Of a DNA stretch of 64,000 bases, positions 1-64,000 are shown piece after piece. The position numbers were made by a program, and so were the translations under genes. Origin of the DNA: Thermaceae bacterium (GTDB lineage Bacteria > Deinococcota > Deinococci > Deinococcales > Marinithermaceae). Every line of letters starts with the position of its first letter. The first letter of the stretch is position 1. The notes beneath the pieces were generated by a model. That model saw nothing but the letters and a program-made list of their open reading frames with translations. It was not told where the DNA came from and made no database searches. The stretch spans positions 53,532 through 117,531 of the forward strand of contig JAMOUW010000059.1 in NCBI GenBank assembly GCA_027067955.1, in the 5' to 3' direction.

Positions 1-213
1 CTTTCCCGCCGCCGGCTGCCCGCGGACCAGGTTCCCGAAGTCCCCATCGCCGAAGCCATCTCCGGCCCCGAGGGCAAGAACGGCGTCAAGGTCATGGACC
101 GCCTCTTCTTCTGGTGGGGGGCCGCCGTGGTGCTGGTTCTGATCGTCTATATGCCCACACTCGTCCAGTTGTTCATGCACATGGTGCCCGCCCCGGGCAT
201 GCGCCTGTGGTAG
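1..213 (+). CDS. cbaA: ba3-type cytochrome c oxidase subunit I, C-terminal end (truncated by window edge)
   Basis: Frame 1 reads ...EAISGPEGKNGVKVMDRLFFWWGAAVVLVLIVYMPTLVQLFMHMVPAPGMRLW*, resembling the C-terminus of Thermus ba3 oxidase subunit I from memory. Confidence 0.75.
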   Translation, partial: LSRRRLPADQVPEVPIAEAISGPEGKNGVKVMDRLFFWWGAAVVLVLIVYMPTLVQLFMHMVPAPGMRLW

Positions 214-344
214 GTTTGCGCTCTTCTCGCGCCGCCTCCCCGCGGGGAGGCGGCGCTGTTTGACTTCGCGCCCGCTGGCGTGTAGGCTTTAGTTTGCTTG
301 AGGCGGGAAGGGCTCCGGCGCTTCCCGGCCTGACGGAGGAAAAG

Positions 345-614
345 ATGGCATTGACCGCAGCGGAAAAACAGCAGATCATCGAACAGCACGCCCAGTTCCC
401 CGGCGACACCGGTTCCACCGAAGTCCAGGTGGCGCTCCTCACCGAACGCATCAACCGCCTCTCGGAGCACCTGCGCGAACACAAGCACGACTTCCACTCG
501 CATCGCGGCCTGCTTAAGATGGTGGGCCAGCGCAAGCGTCTGCTCAAGTACCTCGAGCGCGAAGACGCCGGACGCTACAAGAGCCTGATTGAGAAACTCG
601 GCCTCAGGAAGTAG
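345..614 (+). CDS. rpsO: 30S ribosomal protein S15
   Basis: [73 protein letters not shown] at 345 after GGAGG; followed by pnp. Confidence 0.97.
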
Positions 615-630
615 ACTGGATTACAAAGTT

Positions 631-660
631 AAAGCGGGACCGGGGCTCCGGTCCCGCTTT
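631..660 (+). terminator. hairpin between rpsO and pnp (attenuator/terminator or RNA-processing site)
   Basis: Near-perfect palindrome AAAGCGGGACCGGGGCTCCGGTCCCGCTTT. Confidence 0.7.
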
Positions 661-692
661 GTCGCGTAAAAGAAAGCAAACAGGTGAACAAG

Positions 693-2861
693 ATGCCCGT
701 ATCCACAGAAAACACCCCTTCCCCGCACCGGTTCAGCACCATGCTCGGCGGTCGCGAGCTGGTCATCGAAACCGGCAAGTACGCCCGCCAGGCCTCCGGA
801 TCGGTCTGGGTCCGTTACGGCGAGACGATCGTCATGGGCACCGCCGAAGGATCCAAGGATCCGGTGGATATGCCCTTCCTGCCGCTCACGGTCGAGTTCG
901 AAGAGCGCCACTACGCCATCGGCAAAATACCCGGCTCTTTCATGCGCCGCGAGGGGAGGCCGGGCGAGAAGGCCATCCTTTCGGCGCGCATGACCGACCG
1001 CCCCATCCGCCCGCTCTTCCCGAAGGGTTTCCGCCACGAAGTGCAGGTAATCCTGACCGTCCTGGCGGCCGACCAGCAGAACCCGCCCGACGTGCTCGGC
1101 CCCATCGCCGCCTCGGCGGCGCTGTCGCTCTCGGACGTCCCCTGGGAGGGCCCCATCGCCAGCGTGCGCGTAGGCCGGGTGGACGGCCGGCTGGTCATCA
1201 ACCCCACCCTGCAACAGCTCGAGGAAAGCGAGCTGGACCTCATCGTTGCCGGTTCCAAGGACGCCATCATCATGGTCGAGGCCGGCGCCAGGGAGGTCAG
1301 CGAGGACCTGCTGGTGGAGGCACTCGACTTCGCCCACCGCGAGATGCAACCGCTGATCGCGCTCCAGGAGGAAATGCGCGAGAAACTTGGCAAGCCCAAG
1401 TTTGACTGGACTCCGCCACCGACGCTGTCAGACGAAGAGCTCGAAGCTTTTTACCAGCTGGCCATCGAACGCGGCTTGAAAGAAGTACTGCTCACCGCGT
1501 CCAAGCACGAGCGAGCCGAAGCGCTCGACACCTTCCGCGACCAGCTGCTCGAGGAAGTCGCCCCGGGCGAGGACGAGGAGTCCGAGGCCCGGAGGGCGCT
1601 TTACAAGCAGGCCTTCGGCGACGTGACCAAACGCGAGCTGCGCCGGATGATAGTCGAGGAGAAGAAGCGCGCCGACGGCCGGGGCCCGGAGGAAATCCGC
1701 CCCATATGGATCGAGGTGGACGTGCTACCGCGCTCGCACGGTTCCGCGGTCTTCACCCGCGGCGAGACCCAGGTGCTGGGTACCATCACCCTGGGCACCG
1801 GCCGCGACGAGCAGATAATCGACGACCTGGGTCTGGACGAGTCCGAAGACTTCCTGGTCCACTACAACTTCCCGCCTTACTCGACCGGGGAAGTCAAGCG
1901 CCTGCGCGGCGTTTCCCGGCGCGAGGTCGGCCACGGCAACCTGGCCAAGCGGGCGCTCAAACCGATGCTGCCCGACAAGGACGACTTCCCCTACACCATC
2001 CGCGTTGTCGGCGACGTGCTCGAGTCCAACGGTTCCAGCTCGATGGCCACCGTCTGCGCCGGTTGCCTGGCGCTGATGGACGCCGGCGTGCCCATCAAGA
2101 AACCGGTCGCCGGCATCGCCATGGGGCTGGTAAAGCCCGAGGAGGGCGAACCGGTGGTGCTCACCGACATCCTCGGCATGGAAGACGCCCTGGGTGACAT
2201 GGACTTCAAGGTAACCGGCACCCGCGACGGCGTGACCGCGCTGCAAATGGACATCAAGGTTCAGGGGCTGGACGCCGCGGTAATGCGCCGCGCCTTGCAA
2301 CAGGCCCGGGAAGCGCGCCTGGACATTCTGGAGCAGATGCAGCAGATCATGCCCGCGCCCCGGCCGGAGCTCAAACCCTTCGCCCCCCGCATCGTTTCCA
2401 TCAAGATCCCGGTCGACAAGATCGGTGCGGTTATCGGCCCCGGGGGCAAGAACATCCGCTCCCTGGAAGAACTGGGGGTTTCCATCGACATCGAGGAAGA
2501 CGGCACCGTACGCATCTATTCGGCCGAAGGGCCGGCGGCCGAGGAGGCCCGGGCCCGCATCGAAGCCATGACCCGCGAGGCCAAGGTGGGCGAGGTCTAC
2601 GAGGGCGTGGTTGTGCGCACCACAAACTTCGGCGCCTTCATCCAGCTCTTCCCGGGCACCGAAGGGCTCCTGCACATTAGCCAGATCGCCGAAGAGCGCG
2701 TCGACAAGGTGGAAGACCATCTCAAGGTGGGCGACAAGATAACCGTCAAGGTAAACCGCATAGACGAGAAGGGGCGGGTAGACTTGGTCCGCCCCGAGCT
2801 CGAGGGCAAGATCCCGCCGCGGCGTCCGCCCCGCTCCGGTGGACCGCGCCGCAATCGCTAG
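693..2861 (+). CDS. pnp: polyribonucleotide nucleotidyltransferase
   Basis: RNase PH repeats plus KH ([17 protein letters not shown]) and S1 domains; ATG at 693 or GTG at 684. Confidence 0.97.
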
Positions 2862-2915
2862 ATACGCAAGCAGCCGGCCGGGTGCCCCTGGCGGCCCGGC
2901 CGCTCAGGAGAATGA

Positions 2916-4634
2916 ATGACCGAAAAAAAAGCATCAACTAACCGCCGTCCGGCCCGCCGGCGGCCCCGCAGTCGTAAATCCAAGGTGCCCGCCTCCATCG
3001 GCAAGCTGGAAATTATACCGCTAGGCGGCATGGGTGAGATCGGCAAGAACATCACCGCCTTTCGCTTCGAAGACGAAATCCTGGTAGTGGATGGTGGTCT
3101 GGCCTTCCCGGAGGAATACATGCCCGGGGTGGACATCCTCATCCCGCGCATCGATTACCTGGTGGAAAACGCCAAGCTGATCAAGGGCTGGGTGCTTACT
3201 CACGGTCACGAAGACCATATCGGCGGCCTGCCCTTCCTGCTGCCGCAGCTCCCCAAGATTCCGCTCTACGGGGCGCGGCTGACGCTCGGCCTGCTGCGCG
3301 GAAAGCTGGAAGAGTTCGGCCTCAAGCCGGGTGAGTACGAGCTGAATACGATCAGCACCGACGAAACGCTCAAGCTGGGGCGTTACTTCACGGTGGACAT
3401 GTTCCGGATGACCCACTCAATACCCGACAACTCGGGGCTCATCATCCGCACCCCGGTCGGCAACGTGGTTCACACCGGCGACTTCAAACTCGACCCGACG
3501 CCGATCGACGGCAAGGTCAGCCATCTGGCCAAGGTGGCCCAGGCCGGTGCTGAAGGGGTGCTGCTCCTGATAGCAGACTCAACCAACGCCGAGCGCCCCG
3601 GCATCACCCCCAGCGAGGCTGAAGTGGCCAAAGCGCTCGATGCCGCCATCGGTGCAGCTGAGGGGCGGGTTTTCGTGACCACCTTCGCATCGCACATCCA
3701 CCGGGTGCAGTCGGTAATCCGCGCCGCCGAGCGGCACGGGCGCAAGGTGGCCATGGAAGGCCGCAGCATGCTTAAGTTTGCGCGGATTGCACTCGAGCTG
3801 GGCTATCTGGAGGTTGCCGACCGGCTTTATACCACCGACGAGATCAAGGACATCCCCGATCGCGAGGTGCTGGTGCTGGCCACCGGCTCCCAGGGGCAGC
3901 CCATGGCGGTGCTGAGCCGGCTCGCCTTCGGCCGCCACGCCAAACTGAGCGTGAGCGAAGGCGACACCGTGATTCTCAGCTCCAGCCCCATCCCCGGCAA
4001 CGAAGAAGCCGTCAACCGGGTGATAAACAAGCTTTACGAGCTGGGAGCCAAGGTTCTCTATCCGCCCGCCTACAAGGTGCACGCCTCCGGCCACGCCAGC
4101 CGCGAAGAACTGCGCTTTCTCTATAATCTGGTGCAACCCAGATTTTTCATGCCCTGGCACGGCGAGATGCGTCACCAGACCAACTTCAAGTGGCTGGCCG
4201 AAGGAATGCCCAAACCCCCGGAGAAAACCGTCATCGCCGAAAACGGCGACGTGTTCGAGCTGACGGCGGGCGACCTGAAAAAGACCGGCAGGGTCAAGGC
4301 CGGCGCCCTCTACGTAGACGGCCTGGGGGTGGGCGACATTACCGACGACATCCTCGAGGAGCGCCAGGACATGGCCGCCGACGGCATCGTCATCATCACC
4401 GCCCTGGTGTCCGCCAATCCGGTGGTGGAAGTGGTCAGCCGCGGCTTTGTTAAGGCCGGTCAGCGGCTGCACGCCGAAATACGGCGGATGGCGCTGGAAG
4501 CGATCAGGAACGGCGTGAACGAAAAGAAACCGCTCGAGCAAATCCGCGACGACGTCTACTACCCCGCCAAGAAGTTCATCCGCAAGGTCACCGGGCGCGA
4601 CCCGATAATTATTCCCATCCTCTTCGAGGCTTAG
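2916..4634 (+). CDS. rnj: ribonuclease J
   Basis: Metallo-beta-lactamase motif LTHGHEDHIGGLPF and beta-CASP features. Confidence 0.95.
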   Translation: MTEKKASTNRRPARRRPRSRKSKVPASIGKLEIIPLGGMGEIGKNITAFRFEDEILVVDGGLAFPEEYMPGVDILIPRIDYLVENAKLIKGWVLTHGHEDHIGGLPFLLPQLPKIPLYGARLTLGLLRGKLEEFGLKPGEYELNTISTDETLKLGRYFTVDMFRMTHSIPDNSGLIIRTPVGNVVHTGDFKLDPTPIDGKVSHLAKVAQAGAEGVLLLIADSTNAERPGITPSEAEVAKALDAAIGAAEGRVFVTTFASHIHRVQSVIRAAERHGRKVAMEGRSMLKFARIALELGYLEVADRLYTTDEIKDIPDREVLVLATGSQGQPMAVLSRLAFGRHAKLSVSEGDTVILSSSPIPGNEEAVNRVINKLYELGAKVLYPPAYKVHASGHASREELRFLYNLVQPRFFMPWHGEMRHQTNFKWLAEGMPKPPEKTVIAENGDVFELTAGDLKKTGRVKAGALYVDGLGVGDITDDILEERQDMAADGIVIITALVSANPVVEVVSRGFVKAGQRLHAEIRRMALEAIRNGVNEKKPLEQIRDDVYYPAKKFIRKVTGRDPIIIPILFEA

Positions 4635-4636
4635 GC

Positions 4637-5551
4637 GTGGGCGGAGCAGGCGTGCTGCTAGGCGCGGTCGCCCCGGTGGCGCTGATGGTGACCGCCGGTT
4701 ACCTGGCGGTCAAACTGCTCAAGATCGACCGCGGGCCGCTAACGCGGCTAACCCTGTTCGTTCTCGTCCCCTTCCTGGTCTTCGATCAGCTCTGGCGGAA
4801 CCAGGCCGACCTGGGCGGCGCCCTCAAGCTGGCTGGCGCCTTCGCCCTGGCCTCGGTCGGTTTCGCTCTGACTGGCTGGCTGGCGGGCCGTTTCTTGAAC
4901 CTGCCACAGCCGACCCGTGCCAGCCTGGCCGCCACCACTGCTTTTCCCAATACCGGCAACATGGGGCTCTCGGTGGCCTTCTTCGCTTTGGGCGATGCCG
5001 GTTTGGAACGGGCGACCATCATCTTCGTCGTCGCCACCATGTTGCTGTTCAGCTTTGGCCCCGCCCTGTTCAGCGGCGGCGGCTTCCTGGAACAGCTAAA
5101 GATGACGCTGCGCCTGCCGCTCATCTGGGCGGTCGTGCTCGGGCTGATCGCCAACGCGGTGGACCTGCAGCTCCCTCTCAACCTGGGAGGCGGCGTGCAC
5201 ATGCTGGCCCAGGGCGCCATTCCCATGCTACTGCTCTCGCTGGGGATGCAAATCGCCGAGTCGCGCTTCTCAGTTGGCGCTTACGACCTCTTCGCGAGCC
5301 TGCTGCGCGTACTGGGCGGGCCGCTGCTCGCCTACCTGGCGGCACTGGCCCTGGGGCTGCGGGGGCCTGACCTGGTGGTGCTGCTCCTTATCAGCGGTAT
5401 GCCGGCCGCCGTAAACACCTACCTGATGGCGGCCGAGTTCGGCGGGGACGCCGAACGCACCGCTCGGGTGGTCGTTCTCTCCACCCTGCTCAGTTTTCTG
5501 ACCCTGCCGCTGGTCCTTGGCCTGGCGGTGCGGGCGGCGGGGGCAGGCTAG
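4637..5551 (+). CDS. AEC family (auxin efflux carrier-type) transporter
   Basis: Multi-TM protein with PNTGNMGLSVAFFALGD motif. Confidence 0.8.
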   Translation: MGGAGVLLGAVAPVALMVTAGYLAVKLLKIDRGPLTRLTLFVLVPFLVFDQLWRNQADLGGALKLAGAFALASVGFALTGWLAGRFLNLPQPTRASLAATTAFPNTGNMGLSVAFFALGDAGLERATIIFVVATMLLFSFGPALFSGGGFLEQLKMTLRLPLIWAVVLGLIANAVDLQLPLNLGGGVHMLAQGAIPMLLLSLGMQIAESRFSVGAYDLFASLLRVLGGPLLAYLAALALGLRGPDLVVLLLISGMPAAVNTYLMAAEFGGDAERTARVVVLSTLLSFLTLPLVLGLAVRAAGAG

Positions 5552-5906
5552 GCGCCCCGAGGTCGAGCTGGAGCAGCAACCTGCCCTCAACAATGACCAG
5601 CAATCTGTAGAACCGCCCCTCCTCGTAAGGAAACGTCAGCTCCAGCTTCCGGGGCCGCTCCACCCACAGGGACCGTTCTTCAACCATATGGTCGCCTGCA
5701 AGCCATTTCAGTTCGAGATAATTGGGCTCCGGCCAGCGCCGCAGATCCAGCGCCACGCGGGCGACGTCACCGGCGGGATCGAGCGCGCCGGTGATGGATA
5801 TCCTTTCTGGATAGGTCTCCTCCGGGGGAATCAGCGGCCAGAAAGTGTAACGACAAGCGGATAGAAGCATCAGCATCACGAGCAGCAATACCGGGGTCGG
5901 TCTCAT
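5490..5906 (-). CDS. hypothetical lipoprotein
   Basis: N-terminal MRPTPVLLLVMLMLLSAC lipobox; overlaps the upstream convergent gene by 62 bp. Confidence 0.6.
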   Translation of the reverse strand: MRPTPVLLLVMLMLLSACRYTFWPLIPPEETYPERISITGALDPAGDVARVALDLRRWPEPNYLELKWLAGDHMVEERSLWVERPRKLELTFPYEEGRFYRLLVIVEGRLLLQLDLGAPSLPPPPAPPGQGPAAGSEN

Positions 5907-5941
5907 CCCCTATACGCTAGTCCCCTTGCATGCGAGGCGGG

Positions 5942-6643
5942 TTAAAGACAACGCAGCGCCGCGGCCGCGGCGGCCAGCACCAGCGGCGCGGTTTCAGCAC
6001 GGAGGATGCGCGGACCCAGACAGACGGGCGCGAAGCCCAGGCCGGTCAGGTGTTCCACCTCGGCCTCGGTGAACCCTCCTTCGGGTCCGCTGGCGAGTGC
6101 CACCGCGCCGCTTTCGGGCCAATTGATGGCGTTAATCGTCGTCGGCGTATACGGGTGGGCTACCAGACCAAACTCCACCGGGGACAGTTCTGCCAGCGCT
6201 AGCGGCTCCGCCACCTCGGGCACCCGCGCCCGTCCCGACTGTTTGGCGGCCTCAACCGCGATCCGGCGCAGCCGCTCCAGCTTGGTCCGGCCCATCTCGC
6301 GGGGAACGCTGCGCTCGGTTACGAGCAGCACGAAACGGCTCACGCCGAGCTCGCTGCCGGCCCGGACCACACCGGCCAGCTTGTCGCCTTTGAGCAGGGC
6401 GATGTGGAGAACGACGGCGACCGGCGGTTCGCGCAGGGCCGGTTCGGGGCTGGCGACCGCCAGGACGACCGCCCCGCCCTCAACCTTCACCACCCGGGCG
6501 GCCGCCTCGAGCCCGGAGCCGTCAAAAGCCAGGACCTCGCGACCCGGCTCCACCCGCAAAACGTGAATCAGGTGGTGCGCCTCCTGCCCCGCCAAACGGA
6601 TTTCGGGAGCCAGTTCGGGAACGAATACCCGCGGCTTCCTCAC
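5942..6643 (-). CDS. rsmE: 16S rRNA (uracil1498-N3)-methyltransferase
   Basis: SPOUT signature SGPEGGFTEAEVEHL and LGPRILRAETAPL. Confidence 0.93.
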   Translation of the reverse strand: MRKPRVFVPELAPEIRLAGQEAHHLIHVLRVEPGREVLAFDGSGLEAAARVVKVEGGAVVLAVASPEPALREPPVAVVLHIALLKGDKLAGVVRAGSELGVSRFVLLVTERSVPREMGRTKLERLRRIAVEAAKQSGRARVPEVAEPLALAELSPVEFGLVAHPYTPTTINAINWPESGAVALASGPEGGFTEAEVEHLTGLGFAPVCLGPRILRAETAPLVLAAAAAALRCL

Positions 6644-7398
6644 CTACGGTACCCCAACAACACCCACTCGCCTTCCCGCCTGCGGCCCAGCGGCACAAAA
6701 CCGGCGGCGCGCATGGCGGCGTCGGCCACGTTTTCGCGATCCGCCAGGACGCCGGTTATCCAGGCGCGGCCCCCCGGCGCCAGCAAACGGGCGTAAGCCG
6801 GGGCCAGCTCGGCGTGCAGTTCGGCGTAAAGGTTGGCCAGGATCAAATCCTGGGGCGGGGCGGCGACCTCGACGCTGCCCGCGCGAAACTCCGGCTCCAC
6901 CCCGTTGCGGCGGGCGTTCTCGCGGGCGGCAGCTATTGCCTGCTGGTCTATGTCTACTCCCAGCGCCGTCGCGCCCAGCATGGCGGCGGCGATGGTCAGG
7001 ATTCCCGAACCGGCGCCGACGTCGAGCACCCGCTTACCGGCCGGTCGTTCGGCGGCCAGCGCCTCGAGCGCCATCCTCGTGGTTTCGTGATGGCCGGTTC
7101 CGAAAGCCATTCCTGGCTCAAGGACTATCTTCGTCTCCGGGCCCGACCACTCGTGCCAGGGAGCCAGCACGACAAAGGGTCCGGCCGTCACCGGGTGGAG
7201 GTCCCTTTTCCAGACCTCGAGCCAGTCGTCGTCGGGAAGCTCCCGCCAGCTGCCGGGCAGCGGCAGCTCCACCCGCTCGGGAAAGTAGGCCCAGACCTCG
7301 CCGGGTTTTTCCTCGAGACCGCCTGCGCCCAGCTCGAAGAGCAGGGGCGTATAGGAGTCGAGCAGTTCGAAGTCGCCCTTCAGTACAAAAACGTGCAC
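6640..7398 (-). CDS. prmA: ribosomal protein L11 methyltransferase
   Basis: PGMAFGTGHHETTRMALEAL, VLDVGAGSGILTIAA, LANLYAELHAEL. Confidence 0.93.
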   Translation of the reverse strand: MHVFVLKGDFELLDSYTPLLFELGAGGLEEKPGEVWAYFPERVELPLPGSWRELPDDDWLEVWKRDLHPVTAGPFVVLAPWHEWSGPETKIVLEPGMAFGTGHHETTRMALEALAAERPAGKRVLDVGAGSGILTIAAAMLGATALGVDIDQQAIAAARENARRNGVEPEFRAGSVEVAAPPQDLILANLYAELHAELAPAYARLLAPGGRAWITGVLADRENVADAAMRAAGFVPLGRRREGEWVLLGYRR

Positions 7399-7486
7399 GA
7401 ACGCATTCTACGCGAGTGAACCAGCCGCGATCCGAACCCGCGCGGCCGGTTTGCCAGAACTGCAGGCCTCTTTGCCACCGGACCCG

Positions 7487-7861
7487 TTACCGCGTGCCGC
7501 GACGTTCCGCAAACCTCTCGGCGACCTCCCGGAGCCGCTCACCGACCCGGAATCCCAATTCTGCCGCCGGGACGTTGGCGTGACTTATCACCCCGCTGTC
7601 CCAGGTGTCGGCCGCCTCACCGATACGGGCGCTCTCGCAATCTACCGCCACCGCCGCCAGACCCTCGCGTTCTAGCAGCTCCAGTCCCGCCACCCCCGCC
7701 CCGTCCTTGCCCACCCCGGCATCGTTGAAAACCACCAGCAAGGGGCGGAACGACAGCGCATAGCGGGCAGCGCTCGAGCCGCCGTGCGAACCGGTGACCA
7801 CCAGCTCCCCGGTCTGAACCGCCCCGCCCTCGGCTACCGAGTCCAGCAACCATATTCGCAT
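7487..7861 (-). CDS. conserved hypothetical protein
   Basis: MRIWLLDSVAEGGAVQTGELVVTGSHGGSSAARYAL; internal ATG preferred because the longer form overlaps the divergent gene. Confidence 0.6.
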   Translation of the reverse strand: MRIWLLDSVAEGGAVQTGELVVTGSHGGSSAARYALSFRPLLVVFNDAGVGKDGAGVAGLELLEREGLAAVAVDCESARIGEAADTWDSGVISHANVPAAELGFRVGERLREVAERFAERRGTR

Positions 7862-7916
7862 ACCCCGGACTTGCAGGCTTTGCATGGGCTATATAGTAAA
7901 ACCCAAGGAGAAGAAA

Positions 7917-9224
7917 GTGGAAGGCACGAAAGTTACCTCGCTCCTGCAGCGGCTGATTCAATTCGACACAACCAATCCGCCCGGCCGCGAGGCCGAAGCG
8001 ATGCGCTGGGTGCAGGGCTGGCTCGAGGATCGCGGCGTTAGCTCGGAACTGCTCGCACGCGACCCGGAACGCCCCAATCTGCTGGCCCGTTTTTCCGGGC
8101 GCGGCGCCGCCCCGCCCCTGCTCGTTTACGGCCACCTCGACGTGGTGACCACCGCGGGGCAGGACTGGAGCGTGCCCCCGTTCGAGGGCGTGATCAAGGA
8201 CGGCTACGTCTGGGGGCGCGGCGCACTCGACATGAAGGGGGCGGTGGCCATGTACCTGACGGCGGTGAGCGAGGCCCACGCCACGGGCGAGCTGGCTGGC
8301 GACGTGGTGCTCGCGCTGGTGAGCGACGAGGAAGCCGGGGGCGACTACGGCGCGGCCTGGCTGGTGAACGAACACCCCGGGCGCTTTGAGGGAATCCGCC
8401 ACGCGCTGGGCGAATTCGGCGGTTTCAACATCGAGATCGCGGGGCAGAGGTTCTACCCGGTGATGGTGGCCGAAAAACAGATCTGCTGGCTGGAACTTAG
8501 CTTCACCGGCCCCGCCGGGCATGGCTCGCTGATACACCGCGGCGGGGCGATGGCCCGGCTGGGGCGGGCGCTGACGGCCCTCGACGGAAAACTGCCACCG
8601 GTTCACGTCACCCCCGTCGCCGAACGCATGTTCCGTGAAATCGCCACCGGCCTCGGCGGCGCTGCCCGCACAGCTTTACTGCTGGCCCTCAAACCCCGCC
8701 TGACCGACCGCGTACTCAACGTCATGGGGAGAGGAGCCAGGCTCTTTCAACCGCTGTTCCACAACACCGTAAACGCCACCATCGTACGGGGAGGAAAAAA
8801 GGTAAACGTGGTTCCCGCCGAAGTAAGCCTGCAGCTTGACGGCCGGCTTCTTCCAGGATTTTCACCCGATGACCTGATAGCGGAGCTAAAGCGCCTCATC
8901 CCGGTTCCCTTCAAAGTGCGCCTGCTGCGCCATGACCCGGGGCCAGAAAACGTGGACTGGAGCCTCTACCCGTTACTCAAGCAGACGCTCGAGGAGGCCG
9001 ACCCAGGCAGCCGGGCGGTACCGCTGCTCCTTTCCGGCGTTACCGACGGGCGGCACTTCGCGCGTCTGGGCATACAAACTTACGGCTTCACCCCCATGAA
9101 ACTGCCGGCGGGCATGAACTTCTCCGAATTGATTCACGCCGCCGACGAACGCATTCCGGTGAAAGCGCTGGATTTCGGCGTAGAAACATTACGACGCTTC
9201 TTCCGAAGTTACGGCAGAATATGA
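7917..9224 (+). CDS. M20 family metallopeptidase/deacylase
   Basis: VYGHLDVVTTAGQDWSVPPF, GRGALDMKGAVAMYL; GTG at 7917 preceded by AAGGAG. Confidence 0.85.
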   Translation: MEGTKVTSLLQRLIQFDTTNPPGREAEAMRWVQGWLEDRGVSSELLARDPERPNLLARFSGRGAAPPLLVYGHLDVVTTAGQDWSVPPFEGVIKDGYVWGRGALDMKGAVAMYLTAVSEAHATGELAGDVVLALVSDEEAGGDYGAAWLVNEHPGRFEGIRHALGEFGGFNIEIAGQRFYPVMVAEKQICWLELSFTGPAGHGSLIHRGGAMARLGRALTALDGKLPPVHVTPVAERMFREIATGLGGAARTALLLALKPRLTDRVLNVMGRGARLFQPLFHNTVNATIVRGGKKVNVVPAEVSLQLDGRLLPGFSPDDLIAELKRLIPVPFKVRLLRHDPGPENVDWSLYPLLKQTLEEADPGSRAVPLLLSGVTDGRHFARLGIQTYGFTPMKLPAGMNFSELIHAADERIPVKALDFGVETLRRFFRSYGRI

Positions 9225-9261
9225 ACAAGTGTGCAGCTCCGAGCACCGGTATACTGAAGCA

Positions 9262-9735
9262 ATGCTCAGCTGGCTCGACGTCCTCGCAATCACCACCGCC
9301 GCACTCGCTACCGCTATGGGCGTAAGGCGCGGTGGCGGCTTTCTTATAGCCCTGCCTCTCGCGGCCGCGCTCTACTGGCTGGGTCTGGATTACGTTTCCC
9401 AACCGTCCTTGCTGCCTTTTCTCGGAATCGGCAGCGGCCTGGCCGCCTCCTTCATTAGCGGCCTGGTTCCGGTGGCCTTTCCGTTCAAGCTTGATCCGTT
9501 TCTAGGAGGTATTGCAGGTTTCGTCTGGGGGGTGTTCCTGGCGCTCGCGCTCTGGGTCGGGCTGCCGGCAGAATACAGCCCCGCCACCGGGGCTATCCGT
9601 TATCCGGCACTCTCCTCACCGCCCATCATCCAGGACGCCGTGGCCTCAAGCCCGTTTGCACCCCGGCTGTTCGCCGCGGTCCGGCAAAACCCCGTGGCCA
9701 GGAAGATATTTTTCGGACCCGAGCTCCGCCCCTGA
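9262..9735 (+). CDS. hypothetical membrane protein
   Basis: MLSWLDVLAITTAALATAMG...; several hydrophobic segments. Confidence 0.55.
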   Translation: MLSWLDVLAITTAALATAMGVRRGGGFLIALPLAAALYWLGLDYVSQPSLLPFLGIGSGLAASFISGLVPVAFPFKLDPFLGGIAGFVWGVFLALALWVGLPAEYSPATGAIRYPALSSPPIIQDAVASSPFAPRLFAAVRQNPVARKIFFGPELRP

Positions 9736-9738
9736 ACA

Positions 9739-10707
9739 CTATTCGGCCAGCACCGCCGCCAGATCGTAGATGTCGCGATCTATGGCCTTGCGTCGCTCCA
9801 CCGCTTCGGCCAGGGGAGTGAGCGCCACTTCCCCCTCTACCTCGCCCAGCATGACGCCGCTGGTTCCCGCAACAAGGGTCTCCGCGGCCGCCGCTCCCAG
9901 ACGGCTTGCCAGCACCCGGTCGCGCGCCGTGGGAGAGCCGCCGCGCTGGATGTGCCCCAGAACGGTGACGCGTCCCTCGAACGGGTGGATCTGCTGTGCG
10001 GCCTTCATCAAGGTGTCGGCACCGCCCGGATAGGCGCCCTCGGCCACCACGATGATAGAAGAATGCTTTCCCTTGGCCTCGGAAACGCGGATCTGCTCGG
10101 CTATCTCTTCGGGGCCGGTGGGAATCTCCGGCAAAGCAACCACCTCCGCCCCCCCTGCAAGCCCCACGTCCAGGGCGATGAAGCCCGCATGCCTGCCCAT
10201 CACCTCGATGAAGAAGACGCGTTCGTGGCTGGCGGCGGTGTCACGGATTCGGTCTATGGCGTCGAGGGCAGTGTTCACCGCGGTGTCGAAACCGATGGTG
10301 AAATCGGTACCGTACAGATCGTTATCTATTGTTCCCGGAACCCCCACCACCGGAATGCGGTGCTCCTGGGTCAACTTGATGGCGCCGCGAAAGGTGCCGT
10401 CACCGCCGATGGCCACCAGGCCGGATATTCCCGCCTCGGCCAGCCGCGCCGCAGCCTGGGCGCGCCCCTCGGGCTCCATAAAGGCCTTGCTGCGCGCGGT
10501 GCGCAGAATCGTACCGCCACGCTGGATAATGTTAGCTACATCGCGCGGCTGCAGGGGCACGAACTCGCCATCAATCATGCCCGCATAGCCGCGGCGTATG
10601 CCTACCACCTCGACCTCGCGGATAGCCGTCCAGCGCACCACCGCACGCAAAGCGGCATTCATACCGGGGGCATCGCCCCCGCTGGTGTACACACCGATTC
10701 GTTTCAT
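9739..10707 (-). CDS. pfkA: 6-phosphofructokinase
   Basis: MKRIGVYTSGGDAPGMNAALRAVVR; GGDGTFRGA; PGTIDNDL. Confidence 0.96.
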   Translation of the reverse strand: MKRIGVYTSGGDAPGMNAALRAVVRWTAIREVEVVGIRRGYAGMIDGEFVPLQPRDVANIIQRGGTILRTARSKAFMEPEGRAQAAARLAEAGISGLVAIGGDGTFRGAIKLTQEHRIPVVGVPGTIDNDLYGTDFTIGFDTAVNTALDAIDRIRDTAASHERVFFIEVMGRHAGFIALDVGLAGGAEVVALPEIPTGPEEIAEQIRVSEAKGKHSSIIVVAEGAYPGGADTLMKAAQQIHPFEGRVTVLGHIQRGGSPTARDRVLASRLGAAAAETLVAGTSGVMLGEVEGEVALTPLAEAVERRKAIDRDIYDLAAVLAE

Positions 10708-11507
10708 GTTTTCTCCTTTCGGTAGGCGGCTTGGCGCGCCTCGTTTCGGGATACTCCCCGGGCCTCCAGCGCCTCCGCCAGCGCCCGCCCGGAAAGACCC
10801 GTGGCGGCCAGCTCCGCCGCCAGCTCCGCGGCATCAGGGCGCGCTTCGGCTACAGGCTCGCGGGGGGCCAGAACCAGCACGAACTCCCCCCGCGGCTGCG
10901 CGAAGTGCTCGCGGGCATCCGCGAGACTGCCCCGCCATATCTCCTCGTGTTTTTTCGTAAGCTCCCGCGCCAGGGCCACCCGGTGCCCGGGTCCGTATAT
11001 CTCCGCGAGATCGGCGAGCGTACGTGCCAGCCGGTGCGGGGCCTCGTAGAGAACCACCGTACGCTCCTCCCGCGCCAGGATCGCGAGTCTCCTCTTGCGG
11101 GCCCGGCCGCCGGGCAGGAACCCTTCGAATACGAACCTGGCCACCGGCAGTCCCGAAGCCACGAGCGCCGGTACAAACGCCGTGGGGCCCGGCAACGCCT
11201 CGACATGAAAGCCCTTCTGCAGCGCCAGCTCCACCAGTCCGGCGCCGGGATCGCTGATGCCCGGGGTGCCGGCGTCGGAGGCGTAGGCTATGTAGGAATG
11301 CTCTTCGAGCAGCCTGTCCGCCCTGTCCATGGTGTGCTGATCCAGACGTTGCAGCGGTGTAGTAATGCCGTAGTGCCGCAGCAGCTTGGCGGTGCGCCGG
11401 GTATCCTCGCAGGCCACCACCTCCGCCTCCCGCAGGACCTCGAGCGCCCGCAGCGTCACGTCGGCCAGATTGCCGATGGGGGTGGGCACGAGCACCAGCC
11501 TGCGCAT
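10704..11507 (-). CDS. rsmI: 16S rRNA (cytidine1402-2'-O)-methyltransferase
   Basis: LVPTPIGNLADVTLRALEVLREAEVVACEDTRRTAKLL; SDAGTPGISDPG. Confidence 0.94.
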   Translation of the reverse strand: MRRLVLVPTPIGNLADVTLRALEVLREAEVVACEDTRRTAKLLRHYGITTPLQRLDQHTMDRADRLLEEHSYIAYASDAGTPGISDPGAGLVELALQKGFHVEALPGPTAFVPALVASGLPVARFVFEGFLPGGRARKRRLAILAREERTVVLYEAPHRLARTLADLAEIYGPGHRVALARELTKKHEEIWRGSLADAREHFAQPRGEFVLVLAPREPVAEARPDAAELAAELAATGLSGRALAEALEARGVSRNEARQAAYRKEKT

Positions 11508-11516
11508 GGTCCCATC

Positions 11517-12398
11517 CTACCCGGCCGCGCGATCGCGCCCGGTGCCCGCGGCCGCGGCGCTCCACTGCACCAGCAGCACCGCCAGCACGACCATAGCGCC
11601 ACCGAGTATGCCCCGAAGCCCCAGCGCCTCACCCAATACGAAGTACGCAAAGGTTGCCGCCCAAACCGGCTCCATCGAGTAAATCACCGCCGCCTCGGGG
11701 GCGCTGACGCTGCGCTGCCCCAGGGCCATCAGCCAGGTGGTGAGGGCGGTGGCGGCCACCCCCAGGTAGAGCACCGCCCCCCAGGGCACCTCCAGGCCGC
11801 CAAGAGCAGCTAGGTCTCCACTCGCCCACGCCCACGCGCCCACAAACAAACTCAAACCTACCAGCTGGGTCAGGCTGAGGGCGAAGGGGTCGTAGAGGCT
11901 GGTGTGCAGCTCCAAGCGCAGGATGTAGATCGCATAGGTCACGGCGGTGATCAGCGTCCAGAAGTCGCCCGCGTTCGGGGGGCTCCCGTCGTAGGCCAGC
12001 AGACCGACCCCCACGAAGCTGGCGAGGGCTCCCAGCCACACCCACACCGGCACGCGCCGCCCCAACGAACCCGCGATCACCGGCACGAGCACGACGCTCA
12101 AAGCGGTAATGAAGGCGCTGCGCCCGGCGGTGGTGTATAACAGGCCGACAGTCTGGGTAGCGTAACCCAAGAAGGCCCAAAGGGCGAGCTCGAAACCGGG
12201 GCCCCAGGCTCCCCGGGCACGCTTCCAGAAAGCAAAAAAGAAAAGTGCGCCCACAAGGAAGCGCAGCAGCATCAGCAGGCTGGGTGGAAACTGCTCGAGC
12301 GCCCCCTTGACCACCACGAAGGTCGAACCCCAGATCAGCGTTACCAAAGTGAGCGCGAAAAGCCCGCGCAGGTGGGCGTTCACTGTGCCAGTGTACAC
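11517..12398 (-). CDS. EamA/DMT-superfamily transporter
   Basis: LIWGSTFVVVKGAL; repeated TM halves; EPVWAATFAYFVLGEALG. Confidence 0.88.
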   Translation of the reverse strand: MYTGTVNAHLRGLFALTLVTLIWGSTFVVVKGALEQFPPSLLMLLRFLVGALFFFAFWKRARGAWGPGFELALWAFLGYATQTVGLLYTTAGRSAFITALSVVLVPVIAGSLGRRVPVWVWLGALASFVGVGLLAYDGSPPNAGDFWTLITAVTYAIYILRLELHTSLYDPFALSLTQLVGLSLFVGAWAWASGDLAALGGLEVPWGAVLYLGVAATALTTWLMALGQRSVSAPEAAVIYSMEPVWAATFAYFVLGEALGLRGILGGAMVVLAVLLVQWSAAAAGTGRDRAAG

Positions 12399-12402
12399 CG
12401 CG

Positions 12403-12639
12403 CTACCGCGAGATCAGCGAAAGCAGCCACAGCCCCAGATTGAGGAAAAGCGAAAGCAGCAAACTCACCAGCAACATCGAGACCAGCGGTGCGTAGACCC
12501 GCACCCCGTCGCGCTCGATGCGCAAATCCCCCGGAAGGTGCCCGAACCAGCCGAAAAGCGCGGGCCACCACCAAAGCACCAGTCCGGTGAATACGATGAT
12601 GAATCCCAGCACCACCAGCCAACGACCCAGCTCGCTCAT
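12403..12639 (-). CDS. DUF2905-like small membrane protein
   Basis: MSELGRWLVVLGFIIVFTGLVLWWWPALFGWFGHLPGDLRIERDGVRVYAPLVSMLLVSLLLSL. Confidence 0.75.
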   Translation of the reverse strand: MSELGRWLVVLGFIIVFTGLVLWWWPALFGWFGHLPGDLRIERDGVRVYAPLVSMLLVSLLLSLFLNLGLWLLSLISR

Positions 12640-12704
12640 GCCTTCATTATGTCGCGCTGGAGCGGCTCTTTCCAATCCCGCCTCCAAGCGGGTAACGTAA
12701 GTTC

Positions 12705-13502
12705 ATGATTGAGGTGCGCGAGGCCGGCGGCGTAGACGAGATAATGCTTACCGAAGATCTGCAGATAGCCGCCTGGAACTTCAGCGAGCGCGAAATCGCC
12801 CCGCACTCGGCGCTGGTGGCGAGCCAGCACTCGGGGGCGCTGGTGGCCCTGGCCTGGGCGGGCGAGGAAGCCGTGGGCTTCGTTTGGGGCTTTCCCGCCT
12901 ACGAAGGAGGGCGCGTCTGGCTTCACTCCCACCAGATGGGGGTGCGCCCCGAATGGCAGGGCAAGGGGGTGGCGCTCGCGCTCAAGCGCTATCAGCGCCA
13001 CTGGGCCCTGCAGCGCGGTTACGACCTGGTCACCTGGACCTATGACCCCCTGCTTACCAAAAACGCGCGTTTCAATTTGGGCAAGCTCGGGGCCTGGGCA
13101 GACCGCTATTTCAAGGACTTCTACGGCCTGCGTACCGGTTTGTACGCAGGAATACCTGCCGACAGGCTGCTGATAAGCTGGGAGCTCAAGCACCCGCGGG
13201 TGCTTGAGCGGCTCGAGTACATCCCCCCGCCGCCGGAACCGGAAGGCGAACCGCTGGCGCTAACCCGCGGCGAGGGATTGGATCTGCGCCCCGACCGGCT
13301 ACTTGCACCGGCCGCCCGCCGCATCTACATGGAAGTACCGCCCGATCTGGAGGCGCTCAAGGCCAGCGATCTGGGTCTGGCCGAAGCCTGGAGGCTCTTT
13401 ACCCGCGAGGCCTTTGCCTGGGCCTTTTCGCACGGTTACCGGGCCGTTGACCTCGCCCGCAGGGGGCCGCGGGTCTACTACCAGCTCGAACGCGAAGGCT
13501 GA
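12705..13502 (+). CDS. GNAT-like N-acetyltransferase
   Basis: LHSHQMGVRPEWQGKGVALALKRYQRHWALQRG. Confidence 0.75.
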   Translation: MIEVREAGGVDEIMLTEDLQIAAWNFSEREIAPHSALVASQHSGALVALAWAGEEAVGFVWGFPAYEGGRVWLHSHQMGVRPEWQGKGVALALKRYQRHWALQRGYDLVTWTYDPLLTKNARFNLGKLGAWADRYFKDFYGLRTGLYAGIPADRLLISWELKHPRVLERLEYIPPPPEPEGEPLALTRGEGLDLRPDRLLAPAARRIYMEVPPDLEALKASDLGLAEAWRLFTREAFAWAFSHGYRAVDLARRGPRVYYQLEREG

Positions 13503-13537
13503 CCGCAATAGCCGCTGACAAATAAGGGCGGTTCCGC

Positions 13538-14443
13538 CTATTCCCCGCCGGGCAGCGCATCCTTCGCCGCCAGCGCCGCCCCGATGACCCCCGCATCCGC
13601 GCCCAGGAGCGCCGGAAGCAGCGGGGCGGTACGCCAGCCGGTGGCGCGGCTCTTGTATGCCGCGCTCACCAGCTCCCGCCAGGCGTCCCCCGCGCCCACG
13701 GCGACCCCTCCGCCGATTACGATTACCTCCGGGTCCCATAACTTCTGTACGTCCGCCAGCGCCTGGCCCAAATAACCGGCAGCCCCCTCCACTATGCGCC
13801 GGGCCAGGGCGTCCCCCGCCCGCCAGCGCCGGAAGAGTTCCGGGGCATCCACAGCCCCGGCGTAGGCGTAGGAGGCGTCGCGGGCCAGCGCCCGGCCGCT
13901 CGCCAGCGCCTCCAGACAACCCCGGTTGCCGCAGCCGCAAACCGGGCCGCCCGGCAGCACGGTAAGGTGGCCGATTTCCCCCGCCTGACCGAACGCGCCA
14001 CGCCAGACCCGCCCGTTCGCCACCAGCCCCCCGCCGATTCCGGTGGATACGGTCACAAAAAACGAACTCCCCGCTCCCCGGGCGGCCCCCAGGTGGTGCT
14101 CGGCCAGGGCAGCGGCGTTGGCGTCGTTCTCGATGGCCGCGGGCAGACCCAATGCTTCTTGCAAGCTCTCCCGCAGGGGAACGTCGCGAAAGCCGGGAAT
14201 GTTGGGGGCAAAGTTCACGATACCGCTATCAAAGTCTAGAGAGCCGGGAGCGCCGATGCCCACGGCCTCCACGGGGACCGGTGAGGCCGCGAGCGCCTTC
14301 CAGGCCGCAACGGCCATGGCCCGTAACACCGCTTCCCAACCCTCCCGGGGAGTAGCGATGCGGTCCTTGTAAACCAGCCGTCCCCCCGCGAGTACGCCCA
14401 GCGCTATCTTGGTTCCGCCCAGATCAATCCCCAGTGTCGCCAC
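13538..14443 (-). CDS. ROK family protein / glucokinase-like
   Basis: MATLGIDLGGTKIALGVL; CGCGNRGCLEALASGRALA. Confidence 0.9.
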   Translation of the reverse strand: MATLGIDLGGTKIALGVLAGGRLVYKDRIATPREGWEAVLRAMAVAAWKALAASPVPVEAVGIGAPGSLDFDSGIVNFAPNIPGFRDVPLRESLQEALGLPAAIENDANAAALAEHHLGAARGAGSSFFVTVSTGIGGGLVANGRVWRGAFGQAGEIGHLTVLPGGPVCGCGNRGCLEALASGRALARDASYAYAGAVDAPELFRRWRAGDALARRIVEGAAGYLGQALADVQKLWDPEVIVIGGGVAVGAGDAWRELVSAAYKSRATGWRTAPLLPALLGADAGVIGAALAAKDALPGGE

Positions 14444-14666
14444 CGGCGTCCTCCAAAAGGGCTCGCGCGGCGTCGGCAGCCGCCTCGGGTACCCAGACGC
14501 CCACCGGGCCCGTGGCCTCCGGAAGGATACCCGCGAAATCGGTGTAAGGGCCGAAAATGCGGGCCGCTATCCCGGCGGCGCGCAGCCGCCGCACCAGCGG
14601 CTCGGCTAGCGCCGGCTCACATTCGGCCAGCATGACGTAATCGGCGCCGGCGTAGTGCTTTTTCAC
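14424..14666 (-). CDS. small DUF2007-like protein, copy 2
   Basis: GTG start overlapping previous stop (GTGA); VKKHYAGADYVMLAECEPALAEPLVRRLRAAGIAARIFG...VGVWVPEAAADAARALLEDA. Confidence 0.6.
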   Translation of the reverse strand: MKKHYAGADYVMLAECEPALAEPLVRRLRAAGIAARIFGPYTDFAGILPEATGPVGVWVPEAAADAARALLEDAGGDTGD

Positions 14667-14908
14667 CCTTCCCCGTCTTCCAGGCGCAGCAACCGGCGGG
14701 CGTGCTCCAGCTGCTCCTCGGGCACCCACAACGAGGTAGGTGCGAGCGTAGGCAGCATCCCATCCAGTTCCACCGGCGGCCGCTCGATCTCGGCGGGAAT
14801 GCCGGCCCGGCGTAGCTCGGCGGCGAATCCGTCCACTATGGGGCGCTCCCCGTAGAGCAAAAAAGCGTAGACCCGCCCCCCAATCCGTTTGGTGTCAGGC
14901 GTTTTCAT
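14663..14908 (-). CDS. small DUF2007-like protein, copy 1
   Basis: MKTPDTKRIGGRVYAFLLYGERPIVDGFAAELRRAGIPAEIERPP...SLWVPEEQLEHARRLLRLED. Confidence 0.6.
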   Translation of the reverse strand: MKTPDTKRIGGRVYAFLLYGERPIVDGFAAELRRAGIPAEIERPPVELDGMLPTLAPTSLWVPEEQLEHARRLLRLEDGEG

Positions 14909-16007
14909 CCAGCACCTCCAGCAACCTGCGCGCCAGGCGCGCGTACAACGCCCCCGCACGCTCCAGCTCGGCAACGGCCACGCGCTCGCGGGTGGTATGC
15001 GCCAGCTCGGGGTCGCCCGGGCCCAGCCCCAGCACCACCGCGCCGCTCGCGGCCAGATAGGGGGCGTCGGTGGTGAACCACCAGATACCGGCCTCCTCCT
15101 GCCCCAGCTCCGCCAGCGCCGCACCCAGCAGCGGATCGTCAGCGGGAACCAGATGCGGCGGGAAGACCATGGGATAGCGCATCGTCACCTCGCCGCTGCT
15201 GCGCTGGATCTCGGGGACGTAGACCGAGGCGTCGCCCGCTATCAGGCGCATGCGCTCCACGATCGCATCCGGGTCCTCACCGGGGACGAAGCGGTAGTCC
15301 ACGCACGCCTGGGCCAGCCCCGGCACCACGTTGGTGGCCCGGGGGCGGCTCTCTACGTAGGTGGGCGTGCAGCTGGCGGCACCCAGCTCGGGGTGCCCGG
15401 CGGTCTCGAAGGCTTCGAGCGCGGCAAGGAAGCGCCCCAGGTCGGGCAGCGGGTTGTGGCCCAGCCCGGGACGGGCGGCATGGGCCAACCTCCCCTCGTA
15501 ATCGGCCCAGACCTCGATCCTTCCCCGGTGGCCCCGCATCAGGCGGTTGTTGGAAGGCTCGCCCAAGAGCGCCACGTCGGCGCTCAGCCGCTCAGCGGCG
15601 TAACGGCTCCCCAGGCCTCCCACCTCTTCCTGCACCACAGCCAGGAAGCGCACCCTGCCCGGGGGCGGGTTTTCAGCGAGCCGCGCCATGGCTCCCAGCA
15701 TGGCCGCCAGCGCCCCCTTCATGTCTACCGCGCCGCGACCCCACAGCTCGCCCCCCTCCACCTCGCCCGCGTACGGAGGGTGTTCCCAGGCAGATTCTTC
15801 ACCGGCGGGAACAACGTCCATGTGCCCCGTCAAAAGCACCTCGCGGCTCCCTTTACCCAGGGTGAACTCTACATTGCCGGCCTCATCGAGCTCGGGGCGA
15901 AACCCCAGCGCCTCGGCCTCCTCCATGAGCACGCGTGCGGCCGGCGCCTCGCCGCCCGAGGGGCTCTCGGCGCGAATGAGCCGTATCGCGGTCTTGACAA
16001 TGTCCAT
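14895..16007 (-). CDS. M20 family metallopeptidase (ArgE/DapE/LysK-like)
   Basis: VLLTGHMDVVPAG; GRGAVDMKGALAAML; VVQEEVGGLGSRYA. Confidence 0.85.
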   Translation of the reverse strand: MDIVKTAIRLIRAESPSGGEAPAARVLMEEAEALGFRPELDEAGNVEFTLGKGSREVLLTGHMDVVPAGEESAWEHPPYAGEVEGGELWGRGAVDMKGALAAMLGAMARLAENPPPGRVRFLAVVQEEVGGLGSRYAAERLSADVALLGEPSNNRLMRGHRGRIEVWADYEGRLAHAARPGLGHNPLPDLGRFLAALEAFETAGHPELGAASCTPTYVESRPRATNVVPGLAQACVDYRFVPGEDPDAIVERMRLIAGDASVYVPEIQRSSGEVTMRYPMVFPPHLVPADDPLLGAALAELGQEEAGIWWFTTDAPYLAASGAVVLGLGPGDPELAHTTRERVAVAELERAGALYARLARRLLEVLDENA

Positions 16008-16016
16008 ACCTTCATC

Positions 16017-16730
16017 CTAACCGCGCCGGGCGGCGACGGCCCAGTGAATGGCGATCCCCGCCGCAACCGCGGCGTTCAAGCTGGGGGTGCGCCCGCGCAG
16101 GGCGATGTGCACCAGCTGGTCGCTGCGGTCGCGCACCAAACGGCGCAGACCCGACCCCTCGGAACCGATCACCCAGGCCAGCGGCCGGTCGTAGTCCGCC
16201 TGCTCGAGGGCCACCTCCCCCTCCCCGGCCAGGCCGTAAACCCATATTCCCGCCTCCTTGAGCTCCTCGATATAGCGCGGCAGGTTGGTCACCTGCACCA
16301 CCGGCAGATGCCGCGCCGCCCCTGCGGACGCCTTGACGGCCACCGCCGAAAGCGGCGCGCTGCGGCGGGATTCGCTTATCACGCCGTGGGCGCCCAGGGC
16401 CTCGGCGCTGCGCAGGATGGCGCCGTAATTGCGCGGATCGGTAATCCCGTCGAGCAGCACCAGCAGCGGCAGCTCACCACGCCTGCGCGCCAGCTGCAGG
16501 GGAGCGCCGGGGTCCGCCAGCCGGATCTCCTCCACCTCGGCCACGATCCCCTGATGATGGGTGGTGCGCACCAGCTGGTCCAGCTCGATACGCGGAACCA
16601 GTTCGTAGCGGATGCCCGCGGACTCGAGCCTTTTCAGAAACTTTCGCTCCACCCCCCGCGCCACCAGCACCCGCCGCACCCCGCCTTCGCGCGCGGCTTC
16701 CAGCACCGGATTCCTGCCGTAGATCCACAT
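16017..16730 (-). CDS. rlmB: 23S rRNA (guanosine2251-2'-O)-methyltransferase, SpoU family
   Basis: MWIYGRNPVLEAAREGGVRRVLVARG; LLDGITDPRNYGAILRSAEALGAHGVI. Confidence 0.93.
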   Translation of the reverse strand: MWIYGRNPVLEAAREGGVRRVLVARGVERKFLKRLESAGIRYELVPRIELDQLVRTTHHQGIVAEVEEIRLADPGAPLQLARRRGELPLLVLLDGITDPRNYGAILRSAEALGAHGVISESRRSAPLSAVAVKASAGAARHLPVVQVTNLPRYIEELKEAGIWVYGLAGEGEVALEQADYDRPLAWVIGSEGSGLRRLVRDRSDQLVHIALRGRTPSLNAAVAAGIAIHWAVAARRG

Positions 16731-16772
16731 ACCCCCAGCATACGGCGCTCGTCGTTCCAGCCGCCCGCGGCG

Positions 16773-17471
16773 TCAGCGAGAAGAGCCCGCGGCGCTCTCT
16801 TTTAGCCAGCGCGCCAGTTCCAGCACCTCTGCTGTACGACCCGACCAAACCCGCACCCCCGCACCCAGCCGCACCAGCGCCTCGCGCAGGTAGCGGTCGG
16901 TGGCCAGTGCGCGGGCATAGGGAACAACCGTGGCCGCCATTATCACGTCCACCAGGTCGCTGGGCTGTTCCTCGCGCGCCGGCTCGAGCGAGCGGAATGC
17001 CGCCAGCCGGCCCAGCAGCCGGAAAAAAGGAGCGGCTTCGGCGCGGCGCGGCATGCCCAGCTGCCGCCGCGCCCAGGCGCGGGCCGCGGCCGCCCTTTGG
17101 TAAAAGTCGCCCTCCAGTTCCAAATCGAGCAGACCCCAAAGTGGCGATAAATCGGCCGGTTCTTCCCAGCTCCCCTGCCGCCACAAAAAATCGTCCCGCT
17201 CGAGCCCGCCCCGCTCCACCTGCCGCCGCGCCACCTCCTGCCAGGGCCGCACCCACCAGCCGCCACTAACCCGGGCGAGCATCCGCCGGAAGGTGGGCAG
17301 CAGGTAGCCGCCGTGCAGCTCCAGCGCGTGGAACGGGCTGGGTGGTACGACCACGCGCCCATCCAGCGCTACGAGCGCCTCCCAGACCTCGCCAAACTCC
17401 TCCTGCCCCGGCAGCGCCAGCAGGTACTTGGCGATGCGCGAGGCGTAGTTTTGGTCGAGGTAGACCAGCAC
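16773..17471 (-). CDS. PIN-like domain protein (putative nuclease)
   Basis: Spaced acidic residues in YLDQN, HALEL, SDLVDVIMAA and LATDRYL; GTG start 9 bp after the upstream gene's stop. Confidence 0.5.
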   Translation of the reverse strand: MLVYLDQNYASRIAKYLLALPGQEEFGEVWEALVALDGRVVVPPSPFHALELHGGYLLPTFRRMLARVSGGWWVRPWQEVARRQVERGGLERDDFLWRQGSWEEPADLSPLWGLLDLELEGDFYQRAAAARAWARRQLGMPRRAEAAPFFRLLGRLAAFRSLEPAREEQPSDLVDVIMAATVVPYARALATDRYLREALVRLGAGVRVWSGRTAEVLELARWLKESAAGSSR

Positions 17472-17480
17472 GCCTTCAGT

Positions 17481-20400
17481 TTAGGCTTGGGGCACTGCTT
17501 CGGCCTCTAGCATGGGCCAGACCTCATCCAAACCGCCTTGGACCTCCAGCGTTTTCTCGACGGCGGTGATTACCTTCATGTAGGTCTTGGCGTCTTCCAA
17601 AACCCGGCCCTTGCGGTCTTTTAACCACTTTTCCAGCACCTGATAGCCGCCAATCCGGTACTTCCAGGCTTCGGGGCTAACGGGCTCGAAGTATTGAGTT
17701 TTGTTGATGTAAATGCGCCCGGCCACCTCGTCGTAGCGCGGCTTTTCGACCACGCCCGACCCCTCGCCAAAGAACCTGGCGCTCGGCGGAACCAGGTCGG
17801 CCGCCTCCAGAGTGTGCAGCTCGATTAGCCGCCGGCCGGGCTCGGCGAAAGCGGCAAAAGTTTTGGGAGAGCGAGGCATGGGAATGCGCGGAAAGCCGAC
17901 CCGCAAGAACTCGGCGTATTTCTCGCGGTAGGCCGGGGTATAGAGCACGGCGTAGACGTAGGCCAGAAAGTCTTCGGGGCTTACTTCGCGGCCCAGCTGC
18001 TTCATCAGCTCGAGCCATATACCGGTATCGAGATTTGGCCTTCGCGTGACCCAGCTTGTGCTATAAGGGTTAGTGGAGCCACCGGGCGACGGCGCCTCCC
18101 CGCCTTCGAGCCCGGTACTACCCGCAGGCCGGGAGGGGTCTGCGGGCGTCCATTGGAGCTGGTAGCGCTCGCTGCCCAGCTCTTTTTCGCTCGCGGTCTT
18201 TAACGCGGCAACCTCAAAACGCCCGCCCGTAACTTCCTTGATAACGGCCACCAGGTTTTCCCCACCCCTGACCTTGCGAACGTATAACCAGGTGCCCGGC
18301 TGCCGGGTATCGAGCAAAATTTTGTCGGGGCTCGACAGAAGCTGCGGTAGCTGCTCCAGCCAGGCTGCCTTTTCTTTGTCGAACCCGGGCAGGTCGGCAA
18401 ACTCCAGCTCTCCGGCGGCCAGCCGGCCCCGCGCTTTTTCGGGCTCGTCTACTTCGATACCGAGCAGCCCAAAAAAATGCTCCGGCCCCAGCTCCACCAC
18501 CTGCCCCAGCGGCGTCCGCCAGGCCCGCCAGGCCAGGTGGGCCAGGTAGCTCAGGTAAAGGTTGCGCGCACTCGAAGTATCCAGGCGCGGGGTTGCCCCG
18601 AAACCAAAAAGACCGGTGTCGGGCTCTTCGTAGAGGTGAAGGGGGAATAAATAATTGACTTCTTTCATTGAAACCGTGTGGTGCGTAATCAACCGGTTAG
18701 CAACAAAAGCGTGTTCCCACTCCTTATTGCCTTCTACCCGTTTGCTTGTTGCTAAACTTAAATTAGGTCCCGAGAGCATATGTCGCATGATTTTTCTTTG
18801 CGGCTGCCCTATAAAACCTTTGGATTTTCCCGTGTAGTAAGTCCAGCGGACGTCGAACGGACGGTAAAGAATGGGGGCCGCCAGTGCCTCCGAAATGGGC
18901 TGTTTTTTAATGTCGTCCTGAGCCCAGCGCACCTTCCAATCACGCACGTCCTTGCCCAGCTTGAAGGCCTCACGAGCAAGCTCTTCTTCCAGCTCTGCAA
19001 ACGTGCGCACCCTGTTTAACAGCTCTTGCTTGGAACTCGCTATAGTCAGCTTATCGCGCGCGGTCACAATCCCCACGCTGCTCGTGGGAAGAAGATCGTC
19101 TACCCGCGGCCACTCGCGGTAGTGCTCAATGCCCTGCGTCTGGCGTAAAACAAAGAAGTAATACGGTTCCGTTGGACTAATTATTTCCCAGGAAGTCTCG
19201 TAAACCGAGTGCCGAGAGTATATGGAAGCTTGCGCCTCGTTATTTTTAAAATCAAAATTATAATTTAGCTTAAACGGGCCAAAAATAAGCCAAAAATATT
19301 TTTCTTCCCGGGATCCCCAAAGATCAGCGTAGTAAACTTTTTTTTCTTTGACCTTGCCACTCTTGACGAATATGCCAATGGCGACGCCCTGCTGAATGTC
19401 GAATACGTTTTCGTCTGGCCCGCCGTCTGGAGCTTTTTCCTTTTTCTTGCTATTGCCGTGCAGGTTGAGAATATAAATCTCGTCAAAAGTAGTCAGCAGG
19501 CTCTGGCGCATGCCGCGGAAGGTGGGGTTGTCGAGGTAGGAGTGATTGGTAATCATAGCCACCACACCCTCGCCGTGAGTGGCAATTTTCCACTGGGCAA
19601 AGCGCAAAAATTTGACATAATCATCGTGCAGCCATTTAATTTGGCGTTCCTTTATCGGCTTCCCATTTAGCTTGAAATAACTCGGCGCAGAAGAAAAGTC
19701 TCCTTTAAGGAGTTTTTCCGTCCAGGCGTTCTTATTGGCCGAGTGGCCCGAGTAGGGCGGGTTTCCGAGGATTACTAAAATGGGCTTTTCTTGCTTTACC
19801 TCGCCCGCCAGCCGGCTCTCGAGCGAAAGCGCGCTCAGTATGGGCTCGTTGCTGCCGGGCAGGGTTTCCATCTCGAGCGTGTTGGTCAGGTACAGGTTAA
19901 AGCGCTCGTCGTCGCTCAGCTCGTAACCCAGCGCGTCTAACACCAGGCCAATCTTGAGGTGGCCCACGGCGTAGGGGGCCATCATCAGCTCGAAAGCGTA
20001 GTAGTGGGGCAGCACGTGATTTTTTATCATGCCCTTTACGCCCGCACTCCCCCAGGTGCTGCGGTGTTCTTCAACCGCCCGTTCCACCGCCATGGCCGGA
20101 AAGGTGAGGGTGCCGGCGGCCGGGTCCAGGAGTGTAACCGGCCGTTCGCCGTCGGCCAGGCCCAGGGGCGCGCCAAAGCGGGCTTTGAGGATGTGGTGCA
20201 CGCTCTCCACGATGTAACGCACCACCGGCTCAGGGGTGTAGTAAACGCCGCGGCGTTCACGTAAAGACGGGTCGTACTCGGCCAAAAAGGTTTCGTAAAA
20301 GTGAACTATCGGGTCGGTGCTGTGGTGGGTCTTCTGGTACTCCTCGAGAATGCCGGCCACGTCGGCCGCTTGCAGCACCGCGGCAATCTCGTCGAGCGTG

Positions 20401-21212
20401 ACTTCGAGGTGTTTGGGCAGATCAGCCAGCGATATGTACCTGAAGACTTCGCGCAAGACCCCCAGCGTGCGGGGAATGTAGTCGTAGGCCAGTTTGCGGT
20501 TGAATTCGCCGGGGGCGCGTATGCGGGCAGCGAACATGCCGTAGGTAAGGGTCTGGGCGAACAGATCGGCAAACTGGGCCTGGGTCAGGTCGGCAATCAG
20601 CGTTTTCTTGAAAACGTCGAAAAAGCCGCGTAACTGGTTTCCTTCGCCCTCGGCCAGCTCGGTACTGATCACCTGATCGCGCAAGAAGCGGGTGAGCCGG
20701 GCCAGCCGTTCAGCCAGCGGCCTGGCACCCAGCTTTTCGGGCAGGGAGTAGTCGAAAAAGCGGCGCAGCAGGCGCAGAAAACCCTCTTCGTCGTGCACCG
20801 GCGGCGTGCGCCCCACGAACGCCGGTGCTGGCTGAGCCAGCGTAGCGCGGGCAATCTCCTGGCCGTCGCGGTAGAGAATGAAGGTGAAGAAGTCGGTCAG
20901 GATGACGTTCGGAAAGGTGCTGCGGTAGCGCCGTAACTGCTCCGACTGGGCTATTACGTCAAGGTTTTCCCCCGGCTTCTTGGCCTCGATATAGCCAGTG
21001 ATTTTGCTGGAGCCGTCCCATACGCGAAAGTCGGGGTTACCGGCCTCGGTTTTCTTGGGCAGGATGGTTACATCGAGCCGGGGATGTCCCAGCTGCGGGC
21101 CCAGCTCTTCTAGCAGCCAGGCCAGTGCGGGGTAGAACGACTCCTCGCGGGCGTCGCCTTTTTTGATCGAGCTCGCCAGCTCTTGCAGGTACGCGCGCAC
21201 GGGCTTGGACAC
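17481..21212 (-). CDS. single-chain restriction-modification enzyme (Type ISP/IIG-like; N-6 adenine methyltransferase with N-terminal nuclease-like domain)
   Basis: Nuclease-like NPDFRVW...GYIEAKKPG; MTase motif I-like LLDPAAGTLTFPA; motif IV ILGNPPYSGHS; C-term IYINKTQYFEPVSPEAWKYRIGGYQVLEKWLKDRKGR. Confidence 0.88.
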   Translation of the reverse strand: MSKPVRAYLQELASSIKKGDAREESFYPALAWLLEELGPQLGHPRLDVTILPKKTEAGNPDFRVWDGSSKITGYIEAKKPGENLDVIAQSEQLRRYRSTFPNVILTDFFTFILYRDGQEIARATLAQPAPAFVGRTPPVHDEEGFLRLLRRFFDYSLPEKLGARPLAERLARLTRFLRDQVISTELAEGEGNQLRGFFDVFKKTLIADLTQAQFADLFAQTLTYGMFAARIRAPGEFNRKLAYDYIPRTLGVLREVFRYISLADLPKHLEVTLDEIAAVLQAADVAGILEEYQKTHHSTDPIVHFYETFLAEYDPSLRERRGVYYTPEPVVRYIVESVHHILKARFGAPLGLADGERPVTLLDPAAGTLTFPAMAVERAVEEHRSTWGSAGVKGMIKNHVLPHYYAFELMMAPYAVGHLKIGLVLDALGYELSDDERFNLYLTNTLEMETLPGSNEPILSALSLESRLAGEVKQEKPILVILGNPPYSGHSANKNAWTEKLLKGDFSSAPSYFKLNGKPIKERQIKWLHDDYVKFLRFAQWKIATHGEGVVAMITNHSYLDNPTFRGMRQSLLTTFDEIYILNLHGNSKKKEKAPDGGPDENVFDIQQGVAIGIFVKSGKVKEKKVYYADLWGSREEKYFWLIFGPFKLNYNFDFKNNEAQASIYSRHSVYETSWEIISPTEPYYFFVLRQTQGIEHYREWPRVDDLLPTSSVGIVTARDKLTIASSKQELLNRVRTFAELEEELAREAFKLGKDVRDWKVRWAQDDIKKQPISEALAAPILYRPFDVRWTYYTGKSKGFIGQPQRKIMRHMLSGPNLSLATSKRVEGNKEWEHAFVANRLITHHTVSMKEVNYLFPLHLYEEPDTGLFGFGATPRLDTSSARNLYLSYLAHLAWRAWRTPLGQVVELGPEHFFGLLGIEVDEPEKARGRLAAGELEFADLPGFDKEKAAWLEQLPQLLSSPDKILLDTRQPGTWLYVRKVRGGENLVAVIKEVTGGRFEVAALKTASEKELGSERYQLQWTPADPSRPAGSTGLEGGEAPSPGGSTNPYSTSWVTRRPNLDTGIWLELMKQLGREVSPEDFLAYVYAVLYTPAYREKYAEFLRVGFPRIPMPRSPKTFAAFAEPGRRLIELHTLEAADLVPPSARFFGEGSGVVEKPRYDEVAGRIYINKTQYFEPVSPEAWKYRIGGYQVLEKWLKDRKGRVLEDAKTYMKVITAVEKTLEVQGGLDEVWPMLEAEAVPQA

Positions 21213-21327
21213 ATACCGAGTATACGACCGCGCCGGGGCCGCAGCGCTTTTGCCGTGCTCGATGCTGCGAAATGCGCAGCGTGATAGTTCAACCCGCAGC
21301 TATGGAGAACAAAAATTATCATGAAGT

Positions 21328-22071
21328 ATGTATCGCATTATGCCGGTCTTGCTGCTCTTTGCTCTTGGCCAGGTGGCGGCCGCCAAATCGTTTTCCTGGG
21401 GGCCTTATACCGTTGTAGTCGAAGACTTCGTAGACGAAAGCGGCCTGGAAATGCAGCGGCTGCTGCTGCAAAAAGACGGCGAAGAAACGGTTCTGGCTGA
21501 AGACTACCTGGTAAGCGCCGAGCTGGCCGAGGTTACCGGCGAGGGCCTGCCGGAGCTGATCGTCAATACCTACTCCGGCGGCGCCCACTGCTGCAATACG
21601 GTTAGCATCTTCAGCCTGCAAGACGGTGAGGTGATCACTCTCAGCAGCGGCGGCTGGGGCAGCGGCGGCCTGGCAATGGTGCGCGATAGCGACGGCGACG
21701 GCAGGGCCGAGCTGACGCTGGTGAAGATTTATGAATACATCGACGGCCTCTGCTTCGCCTGTTCGCCGGCGGTCTGGCGAACCTTCGTATGGAACGACGG
21801 CCTCTTTGTTGACGCCACCAAGCGTTACCCCGACTCTACTCAAAAAGCGGCGCAAGACGCCCTGGCCGCCCTCGAGAAAGCCCTGGATTCACAAAGCGCC
21901 GACGGTTTCGACCTCATCTTTCACGCCACCACCTACTGGGTGAACTCCTACGCTCTCGGCCGCGGCGAAGAAGCCTGGGCGCGGCTGGCAGCCCGCTTGC
22001 CGCCGGAGGTAATGAACTGGCTGAAAAAGAACCGCATAGAACTCTTGCACCCCTTCTCGGCACTGCCCTAG
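21328..22071 (+). CDS. secreted hypothetical protein with FG-GAP/calcium-loop-like motif
   Basis: Signal peptide [45 protein letters not shown]. Confidence 0.65.
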
Positions 22072-22108
22072 CCCGCTTTCCGCCCGAACCGGAAGGTATC
22101 ATGGACCC

Positions 22109-23095
22109 GTGGAGCTAGACCTCACCCTGCGCCCCGAGAGCCTGGACGACTACGTCGGCCAGGAACGCCTCAAGGCCAAGCTGGCCGTCTACCTGCAAGC
22201 AGCTAGGCAGCGCGGCGAGCCGCTGGATCACCTTTTGCTCTTCGGGCCGCCGGGGCTGGGCAAGACCACGCTGGCCCACGTAATCGCCGCCGAGATGGGG
22301 GTAAACATTCGGGTTACCTCGGGCCCGGCGATCGAAAAACCGGGCGATCTGGCGGCCATTCTGACCAACAGCCTGGAAGAGGGCGACGTGCTCTTCATCG
22401 ACGAGATCCACCGCCTCAGCCGCACCGCTGAAGAGCACCTCTACCCGGCAATGGAAGACTTCAAGATAGACATCGTCATCGGCCAGGGCCCGGCGGCGCG
22501 GACGATCCGGCTCGATCTGCCGCGCTTTACCCTCATAGGCGCCACCACCCGGCCCGGGCTGATCTCCGGTCCGCTGCGCAGCCGCTTCGGCATCGTCGAG
22601 CACCTGGAGTTCTATACAGATGAGGAGCTTGCCCGGGGCGTAGAACGCGACGCCCGCTTGATGGGCATCGGAGTGAACCGCGAGGCGGCGCTGGAAATCG
22701 GCCGCCGCAGCCGCGGCACCATGCGCATTGCCAAACGGCTGTTCCGCCGTGTGCGCGATTACGCCGAGGTGGCCGGCGAGGAAACGGTTACCCTGGAGCG
22801 GGCCCGTAAGGCTCTGGATGCGCTCGGCCTCGACGAACTGGGCCTGGAGGCCCGCGACCGCCGCATCCTGGAAACGATGATCATGAAGTTCGCCGGGGGC
22901 CCGGTGGGGCTCGAAACCCTGGCCACCGCCATGCACGAAGACCCGGCGACGCTGGAGGAAGTGCACGAACCCTATCTGATCCAGCTGGGATTGGTGCAAC
23001 GCACCCCGCGCGGCCGCGTGGCCACGCCCAAGGCATACCAGCACCTGGGGCTGCCGCTGCCCGAAGGAATCCAGCCTCTTTTCGAGGAATCATGA
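22109..23095 (+). CDS. ruvB: Holliday junction branch migration DNA helicase RuvB
   Basis: [69 protein letters not shown] start. Confidence 0.97.
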
Positions 23096-24138
23096 TCAAG
23101 GGAACCCTCAAGGAAATAGACCTCGGAGAGCTTCTCAAGGCTCTGGAGGCGGCCAAGCGTTCGGCCATAATAACGGTTAAATCCCGCTCCGGCTGGGGTC
23201 GTATCCACCTGAACATTGGTCGCATGGTTTACGCTCGCACCGAGCCGGGGCCCCACCTGGGCGAATACCTGGTGCGCCTGGGATTCGTAAACTTGAAGGA
23301 AATACAGGATCTTGTGCTCCTGCAACGCAACGAAAACCCCGGCACCCCGCTGGGGCAGCTGGCGCTCAGCAAGAAGCTAATCACCGAACAGGACTTGCGC
23401 GAAGCGTTGTTTTCTCAGGTAATCGAATCCATTGCCACCATGCTCAGCTGGCAATCGGGGTCGGTCCTGGCGGAAGGTTCGGGCGAGAACGCCTCTCAGG
23501 TTCCCCTGCCCTACACCCTAGAAACCCGGGCCGCGGTGCTGGAAGCGGCACGGCGGCTCGATGAGTGGCGCAGGGGGAGCGTGGAGGCGGACGAGGTGCT
23601 GGTGCTCGCGGGTGACCCCACCCGCCACTCGCTACCGCGCGAAGCCTGGCAGCTGCTGGAAATAGCCGACGGTGCCCACCGCGCCCGCAGTCTGGCGGTG
23701 GAAGCGGGCCTGCCGGAGGAACACGCCTTCCATCTGCTATACGAACTCAAGAGCCGCGGCCTCCTGCGCCCGGCCACGGTAGCCCCCGAAGACCCCCTCG
23801 TGCTCATCTGGGCCGAGTCGAGCCTGGTTCGCCGCCTGCTCTTCGTGCTGCTCGAACGCGAGCGCTTCCGTACCTTGATCGCGCCCAACGCCGAGATGGC
23901 CCTGCGGATGATCAAACGCAAGCGTCCCGCGGCGGTGCTGGTGGAAGGCGACCAGCTCCCCGAGCGGGTGCGGGAGATACGCAGCAGCGACGAAGGTCGC
24001 TATGTGCTGCTATGGGTGATAAGCGAACAACCGCCCCGGGGAATCTGGGTGCGCAGCAACCGCGTGCAGTACATCCGCAAACCATTCAAAGAGGACGACG
24101 TGCTGGAGGCGCTGGCACCGCTGCGGCGCTCGATCTAA
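23092..24138 (+). CDS. DUF4388 (PatA-like) protein with C-terminal receiver-like domain
   Basis: [31 protein letters not shown]...[17 protein letters not shown] overlap with ruvB. Confidence 0.75.
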
Positions 24139-25853
24139 ACCCAGAGGTCCACCAGCACGAAGCGGTCCACGTCCACCAGCCCGCGGTCGGTAAGCTTGAT
24201 GTGAGGAATCACCTCCAGGGGCAGAAAAGCCAGCTGCATGAAGGGGTCGCGCGAACGCGCACCCAGGCGCTCGCGGGTAACGCGCAGAAGCGCGTCCATC
24301 TCTTCCCGCACCCGCTCGATGGGTTCGTCGGACATGAGCCCGGCGATCGGCAGGGGTAAGAGCTCCAGAACCTCCGCCCCCAGGGCCGCAACGTAGCCGC
24401 CGCCCGCCTCCACCAGCGCCCGCAGCGCCGTATGCATGGAAAGGTCGTCCATGCCGGCAACGGTAAGGTTGTGGCTGTCGTGACCCACGCTGCCGGCTAT
24501 GGCACCGCGCGCAAGCCCCAGGCCACGAACGAAGCCGACGGCGTGACCGCCGCCGTTCCCGTGGCGCTCCAGCACCGCCAGCTTAGCCAGATCGCGCCGG
24601 GGATCGGCCACCGCCATACCGTCCTTAACAAGGGGCTCCACATGCTCCTCCCCGGTGATCAGCTGCCCTTCACGGGCGACTATCACCCGCATCTTCTTCC
24701 CGCGCGCCGGCAGGGCCAGGTTCACCCGGCCCGGATCTACCCGAATGGTGTCGCGCACCGTGGCTTCGCCGGCCACCGGTGCGCCCGCGAACAACACCCG
24801 GCCCTCCCGGGCCACCTTGCGTCCGCGAAACCAAACAGCGCGGGCATTGAAACCCTCCAGATCGTCAAAAACTACCAGGTCCGCCAGGCGGCCCGGGGAA
24901 ACCGCTCCGCGGTCGCGCAACCCGAAGGCCTCGGCGGCACTCAGGGTAGCCATGCGCAGCGCCAGCAGCGGCTCCACCCCGTTCGCCACCGCCAGGCGCA
25001 GCATATGGTCCACGTGCCCTGACCCCAGCAGCTGCTCGGGGTGGCGGTCGTCGGAGCAGAACGCCATGCGCGCGGCAGTAAGCGGATTGACAGCCGGCAG
25101 CAGGTCTTCGAGATTGCGCGCCGCCGTTCCTTCGCGCAAAAACACGTACAGCCCCGCCGCCACCTTTTCCAGCGCCTCCTCCGGCTCCACCGATTCGTGG
25201 TCGGCCCAGGGCCCCGCTACGACGTAGGCCGCCAGGGTCTTCCCGTTCACGCCGGGCGCGTGACCGTCTATAGGCCGCCCCCGAAAGGCCAGCAGCTTTT
25301 CGACCGCGTCACCGTCGCCGTATACCGCCCCGGGCACGTTCATGAACTCGGCGAGCCCCAGTACCCGCGGATGCGAAAGGAACGGTTGCAGTTCTTCCAG
25401 ACCCAAGACCGCTCCGCTGGTAGAAAGGTGCGACGCCGGCACGCAGCTGGGCAGATTGACAAGCACGTCCAGCGGCAGTCCTTCGCTGGCTTCCAGCAGG
25501 TAACGTATGCCCGCGCCTCCCGCCACGTTGGCGATCTCGTGGGGATCGCTGATCACGGTGGTGGTCCCCCGGGGAACCACCGCCCGGGCATATTCTGCAG
25601 GGCGCACCATGCTCGACTCCAGGTGCACGTGGGCGTCTATCAGACCAGGGGCAAGATAGCCTCCTCCCAGATCCTCGCTCTGCGAACCCCCGTAGTCGCC
25701 CACCCCGGCTATGTAACCCAGGGCGAGGGCAACGTTCCCCTCCACGATGCGCCCCGCGAACACGTCTACCACGCGCGCGTTCGTGAGCACAAGGTCGGGT
25801 TCGGCGTCACCGCGCGCCACGGCGAGCAAATGCCGGAACGTTTCGGAGTCCAT
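24135..25853 (-). CDS. ade: adenine deaminase
   Basis: PGLIDAHVHLESSMVRPAEYARAVVPRGTTTVISDPHEIANVAG; CSDDRHPEQLLGSGHVDHMLR. Confidence 0.95.
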   Translation of the reverse strand: MDSETFRHLLAVARGDAEPDLVLTNARVVDVFAGRIVEGNVALALGYIAGVGDYGGSQSEDLGGGYLAPGLIDAHVHLESSMVRPAEYARAVVPRGTTTVISDPHEIANVAGGAGIRYLLEASEGLPLDVLVNLPSCVPASHLSTSGAVLGLEELQPFLSHPRVLGLAEFMNVPGAVYGDGDAVEKLLAFRGRPIDGHAPGVNGKTLAAYVVAGPWADHESVEPEEALEKVAAGLYVFLREGTAARNLEDLLPAVNPLTAARMAFCSDDRHPEQLLGSGHVDHMLRLAVANGVEPLLALRMATLSAAEAFGLRDRGAVSPGRLADLVVFDDLEGFNARAVWFRGRKVAREGRVLFAGAPVAGEATVRDTIRVDPGRVNLALPARGKKMRVIVAREGQLITGEEHVEPLVKDGMAVADPRRDLAKLAVLERHGNGGGHAVGFVRGLGLARGAIAGSVGHDSHNLTVAGMDDLSMHTALRALVEAGGGYVAALGAEVLELLPLPIAGLMSDEPIERVREEMDALLRVTRERLGARSRDPFMQLAFLPLEVIPHIKLTDRGLVDVDRFVLVDLWV

Positions 25854-25937
25854 GGCTAAGTATATCGGGGAGGCGACAAAAAACTGTGCGCAGCGTCCGC
25901 GCCGGTACCCTCCGCTCCGCTGTGCTAAGGTACGGCC

Positions 25938-26141
25938 GTGAAGGTGATTCTGCGAACGCCACACAAGGAGGAGCGGGAAATTCAGGGACCGCTGACGGTG
26001 CGCGAAATGCTGACGCGATTGGACGTGGACCCTGAAGGGGTCATAGTGGCCCGGGGCCGGGAACTGCTCACCCAGGACACGCTTTTGAATGATAGTGACA
26101 CGGTCGAAATCATCCGCGCCATCTCGGGGGGCGGCCTATGA
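25938..26141 (+). CDS. ttuB: ubiquitin-like sulfur carrier TtuB (MoaD/ThiS fold)
   Basis: 67 aa, ends ...DTVEIIRAISGGGL*; ATGA overlap with ttuA; GTG start. Confidence 0.85.
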   Translation: MKVILRTPHKEEREIQGPLTVREMLTRLDVDPEGVIVARGRELLTQDTLLNDSDTVEIIRAISGGGL

Positions 26142-27127
26142 GATGTTCGGTTTGCGGTGCGCCCGCCCAGGTGGAAGTGCGGCGGCGCAATCAGGCCTTC
26201 TGCCCCGAGCATTACCGCGCCTGGTTCGTTAATGAAGTGCGGCGCAACCTGAAGCGCCACCAGATGATCCGCAAGGGCGACCGGGTGCTCGTGGCGGTTA
26301 GTGGCGGCAAGGACTCGCTGGTGCTGTGGGATACGCTCACCGGTCTGGGCTACCGGACCACCGGATTCCACATCCAGCTGGGGATCGGCGACTATTCGAA
26401 GCGTGCGCTCGCGGCTACCCGCGCCTTCGCTGAAGAGCGGGGGCTCGAGCTGCTGGTCGTGGACGTGCGGGAAAGCTTCGGCCTCACCATCCCCCAGCTG
26501 GCCCAATCCACCGGCCGCGCAGCCTGCAGCGGTTGCGGGCTTTCGAAACGCTATCTGATGAACCGGGTCGCCGCAGACGAAGGCTACGGTGTAGTGGCCA
26601 CCGGCCACAACCTCGACGACGAGGCCGCCACCCTGATGGGAAACGTCAGCCGCTGGCAAACGGACGCCCTGGTACGCCAGGGACCGCTGTTAGAGGAACG
26701 CGAGGGGCTGGCCCGGCGCATAAAACCCCTTTACACCCTCACCGAACGCGAGGTGGCCGCCTACGCCTTCCTCGCCGGCATAGAGTACCAGCACGAAGAG
26801 TGCCCGCACGCCGAGGGGGCCAAGAGCCTGCTTTATAAGGACATTCTCAACCGTCTGGAAACCCGTATGCCCGGAACCAAACAGGCATTCCTCGTGCAAT
26901 ATCTGAAAAAGGTGCAACCGGTATTGAAAGAGGGTCTAGCCGGGGGCGATGTAGAGCTGCGCCGCTGCGAGCGCTGCGGCCAGGTCACTACCGGCAGCGT
27001 CTGCGCCCACTGCAAGCTGTGGGACCGCGCCTACGCGCGCGCCAAGAAACGGCGGCTCCTGCTGGAGAGCCGCGGCTTCGACCCGCGGCCCAAGGTGGAC
27101 CGCCTGAAACCCGCTAGCGAAGCCTGA
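26138..27127 (+). CDS. ttuA: tRNA-5-methyluridine(54) 2-sulfurtransferase
   Basis: N-terminal CxxC...CPEH zinc finger; VAVSGGKDSLVLWD PP-loop; RAACSGCGLSKRY; C-terminal CERCGQVTTGSVCAHC. Confidence 0.92.
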   Translation: MRCSVCGAPAQVEVRRRNQAFCPEHYRAWFVNEVRRNLKRHQMIRKGDRVLVAVSGGKDSLVLWDTLTGLGYRTTGFHIQLGIGDYSKRALAATRAFAEERGLELLVVDVRESFGLTIPQLAQSTGRAACSGCGLSKRYLMNRVAADEGYGVVATGHNLDDEAATLMGNVSRWQTDALVRQGPLLEEREGLARRIKPLYTLTEREVAAYAFLAGIEYQHEECPHAEGAKSLLYKDILNRLETRMPGTKQAFLVQYLKKVQPVLKEGLAGGDVELRRCERCGQVTTGSVCAHCKLWDRAYARAKKRRLLLESRGFDPRPKVDRLKPASEA

Positions 27128-28952
27128 CGCCGAAGCGGACGCGGTGGCCCGCCGCCTCCCCGGGCAGCTGCGGTACGAAGACACCGTTATAACCCAGCTT
27201 CCAGGCGAAGCAGCAATCGTTGAGGGTGAGCTCAATCCCGGCACGGCTCACCCGACCCCGCCACAGATCCCAACCCAGTGAAGGCGCCAGCGTCCAGCCG
27301 CCGGCGCACTCGGGCGGTGCCGGCGCATATGCCAAGCGCAGTTCGCTGTAGCCGGGAATCCAGTCCTTGCCCCAGCCGCGCCACCAGGCCAGCTCTAACC
27401 CGGAATCGCCCCTCTTGCCCGCAAGCAGCCAGCGCTCGCTTACCCCCACAACCTGTCCCGCAGGAAGCCGCCGCACCCCGAGGCGCCATGAGCCGGTCAG
27501 CGACCCGCCCCGCTCCGCGTACCCTAGCTCGACCGCATAGGAGCGATCGTAACGGCTCAGGTGCCCGGCCCCAAAATCGTAGCGCGCCTCTTCCCGAAAA
27601 CCAAGGGAAATCCAGGCCGGACGCCCCGCTTTGAAGGTGAAAAGTTTTCGCACACCCCGCGCCTCGTAGCCAAAACGCGGCATCCCGTACGCCTCAAAAT
27701 ACCCGGCGCCCACGCGCAGCCGGTCAGCGTACGCCAGCTCGCCCCGCACCCCGCCCCAGGCGTAGGGCGCGGCCTCCGGGTAAAGAGCTAGCAAAAAGGG
27801 CAGCCGCAGACCTGCCCTCCAGGCGCCGGCGCGGCGCTCCAGAACCGCTATGCGTCCGTCCACCCCCGCCGTTACCCCCGTCTGCGACTCGTTCGCAATC
27901 CGCAGAAAGGGGCGCAACCGCAACGGCGGCGGTGCGAACGTACGCGTAAGCGTTAGCGAAGCAACCGTGCGTTGCAGCCCGGGCGACCAGCCCAGGCGGA
28001 AGTCGAGCGGCCCGTCCCTCAGGCGCACATCCGGCTCTAGCCGCGCCCGCCAGGAGGCCCCGTCCCAGGTGCGCGCCGGGCGCAGGCCGAAACGGAAAGA
28101 ACGCCCTTCCGAAACGTGCGTCAGCGCGAAGCGCAGCGCCTCCGTCTTTCCGGTAACCGGCGCTCCCCCCAGCCCCTCGACAAGCAGCGTAAGCCGCGTA
28201 CGCCAGCGTCCGAAGGATTCATCCGGCGCCGGTAGCGGCAGCCCCTCGACGCCGAAAGTCCAGCCCGCGCCATAGCCAAGGCGCAGCGGAAAACGCAGGT
28301 CCAGGGGCTCGTCCAGCTCCAGGAGCAGCCGCCGGGGCCGCGCCAGGGCCGCGCCATAAACCCGGAAAGCGCTCTTCTCGAGCAGCAGTTCGCCCCTCTC
28401 GAAGCGGAACGTTGCCCGCTCTGCATCCAATTCCAGTGCCCTGCCGCACTTGCAGGGAGTGGCCCGCACTTTCTGCACCCGCAAGCCGCCGTTCGTAACC
28501 AGGCCCCGCTCGGCATAAAAACGGTAGCGGGAGGTGCGGGCGTTGATATTAGTAAGCATCGCCTCCCCGTCCTCGAAAAGCACCCGGGACGCCCTCAACA
28601 CGGCGTCCCCCTGCTCGAAGACCGCATCAATGAGCACCAGCGCCCCGCCCTGGCCGCGCAGCAGGGGGGCGCGCAGCGACCAGCCCGCGTAGGTTCCCGA
28701 TATCTGGTACGCCGTCAGGGCCCCCGAGTCGCGGTCGAAAACGATTCTTTCGGCGCGCAGCAGCACCTCCCCGCTTTGCAGGCAGGCCTCGCCAAAAAAC
28801 GTGGCCGTCCCGCCATCCAGCTCGAACTCGGAAGCCCCCAGCAGCACCGGGGGCCTCTCCACCTCGAGCACCACGTCGGAGTCCGCACAGGCTCCCGCCA
28901 GGACCAGGCCCGCCGCGAAGAACAGCGCTAGCGCGAAAGGTCGCGTAAACAC
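27114..28952 (-). CDS. LptD/OstA-like outer-membrane protein
   Basis: Signal peptide; OstA-like N-terminus (FELDGGTATFFGEACLQSGEVLLRAERIVFDRDSGALTA); beta-barrel-like alternation to C-term VRFGVRLR. Confidence 0.6.
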   Translation of the reverse strand: MFTRPFALALFFAAGLVLAGACADSDVVLEVERPPVLLGASEFELDGGTATFFGEACLQSGEVLLRAERIVFDRDSGALTAYQISGTYAGWSLRAPLLRGQGGALVLIDAVFEQGDAVLRASRVLFEDGEAMLTNINARTSRYRFYAERGLVTNGGLRVQKVRATPCKCGRALELDAERATFRFERGELLLEKSAFRVYGAALARPRRLLLELDEPLDLRFPLRLGYGAGWTFGVEGLPLPAPDESFGRWRTRLTLLVEGLGGAPVTGKTEALRFALTHVSEGRSFRFGLRPARTWDGASWRARLEPDVRLRDGPLDFRLGWSPGLQRTVASLTLTRTFAPPPLRLRPFLRIANESQTGVTAGVDGRIAVLERRAGAWRAGLRLPFLLALYPEAAPYAWGGVRGELAYADRLRVGAGYFEAYGMPRFGYEARGVRKLFTFKAGRPAWISLGFREEARYDFGAGHLSRYDRSYAVELGYAERGGSLTGSWRLGVRRLPAGQVVGVSERWLLAGKRGDSGLELAWWRGWGKDWIPGYSELRLAYAPAPPECAGGWTLAPSLGWDLWRGRVSRAGIELTLNDCCFAWKLGYNGVFVPQLPGEAAGHRVRFGVRLR

Positions 28953-28961
28953 GCGCCCATT

Positions 28962-29612
28962 CTAAGGCGTTTTCCGGGCCTTGACCCGCTCAACGAAGCC
29001 CAGCAAGCGCTTCTTGATCTCGGGAGGAACCTTGCTGCTCGCGCTCACCTCGTCAGTCTTGGAATCGAACTTCAAATACAGCTGTTTGTCCGGGTTCTTG
29101 CCCGCCAGGGTAATTCCCAGTCCGGCGTCGTGGTAACGGTAAGGAGCCAGCAACAACACCTCACCGGTACGGTAATCGCTAACCAGCGCCGCCGCTTGCA
29201 ACTCGGGATCCGCCGCCTGCACCCCGCCCTGCAGGACGGCCACCCCCGCCTCGATAAAGATCCAGGCGTTCTGCGCTTTCAGCTCTTTTACCTGGGCGGT
29301 GTCGAGAACCACGCCCTCCGCGAGCGAAACCAGCTGCTCGGGCAGGTCGTAGCGCAACTTCTCCGCCGCGAAGCGGATGTCCTTGGCTTCGCTCCTGGCC
29401 TTGCGGGCGAGCACGTAAACGTCCTCTTTGTATTCCACGTAGCCGGCGTCGATGCTCAGGTCGTTTTCGTTGTCGTGGATCACGCCGCCCTGGGGAAGCG
29501 TGGTCACTCCGGTAGCCAGGTCGAAGACCTGGTCTCCGTAAGGCTCTATGGAAAGCGCGGCGAACCTGGCGGCGACCAGCAGCAGAAAAATGAGCATCCC
29601 GGCGCGTTTCAT
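28962..29612 (-). CDS. LptA/OstA-like periplasmic protein
   Basis: Signal peptide; repetitive beta pattern VIHDNENDLSIDAGYVEYKEDVYVLARKARSEAKDIRFAAEKLRYDLPEQLVSLAEGVVLDT; upstream of the LptD-like gene. Confidence 0.5.
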   Translation of the reverse strand: MKRAGMLIFLLLVAARFAALSIEPYGDQVFDLATGVTTLPQGGVIHDNENDLSIDAGYVEYKEDVYVLARKARSEAKDIRFAAEKLRYDLPEQLVSLAEGVVLDTAQVKELKAQNAWIFIEAGVAVLQGGVQAADPELQAAALVSDYRTGEVLLLAPYRYHDAGLGITLAGKNPDKQLYLKFDSKTDEVSASSKVPPEIKKRLLGFVERVKARKTP

Positions 29613-29655
29613 GCCCCCAGCCTACCGGCCGGATGCGTGAAGGGCGTGAAATCGA

Positions 29656-29688
29656 AACAAAGCCGGACCACAGGCCCGGCTTTGTTTT
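29656..29688 (-). terminator. rho-independent terminator of the nuo operon
   Basis: Minus strand AAACAAAGCCGGGCCTGTGGTCCGGCTTTGTTTCG: long stem plus T-rich tail. Confidence 0.75.
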
Positions 29689-29704
29689 CACTCATCAAGC
29701 GGAA

Positions 29705-31111
29705 CTACATGACCGCGGTTACCGCCGCCTGCAACCAGCGAAGGAGCGGCTGGGGCCACACCCCCAAGGCCACCACCGCCAGCGCCAGTAAGACCAGCAG
29801 GCTGAATGCGGTAGGCGAAAAGGCGAGTTCCGGGGAATCCTCTGCGGGCGCCTCCAGGAAGACCGCAGCCAGGATCCGGAAATAGAAGTAGTAACCGAAG
29901 ACGACCATCACCACCGCAACTACCAGCGGTGCCCAGGCCTGCGCAGCAGCCAGCGCCGCGAAGACATACAGCTTGGCCAGAAAACCCGCCAGCAGCGGTA
30001 CGCCAGCCAGTGACAGTACGAAAACCGCCAGCAACACTCCCAGGAGCGGATTGCGCCGCCCCAGGCCTTTCCAGGACTCGAGCGTGGACGGCAGTCCTTC
30101 GGCTTCCAGCGCCTCGAGCGCGAAGAAGAACCCCAGGCTGGTGACGATGTAGGCGGCCAGGTAGTAGGCCACCGCGGTGTAGCCGGTGAGCGAAGCCGTC
30201 GAAAGCGCCAGACCCAAAAAGCCCATGTGCACGATGGTGGAATAAGCAAGGAGTCGCTTGAGGTCGTTTTGCAAAAGGGCCCAGAAGCTGCCGAGGACCA
30301 CAGACAACAGCGCCAGCCCGCCGATCCACTGCGCCATAACGGATTCCGAGCCGCCAAAAGCACGGCTCAGCAGCACCACTATTCCCAGCGCAAGGGCGGT
30401 CTTGGGAGCCACGCTCAGGAACCCCGCCATGAGGGGGAACGCACCCTGGTACGCATCGGGAGCCCAGGCGTGGAACGGCACCCAGGCCAGCTTGAAGCCC
30501 AGTCCCACCAGCATCAGCGCCATACCGCCGCGCGCCAGCGCGCTAGGGTTGCCTCCGAGCTCGATGGCGATACCCGTGTAACCCAGGTTGCCGGTTTCCG
30601 TGTACACAAGGGCCATGCCGAAAAGCAACAGCGCCGACCCCACCGCGCCCAGGATCATGTACTTGGCGGCGGCCTCGGTGCCAAAACGGCGGTCCCGGTC
30701 GTAACCCACGAGCACGTAAGTGGAATAGGCGGAGAGCTCCAGCGCCAGGTAGAACATCAGCAGATGAGCCGACGCCACCAGCAATATCCCCCCCAGCACG
30801 CCCCACATCACCAGCGCATGCACCTCGCCGCTACCCAGGGCGAATCCTCCTTTGCGAATCGCGGCCCCGGCGGCTACCAGAAGCCCCACCAGGCTCAAGA
30901 GGACGATGGCGGCGGAGGTAAGCGGGCCCATAACCACGGCTCCGTAGATGACCCCCGATTCGTGTGCGGCCAGCAGGCCCATAAGCAGGGAGGCGCCGAA
31001 GACAGTACCGCTGATGGCTCCGAGAACGGCAGGGCGCTCATCGAAACTCGGGGCGATGAGGGCGAGAACCATCCCCCCGAAAGCCAGTAGCACGATGACG
31101 GCGAGCGTCAT
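29705..31111 (-). CDS. nuoN: NADH-quinone oxidoreductase subunit N
   Basis: LLMFYLALELSAYSTYVLVGYDRDR...EAAAKYMILGAVGSALLLFGMALVY. Confidence 0.93.
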   Translation of the reverse strand: MTLAVIVLLAFGGMVLALIAPSFDERPAVLGAISGTVFGASLLMGLLAAHESGVIYGAVVMGPLTSAAIVLLSLVGLLVAAGAAIRKGGFALGSGEVHALVMWGVLGGILLVASAHLLMFYLALELSAYSTYVLVGYDRDRRFGTEAAAKYMILGAVGSALLLFGMALVYTETGNLGYTGIAIELGGNPSALARGGMALMLVGLGFKLAWVPFHAWAPDAYQGAFPLMAGFLSVAPKTALALGIVVLLSRAFGGSESVMAQWIGGLALLSVVLGSFWALLQNDLKRLLAYSTIVHMGFLGLALSTASLTGYTAVAYYLAAYIVTSLGFFFALEALEAEGLPSTLESWKGLGRRNPLLGVLLAVFVLSLAGVPLLAGFLAKLYVFAALAAAQAWAPLVVAVVMVVFGYYFYFRILAAVFLEAPAEDSPELAFSPTAFSLLVLLALAVVALGVWPQPLLRWLQAAVTAVM

Positions 31112-32580
31112 TTGAACACCTCCTGCACCATGGTCAGCAGGGGTTGAATCCCCGCGTCGATCCAGGGGGTGAGCGCCGCCGGAACCAGCCCCAGGAGCAC
31201 CGCCAAAAAGACGAGCGGCGCGGCGGCGGCCACTTCAACCGGACTGAGATCATCGAGGTTCGAGTCTGACCGGCCCAGCAACACGCGCTGAATGGTCCAG
31301 AGCATCGCACCGGCCAGGATCACTATCCCGAAAACGGCTATCCAAACGTAAGGGCGCGTCACTTCCGCCAGGAAGCCGCCCCAGAGGCTCTGGAACTCGC
31401 CCAGGAATCCCGCCAGCCCCGGCAGTCCCAGGCCTCCCAGCAAAGCCAGCCAGAGCACCGCCCCCAGCTTGGGCGCGGCGCTGTATACCCCCTGCATCGC
31501 CGCGATCTCGCGGGTATGGGTGCGATCGGCCAGCAGGCCCACCATGAGGAACATCAACCCCGTTATCACACCGTGAGCTACCATCTGGTAAACGGCGCCG
31601 TGTATGCCTATGGCGGTCATGGAAGCGATACCCAGCAATACGTAGCCCATGTGATTGACCGAAGAGTTGGCGATAAGCCGTTTGAGATCGCTCTGGGCGA
31701 GGGTTACGTAGGCCCCGTAGACGATGGATATGAGGGCCACCAGCGCCAGCAGGTTCGCGAAGCGCTCGAGCTCGCCCGGGAAGAGGGCCAGATTGAAGCG
31801 GATAAGACCGTAGCCGCCCATCTTGAGGAGCAGTCCGGCCAGGAAGATGGAACCCGCCGTGGGCGCCTGGGTGTGCGCGTGCGGCAACCAGGTGTGCAAC
31901 GGCACCGCCGGCAGCTTGATCAGGAACGCCAGCGCGAAGCCCCAGAAGAGCCAGGAAGCCGCCGGCAGGTTGGCCAGGTAGCCGGTAGCGCTCACCAGTT
32001 CAAGGTAATCGAAGCTGACCCGACCGAGCGCCGGAGCCGCCAGATAGGCTGTAGCCACTATGGCGGCCAGCATGAACACCGACCCCACCAGCGAGTAGAG
32101 CAGGAACTTGACCGCTGCGTAGCGCCGCTCCTCGTAACCCCAGAGCGCGATCATGAAGTACATCGGCACCAGCACCGCCTCAAAGAAGAGGAAGAAAACC
32201 ACCAGGTCGAGTGCCGCGAAGACGCCCACCAGCGCGCCCTGCAAGAGCAGCATCAGGGCGAAGAAACCCTTGTCGGTCTTGCGCCAGCTGGCCAGCACGC
32301 TTACCGCGGTCAGCAAGGGGGTGAGCGCCGCGAAAGGCAAGCTCAGGCCGTCGAAACCGACGTGGAATCTGGAGCCAACCAGGGGCAGCCAGTCGAACTT
32401 GAGCTCGCCGATGAACCCGCCAAAGGGAATCGGGTAGGTTGCGTACGCCCACAAACTCATTAGCAGCGTGAACAGGGCCACCCCCAGCGCCGTACGCTTG
32501 GCCGCCTCGGCCCGCGGATCGTCGAGCATGCCCACGAACGCCGCCGCCAGGATGGGGAGAAATATCAGGACCGGGATCAC
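31108..32580 (-). CDS. nuoM: NADH-quinone oxidoreductase subunit M
   Basis: VPMYFMIALWGYEERRYAAVKFLLYSLVGSVFMLAAI; LKLPAVPLHTWLPHAHTQAPTAGSIFLAG; GTG start at 32580. Confidence 0.93.
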   Translation of the reverse strand: MIPVLIFLPILAAAFVGMLDDPRAEAAKRTALGVALFTLLMSLWAYATYPIPFGGFIGELKFDWLPLVGSRFHVGFDGLSLPFAALTPLLTAVSVLASWRKTDKGFFALMLLLQGALVGVFAALDLVVFFLFFEAVLVPMYFMIALWGYEERRYAAVKFLLYSLVGSVFMLAAIVATAYLAAPALGRVSFDYLELVSATGYLANLPAASWLFWGFALAFLIKLPAVPLHTWLPHAHTQAPTAGSIFLAGLLLKMGGYGLIRFNLALFPGELERFANLLALVALISIVYGAYVTLAQSDLKRLIANSSVNHMGYVLLGIASMTAIGIHGAVYQMVAHGVITGLMFLMVGLLADRTHTREIAAMQGVYSAAPKLGAVLWLALLGGLGLPGLAGFLGEFQSLWGGFLAEVTRPYVWIAVFGIVILAGAMLWTIQRVLLGRSDSNLDDLSPVEVAAAAPLVFLAVLLGLVPAALTPWIDAGIQPLLTMVQEVFK

Positions 32581-34580
32581 CGCGCACCTCCCACGTAAAG
32601 CGCCAGCGCGCCCAGCAGCATGTAAAAAGCGTAGGTAGCGAAGCGGCCGCTTTGCAGATGGCGCAACAGTGACGAAATCACCAGACTGGTGTACCCCGCC
32701 AGGTCTACCAGCCCGTCGATCAGATAGCGATCGATGAACGCCAGCACCTGGGTGGGAGCCTGCGCCAGCGCTCCGAGCACCTTGTAGTAGAACTCGTCGA
32801 TGTAAAGACGGCGCTGCAACGCGGCGGTGAGCCACAGGGGCGCCCGCTGTTTGAGAGGGTCGGCGCTGTACCAGAACCAGGCCAGCCCCGCCCCCGCCAG
32901 GGCCACCAGGGTGCCCGTGACGTAACCCGTCATCAGCTTGGAAGCGGGCAGCAATTCGGGCATCTCACCCCGGTAGACGAGGGTCAGGAGACCGTAACCG
33001 AAGATCGGGCTGCCCCAAAAACCCACGAGGATGCTAAGCGCGGCCAGCGCCACCAGCGCGGTGATCATCTCGGCTCCGGACTCGTGCGGATGGTGCCCCG
33101 CGGGCGGGCTGGGGTCGGGTTCGGCTTCTTCGGGACCGAGGTTCAGCCAGGGCGCGCCGCGCGTCCACTCCGCCGCCTTCCAGGGGCTCTCCATCGCCGG
33201 CTTGTGGAAGGCGATGACGATCATGCGGGTGGTGTAGAAGGCGGTGAAGAACGCGGCCAGGAGACCAATGAGCCACAGCAGCGGCGCGTGTTCCTCGGCC
33301 GCGTGCAGGATAAGGTCCTTGGACCAGAAGCCCGCGAAGGGAGGTATTCCCATGAGCGCCAGCGCCCCGACCAGGAAGGTCCAGTAGGTCCAGGGCATGT
33401 GCTTCTTGAGGCGGTCCATTTCGAAGATGTCCTGGGTCGCAGCGCCGTGAATCATTGAGCCGGAACCGAGGAACAAGAGCGCCTTGAAGAAAGCGTGGGC
33501 CACCAGGTGGAACATCGCCGCCGCCCATCCGAAGACCCCCAGACCCAGGAACATATAGCCCAGCTGGCTGACCGTGGACCAGGCCAGAATTTTCTTCACG
33601 TCGGCGAAGGCCGGCGCCAGGACTGCCGCAAAGAGAGCGGTAAGCGCCCCCACCAGGGCTACCACCCAAAGCACCCCGCCAAAGAGAAGCAGCGGGTAGA
33701 AACGCGCGGTCAGGTATACACCTGCAGCCACCATCGTGGCGGCGTGGATCATGGCGCTGACGGGCGTGGGGCCCTCCATGGCGTCCAGCAACCAGACGTG
33801 CAGCGGGAACTGGGCGCTCTTGCCCATGGCGGCGATGAAGACCAGCAGTCCCACCGCCGCCGCCGCTCCGGTGCCGATGGCAAGCAGGTTCTGGCCGCTT
33901 CCCAGGTCGGCGAGGTCGAAGTTGCCGATGAGCAGGTAGAGCCAGAAGAGGCCCAGCATGAATCCCAGGTCGGCCAGCTTGGTGGTGATGAAGGCCTTCT
34001 TCTGCGCCTGCTGTGCGGTCTTCTTCTTGTAGAGGAAACCGATCAGCAGGTAGCTCATCAACCCCATTACCTCCCAGGCCAGTAGCGAGTGGAAGAAGTT
34101 GCCCGCCAGCACGAAGGCAAGCATGGCGGCGCTAAAGAGCTGCAGGTAGGCGAAGAAGGTGGGGTAGCGTTCCTCGCCATGCATGTAGCCGATCGAGAAG
34201 AGGTGGATGAAGAGCGAGGCCAGCGCCACCATCGCGGTAACCACCGCGGCGAGGGAATCTATGTAGATCACCAGGGGAATGCCCGCCTCACCGCGGATGG
34301 CCAGCCAGGTCCACTCGAGCCGGAAAGGGAAGTCCGGGGAGCCCGGCTTTATCAGGGCCTCCTCGTGATGCCCCCCCAGCAACGCGGCCAGGTTCCAGCC
34401 GGGAGCGGCCAGAATTACGTCGTGCAGGAGCCCCAGCGACAGCACCGCCACAACCGCCATAACCGCGGTGGCGAACCATCCCGAGCCGCGGCCGGGGAAC
34501 GAGCGCCCACCAAGGGCCAGCAGCGCGAAGCCCAGCGCGGGAAGCAGCGGTATCCAGTAGCTTAGTTCAACGTAGCTCAC
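32577..34580 (-). CDS. nuoL: NADH-quinone oxidoreductase subunit L
   Basis: FLLAWEVMGLMSYLLIGF-type sequence; AQFPLHVWLLDAMEGPTPVSAMIHAATMVAAGVYL. Confidence 0.95.
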   Translation of the reverse strand: MSYVELSYWIPLLPALGFALLALGGRSFPGRGSGWFATAVMAVVAVLSLGLLHDVILAAPGWNLAALLGGHHEEALIKPGSPDFPFRLEWTWLAIRGEAGIPLVIYIDSLAAVVTAMVALASLFIHLFSIGYMHGEERYPTFFAYLQLFSAAMLAFVLAGNFFHSLLAWEVMGLMSYLLIGFLYKKKTAQQAQKKAFITTKLADLGFMLGLFWLYLLIGNFDLADLGSGQNLLAIGTGAAAAVGLLVFIAAMGKSAQFPLHVWLLDAMEGPTPVSAMIHAATMVAAGVYLTARFYPLLLFGGVLWVVALVGALTALFAAVLAPAFADVKKILAWSTVSQLGYMFLGLGVFGWAAAMFHLVAHAFFKALLFLGSGSMIHGAATQDIFEMDRLKKHMPWTYWTFLVGALALMGIPPFAGFWSKDLILHAAEEHAPLLWLIGLLAAFFTAFYTTRMIVIAFHKPAMESPWKAAEWTRGAPWLNLGPEEAEPDPSPPAGHHPHESGAEMITALVALAALSILVGFWGSPIFGYGLLTLVYRGEMPELLPASKLMTGYVTGTLVALAGAGLAWFWYSADPLKQRAPLWLTAALQRRLYIDEFYYKVLGALAQAPTQVLAFIDRYLIDGLVDLAGYTSLVISSLLRHLQSGRFATYAFYMLLGALALYVGGAR

Positions 34581-34590
34581 ATTCGCCTCC

Positions 34591-34899
34591 TTATCCGCGC
34601 ATCTCGCTTATAGCGTCGTCGGTGACGGCGCCGTGGGTGCGGTAGACGTTCAGGAGAATCGCAAAGCCGATGGAAAGTTCGGCCGCGGCCACCACGATGA
34701 TGAAGAGGGCGAATATCTGCCCGGCAAATAAGTGGGGCTCGCGGAAGGCGGCCGCACTGGCGAAGGCCAGCGCCGCGGCGTTGAGCAGAATCTCCACCGA
34801 CATCAACACCGCGATCAGGTTGCGGCGCGTGAGTACGCCGTACAGGCCCACCGCCATCAGCAAACCCGAAAACAGCAGAAAATGTCCCAGGGTCACCAT
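34591..34899 (-). CDS. nuoK: NADH-quinone oxidoreductase subunit K
   Basis: GLYGVLTRRNLIAVLMSVEILLNAAALAF; FALFIIVVAAAELSIGFAI. Confidence 0.95.
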   Translation of the reverse strand: MVTLGHFLLFSGLLMAVGLYGVLTRRNLIAVLMSVEILLNAAALAFASAAAFREPHLFAGQIFALFIIVVAAAELSIGFAILLNVYRTHGAVTDDAISEMRG

Positions 34900-35369
34900 C
34901 AGCCGGACCTCCTTCGGGCGAGCGCTATCGCGCCCACCATTGCGAGCAGCAGCAGCACCGACGCCACCTCGAAAGGCAGCAGCGCCGCCTGCAACAGGTT
35001 GCTACCGAGCAGTTCCGGGCTGACCGGATTTATCTGGCCGTCGTGATGCCCCACCGCCCCCTTGAAAAACACGAGCGCCGCAGCCGCGGCCAGCAGGCCC
35101 GCCGCAATCTGCCAGGTCCGGGGAGCGCCGCTGCTGCGCGATCTGGTCATCATGATGATAAACAGCGTCATAATCGGGATCGCGGAAGCGTTCACCATGA
35201 ATTGAATGGCCGCCAGCGCTGGCGAGCCGAGCAACAGGTAAAGCCCCGCGATCAGGAAGAACGTGATCGCCAGGCTGAAAGCGGCGCGCACCATGTTGGC
35301 GGTCGTGACCGCAAATACGGCAAAGACAAGGGTGAAGGCCGCCAGGGCGTAGAACGCGGTCAGGCTCAT
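34899..35369 (-). CDS. nuoJ: NADH-quinone oxidoreductase subunit J
   Basis: MSLTAFYALAAFTLVFAVFAVTTANMVRAAFSLAITFFLIAGLYLLLGSPALAAIQFMV. Confidence 0.93.
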   Translation of the reverse strand: MSLTAFYALAAFTLVFAVFAVTTANMVRAAFSLAITFFLIAGLYLLLGSPALAAIQFMVNASAIPIMTLFIIMMTRSRSSGAPRTWQIAAGLLAAAAALVFFKGAVGHHDGQINPVSPELLGSNLLQAALLPFEVASVLLLLAMVGAIALARRRSG

Positions 35370-35935
35370 GAATCCACCTCCTCGGCCGGTTTCAAAATTT
35401 CGGCCAGGCCCCCAGGCTGCATCTCGGGCGGGGCCTTTTCGATTCGCCCGTCCTCGGTGCGAATCTCCACGCCGAATTTGGGGCTGTACCACTGCCGCGA
35501 ATTGCGCGCCTGCTCGTGCAGGAAGTCGATGTCAGCACGAAGCGTCCGCAGGTCGTAGGTGGACATCTCGAAGTCCTGGATCGTCACGATCGAGCTTACC
35601 GGGCAGGCCTCCACGCAGGCAGCGCAGTACATGCAGTTCACCAGATCTATGTCGAAGCGGTCGATGAGGAAGCCCTTGCCCTCGGGATTGCGGTGCCGTT
35701 CGATCGTGATCACCTGCGCGGGGCAGGCACGCTCGCACTGCAAACAGACGATGCAGCGCTCCGAACCATCCTCGTTTTCCACCAGGGCCAGCGACTGCAC
35801 CGACACCGGAGGCAGGTCGGGCTTCACATAGGGGTAGAACTCGGTGGGAGCCTCTTCGTAAACGCGCTTGTGTACCGTCGCCATCCCGGTACCGATGGCC
35901 TTTACGGCTTGCCAGACTTCTTGCAAAAGGCTCAT
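35366..35935 (-). CDS. nuoI: NADH-quinone oxidoreductase subunit I (2x[4Fe-4S])
   Basis: CIVCLQCERACP and CMYCAACVEACP. Confidence 0.95.
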   Translation of the reverse strand: MSLLQEVWQAVKAIGTGMATVHKRVYEEAPTEFYPYVKPDLPPVSVQSLALVENEDGSERCIVCLQCERACPAQVITIERHRNPEGKGFLIDRFDIDLVNCMYCAACVEACPVSSIVTIQDFEMSTYDLRTLRADIDFLHEQARNSRQWYSPKFGVEIRTEDGRIEKAPPEMQPGGLAEILKPAEEVDS

Positions 35936-35936
35936 C

Positions 35937-37112
35937 TTACCTCCAGATCAGGCGCATGTAGGCCGCCAGTACCAGTCCAAAGAGGGCCAGGGGTATCATC
36001 GCCTTCCAGGCGAATTCCATGAGCTGGTCGTCGCGGTAGCGGGGCAGGGTGGCGCGGATCCAGAGGAAGATCCAGACCCAGACCGCGGTCTTGAGCGTGA
36101 AGTAGAGGCTCTCGAGCGCCCCCGCCGCCAGGCTGCCGGGCTCGAGCCCGAAGAGCGGTCCGTGCCAGCCGCCGAAGAAGAAGACCACGATCAGCGCCGG
36201 CAGCAGGAAGAGCTCGACGAACTCCGCCAGGAAGAAGAAGGCGAAGCTCATACCCGAGTACTCGACGTTGTAACCGGCGATCAACTCGGACTCTGCCTCG
36301 GGGAAGTCAAAGGGAATGTGCTTGAGCTCGGCCAGGCTGGCGATCACGTAGAGCACAAAGGGCAGCGCTAGCGGCAGGAAGTTCCAAAGACCCAGCTGCG
36401 CGTCCACTATCCCGCTAAGCGAAAGCGTGCCGCTCCAGACGGCGACCGTCAGGAAAACCAGCGCCAGCGGTATCTCATAGCTCACCATCTGCGCACCGGC
36501 GCGCAAAGCGCCGATGAGCGCCCACTTGTTGCCCGAAGAAACGCCCCCCAGCAGCACCCCGTAGGTGCTGAGGGTGGAGACCGCGATCAGGTAGACGAGA
36601 CCCACGTTGGTATCGGCCAGCACCCAGCCGGAAGCGAAGGGAATGACCGCGAACATCGCGAAGCTGGCCACGAAGGTCACCGCCGGAGCGAGCCGGAAGG
36701 TCAGCACGTCGGCCGCGGCCGGAACGAAGTCCTCCTTGGCGAGCAGTTTGAGGGCGTCGAAAATTGTCTGAATACCGCCGGCGGGACCGTAGTGCATGGG
36801 GCCGAAACGCTCCTGCACCTTACCCAGATATTTGCGCAGCACCAGAATTAAAAGCAGCGCCAGAACCGCCGAAAGCAGGAACAGCAGCACAACCTGGAGC
36901 GCGCGCATGAAAACGAAACCCCAGCCACTGTCCCAGCCAAGGGCGCCGAACAGCGCTGGAACACCAGCGTAGGTAGTGATGACCAGCAACCAAAAGACGA
37001 AAACGTAAGCGGAGTACACCGCACGCTCGAGCCAGGGGCGGCTCTTTTGAGGATCGTACCCGAACAGGCGCGGACGGAAGTGCCGGTCTTCGGGAATGGG
37101 AATCTGGCTCAC
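35937..37112 (-). CDS. nuoH: NADH-quinone oxidoreductase subunit H
   Basis: GPAGGIQTIFDALKLLAKEDFVP; LKHIPFDFPEAESELIAGYNVEYSGMSFAFFFLAEF. Confidence 0.96.
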   Translation of the reverse strand: MSQIPIPEDRHFRPRLFGYDPQKSRPWLERAVYSAYVFVFWLLVITTYAGVPALFGALGWDSGWGFVFMRALQVVLLFLLSAVLALLLILVLRKYLGKVQERFGPMHYGPAGGIQTIFDALKLLAKEDFVPAAADVLTFRLAPAVTFVASFAMFAVIPFASGWVLADTNVGLVYLIAVSTLSTYGVLLGGVSSGNKWALIGALRAGAQMVSYEIPLALVFLTVAVWSGTLSLSGIVDAQLGLWNFLPLALPFVLYVIASLAELKHIPFDFPEAESELIAGYNVEYSGMSFAFFFLAEFVELFLLPALIVVFFFGGWHGPLFGLEPGSLAAGALESLYFTLKTAVWVWIFLWIRATLPRYRDDQLMEFAWKAMIPLALFGLVLAAYMRLIWR

Positions 37113-37123
37113 CGGTTCACCTC

Positions 37124-38251
37124 CTATCTATCGATCTCCCCGAACACGGGGTCGAGGGACGAAAGTATCGCTATCGCGTCGGAAAACTTGGCCCCGATGA
37201 AGAGGTCGGGGATAATTTGCAGGTTCGAAAAGGCGGCGCCCCGGTGCTTGACCCGGTACGGCTTGTCGGTTCCGTCGGAGATTACGAATACGCCCAGCTC
37301 GCCGCGGCTGTTTTCGACGGCGCGGTAGCGCTCGCCCGCCGGGGGCTTGATGCGAGCGGGCGCCTTGCCCTTGAAGGGTCCGGTCTTGGGGGTGAGTTCA
37401 AGCAACTGCCGCAGGATCCGGATCGACTGGTACATCTCCTGGAAGCGCACCCAGAAACGCGCATAAGTATCGCCGTCGGGCGAAGTCGGTATCTCGAACT
37501 CCACATCGGGATAGGCGTCGTAGGGGAAGGCCTTACGCACGTCATAAGCAACGCCGCTGGCCCTGAGCACCGGACCGCTCACGCCGCGGGCAATGGCGCG
37601 CTCCTTGCTGAGGACGCCCACGCCAATGGTACGGGCGTGCACCACCGGGCTTTCGAGCACCAGGTGCTCGTAGTCGACCATGCGCCGCTCGAGATGGTCC
37701 AGCAGATCAGCCACTTCTTTGAAGAAGTCAGGGTGAACGTCGCGGCGCACGCCGCCGAAAGTGTAATAGTTGGGCAGCATGCGCGCACCGGCGGTCTTCT
37801 CGACGATTCCGAGAATGATCTCGCGATCCCAGAAGGTATAGAGGAAGGGCGAGATGGCGCCCAGGTCCAGCATCGCCGTGCCCATCCACACCAGGTGGCT
37901 GGCAAGACGGAAGAGCTCGAAGAACATGGTGCGGATCTTCCTGGCCCGGTCAGGCACCTCCACACCCAGCATGTCCTCGATCGCCAGCACAAAGGGCAGC
38001 TCGTTTTGCGTGCCCGAAACGTAGTCCATGCGATCGGTGTATGGAATCACCATGGGATAGGTGCGCGCCTCTTCGATTTTCTCGTGGTTGCGGTGCAAAT
38101 AGCCTATGTGCGGCACCGCCCGGGTGATGCGCTCGCCCTCGAGCCCAAGCACCACGCGCAGCACTCCGTGGGTGGCCGGGTGCTGCGGACCCATGTTGAC
38201 GATCATTTCATCCGTGCGCCCGGGCACCGGCTCCAGGTTCATGGTGCTCAC
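37124..38251 (-). CDS. nuoD: NADH-quinone oxidoreductase subunit D
   Basis: [46 protein letters not shown]. Confidence 0.96.
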
Positions 38252-38760
38252 GAGGCTTCACCTCCTTCGCCCGCCTCGCCGGCTTCCGGCTCCGGCGGGG
38301 GCGGCGGTGTCCAGGGGTCGGGATCGGGCCAGGCCTTGGGCTCCCAGCCGGGGATCGGGTAACCGCCGGTGTCATAGCGCTTGAGCAGCGGATGCAATTC
38401 CCACTCGTCTTCCAGCAAGATACGCCGCAGATCGGGATGGCCGCTGAAGCGCACGCCCAGCATGTCGTAAGCCTCGCGCTCGTACCACTCCACCCCCGGC
38501 CAGAGATCGGTTACCGAAGCGACCACCGGGTTCTCGTAGCGTACGTCGGTGCGCACCGTCACCTTGGCGCGATCATGCAACCGGGTAAGGTGCAGGGTGA
38601 CGCGCAATCCGTAACCCGTGTCGATACCGCTGACCGCGCGCGGGAAGTCGAAACCGTCGGCCTTAAGTTTTTCGCAGAGCGCCCGGTAGTCCTCCGGGTG
38701 CACCGTGTAAATGTCCTCGTCGAAAAGCCGCTCCTGCTTTAGCCTCAGTTCCACGGTCAC
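38248..38760 (-). CDS. nuoC: NADH-quinone oxidoreductase subunit C (Pro/Glu-rich C-terminal tail)
   Basis: [34 protein letters not shown]. Confidence 0.93.
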
Positions 38761-38764
38761 CTCC

Positions 38765-39319
38765 CTAGAGCACCGGGATCCGGCCGTCCTTGCCGGGTTC
38801 GGCCATGATCTCGTAGTCGGCGGGAATCTCTCGGGGTTTCTTGTAACGCAGCTCGCGGTCGGCTATCTTGTCACGCAAGAGCAAGAGCGCCTGCAACAGG
38901 GCCTCCGGACGCGGCGGGCAGCCGGGAATGTAAACGTCCACGGGCACGATCTTGTCCACGCCTTCGACGACCGAATATCCCTGCCGGAAAGGCCCGCCCT
39001 GATTGGCGCAGGCGCCCATCGAAATGACCCACTTGGGTTCGGCCATCTGGTCGTACAGGCGCCGCAAACGCTTGGCCAGCTTCTTGTTGACGGTGCCCGA
39101 AACTATCATCACGTCGGCCTGCCGGGGCGTGTTGCGGAAGAACATGCCGAAGCGGTCGGCATCGATCTTGGGATCCCAGGTGGCCATCATCTCGATAGCG
39201 CAGCAGGCGATACCGAAGGTCAGCGGCCACATGCTGCGGCTGCGCGCCATGTTGATAAGGTCGTCGAGCGTGCCCAGAATAACGTCACGCGGCCTTTCGT
39301 CGGAACCTAGTAAACCCAC
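38765..39319 (-). CDS. nuoB: NADH-quinone oxidoreductase subunit B
   Basis: [39 protein letters not shown]. Confidence 0.95.
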
Positions 39320-39684
39320 TTGAGCACCCCCCTCCGCCAGGCATAGACGAGTCCCATAGCCAGGATGACGATGAAGACCACCGCTTCGAAGAAGCCCACC
39401 CAGCCCAGCCTGTCGTAGGCCACGGCCCAGGGAAACAGCAAGGCGGCCTCGACGTCGAAAAGCAAAAAGAGCAAAGCGAAAATATAGTAGTTGACGTTGA
39501 ATCGCAGATTCACATCGCCAATCGGTATCTCGCCGGATTCATAGGCGTCGAGTTTGCCCGCGGGCTTGGGCCGCACCCCGACCAGCAAGCGGGCGATCCC
39601 AATCGTCGCGAAAACGATCGCCAGACCGGTTAGGAAGAACGCTATCGCGGTGATACCCGCCTGCAATTCCGTTAGGTAGTCCAC
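39307..39684 (-). CDS. nuoA: NADH-quinone oxidoreductase subunit A
   Basis: [48 protein letters not shown] at 39684. Confidence 0.94.
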
Positions 39685-39833
39685 GGCTTGCCCCCTTTCC
39701 GCCCCGCATGCGGAGCACACTCCGCCATTCTTACACTTCTCCAGCACCACAGGCTAGGGACGCGTTTACCATGAGCCCTTCTCAATCTGGAACTGCTGTG
39801 TTCTCACCGGGAATACGGCTATAATCGCGGTGG

Positions 39834-40958
39834 ATGCGTACGTTTGCCTTTTTCTTATTAATGCTGACCTCCTTTACCTGGGCGGGACCCGACTGGCTGC
39901 GCTGGGGAGCGCACGCCGACGAGGGCTTTACCCGTTTCGTCTTCGAGTTGCCGCTAGGCACGTCATACGAAGTCGTGAGCGAAAACGCGGTGGTACGCGT
40001 GCGCCTGGGACTGGGGGTCGCAAAGCAGGAAACCCTGACCACCGAAGATCCCGCGGTCGAACACGTGGAGATAGTGCCCGCTACCGCGGGCGCCGAGGTA
40101 AGGCTCTATCTGAGGCCGGGATCTACGGCGAAAAAACCTTTTGTGCTCGAAGGTCCGGCGGCCCACTTTCGCCTGGTTATCGACGTCGTCCATCCCCAAA
40201 ACGGCCTCGCGGCGCAACCGCCGAAACCCAAACCAAGACCTCCGGTGGTGGTGATAGATCCGGGTCACGGCGGTCCCGACCCCGGTACGGTCGGCTACAT
40301 CCGCGAGAAAGAGGTCACCCTCGACATCGCCCTGCGGGTGCGCTACCTGCTCGAGGCCAACGGCATCAAGGTGGTGCTCACCCGCGACGGCGACTACGAC
40401 CTGGCCCCGCCCCAAATCAGGGATTACAACCAGCGCAAGATAATCGATCTGGACAAGCGGGCCGAGATGACCAACGGCGACCGCAATCTCTTCGTTTCCA
40501 TACACGTCAACTCGGCCGAACGTCCCGCGCGCGGAATAGAAGTCTACTATCTGGGCAAGACCCTGGATCCGCGCACGCTGGCCCTCGCCGTGGCCGAAAA
40601 CGGTGGCGGGGAGCTGGGGCTCGAGCTCACCCAAAAAGCCGAGAGCACCGCCGAAGCCGCACTGGCCGATTTGATAGCCCAGGGCAACCTGCAGTTCTCC
40701 GCCCGGCTGGCGAAAGCAATTCTCAAGCAGTTGCTCAGCCGCACCCACACCATCAATCGCGGCGTGCACTCCGCCCCCTTCTACGTGCTCCGCTACGCCC
40801 GCATCCCTGCGGTGCTAGTGGAAGTGGGTTTTGCCAACCATCCCACCGAGGGACGGCTACTTGCGCGCGTCGACTACCGCCAACAGCTGGCGGAAGGAAT
40901 AGTAGCGGGGATCCTGGAGATGCTGAGGAACGGCACATACGCGGCGCCCGGGCAATAG
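39834..40958 (+). CDS. N-acetylmuramoyl-L-alanine amidase (Amidase_3, N-terminal AMIN-like)
   Basis: Signal peptide MRTFAFFLLMLTSFTWA; VVIDPGHGGPDPGTVG; SIHVNSAERPARGIEVYYL; VLVEVGFANHPTEG. Confidence 0.93.
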   Translation: MRTFAFFLLMLTSFTWAGPDWLRWGAHADEGFTRFVFELPLGTSYEVVSENAVVRVRLGLGVAKQETLTTEDPAVEHVEIVPATAGAEVRLYLRPGSTAKKPFVLEGPAAHFRLVIDVVHPQNGLAAQPPKPKPRPPVVVIDPGHGGPDPGTVGYIREKEVTLDIALRVRYLLEANGIKVVLTRDGDYDLAPPQIRDYNQRKIIDLDKRAEMTNGDRNLFVSIHVNSAERPARGIEVYYLGKTLDPRTLALAVAENGGGELGLELTQKAESTAEAALADLIAQGNLQFSARLAKAILKQLLSRTHTINRGVHSAPFYVLRYARIPAVLVEVGFANHPTEGRLLARVDYRQQLAEGIVAGILEMLRNGTYAAPGQ

Positions 40959-41039
40959 CCCCGCCAAGGGGCGTCCAGCGCGCTCCACCCGTCCAAAAAC
41001 CGCCCGGGGGTGGCCTGTGGGGACTGTAGCATGGATAAC

Positions 41040-41705
41040 ATGGATACCGAGCTAGCCAGGTACATCGACCACACCCTCTTGCTACCAACGGCGACCACGG
41101 CCGATATCGAAAAACTCTGCCGGGAAGCCGACGATTATTACTTATACGCCGTCTGCGTCAACCCCGCTTTCGTTCCCGCAGCCCGGCGCGCTCTGGGCGC
41201 AAGCCCCGTGCGCATTGCCGCCGTGGTGGGCTTCCCCCTGGGCGCCAATTCTTCACAGATTAAGGCCGTGGAGGCGGCACTGGCGGTCTCCCAGGGCGCC
41301 GACGAGCTCGACATGGTGATTCCCCTCGGGGCGGCGCTAGCTGGCGACTGGGAAGCGGTGGCCGGGGACGTACGCGCCGTACGCGAGGCCGCCCCGCAAG
41401 CGGTTCTGAAAGTAATCCTGGAAACCGGCCACCTCAGCGAATCTCAGATACGCGCAGCCGCCGAAGCGGCGCTGGCGGGTGGAGCCGACTACCTAAAAAC
41501 CTCAACTGGTTTCGGGCCGCGCGGGGCCAGCGTCGAAGACGTGCGGCTGCTGGTCGAGGTGGCCGCCGGGCGCGCTAAGGTTAAGGCGGCCGGCGGTATA
41601 CGCAATCGCGAGGACGCCTGGAAGATGATTGAGGCGGGCGCCGATCGCCTGGGCACATCTAGCGGGGTCGCGCTCGTAAGCGGCGGGGAGAGCAAGGGCT
41701 ATTAA
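41040..41705 (+). CDS. deoC: deoxyribose-phosphate aldolase
   Basis: ARYIDHTLLLPTATTADIEKLCREA; YLKTSTGFGPRGASVEDV; VKAAGGIRN. Confidence 0.95.
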   Translation: MDTELARYIDHTLLLPTATTADIEKLCREADDYYLYAVCVNPAFVPAARRALGASPVRIAAVVGFPLGANSSQIKAVEAALAVSQGADELDMVIPLGAALAGDWEAVAGDVRAVREAAPQAVLKVILETGHLSESQIRAAAEAALAGGADYLKTSTGFGPRGASVEDVRLLVEVAAGRAKVKAAGGIRNREDAWKMIEAGADRLGTSSGVALVSGGESKGY

Positions 41706-42819
41706 GAAACAGCAGAAACCCAAACCCGCATGGCTGGGATACGCACTGCTCGTACTGCTGGCCGGCCTGGCGCTCTGGCAGCAAAAAAGCGGCTACACCA
41801 ATCCGCCCGCAGCTGGCACGGTCAGTCTGCAGGTCCGCTTTTTGCCAGAAGAGGAAGACGCCGTGCTCGACGCCTTGCAGGGGGCTCTGGCAAAAGCCCG
41901 GCGCACCGCCGACCTGGCGCTCCTGACCCTGAACGACACCCGGCTGGGATACGCGCTTGCGCAGGCGGCGCAACGCGGCGTAAGGGTACGCATCTTCAGC
42001 GAGCGCGAACACCGGAACGAACTGCTGTCAACGCTGCTCTCCGGCGCCCGCGGTCAGCGCAGCGGCCGCCCCCGAATCAGCAGGCGGCAGGCGGAAGATG
42101 CGGTGGAACCGCTGGGCGGCCATTGTGAACGCCTCTCCCGGGTACAAATCTGCTACGACGACCGCCCGGGGCTGATGCACGACAAGTTTGCAGTCATCGA
42201 CGACCAGCAGGTGTTTACCGGCAGCATGAACTGGAGTTACAGCGGAATACATCGCAATGACAACGACTCGTTGAGCCTGAACGGCGAGTCGGCCGCCCGC
42301 GTTTTCCACTCCGCCTTCGAGGCGCTGTGGCAGCGCAAACCACGGTCCCCAGCTCCGGCGATGCTGGAGATTGAGGACGGCGGCGAATTGGAGATCTACT
42401 TTACCCCTTCCTACGGCCACGAAGCCGAGCGGCGAATAAGCTCCGAGCTGAACAAAGCCGAAAGTGAAATTTTGGTTGCCGCGTTCGTGCTTACCAATCC
42501 CGCGATAATCGCCTCTCTTAACCGGGCCGCAAGGCGCGGAGTAGAAGTGCGGGTTCTGCTGGAACAACGAAATCTAAGAGATTCGCAGGAAGAAGAACTG
42601 GACCGGCGTGTAGAAGTACGCACGGACGCCAACCGTTACGCAATGCACTTAAAAACGATGGTCATAGACGAAAAGGTGGTGCTAACCGGATCGTTCAATT
42701 TCACCCGCTCGGCGGTGGCGCGCAACGACGAAAACCTGCTGGTTCTCACCAGCCCCCGCCATGCAGGGCGGTACAAAGAAAAGGTATGGGGACTATGGCA
42801 AGCAGCCAGCCCACGATAG
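41701..42819 (+). CDS. phospholipase D-like protein with N-terminal signal anchor (probable ATT start)
   Basis: Two HKD motifs (MHDKFAVIDDQQVFTGSMNWS; MHLKTMVIDEKVVLTGSFNFT); in-frame upstream IKKQQKPKPAWLGYALLVLLAGLALWQQK between a stop at 41677 and ATG 41842. Confidence 0.75.
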   Translation: MKKQQKPKPAWLGYALLVLLAGLALWQQKSGYTNPPAAGTVSLQVRFLPEEEDAVLDALQGALAKARRTADLALLTLNDTRLGYALAQAAQRGVRVRIFSEREHRNELLSTLLSGARGQRSGRPRISRRQAEDAVEPLGGHCERLSRVQICYDDRPGLMHDKFAVIDDQQVFTGSMNWSYSGIHRNDNDSLSLNGESAARVFHSAFEALWQRKPRSPAPAMLEIEDGGELEIYFTPSYGHEAERRISSELNKAESEILVAAFVLTNPAIIASLNRAARRGVEVRVLLEQRNLRDSQEEELDRRVEVRTDANRYAMHLKTMVIDEKVVLTGSFNFTRSAVARNDENLLVLTSPRHAGRYKEKVWGLWQAASPR

Positions 42820-43379
42820 TTCTGGCCTCCGGCAGTCCGCGGCGGCGGGAGCTCTTGAAACGTCTGGGGCTGCCTTTTGTGGTAAAACCACCGGCCGTCG
42901 AGGAAGAAAGGTGGCCCGGGGAGGATCCCCCCGCCACCGCCAGGCGGCTCGCCGGTCTGAAAGCGCGTGCGGCTGCGGGAGAATGGGTGGTGGCGGCAGA
43001 TACCATAGTCGAACTGAACGGCCTGGTTTTGGGCAAACCGCGGGATACCGGGGAGAATCTGGAGTACCTGCGTCTTCTCTCGGGACGCACCCACCTGGTG
43101 CACACCGGTCTGGCCGTCACAGGACCGGATGGCGGTGAGGAAACGGTCAGCACTACCCGGGTCACCTTTCGGGAGCTTGCAGATTGGGAAATGCAAGCCT
43201 ACGCCGCCAGCGGTGAAGGACTGGACAAGGCGGGCGGCTACGGTATTCAGGAAAAGGGGATGGCGCTGGTGGCGGGTATAGAAGGCGACTTCTTTACGGT
43301 CATGGGCCTGCCGGTGTCCGCCCTCTGGACAGGTCTGGGCAAGCTGGGCTACCCGCTGGCGGAGGTCTGGCGTGCTTAG
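42795..43379 (+). CDS. maf: Maf-like nucleotide pyrophosphatase
   Basis: IVLASGSPRRRELLKRLGLPF; VVAADTIVELNGLVLGKP; DKAGGYGIQEKG. Confidence 0.94.
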   Translation: MASSQPTIVLASGSPRRRELLKRLGLPFVVKPPAVEEERWPGEDPPATARRLAGLKARAAAGEWVVAADTIVELNGLVLGKPRDTGENLEYLRLLSGRTHLVHTGLAVTGPDGGEETVSTTRVTFRELADWEMQAYAASGEGLDKAGGYGIQEKGMALVAGIEGDFFTVMGLPVSALWTGLGKLGYPLAEVWRA

Positions 43380-44148
43380 ACTAACATACCTGGGATACGT
43401 ATTTTTGGCACTGGCGCTGTCCGCACTGACCGCAAACTTCGCACCGCAACTGCCGGGAGAGGTATCGGCGCGGATAGCCCCGCTCTTTGGCCTCGGGCAC
43501 CGCGCCGCTCAAAACCTGCGTGCGGCAGTCGCCACCCTGATCGAGCGCCGCAACCTTCGCTACGAAAACCGCCAGCTAGCCGAAGAGGTGGCCTGGCTCG
43601 AGGAGAGCAATACCGAACTTAAAGTCGAGCTGGAGCGCCTGCGCCGCGCTCTGGCCGTGCGCGAAGCCCAGGCGCCGGGAGTGGTGGCCAGCGCCCCGGT
43701 AATCTCCGAGGATACCTCGGGTCTCTACCGTCGCTTGATCCTGGGTCTCGGTGAAGCCGACGGTCTCTCCGCGGGCATGCCGGTCACCAGCCCCGACGGG
43801 CTGGTGGGGGTGATAATCGAAACGACCCCGCACCGTGCGGTCGTGCGCACGGTGGTGGACCCTGAGTCGCGGGTGGGGGTCAGACCCGAAGGCGGTCCGG
43901 GTAGGGGCATTGCCGTGGGCGAACCGCCGGCTAGCCTGCGCGTAGAGCTGCCGGTGGAAACGAAGGTTGCGGTCGGGGAACTGCTCGTAACCGGATCGTT
44001 GCAGGGCCTGTTCCCCGAAGGCATCCCCGTGGCCCGGGTCACCCGCATCCTGCCCCGCACGCCGGGAGCGTTGCGAAAAGTAGTCCGCGCCGAACCGCTG
44101 GTCAAGTTCGGACTGCTCGAAGAGGTGGTCGTGCTGGGTAAGCTATGA
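43372..44148 (+). CDS. mreC: rod shape-determining protein MreC
   Basis: Coiled coil followed by GADGLSAGMPV-type beta domain; followed by mreD and mrdA. Confidence 0.88.
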   Translation: MLRLTYLGYVFLALALSALTANFAPQLPGEVSARIAPLFGLGHRAAQNLRAAVATLIERRNLRYENRQLAEEVAWLEESNTELKVELERLRRALAVREAQAPGVVASAPVISEDTSGLYRRLILGLGEADGLSAGMPVTSPDGLVGVIIETTPHRAVVRTVVDPESRVGVRPEGGPGRGIAVGEPPASLRVELPVETKVAVGELLVTGSLQGLFPEGIPVARVTRILPRTPGALRKVVRAEPLVKFGLLEEVVVLGKL

Positions 44149-44630
44149 GAACATTCCTGCTCATCATTTCCAGCCTGATAATGCAGTCGCTCGTTTCGGG
44201 TCTGCTGCCCGATCGTTTGACCCCTCCTGATCTCTGGTTCCTGCTCGTGCTGGTTCTGGCCAGCCGGCACAACCCCTACGCAGGACTGGCGATAGCCTTC
44301 GGAATCGGCCTCATGCAAGACCTCAGTTCCGCGGGTTATCTCGGCTTCCACGCCCTGGGGCTGGTCAGCGCCGCATACGCGTTTTACGGCCTGCGGGGCT
44401 GGCTCCACTGGGAAGAACCGGCTGCGCGAATGGTCATTATTTTCCTGTCCTTCCTCGTGAAGTGGGGCGGTTACCTGATACTCGTCTACTGGCTGCGTTA
44501 TACGACACTGCCCGCGAGCACCTGGGCGCAGGTGTTTGCTCCGGAACTCGCACTTACGTTACTGCTCGCACCGGCCTACTTGTGGATGGCGGAAGCGCTG
44601 CTGGGGCCGGAGGACGAAACATATGCCTGA
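44145..44630 (+). CDS. mreD: rod shape-determining protein MreD
   Basis: Small multi-TM protein; PDLWFLLVLVLASRHNPYAGLAIAFGIGLMQDLSSAGYLGFHAL. Confidence 0.82.
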   Translation: MRTFLLIISSLIMQSLVSGLLPDRLTPPDLWFLLVLVLASRHNPYAGLAIAFGIGLMQDLSSAGYLGFHALGLVSAAYAFYGLRGWLHWEEPAARMVIIFLSFLVKWGGYLILVYWLRYTTLPASTWAQVFAPELALTLLLAPAYLWMAEALLGPEDETYA

Positions 44631-46392
44631 GCGGGTACGGCTGCTGCTGGCCATCATCTACTTCTTTTTGCTCATTCTTGTCGGCCGCCTCATGCAATTG
44701 CAGGTGTTCGAGCACAGCAAGTACGCCACCCTGGCCCGCGGCAATCACCAGCGCACCGAAACCATACCCGCGCTGCGGGGACGCATATTCGACCGCAACG
44801 GCACCCCGATAGCCGCTAATCGAATCGCCGTGGACCTCCTTTACCGGGGCGGACCGATCAGATTCACGTCCCGCATCCTGGCCATCGTCGGCATCGACCA
44901 CCTGCCCAAAGTGCCTCCAGGGGAAGAGGAAATCGTACTCGCGGCCAACCTCCCCGACAAGTGGATACCAACCCTCGCCGAACTGACGGCAGGCCAGCCC
45001 AACCTGCGCCTTGAGGAACGCATCGAGCGTTATTACCCCAACCCCATCGCCGGTCCCGTGATCGGCTACGTACAGGGTCCTTCGGCAACGGACCTCAAGC
45101 ACGGTTACGAGCGGGGCGACCTGGTAGGGCGGGCAGGCATAGAGGCTGCGCTCGAAAACGTGCTGCGTGGCCGGCGTGGCCTCAAACTGGTGGAAGTCAA
45201 CGTACACGGCGAGGTGATAAGGGAACAAGTACTTACCCCGCCCCAACCCGGTCGGGACGTGCGTCTGACCATCGATCTCAACCTGCAGCGCTCCGCTGAA
45301 CGAGCCCTTGCGGAAGCTCTGGACGACCTGAATGCGGGTCGAAAAAAGCTGGGGCTTCCGCCGGAAACCGTGGCTAAGGGTGCACTTGTCGCGCTGGATC
45401 CTCTGAGCGGCGAAATACTGGCAATGGCCACCAGTCCCGCCTACGACCCCAACCTGTTTACCCGCCGGCCGGCGCCCGCCTCCGAAATCCAATCCCTGCA
45501 GACCGACCCGGCCCTGCCCCTGCTCAACCGCGCGGTACAGTCATATACACCTGGATCGACCTTCAAGGTGGTTTCCGCCAGCGCCCTGCTGGAGGCAGGT
45601 AAGGTAGCTCCAAACACCACGTTCCGCTGTCTGCCGTTTATTCGCTTTGGCGGCCAGATAAGGCGCAACTGGTCTCCCCGCGACATGGGGCCGATGACCG
45701 TACAGGAAGCCCTGGCCTATAGCTGCAATACCTGGTTCTACCAGGCGGTCATAGAGGCCGGTCCCGTTCGCGTCATCGACACCATAGCCGCCAGAGCAAG
45801 GGACCTCGGCCTGGGGCAAAGCACGGGCCTGGAGCTGGCGGAGAAGCGGGGGCTGGTGCCAGACAGGTCCTGGAAGAAAGAACGCTTTGGCGAGCCCTGG
45901 TACCCGGGGGAGACCCTCTCGGTAGCCATAGGCCAGGGGGCGGTCATGGCCACTCCGGTTCAGATTGCGCACATGCTTGCGCTGATAGCCCGCTCGGGGC
46001 AATCCCCCAGCCCTCACCTGGTATTGAGCCCGGACGGATCCCACAAGAGAAAAAAAGTGGAAGGTTTATTCTGGCACACCCTGCAAGGGGGATTGCGCAA
46101 AACCGTAACCGAGGGTACCGCCTCGTCGCGCCTGAAGAACTTCCCGGTGCCCACGGCGGGCAAAACCGGTACCGCCGAAACGCCGGGAAAACGGGCTGGT
46201 TACGAACACGCCTGGTACATGGGTTTTGGACCCTATCCGCTAGACCAGCCCAGTCCCTATCCTCCGTTCGTGGTCGTGGCCTTCTTCGAAAAAGCTGGCG
46301 AGGGCAGCCGGGTAGCCCTGCCCGCTGTGAAAAAGGTGATGGCTGCGTTCTGGGAGGTGCCCGAATCCACCCCCAAGCCCGCAACTCCATGA
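44623..46392 (+). CDS. mrdA: penicillin-binding protein 2
   Basis: MPERVRLLLAIIYFFLLILVGRLMQLQVFEHSKY; SYTPGSTFKVVSA (SxxK); YSCNTWF (SxN); KTGTAE. Confidence 0.94.
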   Translation: MPERVRLLLAIIYFFLLILVGRLMQLQVFEHSKYATLARGNHQRTETIPALRGRIFDRNGTPIAANRIAVDLLYRGGPIRFTSRILAIVGIDHLPKVPPGEEEIVLAANLPDKWIPTLAELTAGQPNLRLEERIERYYPNPIAGPVIGYVQGPSATDLKHGYERGDLVGRAGIEAALENVLRGRRGLKLVEVNVHGEVIREQVLTPPQPGRDVRLTIDLNLQRSAERALAEALDDLNAGRKKLGLPPETVAKGALVALDPLSGEILAMATSPAYDPNLFTRRPAPASEIQSLQTDPALPLLNRAVQSYTPGSTFKVVSASALLEAGKVAPNTTFRCLPFIRFGGQIRRNWSPRDMGPMTVQEALAYSCNTWFYQAVIEAGPVRVIDTIAARARDLGLGQSTGLELAEKRGLVPDRSWKKERFGEPWYPGETLSVAIGQGAVMATPVQIAHMLALIARSGQSPSPHLVLSPDGSHKRKKVEGLFWHTLQGGLRKTVTEGTASSRLKNFPVPTAGKTGTAETPGKRAGYEHAWYMGFGPYPLDQPSPYPPFVVVAFFEKAGEGSRVALPAVKKVMAAFWEVPESTPKPATP

Positions 46393-46405
46393 CATACTGA
46401 ACACC

Positions 46406-46972
46406 ATGCGTCTGCGTGCCACCCTGGGAGCACTGGCACTCCGCCTCGACGGTGGGGAACAACCCGAAACGGTGAAGGCCGCCATAGAAGAAGCTCCGCA
46501 AATGCCAATAGAGGTTGAATTCGCAGGAGATGTCACGGGCGCGGTAGTGCAAGCGCTTCTCGATTCCGCCACGAGTCGCGGTCTCGAGGTGCGCTTCCGG
46601 CCGCCGCGAACGGCCCGGCAAATCCCGCATACCGAAGTGGTGGACCACACCCTGCGCAGCGGGCAAAGAATAACCTCATCCGGCACCGTGGTGGTCCTGG
46701 GGGACGTCAACCCCGGCGCCGAGGTGGTGGCGGGTGGAGACGTTATAGTCGTGGGGAAACTGCGCGGCCTTGCGCACGCCGGAGCCGAAGGGAACGATGA
46801 TGCAACCATATGGGCGCTGGAGCTCGGCGCCAAGCAACTGCGCATTGCCGGGCACGTCGCCGTAGCCCCCGAGGACGCTCCAGCCCCCGCCGGCCCGGAA
46901 CGGGCGCGGGTTGAGGACGGCCAGATAATCATCGAGCCCTGGGGCGGACGCAAAACATCTAACCACGGCTAA
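46406..46972 (+). CDS. minC: septum site-determining protein MinC
   Basis: TLRSGQRITSSGTVVVLGDVNPGAEVVAGGDVIVVGKLRGLAHAG. Confidence 0.93.
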   Translation: MRLRATLGALALRLDGGEQPETVKAAIEEAPQMPIEVEFAGDVTGAVVQALLDSATSRGLEVRFRPPRTARQIPHTEVVDHTLRSGQRITSSGTVVVLGDVNPGAEVVAGGDVIVVGKLRGLAHAGAEGNDDATIWALELGAKQLRIAGHVAVAPEDAPAPAGPERARVEDGQIIIEPWGGRKTSNHG

Positions 46973-46979
46973 GAAAAAA

Positions 46980-46996
46980 ACGCCCGGTGCGGGCGT
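46980..46996. terminator. probable bidirectional terminator between minC and bTHX
   Basis: ACGCCCGGTGCGGGCGT flanked by A-tract and ATTT between convergent genes. Confidence 0.7.
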
Positions 46997-47019
46997 ATTT
47001 CTGATTTGCGTGAATGGTC

Positions 47020-47103
47020 TTATTTCTTGCGGCGCGGCCGGTACTTGCCGTATGTACCCTTGGCGATCTTTCCCTTGCGGGTCCTGCGATCTCCTCGGCC
47101 CAT
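47020..47103 (-). CDS. thx: 30S ribosomal protein bTHX (Thx), 27 aa; not in ORF track
   Basis: [27 protein letters not shown], strongly resembling T. thermophilus Thx; GAGG upstream. Confidence 0.93.
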
Positions 47104-47112
47104 CCTTGCCTC

Positions 47113-47403
47113 CTAGGCCTGCAGGCTGCCCAGTATCTGGTGCAGCTTCTTCATCAGGCGGGACTTTTTGCGCGCAGCGGTGCGGGCATGCAGGGTGGAT
47201 CCCTTGGCCGCCTTGTCGATCAGACTCTCGGCCACCCGCAGATAACGCAAGGCGCGTTCTTTATTTCCATCTTCGGCGGCTTGAATCGCTTTCTTGCTGA
47301 ATGTCTTTATCATCGACTTCTTCGCCTTGTTCCGCGCGCGTCGCTTTAGCGACTGGCGGTGGCGCTTCATAGCCGATGGGGTGCGTGCGCTGCTGTTCGC
47401 CAT
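47113..47403 (-). CDS. rpsT: 30S ribosomal protein S20
   Basis: [43 protein letters not shown]...[20 protein letters not shown]. Confidence 0.95.
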
Positions 47404-47738
47404 ATTCCTCCTCAATGCCCCGGCGGGCAAGCCAACCGCAAGTTTACCATAGCTTTGCGCCGACTGCCAAGCATTTGTAATCGGTCAATACGTCTGAAAC
47501 TCCCCGCTCTAGGGAACCGCCCTCCCCCCTGCATCATAGCCAGGTACTCCAAGGGGGCCAACCCATGTAACCGGTCACAGCTCTGCGGGTGGGCTCAGCT
47601 GCATGGCCCGTACCTGCAGCCTGTGGCTCGTGGTCCGGGAAATGCTTCCGTCCACAGTTCATGGTGCGTAGTTCGCGGTAACAGCGCGGCTTGCAGCAGG
47701 CAGTTGGTAGCTCGTGGCAGGCTCTTTAAAGGCATCTC

Positions 47739-48500
47739 AATCTCGGCTTCGCGTACAGCATGGACCCCGGATCCCGGCAACATTTGGTTGCCTCGTCCGG
47801 GGAAACGGATGAAAGCGGCTTGTGGTGGGTGGCTTGTAGCCTGTGGTGGGTATGTCAGCGACAACGTAATCTCGGCTTTCTGTACAGCATGGACCCCGGG
47901 TCTCGTTCACTGCATAGCTCACTCGCCCGGGGATACGAGAAAAGCAGGAGGTAGGGGGTGGGGTGTGGGAGGTGGGTTTTTGAAAAACGACGCAAAACAA
48001 ACCGAGGGCGGCTTGGCAGGTGATAAAAATGGTGTTTCCTGCATCCCGCTCCCTGCGTCTCACATCCAGCATTTCGTGTCCCCGGCCAAGGGAGCGTAGC
48101 GACCGCGAGCCGGGGTCCATGCCGCGTCATTAATCCACGGTTGAGTTTGTGGTTCAAGTATCCGACCCCTATCAACGTCATTGCTTCGTTAGCAGCAATC
48201 GAATCTCGGCTTCCCGCCCAGCATGGACCCCGGATCTCCCTCGGCTTTAAGCCTCGGTCGCCCGGGGATACGAATAAAGGCGGCTTGTGGTTGGTGGCTT
48301 GTAGCGTGTGGTTGACCAGTCAACGACAACGAAACCTCGGGGTATTGCACAGCATGGACCCCGGGTCTCACCCGCTTTGCGGGTTTGCCCAGTGGTACAA
48401 CGTCGGCCAGGATGCAGAAACTAAACCGTGTCCCCGGACGAGTGAGCTACCAGCGAACGAGATCCGGGGCCCATGCCGCGTCATCACTCCACGGTTCGGT
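47739..48500. repeat. palindromic repeat array (about 130 bp units, four forward and two inverted)
   Basis: Recurring CAGCATGGACCCCGG(A/G)TC...(C/T)CCGGGG(A)A/TACG units with atgg at 47760, 47889, 48223, 48354; inverted GTGTCCCCGG...CCGGGG(T/C)CCATGCCGCGTCAT at about 48077 and 48428. Confidence 0.85.
47940..48067 (+). repeat. 128 bp dispersed repeat, copy 1 (inside the array)
   Basis: AAAAGCAGGAGGTAGGGGGTGGGGTGTGGGAGGTGGGTTTTTGAAAAACGACGC...CCCGCTCCCTGCGTCTCACATCC, near-identical to the reverse complement of 63802..63923. Confidence 0.9.
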
Positions 48501-48546
48501 CGCCGCACGATAAACCGCCCTTCCCCGGGGAGAAGGTCGGCGCCAG

Positions 48547-48573
48547 ACAAAAGGCCCCCGGATTCCGGGGGCC
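48547..48573 (-). terminator. rho-independent terminator
   Basis: Minus strand GGCCCCCGGAATCCGGGGGCCTTTTGT downstream of the lipoprotein gene. Confidence 0.75.
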
Positions 48574-48594
48574 CCGGCCGCAGCCTGCGGCTGG

Positions 48595-49140
48595 CTACTC
48601 TTCTTCCTCTATCGTCAGACCGGGCGCGGTAACGGTATAGTCCGGATCCTTGCCGCGGTCGATTACCTGCAGGTCCATCTCCAGCACCTTGTTGCCGCCG
48701 CGCACAGCAATATAGTCGCTGAGCTTGAAGGCGCGCTCGCTCAGCCCCGGGTCCGCGTTCTTGCGCATGCAGTAGGCCTTGATGGTGAGCTGCTTGCCCT
48801 CGGGGTTCTCCGAAGCGGGGGTGCCTACAGGCACCATCCAGAATATTACACCGGACTTACCGGGTTCTATCCAGACCCAGTTCTGGCCGTATTCGCGCAT
48901 TACTTCTTTGTCATTCGGCAGACCGGTCTCGCCCCATTCCCAGTCCTCCCCGATGCCCTCCACCACGACCTTCATGCCGTCGTCGCAGCGCTCGCTGTTG
49001 GTGGCTATGACGACAACGCCAAAATGGCCCAGCGACACCACCCCCGGGCAGGCCGTCAGCAGCGCCGCCAGCCCCAGCGCCAGCAGGCCCGCTACGAGGG
49101 TCCTGACCCCGCCGGCAAAGCTCAAGGAAATCTTCTTCAT
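48595..49140 (-). CDS. hypothetical lipoprotein
   Basis: MKKISLSFAGGVRTLVAGLLALGLAALLTAC lipobox; acidic C-terminus. Confidence 0.6.
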   Translation of the reverse strand: MKKISLSFAGGVRTLVAGLLALGLAALLTACPGVVSLGHFGVVVIATNSERCDDGMKVVVEGIGEDWEWGETGLPNDKEVMREYGQNWVWIEPGKSGVIFWMVPVGTPASENPEGKQLTIKAYCMRKNADPGLSERAFKLSDYIAVRGGNKVLEMDLQVIDRGKDPDYTVTAPGLTIEEEE

Positions 49141-49417
49141 CACCTTTCCTCCTTCACAGACCCGCAAGACGACGTCGCGGTTCTGCCGGGGGCGTTAACG
49201 TGATACGAAACCAGATTATCAACCTTGTTCCTGTTTGTAAACCAATGCTCAGGAGGGCCTTGCTGCACGCAGCCGGCCCTGGGTGTAAGTTTATGAGTTG
49301 CGTCGTCGCGACGCTTCCAGAAACGACCCGCTCCCCAGCGGGCGTGGCGTAACGGGAAGATCGTATATATATGTTTCAAAAACGGCGGCTTCCGACCTAT
49401 TGGTGCAGTCAGGTTGA

Positions 49418-50728
<1,311 letters not shown>

Positions 50729-50780
50729 CTACAGAGTATACTCCTATAACAAGGGCCGCTTTGGCCTGCGGGGAGGCGAT

Positions 50781-51167
50781 ATGTGGAAGAACTTATTGTT
50801 ATTGGCGGTCATAGTTGGCGGTGTTTACATATACGGCCTGAACTACGGCCTGGCGCTGGGACTACCGCCGTTCACCCCGGTCTACTACATCAACCACAGT
50901 GCGGAGATCAAATACGGCGTGCGCGTTGCCGGGGGTAGCGACGCCATAAGAATTCGCACCGAGGGCAATTTGAAAAAGGGCCGCATAGTCATGTGGATAA
51001 CCCACAACAACAGAAAAGTCGGCAAGCCCAAGGTGTACAGGGGCACATTCCGGGATAATTATAAAGTTAAAGTAGATTTTGGCCAGTATACAATTCACAT
51101 TAAAACTTATGACGTATCAGGAACGGCGCGGTACGACTGGGTCTCTACGAAGTTCCAGGGCTGGTAG
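50781..51167 (+). CDS. hypothetical membrane-anchored protein
   Basis: MWKNLLLLAVIVGGVYIYGLNYGLALG; GGGGAGG-type RBS just upstream. Confidence 0.55.
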   Translation: MWKNLLLLAVIVGGVYIYGLNYGLALGLPPFTPVYYINHSAEIKYGVRVAGGSDAIRIRTEGNLKKGRIVMWITHNNRKVGKPKVYRGTFRDNYKVKVDFGQYTIHIKTYDVSGTARYDWVSTKFQGW

Positions 51168-51423
51168 GAAAAACCGTCTGGCGCTACCGGCAACGGCCGT
51201 GCCCCCTAGCAAGCCCGGTTTGCGGGATCCAGATGATCCGCAAGCGCCGTCAGAATATTTCGAAAACATAGAGCAGGCGACCGCGCAGGACCCGTCCGCG
51301 CCAGCGAACGGGGAATCCGCAGCGGGGTGATGCGGGAAAAAGCGCGGCTTGCATTGACCCTCTTATGTACGACCGGATGGCCGTGAACGTGAATCCGGCA
51401 CGCTCGTATGCCGCTGCCTGCGC

Positions 51424-51467
51424 AACAAAAGGCCGCCCAAGTCCGCTCCCGGCAACCGGGAGCGGCC
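51424..51467 (-). terminator. terminator downstream of the Rieske gene
   Basis: Minus strand CCGCTCCCGGTTGCCGGGAGCGG...GGCGGCCTTTTGTTG. Confidence 0.6.
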
Positions 51468-51493
51468 CCTGAACCGCCCTGCCCGGTGTTTTT

Positions 51494-52084
51494 CTAGACC
51501 CGCCCTGAACCGCCGCTGGTGCTCAGGCTTTGTAGCGGTCTCAGCGGGGTTTCGTGACCGGTGGCGTATAGCTCGCCAGCTTCCGCCTCGAGACGAATGC
51601 GAGGCAGCGGAAAACGCGGCGGGCCGAAAACAGCCTTACCGGCGCGCAAGGGATCGAAGGCCCCAAAGTGACACTTGCAGCCGAAAAAGGGGTGGTCGGA
51701 ACGATAGTTGTAAAGAACGGCGCCCGCCTCGGTGTTCTTCACGTAATCCACGGTACAGCCCTGATGGGTGCAAATACGCGACCAGGCGGCGTAATGGCGG
51801 CCCTCCGCGGTAAGCCCTCCCGGAACGGGGCCGGGAAGGCGCAGAACAACGGCGGGAAGCTTGCCTACGGCCAGCGGATAGTCAAAATACTTGAATGACC
51901 ATACCTCGTCCAAATCATCTAGCGCGGCTAAACGAACCTGCTCGCCGTCTTCCCACCGTGGCTGGCCGCTGACGTCCGGCTTGAGAAATTGAATCTTGAC
52001 CGTGCGCCAACCAAACCAGCCAAAAAAGGCGGCGGCTATGCCCGAAGGAACAATCCAAACCAGGTCGCGGCGGCTCAGTTTCAC
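51494..52084 (-). CDS. Rieske [2Fe-2S] protein
   Basis: CTHQGCTVDY and CKCHFGAFDP; N-terminal MKLSRRDLVW signal/anchor. Confidence 0.9.
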   Translation of the reverse strand: MKLSRRDLVWIVPSGIAAAFFGWFGWRTVKIQFLKPDVSGQPRWEDGEQVRLAALDDLDEVWSFKYFDYPLAVGKLPAVVLRLPGPVPGGLTAEGRHYAAWSRICTHQGCTVDYVKNTEAGAVLYNYRSDHPFFGCKCHFGAFDPLRAGKAVFGPPRFPLPRIRLEAEAGELYATGHETPLRPLQSLSTSGGSGRV

Positions 52085-52086
52085 GG

Positions 52087-53136
52087 CTACAACCCCTTGA
52101 GGTAATCCAGCAACGCCTGCAACTCGGCATTGCTCATGGAAACTGCGGGCATGCTGCCGGTGCCCGAGTTGACAATCTCGGCGACTGCGCCGTCCACCCG
52201 CAGCACCGGGTTGCCGGCGAGCCGGGGGCCTATTCCCCCTTCAGCATTCTGTCCGTGACAGGCAGCGCATTTGGCACGGTAAACGATTTCTCCACTTGAA
52301 ACCTCACCGGCCCCGGCGCCCGCCGCGATTTCCATCTGGGCCCGGGCGCGCTCTATCAAGGCCCGAACGCGTTCGGCCTCGGGGCCTCCCGCCTCCAGGT
52401 AGCGCTGCCATGCGCCAATCGCCTCTTCAAATCGCCCCAGCATCGAATACGCGTTCCCCAAGAACAGCAACGCTTCGGTATCGGTGGGATCTATACCCAC
52501 CACCACCGACAAAACCTGAGCGGCATCCTCTGGATAGCCCGACATGAAAAAAAGGATACCCATCCGCCGCCAGGCGATCAGGTTCTTGTCGTCCAGGTCG
52601 AGCACCCGCTTGTAACCCTCAGCAGCCGCATTGTAGTCCGCCAGGTCCCAGGCTTCGTTAGCGTAAGCAAGCCAGCTTTCAGCGTCATCCTTGCGTTCGG
52701 CTTCGGCTCTGAGCCGGTTCAGCTTCGCAAGCTTGGCTCGCTCGACATCGCTGGCACCGCCAATCTGCCGGGATGTGGTGATTGTTTCTCCGGGTGCTCG
52801 GGGTAATGTGTAGCGCAACAGAACGGCCCCGGCAACCAGGATGAACGCCACCGCGGCCACGAGCACCGGTAGCCCCGCCCGCCGGGCGGGGGAAACCGCT
52901 GGCTGGGCCCGCAAACCGGCCAGGCGCTTTTCCAACCGCACTATCCGGGCAAGTGTTCGCTTGCGTTCGATCCCTTCGAGCTGCCGCGCCTCTGTTTTCA
53001 AGGCGGATATTTCGGCCTCCAGCTCATCCGGCAACGGATCGGACGGGAACGGCTCGGGAGCACCCCTCAGCGGCCAAACCGTAAAAACCAGCGCTACCAG
53101 CACCACCAGCGCGACGGGAATCCAGATAAAGGTCAT
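52087..53136 (-). CDS. CcmI/CycH-like TPR protein fused to a C-terminal cytochrome c domain
   Basis: N-terminal TM and coiled coil, second TM, TPRs (YNAAAEGYKRVLDLDDKNLIAWRRMGILFF), then YRAKCAACHGQNAEGGIGPRLAGNPVL. Confidence 0.85.
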   Translation of the reverse strand: MTFIWIPVALVVLVALVFTVWPLRGAPEPFPSDPLPDELEAEISALKTEARQLEGIERKRTLARIVRLEKRLAGLRAQPAVSPARRAGLPVLVAAVAFILVAGAVLLRYTLPRAPGETITTSRQIGGASDVERAKLAKLNRLRAEAERKDDAESWLAYANEAWDLADYNAAAEGYKRVLDLDDKNLIAWRRMGILFFMSGYPEDAAQVLSVVVGIDPTDTEALLFLGNAYSMLGRFEEAIGAWQRYLEAGGPEAERVRALIERARAQMEIAAGAGAGEVSSGEIVYRAKCAACHGQNAEGGIGPRLAGNPVLRVDGAVAEIVNSGTGSMPAVSMSNAELQALLDYLKGL

Positions 53137-53600
53137 GGCGCTTCCTCCCGGGCTCCGCTGTCCAGCTCGGACTCGGCGCGGGCCAGCTCCTCGTCGCTTA
53201 CCCCCTCCAGCTCTGCCGCCCGGCGCGCCGCCGCCCTCAGGTAGCTCAAAAGCCCAAAACCGAACAGGGACAGCCCTATTACCGGGGCCATCCATACAAG
53301 CAGGCCCAGACCACGCTTGGGCGGTTCGTAAAGAATCCATTCCGTGTAACGATCAACAAAGTACTGGATTATCTCGTCTTCGCTCTTGCCCGCGGCCAGC
53401 ATTTCGGCAATCTGACGGCGCATCTCTTCGGTGACGCCCGCGCTGGATTCAGCCGCGCTCTCACCACGGCAAACGGGACAGCGCAGCTTCTTGGCGATCT
53501 CGAAAACCTGGGGCGGGAGGTCTGGGGGAGGTTCATTGCCTACCGTTTGCGCCGCAGCCAAGCCCAGGGAAAGCGCCAGGAAAAGGAGCCATTTCTTCAC
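53133..53600 (-). CDS. ccmH: cytochrome c maturation protein CcmH
   Basis: KKLRCPVCRGESAAESSAGVTEEMRRQIAEMLAAGKSEDEIIQYFVDRYTEWILYEPP. Confidence 0.93.
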   Translation of the reverse strand: MKKWLLFLALSLGLAAAQTVGNEPPPDLPPQVFEIAKKLRCPVCRGESAAESSAGVTEEMRRQIAEMLAAGKSEDEIIQYFVDRYTEWILYEPPKRGLGLLVWMAPVIGLSLFGFGLLSYLRAAARRAAELEGVSDEELARAESELDSGAREEAP

Positions 53601-54133
53601 GGCAGCACCTCGCGTATCATCGAATCTAGCTTCCCGGCGTCGATCGAGCCGGCATGCCGACCCAGCACCCGGCCATCAGCCGAAATCGCGAAGGTTTCCG
53701 GAACGCCGTACATCCCGTAGTCGATGCCCACCTTCCCCCGCGGATCATAAACATTGGGAAAAGTGAGGTTGAAACGGGATACGAATTTTTCCGCCTTGTC
53801 TATTTCGTCCTGTGTGTTTACGCCCACGAACATGACCCGGTCCCGGTAACGGCGCCAGGCGGTCTCCAACACCGGGGCCTCCTCATAGCAGGCCGGGTAA
53901 CACCAGCTGGCCCAGAAGTTGAGTATGATTGGTTTCTTTCCCAGAAAGTCGCTCAAATCAAGCCGATCCCCCCAGGACGCCCGCGAAGAAGGCAGGAGTT
54001 CCAAGTCGAAACCCGGAGCGGGCCGCCCCGCAAGCGCCGAAGGAAGCTCGCTGCGCTCGTCCTTGGTTTGCATTCCCCACCACAACAAAGCGCCGATGGC
54101 CAGCGCCAGCAGAACACCAAGAAAAGTCCTCAT
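53597..54133 (-). CDS. ccmG: CcmG/DsbE-like thioredoxin-fold protein (CYPAC motif)
   Basis: ILNFWASWCYPACYEEAPVLE; FVGVNTQDE; YGMYGVPETFAISADGRV. Confidence 0.88.
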   Translation of the reverse strand: MRTFLGVLLALAIGALLWWGMQTKDERSELPSALAGRPAPGFDLELLPSSRASWGDRLDLSDFLGKKPIILNFWASWCYPACYEEAPVLETAWRRYRDRVMFVGVNTQDEIDKAEKFVSRFNLTFPNVYDPRGKVGIDYGMYGVPETFAISADGRVLGRHAGSIDAGKLDSMIREVLP

Positions 54134-56082
54134 ACGCCCACCTCCCCGGCGCCCGCCGACTTGCGCGCCGGTCTGGGGGCGGGCCAAAGGATCATGACGG
54201 TGCCTATCACCATCAGCACCGCAGAAACCCACAACCAGAACACCAGCGGCGTTACGACCAAACGTATCGTCGCCCAGCGGGCATTTTCCCGGTCAAAGGC
54301 CTGGAGTACCAGGTAATAGTCTTTCCCCAGGGTGTAAGCCACCGCCGGCGCGGCGAAGGGCGTACGTGAAGCACGGTAATAATTGAGGCGCGGGTGCAGG
54401 ACCCCCATTCCGCTCAGCTCGACGTCGGCGATTACCGAATAGCGATGGCTTTCCTCGACCGCGCGCAGAGCGTGCACCGTGATCGTAAGCCCCGCCACCT
54501 GCCAGGACTCCCCTATCTCAAGGGTTTTTTGCACATCGAGCCGGTAGCTTTGGCTGAAAGCGATGGCCAGCGCCGCCAGCGCCGCCGAAAAATGCACCAG
54601 GTAACCCCCGTAACGACGCTGCGCACCCACCAGTCCGCCCAGACCGGCCCGCACACCGCCCAGCGCCCGGCTGCGCCGCACGATGGGATTCAAAATCAAC
54701 CAGCCCAGGGCCACCAGGTTGAAGAGGAAGAGGCCCACGGTCAGGCTCACCCACGGGGTCCAGCCGGCGGCAAGGCCCGCAGCGGTACCCAGCACTAGCG
54801 CAATCGTCATCCAAACAACCACCCGCAGCGTTTCGGGATCGGCCCTGCGCCACGGAAGTACCGGCCCCAGAGCCATGAGCACGAGCATGGCGTAACCCAG
54901 AGGCACGAAGAGCTGGTTGAAAAAAGGGGCCCCGACCGACACCTTCGCCCCGTTGAAGGCTTCCACCAGCAGCGGAAAAAGCGTACCCAGGATGACCACG
55001 AAGGCCATGGTTACAAAAACGAGCGCGCCCGCGAGCAGCAGCCCTTCACGACTCCAGAAGCTGACGCTGCCCGCGTCCTGCACTTCAGAGGAAGCGCGTC
55101 CCAGGAGAGCGAATCCCACTGCCAGAATCACGAGCAGGAAACCCAGAAAAATGGGGCCTACGGGACCGCCGGCGAAGGCGTGCACCGATTCGATAACGCC
55201 CGAGCGGGTAAGGAAGGTGCCGAAGACCGTAGCCGCAAAGGCCAGGGTGACGAGAGCGAAGTTCCAGCTGCGGAACATACCGCGGCGCTCCTGCACCATG
55301 GCCGTGTGCAGGAAAGCGGTGGCCAGCAGCCAGGGGATGAAAGAGGCGTTCTCTACCGGGTCCCAGGCCCAGTACCCGCCCCAGCCGAGCACCTCGTAGC
55401 TCCACCAGCCACCCGCAAAGATGGCGGCCGTGAGAAACCCCCAGGCGAAGACAAGCCACCACTTGGTCTCGGCCACCCAGGTCTGGTAGCGGCGGGTGAC
55501 CATGGCGGCTATAGCGTGGGCGAAAGGAACGGAGAGTCCCACAAAACCCAAATACATGAGGATAGGGTGGACGGCCATCATCCAGTGGTTTTGCAGGAGC
55601 GGGTTGGGTCCTGGACCATCGGCGGGCGGATTGGGAACGGGAGTGAAGGGGTTGATGACGAAAAGGACGTTCACGAGGAAGAAGAGCTGGATAACGAAAA
55701 GGGTTCCCAGAGCCACCGGACTGGTCCAGTAGTCACGCATCCGAAGCCCAGCAAGCCAGGTGTAGAGCGTCTGCAGAAGCGCCCAGAGCAGGATCGAACC
55801 CTCGAGCGCCGCCCAGAGGGTGGCAAACTTTACCCAGGTGGGGCTTGCGCTGGTGTGATTGCGCGCGGTGTAGAGAATGGAAAAGTCGTCGGTGAGGAGC
55901 GCCCACTCGAGCGCGCCGAAGGCAACCAGCGTTCCCAGAAAGGCCAGCAGCGCGCTGCGCCTGGCCACTCGCACGTAGCGGGCGTCGCGCAAGCTCCAGG
56001 AAAAGATAACCGCCAGCAAGCCTGCAGCGCTAAAGAAGACCGCCAGCGAAAGCCCTACGTTGCCCAGCGCTCCCGGATTCAC
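54130..56082 (-). CDS. ccmF: heme lyase CcmF
   Basis: WGGYWAWDPVENASFIPWLLATAFLHTAMVQERRG; multi-TM. Confidence 0.95.
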   Translation of the reverse strand: MNPGALGNVGLSLAVFFSAAGLLAVIFSWSLRDARYVRVARRSALLAFLGTLVAFGALEWALLTDDFSILYTARNHTSASPTWVKFATLWAALEGSILLWALLQTLYTWLAGLRMRDYWTSPVALGTLFVIQLFFLVNVLFVINPFTPVPNPPADGPGPNPLLQNHWMMAVHPILMYLGFVGLSVPFAHAIAAMVTRRYQTWVAETKWWLVFAWGFLTAAIFAGGWWSYEVLGWGGYWAWDPVENASFIPWLLATAFLHTAMVQERRGMFRSWNFALVTLAFAATVFGTFLTRSGVIESVHAFAGGPVGPIFLGFLLVILAVGFALLGRASSEVQDAGSVSFWSREGLLLAGALVFVTMAFVVILGTLFPLLVEAFNGAKVSVGAPFFNQLFVPLGYAMLVLMALGPVLPWRRADPETLRVVVWMTIALVLGTAAGLAAGWTPWVSLTVGLFLFNLVALGWLILNPIVRRSRALGGVRAGLGGLVGAQRRYGGYLVHFSAALAALAIAFSQSYRLDVQKTLEIGESWQVAGLTITVHALRAVEESHRYSVIADVELSGMGVLHPRLNYYRASRTPFAAPAVAYTLGKDYYLVLQAFDRENARWATIRLVVTPLVFWLWVSAVLMVIGTVMILWPAPRPARKSAGAGEVGV

Positions 56083-56510
56083 TTGGCCTCCTCTATCAGC
56101 CTGTGAACCTCGTCGGGGGTGTAGCCGCCGGTGGGCGGTGCCTGGTAAGTTTCGGAATGCTTAATGAGGAGGTTCTCGCCCTTAAACACCTTGCCGTCGA
56201 AGCGCCCCTCCACAACCACACCCTGGTTGTCCTTGAAGAGCTCCGGAGGCGTGCCTTCATGCCGAACGGGTATTTCCACCACACCATCGGTGACAACGAA
56301 CTCGAGTTCGAGCGTCCTGGGATCGAAACGGATCGAACCCTCTTTGACCAACCCGCCCAGGCGGATGCGCTTGCCCTCGTAACGGGCGGGGTTCTCAGCG
56401 TATTCGCTGGGAAGCACGTAATATACGAGGCTGTTTCCCAGCCCGCCGAAGGCCAGGTACGCTATCGCCGCGATGATTATCAAAAAACCAATCAGGTACT
56501 TAGTCTTCAC
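56079..56510 (-). CDS. ccmE: heme chaperone CcmE
   Basis: IRLGGLVKEGSIRFDPRTLELEFVVTDG; GVVVEGRFDGKVFKGENLLIKHSETY (HxxxY). Confidence 0.93.
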   Translation of the reverse strand: MKTKYLIGFLIIIAAIAYLAFGGLGNSLVYYVLPSEYAENPARYEGKRIRLGGLVKEGSIRFDPRTLELEFVVTDGVVEIPVRHEGTPPELFKDNQGVVVEGRFDGKVFKGENLLIKHSETYQAPPTGGYTPDEVHRLIEEAK

Positions 56511-56619
56511 GGCCCACCCCCGTAGCCCGCCACAGCAAATAGGCCCCGTAGCCGAAGATCAGCAAGTAGGTAGCGACGTATACTGCGGTAACGAAAACAC
56601 CCAGATCAGCTTTACCCAT
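56500..56619 (-). CDS. ccmD: CcmD-like small membrane protein (39 aa; not in ORF track)
   Basis: MGKADLGVFVTAVYVATYLLIFGYGAYLLWRATGVGRED* between ccmC and ccmE, overlapping both. Confidence 0.75.
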   Translation of the reverse strand: MGKADLGVFVTAVYVATYLLIFGYGAYLLWRATGVGRED

Positions 56620-57304
56620 CCCACTCCTCCCGCTCGGCGAGGCGCGCTGCTATAGCGCCCTTTATGCGCAAGAAGGCGATGTAAAAAAGAGTTGTAGCCA
56701 GCAGATTGACCAGCATCGCCACCAGCATGCTCGCATCCATGTGCGTCTTGCGGTTAATGATGTCTATGGTGGCCGTCTGGTGGATGCTCCGCCACCAGTA
56801 AACCGACATGTAGTTGATGGGAATGTTGACCACCCCCAAAATGGCAGCGGCCGCGGCAGCCTTGGCGCGAAACTCTGGGTCTTCTATGGCGTGCCGGAGC
56901 AGGAAATAGCCCACGTAGAACGCGGTAAGGATGGCACTGGTGGTAAGACGGGGCTCCCAGGTCCAGAACACCCCCCAGGTGGGACGAGCCCACATCATGC
57001 CCCCGAAAAGCGTGAGCAACATAAATACCAGCCCGATTTCGGCGCTGGCCGCCGAAAGGCGATCGTACGCCGGGTTCTGCTTCCAGAGATAGAGTACGGC
57101 GTAGGTCATGGCTACGAAGAACGCCAGGTAGGCGACCCAGGCGGCGGCGACGTGCACGTAAAGGATACGGATCAAATATCCCTGCTGCACGTCTGGCGGA
57201 GCCTTGAACGCCAGGTACTGGCCGGCGGCGAATACCAGCAGGCCAGCGACCAGCAGGGCCCGCGAAGTTGGGTCCAGCTTAGAAGGCTTCTCGGCGTTGT
57301 TCAC
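56612..57304 (-). CDS. ccmC: heme exporter protein CcmC
   Basis: RILYVHVAAAWVAYLAF; WGVFWTWEPRLTTSAILTAFYVGYF; INYMSVYWWRSIHQ. Confidence 0.94.
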   Translation of the reverse strand: MNNAEKPSKLDPTSRALLVAGLLVFAAGQYLAFKAPPDVQQGYLIRILYVHVAAAWVAYLAFFVAMTYAVLYLWKQNPAYDRLSAASAEIGLVFMLLTLFGGMMWARPTWGVFWTWEPRLTTSAILTAFYVGYFLLRHAIEDPEFRAKAAAAAAILGVVNIPINYMSVYWWRSIHQTATIDIINRKTHMDASMLVAMLVNLLATTLFYIAFLRIKGAIAARLAEREEWDG

Positions 57305-57553
57305 GCGTATATTCTCCTTCCCCTTTGGATGAAAACTGCGCAGAGCACCCGCCCTTTCTTGCGCTTCAAACTATCACACCCAGCATAAACCGGTCATGGA
57401 GGCGGATGAGGAACCCGAGAAGCCGGAAAGGGCACCGTACTTCTTGTTGAATATTTGTATTTGGTATATTCATTGACCACGACCAATTACTGCGCAACCT
57501 TCTGGGAATCCAGCAAGGGTCATTTTGGGACAAATAGCCTGATCTAACTTTTT

Positions 57554-57567
57554 ATGATGAGAATCAA
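57554..57567. promoter_or_regulatory. possible FNR/CRP-family operator upstream of the multiheme cytochrome
   Basis: ATGATgagaATCAA, 9 of 10 matches to TTGAT-N4-ATCAA, about 50 bp upstream of the start codon. Confidence 0.35.
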
Positions 57568-57618
57568 GAAACCGTATGGTGTACCGGTTGACGCCGGACG
57601 CAGAAGGGCAGGTTACGT

Positions 57619-59988
57619 ATGAAACGTTTCGTGTGGACGGCTCTGGCGATGCTGGCGGTAATCGCTTGGGCTCAGGTTCCGGAGAAGGTCAGCCCCGAGG
57701 TGGCGGCGCAAAAGGGATGTTTGAGCTGCCATGAAGGCATAGAGGACATCATGCCCGCGAACAGCGGCATGATGGGCCAGATAAGGGCTTTCGGGGCCAT
57801 GGCCGGCGATCCGGCGGGCTGCGTCGTCTGCCACGGCGGCAACCCCAAGGGACTGACCGCCAAAGAGGCGCACTCGGGAGCACCGCAGGCGTTGTCTGCA
57901 CGCGGGCCGGAAAACTTCTATCCCGACCCGGGCTCCATATGGATTGCCGACCGCACCTGCGGCCAGTGTCATCCGGGTTACGATTATCGCCTCAACCTGG
58001 CGCTGATGCAGACCGAAGCCGGTAAGATCCAGGGCAACCTGCACACCTGGGGCTTCCCCGAAACCTGGGACGGGAAAACCCCCTACGGCAACTACGACGT
58101 CAAAGACACCGACGGCCCCATGCCGCAGGTGGGAACCAAGGCCTACAAAAAATACATGGGGAAGCTCATGGAAATGTACCCCCAGGCTTTCCCCGCCGAG
58201 CTGAAGCAGATCCCCGAAGCCAGCCCGGAAGAAGTGCAGAAAGACCCCAAGCTGGCCGCGCTCACCTACCAGCGTCATGACTGCCAGCGCTGTCACGTGG
58301 GCGTCAACGGCCGCGAGAAGCGCGGTGACTATCGCGGCATGGGCTGCTCTTCATGCCATATTCTCTACGGCGACGAAGGGTTCTACGAGGGCAACGACCC
58401 CACCATCAAGGAAGACGAACGCGGGCACCCCCTCAAGCACCGCATCGTAGCCACGCGCGAAATAGGTGGAATCCATGAAGGAGCCAGCGGTGGCATCCCC
58501 ACCGCGACCTGCAATTCCTGCCACAACCGCGGTAAGCGCATCGGCGTCACCTTCCAAGGGCTGATGGAATTCCCCTATGGTACGCCACTCAATGACGAGG
58601 GCGGCACTCAACCTAAGCTGCACACGAAGAAGTACCTCTACATCGCCGACGACGTCCATCACCGCGGCGAACCCGGCAAGGGCGGCATGCTCTGTCAGGA
58701 CTGCCACACCACCATAGACATGCACGGTGACGGCAACATCTTCGCCACCACGCTAGCGCAGGTGGAGATCGAGTGCGAGGATTGCCACGGTACCCCCGAA
58801 AAATTCCCCTGGGAACTGCCGCTGGGCCAAGGCGAAGAGTTCGGCCGCGACATCGGCAACACCCCGCGCGGGCTGGCGGATGCGCCCCTGCCCGAAACCG
58901 CCGCATTCGCCACCTTCTACCCCAAGGAAGACGGCTACCTGTTAACCGCCCGCGGCAACCCCTTCGGCAACGTCGTCAAGAAGGGCGACAAGGTAATCGT
59001 ACACTCGGCCTCGGGCTCCGACTTCGAAGTGCCGGTGCTCAAAGCCATCAATAAGGCCGACGCCTGGGTGTCCGAAGATGCCAAGGTGGCGATGGTGTCG
59101 GTGGCAAAACACGCGGAGAACCTCGAGTGCTATGCCTGCCACGCCTCCTGGGTACCGCAGTGCTACGGCTGCCACGTCAAAGTAGACTACTCCGGCGGCA
59201 AAACCGGTACGGACTGGATCAAGTCGGGCACCTCCGTAGACGAACACGGCATGACCGCAGAGGCCGCGATCGGCTCGGGCGGCATCACCTCCCCCGGCAA
59301 GATCTCCGAGTCGCGCTCATATCTGCGCTGGGAAGATCCGGTCCTGGGCATCAACGGCGAGGGGCGGGTAACCCCGCTTATGCCCGGTTGCCAGGTGGTA
59401 TACACCGTCATTGATACCGAAGGTAAGACGATCGCGCATAACGTGATAGCGCGCTCGCCCGACGAGGCGGCCCAGCTGGGCCAGGATCTGGTTCCGCTGG
59501 CCATCGACATGGCACCGGCGCAACCTCATTCGGCCCTGCCCGAAGCGCGGCGCTGCGAGAGCTGCCACGACAACCCCAAAGCCCTGGGCTACGGCATCGA
59601 CGGCGGCATCTACCAGGGTCGCTACGCGGAAGACATCATCACCGACCTCACCGACCCGCGTACGGGCAAACCGCTGGCCAGAAACTACCAGGTGCAGATA
59701 CCGGCCATCCCCGACCTCACCTTCGACTGGTCGCAGATCGTCGACCCCAAGACCGGCAAACAGGTCGCCACCGTGGGCACCCACTGGCCGCTCTCGCGTT
59801 CCCTGCCCGCGGAAATGCGAGAAAACATGAATCGCAGCGGTCTCTGTATGGGCTGCCACAAGGAAATGACCAGCAGCAAGGTCTGGAGCGTAATAAGCAC
59901 CCCTGGCACCCTCAGCAACACCGGGCATCTCGACTTGATGCATCGTATGCTCCTCAAATACTATGAGGATGTCAAGAAGGGCAAGTAG
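57619..59988 (+). CDS. secreted dodecaheme c-type cytochrome
   Basis: Signal peptide MKRFVWTALAMLAVIAWAQ; 12 CXXCH: CLSCH CVVCH CGQCH CQRCH CSSCH CNSCH CQDCH CEDCH CYACH CYGCH CESCH CMGCH. Confidence 0.92.
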   Translation: MKRFVWTALAMLAVIAWAQVPEKVSPEVAAQKGCLSCHEGIEDIMPANSGMMGQIRAFGAMAGDPAGCVVCHGGNPKGLTAKEAHSGAPQALSARGPENFYPDPGSIWIADRTCGQCHPGYDYRLNLALMQTEAGKIQGNLHTWGFPETWDGKTPYGNYDVKDTDGPMPQVGTKAYKKYMGKLMEMYPQAFPAELKQIPEASPEEVQKDPKLAALTYQRHDCQRCHVGVNGREKRGDYRGMGCSSCHILYGDEGFYEGNDPTIKEDERGHPLKHRIVATREIGGIHEGASGGIPTATCNSCHNRGKRIGVTFQGLMEFPYGTPLNDEGGTQPKLHTKKYLYIADDVHHRGEPGKGGMLCQDCHTTIDMHGDGNIFATTLAQVEIECEDCHGTPEKFPWELPLGQGEEFGRDIGNTPRGLADAPLPETAAFATFYPKEDGYLLTARGNPFGNVVKKGDKVIVHSASGSDFEVPVLKAINKADAWVSEDAKVAMVSVAKHAENLECYACHASWVPQCYGCHVKVDYSGGKTGTDWIKSGTSVDEHGMTAEAAIGSGGITSPGKISESRSYLRWEDPVLGINGEGRVTPLMPGCQVVYTVIDTEGKTIAHNVIARSPDEAAQLGQDLVPLAIDMAPAQPHSALPEARRCESCHDNPKALGYGIDGGIYQGRYAEDIITDLTDPRTGKPLARNYQVQIPAIPDLTFDWSQIVDPKTGKQVATVGTHWPLSRSLPAEMRENMNRSGLCMGCHKEMTSSKVWSVISTPGTLSNTGHLDLMHRMLLKYYEDVKKGK

Positions 59989-60001
59989 CGTGAGCTGAAC
60001 C

Positions 60002-60036
60002 GGGCGCGGGCTGGAGCCTTGCTCCAGCCCGCGCCC
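60002..60036 (+). terminator. strong hairpin downstream of the multiheme cytochrome
   Basis: GGGCGCGGGCTGGAGCcttGCTCCAGCCCGCGCCC; 16 bp perfect stem, no clear U-tract. Confidence 0.65.
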
Positions 60037-60074
60037 CATCCTCACGTGCTAGATTGTGCGCCAGGAGACGACCC

Positions 60075-60869
60075 ATGTCCCGATATCGTTTCGCCCTCAT
60101 CCCGGTAATCGCCATAGCGTTGGCGCTGGCGGGCTGCAAGCCAGACGAAGAAAAGGCTTCCGGCTCCGCGGTAGCGCCCGCGACCGCAGAAGTGCCATCA
60201 AGCCCCCCAACATTGCCTCCCGGAGCCAAGGCGGGCCCCCTGGATCTCTCCAAAATCGGGCCTCACGACGAAGCTTACGCCCACGAAAGCCTGAACGCCG
60301 ACGAATGGGCAAGCGTGGCCCTCATGTATCAATCGAAAGGCCAGTTCGGGGAAGCGCTCTCCACCCTAGATCAGGCCATCGCCCGCTACCCGGGAAATGC
60401 CCACCTCTACGCGGTGCGCGGCGCTCTTTGGTTGCAACTCGAAGAATACGCCAAGGCGCTGGCCGACCTGGAACGCTCGCTCGAGCTCGCCGATGATCCC
60501 GGCGTAAGGGTGAACTACGCCGAGGCGCTGCGGCGCTTCGACCGCAAACAGGAAGCGCTGGCCAGCCTGGACCGGGCGCTGGAGACGAACCCCGGCTACC
60601 TGCCGGCACTCTTCAACCGCGGGGTATTGCGTTTTGAAATGGGCGACGAAAATGGGGCGCTGGCCGATTTCGATCGCGCCATCAACATCGACCCCAAGGC
60701 AGCTGCCCCGTATTTCAACCGCGCCGCGGTGCTCTGGGCGCTCGGCCAGAAAGAAGCGGCGATAGCCGATCTGGACGCCTTCATCGAACGCGCCCCGGTA
60801 GGTGCATGGAAGGAAACGGCGCGCGATCTGCGCTCTTCGTGGCAAGAACAGCTGGAGGCCAGGCAATGA
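60075..60869 (+). CDS. TPR lipoprotein
   Basis: MSRYRFALIPVIAIALALAGC lipobox; TPRs such as YLPALFNRGVLRFEMGDENGALADFDRAINIDPKAAAPYFNRA. Confidence 0.8.
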   Translation: MSRYRFALIPVIAIALALAGCKPDEEKASGSAVAPATAEVPSSPPTLPPGAKAGPLDLSKIGPHDEAYAHESLNADEWASVALMYQSKGQFGEALSTLDQAIARYPGNAHLYAVRGALWLQLEEYAKALADLERSLELADDPGVRVNYAEALRRFDRKQEALASLDRALETNPGYLPALFNRGVLRFEMGDENGALADFDRAINIDPKAAAPYFNRAAVLWALGQKEAAIADLDAFIERAPVGAWKETARDLRSSWQEQLEARQ

Positions 60870-61444
60870 GGGCTCTGCTGCTGACTTTACTATTGCTGGC
60901 GGGCGGGCGGGTCCTGGCCGGTGATCCTCCAGCCCCGCACGACTTTACAGCGCTGCTTGCGGAGGCGGGCATGACGTACGAGCTTCCCGCCGGCTACACT
61001 CCCGCCCCTGTCGAGTTCAACGAGGTGCTACCCTACCAGTACCGGGTGCTCTCTAAAGATGGTCAGGTGGAAATCCGCTACGTCGTCTTCCCGCTCGCCC
61101 GCGTCGAGATCGACTACGACGATCCGCACTCGAGCGCCCCGGAACCCGACCACCTGTTCACCCTGCTCTTCCCCGGTATCCTCACGGAGATATCCGGCTG
61201 GGGGCGTTACAAGTCCAAGGAGTACCCCGGGGACGAGGCGCTCAGGCTATTTGGGGCCGACTGGGCAGCAGTGGCGGTACTGGAGGTGATCCCCGAGTAC
61301 AGCCGCGAGCGCCGCCAGGCTCTGGTTGTGGCCCTGCACCGCAACGGCCGCGCCGACGCCTACCAGATATTCCTCGGCAACGACCTCAAACGCTTGGGGG
61401 AAGAAGCAAAGCGGGTGCAGGGAGCCTTGCGTTTTGCAAATTAA
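60866..61444 (+). CDS. secreted hypothetical protein
   Basis: MRALLLTLLLLAGGRVLAGDPPAPHDF signal peptide; ATGA overlap with the TPR gene. Confidence 0.65.
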   Translation: MRALLLTLLLLAGGRVLAGDPPAPHDFTALLAEAGMTYELPAGYTPAPVEFNEVLPYQYRVLSKDGQVEIRYVVFPLARVEIDYDDPHSSAPEPDHLFTLLFPGILTEISGWGRYKSKEYPGDEALRLFGADWAAVAVLEVIPEYSRERRQALVVALHRNGRADAYQIFLGNDLKRLGEEAKRVQGALRFAN

Positions 61445-61472
61445 AACTCAAGGGCTTCTTTTCGCGCCCGCC

Positions 61473-62135
61473 TCAACCCTCGATGACACCCGGGAAAAGC
61501 ATGGTGCACAACGTGAGGTATATCACGTCAAAAACACCAAGCAGCTTCCACCAGCTGAGAATTTCTGAGAACTCGGCCCCGAAGGCGATTCCCAGCGTTG
61601 CCTTCACCGCGGCGAGCACGACCGGCAAAATCATGGGAAAAACCAGTAGATAGAGCAAAACATCGCGCGCCCTCAGACGCACGGTCAGGCCCGCGTAGAA
61701 GGCGGAGATCACGGTGTAACCGGTGCCTCCGAGTACCAGCGTAATGAAAAGCTGGGGCCAGGACGAAAGCGGCAGGTAGAACCAGGCGGCGACGAGCACC
61801 AGCAGGAACGCCCCCATCACTATCATCAGAAGCCAGAGGAAGAGCAGCTTGCCCACATAGATCCACTCGCGGCTCCCGGGGGTAAGCAGCAGATCGTCGA
61901 GGGTTTCGTTCTCCACTTCAAGCGCCCAGGCACGGCTCGCAAGCATGCTGCCCGCGAAAGCCAGAGCCACCCACAGCACCCCCGGCCCCGCCCGCCGCAG
62001 ATTGGCCTCGTCGGGACCGAAAGCGATACCCATGATAAAGAGCACGACGGCGATGAACGAAAAAGCCGAAAGCAGTCCCGCACGCCCGCGCCATTCCAGG
62101 CGCAGGTCGCGCAGCGCCAGCACCAGCGCCCTCAC
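61473..62135 (-). CDS. ccmB: heme exporter protein CcmB
   Basis: Multi-TM; EVENETLDDLLLTPGSREWIYVGKLLFLWLLM. Confidence 0.9.
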   Translation of the reverse strand: MRALVLALRDLRLEWRGRAGLLSAFSFIAVVLFIMGIAFGPDEANLRRAGPGVLWVALAFAGSMLASRAWALEVENETLDDLLLTPGSREWIYVGKLLFLWLLMIVMGAFLLVLVAAWFYLPLSSWPQLFITLVLGGTGYTVISAFYAGLTVRLRARDVLLYLLVFPMILPVVLAAVKATLGIAFGAEFSEILSWWKLLGVFDVIYLTLCTMLFPGVIEG

Positions 62136-62755
62136 CCTTCCGCCCCCATAGCGAAGCTGCGGCTCGCCACCTCGGCGGCGAAGCCGCGGTCGTGGGTCGC
62201 CAGTACCACCGCGCCCTCGCGGGCGACCTCCCCGATGACCCGCGTCAGCTCCTTGCGCCCGCCGCTGTCGAGCGCGGTTTCGGGTTCGTCGAGGAGCAGC
62301 AGGCGCGGCCCGGCAAGCAGCGTGCGTGCTAGCGCCAGGCGCTTCTTCATACCGCTGGAGTAGGCCGCCACCGCACGCCCCGGCGGCAGGCCGACCCTCT
62401 CCATGGCCTCGAGCACCCGCCCGCGGCCGATGGGTCTGCCCGCGAGCGCCAGCGCCTGTTCCAGATTTTCCTCACCGCTCAGATGCCGGTAGAACGCCGG
62501 CGGGTTGGCCACCAGGCCGATCCAACCGCGCTCGACCTCCAGCGCGCGCGCGGGTTTGCCGAAGAGCCGCACCGTACCCCGCTGGGGCCGGATCAGCGTG
62601 GCGATCACCCGCAGCAGCGTGGTCTTGCCCACGCCATTGGGGCCGAGCAGCGCCACCACCTCACCGGGCTCGACACCGAGCGAGAGGTCGCGCAATACCC
62701 ACTGACGCCCGAAGCGCTTCCAGACCCCCTGGACATCTACCAAGGCCTCCTTCAC
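62132..62755 (-). CDS. ccmA: heme exporter ATP-binding protein CcmA
   Basis: LLGPNGVGKTTLLRVIATLIRPQRG; YSSGMKKRLALARTLLAGPRLLLLDEPETALD. Confidence 0.9.
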   Translation of the reverse strand: MKEALVDVQGVWKRFGRQWVLRDLSLGVEPGEVVALLGPNGVGKTTLLRVIATLIRPQRGTVRLFGKPARALEVERGWIGLVANPPAFYRHLSGEENLEQALALAGRPIGRGRVLEAMERVGLPPGRAVAAYSSGMKKRLALARTLLAGPRLLLLDEPETALDSGGRKELTRVIGEVAREGAVVLATHDRGFAAEVASRSFAMGAEG

Positions 62756-62761
62756 GACGTG

Positions 62762-63445
62762 CTAGAGCCTTTCGAGCAGCCATTCGGGCGTAAAACGGAT
62801 GAAGAAGTTATTGAGCCGCTGAAAGGTATCGGTGGCCATCAGTAACCCCACAAATATGAGTATCACGCCGGATATACGCTCGACCCAGATGGAAACGTTG
62901 CGGCTCCTGCGCAGAATCTTGGTTACCCTGTCGGCAAAGAGGGCCACCAGGAAAAAGGGAACCGCCAGACCGAGAGTATAGGCCACCAGATATACCAGAC
63001 CACCGAAACCCTGCATTGCGGTCAGTGTGAGGATCCCGCCCAGAATGGGGCCGATACAAGGCAACCAGGCGGTGGCGAGCGCCGCCCCCATCAGAAACGC
63101 CCCCCAGGGTTTGGTGGTGTCACCGGTGTAACTAACCCCTCGCATCTGCGCCAGGAAGGGCAGTTTCAACCCCAGCATGTACAGACCAAAGAGGATGAGC
63201 ACGACCCCGCCCACCCTGGCAAGCACGGGTTTATAGTTTTGGAGCAGACCTCCCAGAACCGTAAAGGGAAGACCGAGCAGTATAAAAATAACGCTGAAGC
63301 CAAGAATGAAAAATAGCGCGTTTCTCACCGGACGCCCCTGATCGCCTCCCAGATAGGCAAGATACGTGGGCACCAGCGGCAAAACGCACGGGGAGAGGAA
63401 CGAGAACATGCCCGCAAGAAAAGCTGCGGCTAACGATAGCTCCAT
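62762..63445 (-). CDS. ccdA: cytochrome c biogenesis protein CcdA (DsbD-like)
   Basis: FLSPCVLPLVPTYLAYLGG; ATAWLPCIGPILGGILTLT. Confidence 0.93.
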   Translation of the reverse strand: MELSLAAAFLAGMFSFLSPCVLPLVPTYLAYLGGDQGRPVRNALFFILGFSVIFILLGLPFTVLGGLLQNYKPVLARVGGVVLILFGLYMLGLKLPFLAQMRGVSYTGDTTKPWGAFLMGAALATAWLPCIGPILGGILTLTAMQGFGGLVYLVAYTLGLAVPFFLVALFADRVTKILRRSRNVSIWVERISGVILIFVGLLMATDTFQRLNNFFIRFTPEWLLERL

Positions 63446-63712
63446 ATGCCTATTCTTTCATTCTTTGATGAGGAAGACCAACCGGCCCGGAACGCCTACA
63501 TTGAATGCTTCAACCGCAGCTATCGTGAAGCGGTCCTGGACGCCTACATCTTCCACTCCCAGGCCGGGGTGCGTCAGGTTACCGAAGACTGGTTGAGAAC
63601 CTACATCGCCATCAGGCCCCACGAGGCTCTGGGAGGCCAGCCGCCTCAGGAGTTTGCCGCCAGACATGGCTAGGGTCTCTCATAGGAACGGTACTCAAAA
63701 TGGGGGCTTGAC
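63446..63712 (+). pseudogene. IS3-family transposase C-terminal remnant plus likely IS right end
   Basis: PARNAYIECFNRSYREAVLDAYIFHSQAGVRQVTEDWLRTYIAIRPHEALGGQPPQEF (rve C-terminus); downstream TACTCAAAATGGGGGCTTGACA terminus-like. Confidence 0.8.
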
Positions 63713-63738
63713 ACGCCTGGCTTTGGCAGCGCCCACAA

Positions 63739-63768
63739 CCCCCTCCCCGGCCCTCCCGGGGGAGGGAG
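63739..63768. terminator. GC-rich hairpin with T-rich 3' flank
   Basis: CCCCTCCCCGGCCCTCCCGGGGGAGGGAG followed by ATTTGTTTT. Confidence 0.5.
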
Positions 63769-63801
63769 ATTTGTTTTGCAGCGCAGCTTTAAGCTGCGCT
63801 G

Positions 63802-63923
63802 GGATGTGAGACGCAGGGAGCGGGAAACACCGTTTTTATCACCTGCCAAGCAGTCCTCGGTTTGTTTTTGCGCCGTTTTTCAAAAACCCACCTCCCACAC
63901 CCCACCCCCTACCTCCTGCTTTT
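63802..63923 (-). repeat. dispersed repeat, copy 2 (inverted relative to 47940..48067)
   Basis: Reverse complement AAAAGCAGGAGGTAGGGGGTGGGGTGTGGGAGGTGGGTTTTTGAAAAACGGCGCAAAAACAAACCGAGG... aligns across the whole element with few mismatches and small indels. Confidence 0.9.
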
Positions 63924-64000
63924 GTCCGTATCCGGAACTGCGCCCCCAATCTTAGACACTCACCCGCTCCAAAAAGTGTGATGCTTATCCGCCTGTAACT

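Follow-up and report, generated by a model that had tools for sequence, protein, structure and literature searches.

A conserved second complex I operon without nuoEFG in a Thermaceae bacterium and its relatives in the Deinococcota

The minus strand of the window, that is, the whole 64,000-nt stretch of DNA analysed here, was found to contain between positions 39684 and 29705 eleven tightly packed genes in the order nuoA-B-C-D-H-I-J-K-L-M-N, as read from open reading frames and family models. This is the order claimed in the preliminary description of this DNA, and all eleven genes were present, each matching its Nuo family. The intergenic gaps across nuoA-N were only -13 to +11 bp, and thus these genes constitute a single operon. 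The nuoA gene (39307-39684) starts with GTG and matched the NCBIfam NuoA models (E 1e-33), nuoC (38248-38760) matched NuoC_fam (E 2e-28) and has a proline-rich C-terminal tail, nuoI (35366-35935) matched the NuoI models (E 2.5e-25) along with PDB entries of NuoI/TYKY, and nuoJ (34899-35369) matched the NuoJ models (E 2.5e-21). The scores of these four proteins were below the curated family cut-offs, yet the models support the assignments. The products of nuoB (38765-39319; also Oxidored_q6), nuoD (37124-38251; PRK06075), nuoH (35937-37112), nuoK (34591-34899), nuoL (32577-34580; NDH_I_L) and nuoM (31108-32580; NDH_I_M) scored above the cut-offs of their families, the NuoH model covering protein residues 71-390 behind an N-terminal extension, and nuoN (29705-31111) was assigned from Proton_antipo_M (E 9e-58) and its place in the operon. 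A gene for N-acetylmuramoyl-L-alanine amidase (39861-40958, plus strand; Amidase_3, E 1e-46) lies divergent from nuoA and is context outside the complex; the neighbours of the operon are housekeeping or envelope genes.

The stop of nuoD and the start of nuoH are separated by 11 bp (37113-37123, minus strand), the distance reported earlier, at the site that nuoEFG occupy in the canonical operon. On the coding strand this junction is of the GATCGATAG-ATAGGAGGTGAACCG-GTG style, with the nuoD stop, a AGGAGGTG ribosome-binding site and the GTG start of nuoH. When NuoE, NuoF and NuoG encoded in the same genome were searched against the window by tblastn (E<=1e-3), no match was obtained, which bears out the claim that the window holds no EFG-like sequence elsewhere. 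In the positive comparison, the canonical A, B, C, D, H, I, K, L and M proteins each matched their paralogue in the window, NuoJ being too diverged to match and the truncated canonical NuoN having been left out. The placement of nuoD next to nuoH was repeated in further genomes of Oceanithermus, the genus of this thermophilic bacterium, as well as in two more families of the order, and the D-H junction was found in more than 10 other assemblies, including a closed chromosome. The collapse of the assembly at this junction, a caveat attached to the original claim, was ruled out by this recurrence and by the Shine-Dalgarno sequence in the gap.

The residues expected to hold cofactors and quinone are intact. 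NuoI has eight cysteines in two CxxCxxCxxxC motifs at residues 61 and 101, corresponding to clusters N6a and N6b, and NuoB keeps all four ligands of cluster N2 (Cys39, 40, 104 and 134). NuoD retains the GPQHPATHG and DRMDY motifs of the quinone site, NuoK keeps the two membrane glutamates (E36 and E74) and NuoH keeps the acidic loop. The dN/dS values against O. profundus were 0.04-0.16 for the 11-gene operon and 0.04-0.18 for the canonical copy described below; the 11-gene operon is under strong purifying selection.

Family searches for NuoF, NuoE and NuoD located a canonical operon, nuoA-B-C-D-E-F-G-H-I-J-K-L-M, on another contig (C40) of the same genome, where the contig end cuts nuoN. This complete nuoE-F-G set, which the preliminary description had named as a refuting result, refutes the possibility that the organism has no NADH module, and it was therefore wrong to picture a Thermaceae-like organism whose complex I receives no NADH input. 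On C40, nuoEFG are accompanied by the nuoABCD and nuoHIJKLM of that operon and cannot simply be regarded as the module missing from the window operon; the genome encodes two complex I enzymes and the window operon is the second one. In O. profundus 506T a distance of 40 kb separates the two operons on a single chromosome, and there the canonical operon has all 14 genes including nuoN. The contigs carrying the two operons were collinear with that chromosome (80% identity at the DNA level over 20 kb in one case and 87% over 16 kb in the other), and hence neither is a contaminant. The canonical 14-subunit enzyme, as in Thermus Nqo1-14 and the C40 copy, has eleven subunits homologous to those of the window and in the same order, whereas the window operon is without NuoE, F and G, its NuoD is shorter by ~25 residues and its subunits are 29-57% identical to those of the canonical copy (43-45% for NuoD). 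A second NuoF-like protein was seen on contig C83 (L004:5684-10001) beside a molybdopterin oxidoreductase and a small 2Fe-2S/4Fe-4S protein, and from this company the cluster looks like an NAD-type formate dehydrogenase.

Alignment of the two NuoD proteins showed that the ~25 residues missing from the window copy lie around position 300, where the canonical copy reads RQMLGRSMEALIFHFKLVTEGF. Among the named loci whose neighbourhood could be judged, with EFG scored next to nuoD, this segment was present in all 17 loci having nuoE, F or G and absent in 57 of the 58 without them. The exception (L123:10001-11185, a Nitrospiraceae MAG) has an insert of different sequence at this site and nuoH adjoining nuoD. 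The association follows phylogeny, with 2-3 changes on the tree and 1-2 independent pairs, and since these changes fall on few deep branches the link between the segment and EFG is only suggestive and beyond statistical testing. In PDB and family alignments, the D-type subunits FpoD, MBS and MBH aligned without a gap at the segment, and cyanobacterial NdhH, which has no EFG beside it, keeps an insert there. An AlphaFold model of the window NuoD, built with 10 sequences, had a mean pLDDT of 50.6 and was set aside as poor.

The window-type NuoD (E<=1e-115) was detected in 19 of the 111 genomes of the order; its carriers belong to 8 of the 31 genera, spread over three families, and the gene order of the operon was unchanged in the carriers wherever the contig was long enough; the very GC-rich loci L030, L134 and L135 were read by tblastn or left out of the gene-order reading. 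The window's family has the divergent amidase beside nuoA, as do two genomes from two further families, one from each. This adjacency suggests that the position is old and shared, and that the operon was inherited vertically, with losses along the way, instead of being transferred recently. A NuoD tree that included 80 named loci placed the 11-gene copies of Deinococcota in one clade (SH-aLRT 99) apart from the canonical NuoD of the genome, and a sister relation of this clade to Bacteroidota was weakly supported (64). One MAG of the order Deinococcales (G025; L042:3626-15620) contains the 11-gene operon and gave no match for canonical NuoD or NuoF; with a completeness of ~91%, this MAG may simply have a gap there. 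The C-terminal tails of some subunits vary: NuoC has a helix-hairpin-helix-like end in a genome of family f3 (L041:5779-6645), and in family f5 both NuoC and NuoI end in Pro/Ala-rich tails containing a PKIKRW-like motif (L042:9985-11025 and 13757-14692). Two Acidobacterial clusters (L053:8735-15533 and L073:8447-15540) read nuoA-C-D-H-J-K-L-M-N; nuoB and nuoI were not found there and may be encoded elsewhere.

The gene set was compared with the known relatives of complex I. The NDH-1 of cyanobacteria and chloroplasts has no EFG and uses ferredoxin as the donor, and the ferredoxin-using cyanobacterial enzyme has extra docking subunits. The window operon shares the absence of EFG with NDH-1, but these docking subunits are absent from it, and its NuoD does not have the insert kept by NdhH. 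The core subunits of Fpo, the F420H2 dehydrogenase of methanogenic archaea, are homologous to those of the window and FpoD shows no gap against its NuoD; however, the window proteins scored far below the Fpo cut-offs, and the FrhB/FpoF-type F420 subunit (PF04432) characteristic of Fpo/Fqo had no match in 41 genomes in which control families matched. The NiFe hydrogenase-family large subunit typical of Ech/MBH/Hyc was not seen in the operon either, as the window NuoD matched only Complex1_49kDa and no NiFeSe_Hases. The window operon lacks the EFG of the canonical enzyme, which occur only in the separate C40 operon, and matches the known 11-subunit complex I-like enzymes of Bacteroides and Desulfitobacterium. 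The NUO of Bacteroides fragilis has the same set, nuoABCDHIJKLMN without EFG, and contributes no NADH:quinone activity, NADH being handled by NQR and NDH2 (PMC7002350); in Oceanithermus, by contrast, a 14-subunit complex I stands beside the 11-subunit one. The Bacteroidota loci compared, which are other than B. fragilis, have a short-type NuoD 44-47% identical to that of the window. By its published description, the enzyme of Desulfitobacterium hafniense has the same subunit set as the window operon and is proposed to receive electrons from PFOR via ferredoxin (PMC11238625). D. hafniense is a strict anaerobe, whereas Oceanithermus is a microaerophile and nitrate reducer according to the O. profundus genome paper (PMC3111992).

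No donor gene linked to the 11-gene operon was found among its neighbours. Targeted searches for ferredoxins and hydrogenase subunits, as had been proposed earlier, revealed a NiFe hydrogenase in this genome and a 7Fe-type ferredoxin in every carrier (17/17 among 41 relatives); the ferredoxin query was a Thermus sequence, the adequacy of which is shown by 96-99% matches in genus g6. A 2-oxoacid:ferredoxin oxidoreductase was present in 16 of these 17 carriers, the exception being a genome that is 64% complete, and most carriers of the window's family have three such enzymes versus one in an operon-less genome, probably Marinithermus (G007). These enzymes were rejected as a discriminating trait of carriers, as 19 of the 24 non-carriers also have one; ferredoxin is common in non-carriers as well, and therefore the co-occurrence does not single out ferredoxin. 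A full-length NiFe hydrogenase large subunit was found in one of the 17 carriers, the window's own genome (G000:C84:15925-17448, L142), and in none of the other Oceanithermus searched. Most carriers of genus g2 have a single NuoF match, and so no copy of the formate dehydrogenase type. By this distribution across carriers, a hydrogenase, formate dehydrogenase or F420 enzyme is unlikely as the general donor. In its genome paper, O. profundus is described as using pyruvate and acetate, growing with nitrate and having menaquinones as sole quinones, and a text search of that paper gave no hit for NADH or ferredoxin (PMC3111992). Such substrates, nitrate growth and a menaquinone-only quinone pool would fit a ferredoxin:menaquinone pump.

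The preliminary description had offered two readings for the lack of EFG, an input module encoded elsewhere or another donor. The former holds for the genome, on C40, but within a separate full operon; the latter is the better reading for the window operon, since the segment that goes with EFG is missing from its NuoD, and since NADH is not oxidised by an 11-subunit relative that has been characterised. The window operon probably encodes a proton-pumping ferredoxin:menaquinone oxidoreductase that works beside the complete 14-subunit NADH:menaquinone oxidoreductase. In the proposed mechanism, 2-oxoacid:ferredoxin oxidoreductases would reduce ferredoxin, a soluble low-potential carrier, and this carrier would in turn reduce the two [4Fe-4S] clusters of NuoI, the putative entry point. 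From there electrons could reach menaquinone at the NuoD/NuoH site by way of cluster N2 of NuoB, and proton pumping would be driven by the energy of this transfer. The gene set, the second operon, the intact cofactor and quinone-site residues, the purifying selection, the missing NuoD segment and the separate clade are read directly from the sequences, and from them we infer that the products assemble into an enzyme, that ferredoxin is its donor and menaquinone its acceptor, and that it pumps protons.

Other explanations were weighed against this one. A donor different from ferredoxin, such as flavodoxin, a hydrogenase, a formate dehydrogenase or an adaptor protein, could dock on NuoI, as several partners were suggested by proteomics in D. 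hafniense (PMC11238625) and this genome has a NiFe hydrogenase and the formate dehydrogenase-like genes of C83. We consider this unlikely, though the strongest of the competing explanations, because the hydrogenase is confined to one of 17 carriers, most g2 carriers have no second NuoF, FrhB is absent from all 41 genomes and only the amidase and envelope genes are conserved beside the operon. It appears still less probable that the 11-subunit core borrows NuoEFG from the C40 operon to form an alternative NADH-driven complex I. A complete nuoEFG is indeed available in the same genome, a lack of it was seen in just one of the 19 carriers and NuoF was found in 16 of the 17 carriers of the 41-genome set; but the C40 module belongs to a full operon that already supplies a core for it, the window NuoD shares only 43-45% identity with its canonical counterpart and is without the segment found in 17/17 loci with EFG, and the 11-subunit NUO of B. 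fragilis has no NADH activity (PMC7002350). The carrier without a NuoF match (G025) also suggests that there is no need to borrow the NADH module. That the operon is a relic, silent or in decay, or that its missing EFG is an artefact of assembly, can hardly be maintained against intact frames, a Shine-Dalgarno sequence at the D-H junction, dN/dS values of 0.04-0.16 and a junction shared by more than 10 assemblies including a closed chromosome, by which collapse was already refuted.

The ferredoxin:menaquinone oxidoreductase remains the favoured reading for the window operon. Its wider form, in which several Deinococcota lineages would have kept such a pump from an early ancestor beside the NADH-linked complex I and the missing NuoD segment would be a general structural hallmark of bacterial complexes to which no NADH module docks, is tentative, and we regard it as possible but rather doubtful.

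Thermus complex I is a structural model of the 14-subunit enzyme. These results indicate that some relatives of Thermus carry a second, diverged 11-subunit version beside it, which is a real and conserved complex I of an ordinary type, known from other bacteria, in a mildly surprising place; our literature search found no description of an 11-subunit complex I in Deinococcota. As both forms are present in O. profundus, a single culturable thermophile allows the two to be compared. As a simple marker at the sequence level, the NuoD segment could help to sort complex I operons by the presence of the NADH module. Electron transfer from ferredoxin to menaquinone yields more energy than that from NADH to menaquinone, and this extra energy would matter where menaquinone is the sole quinone.
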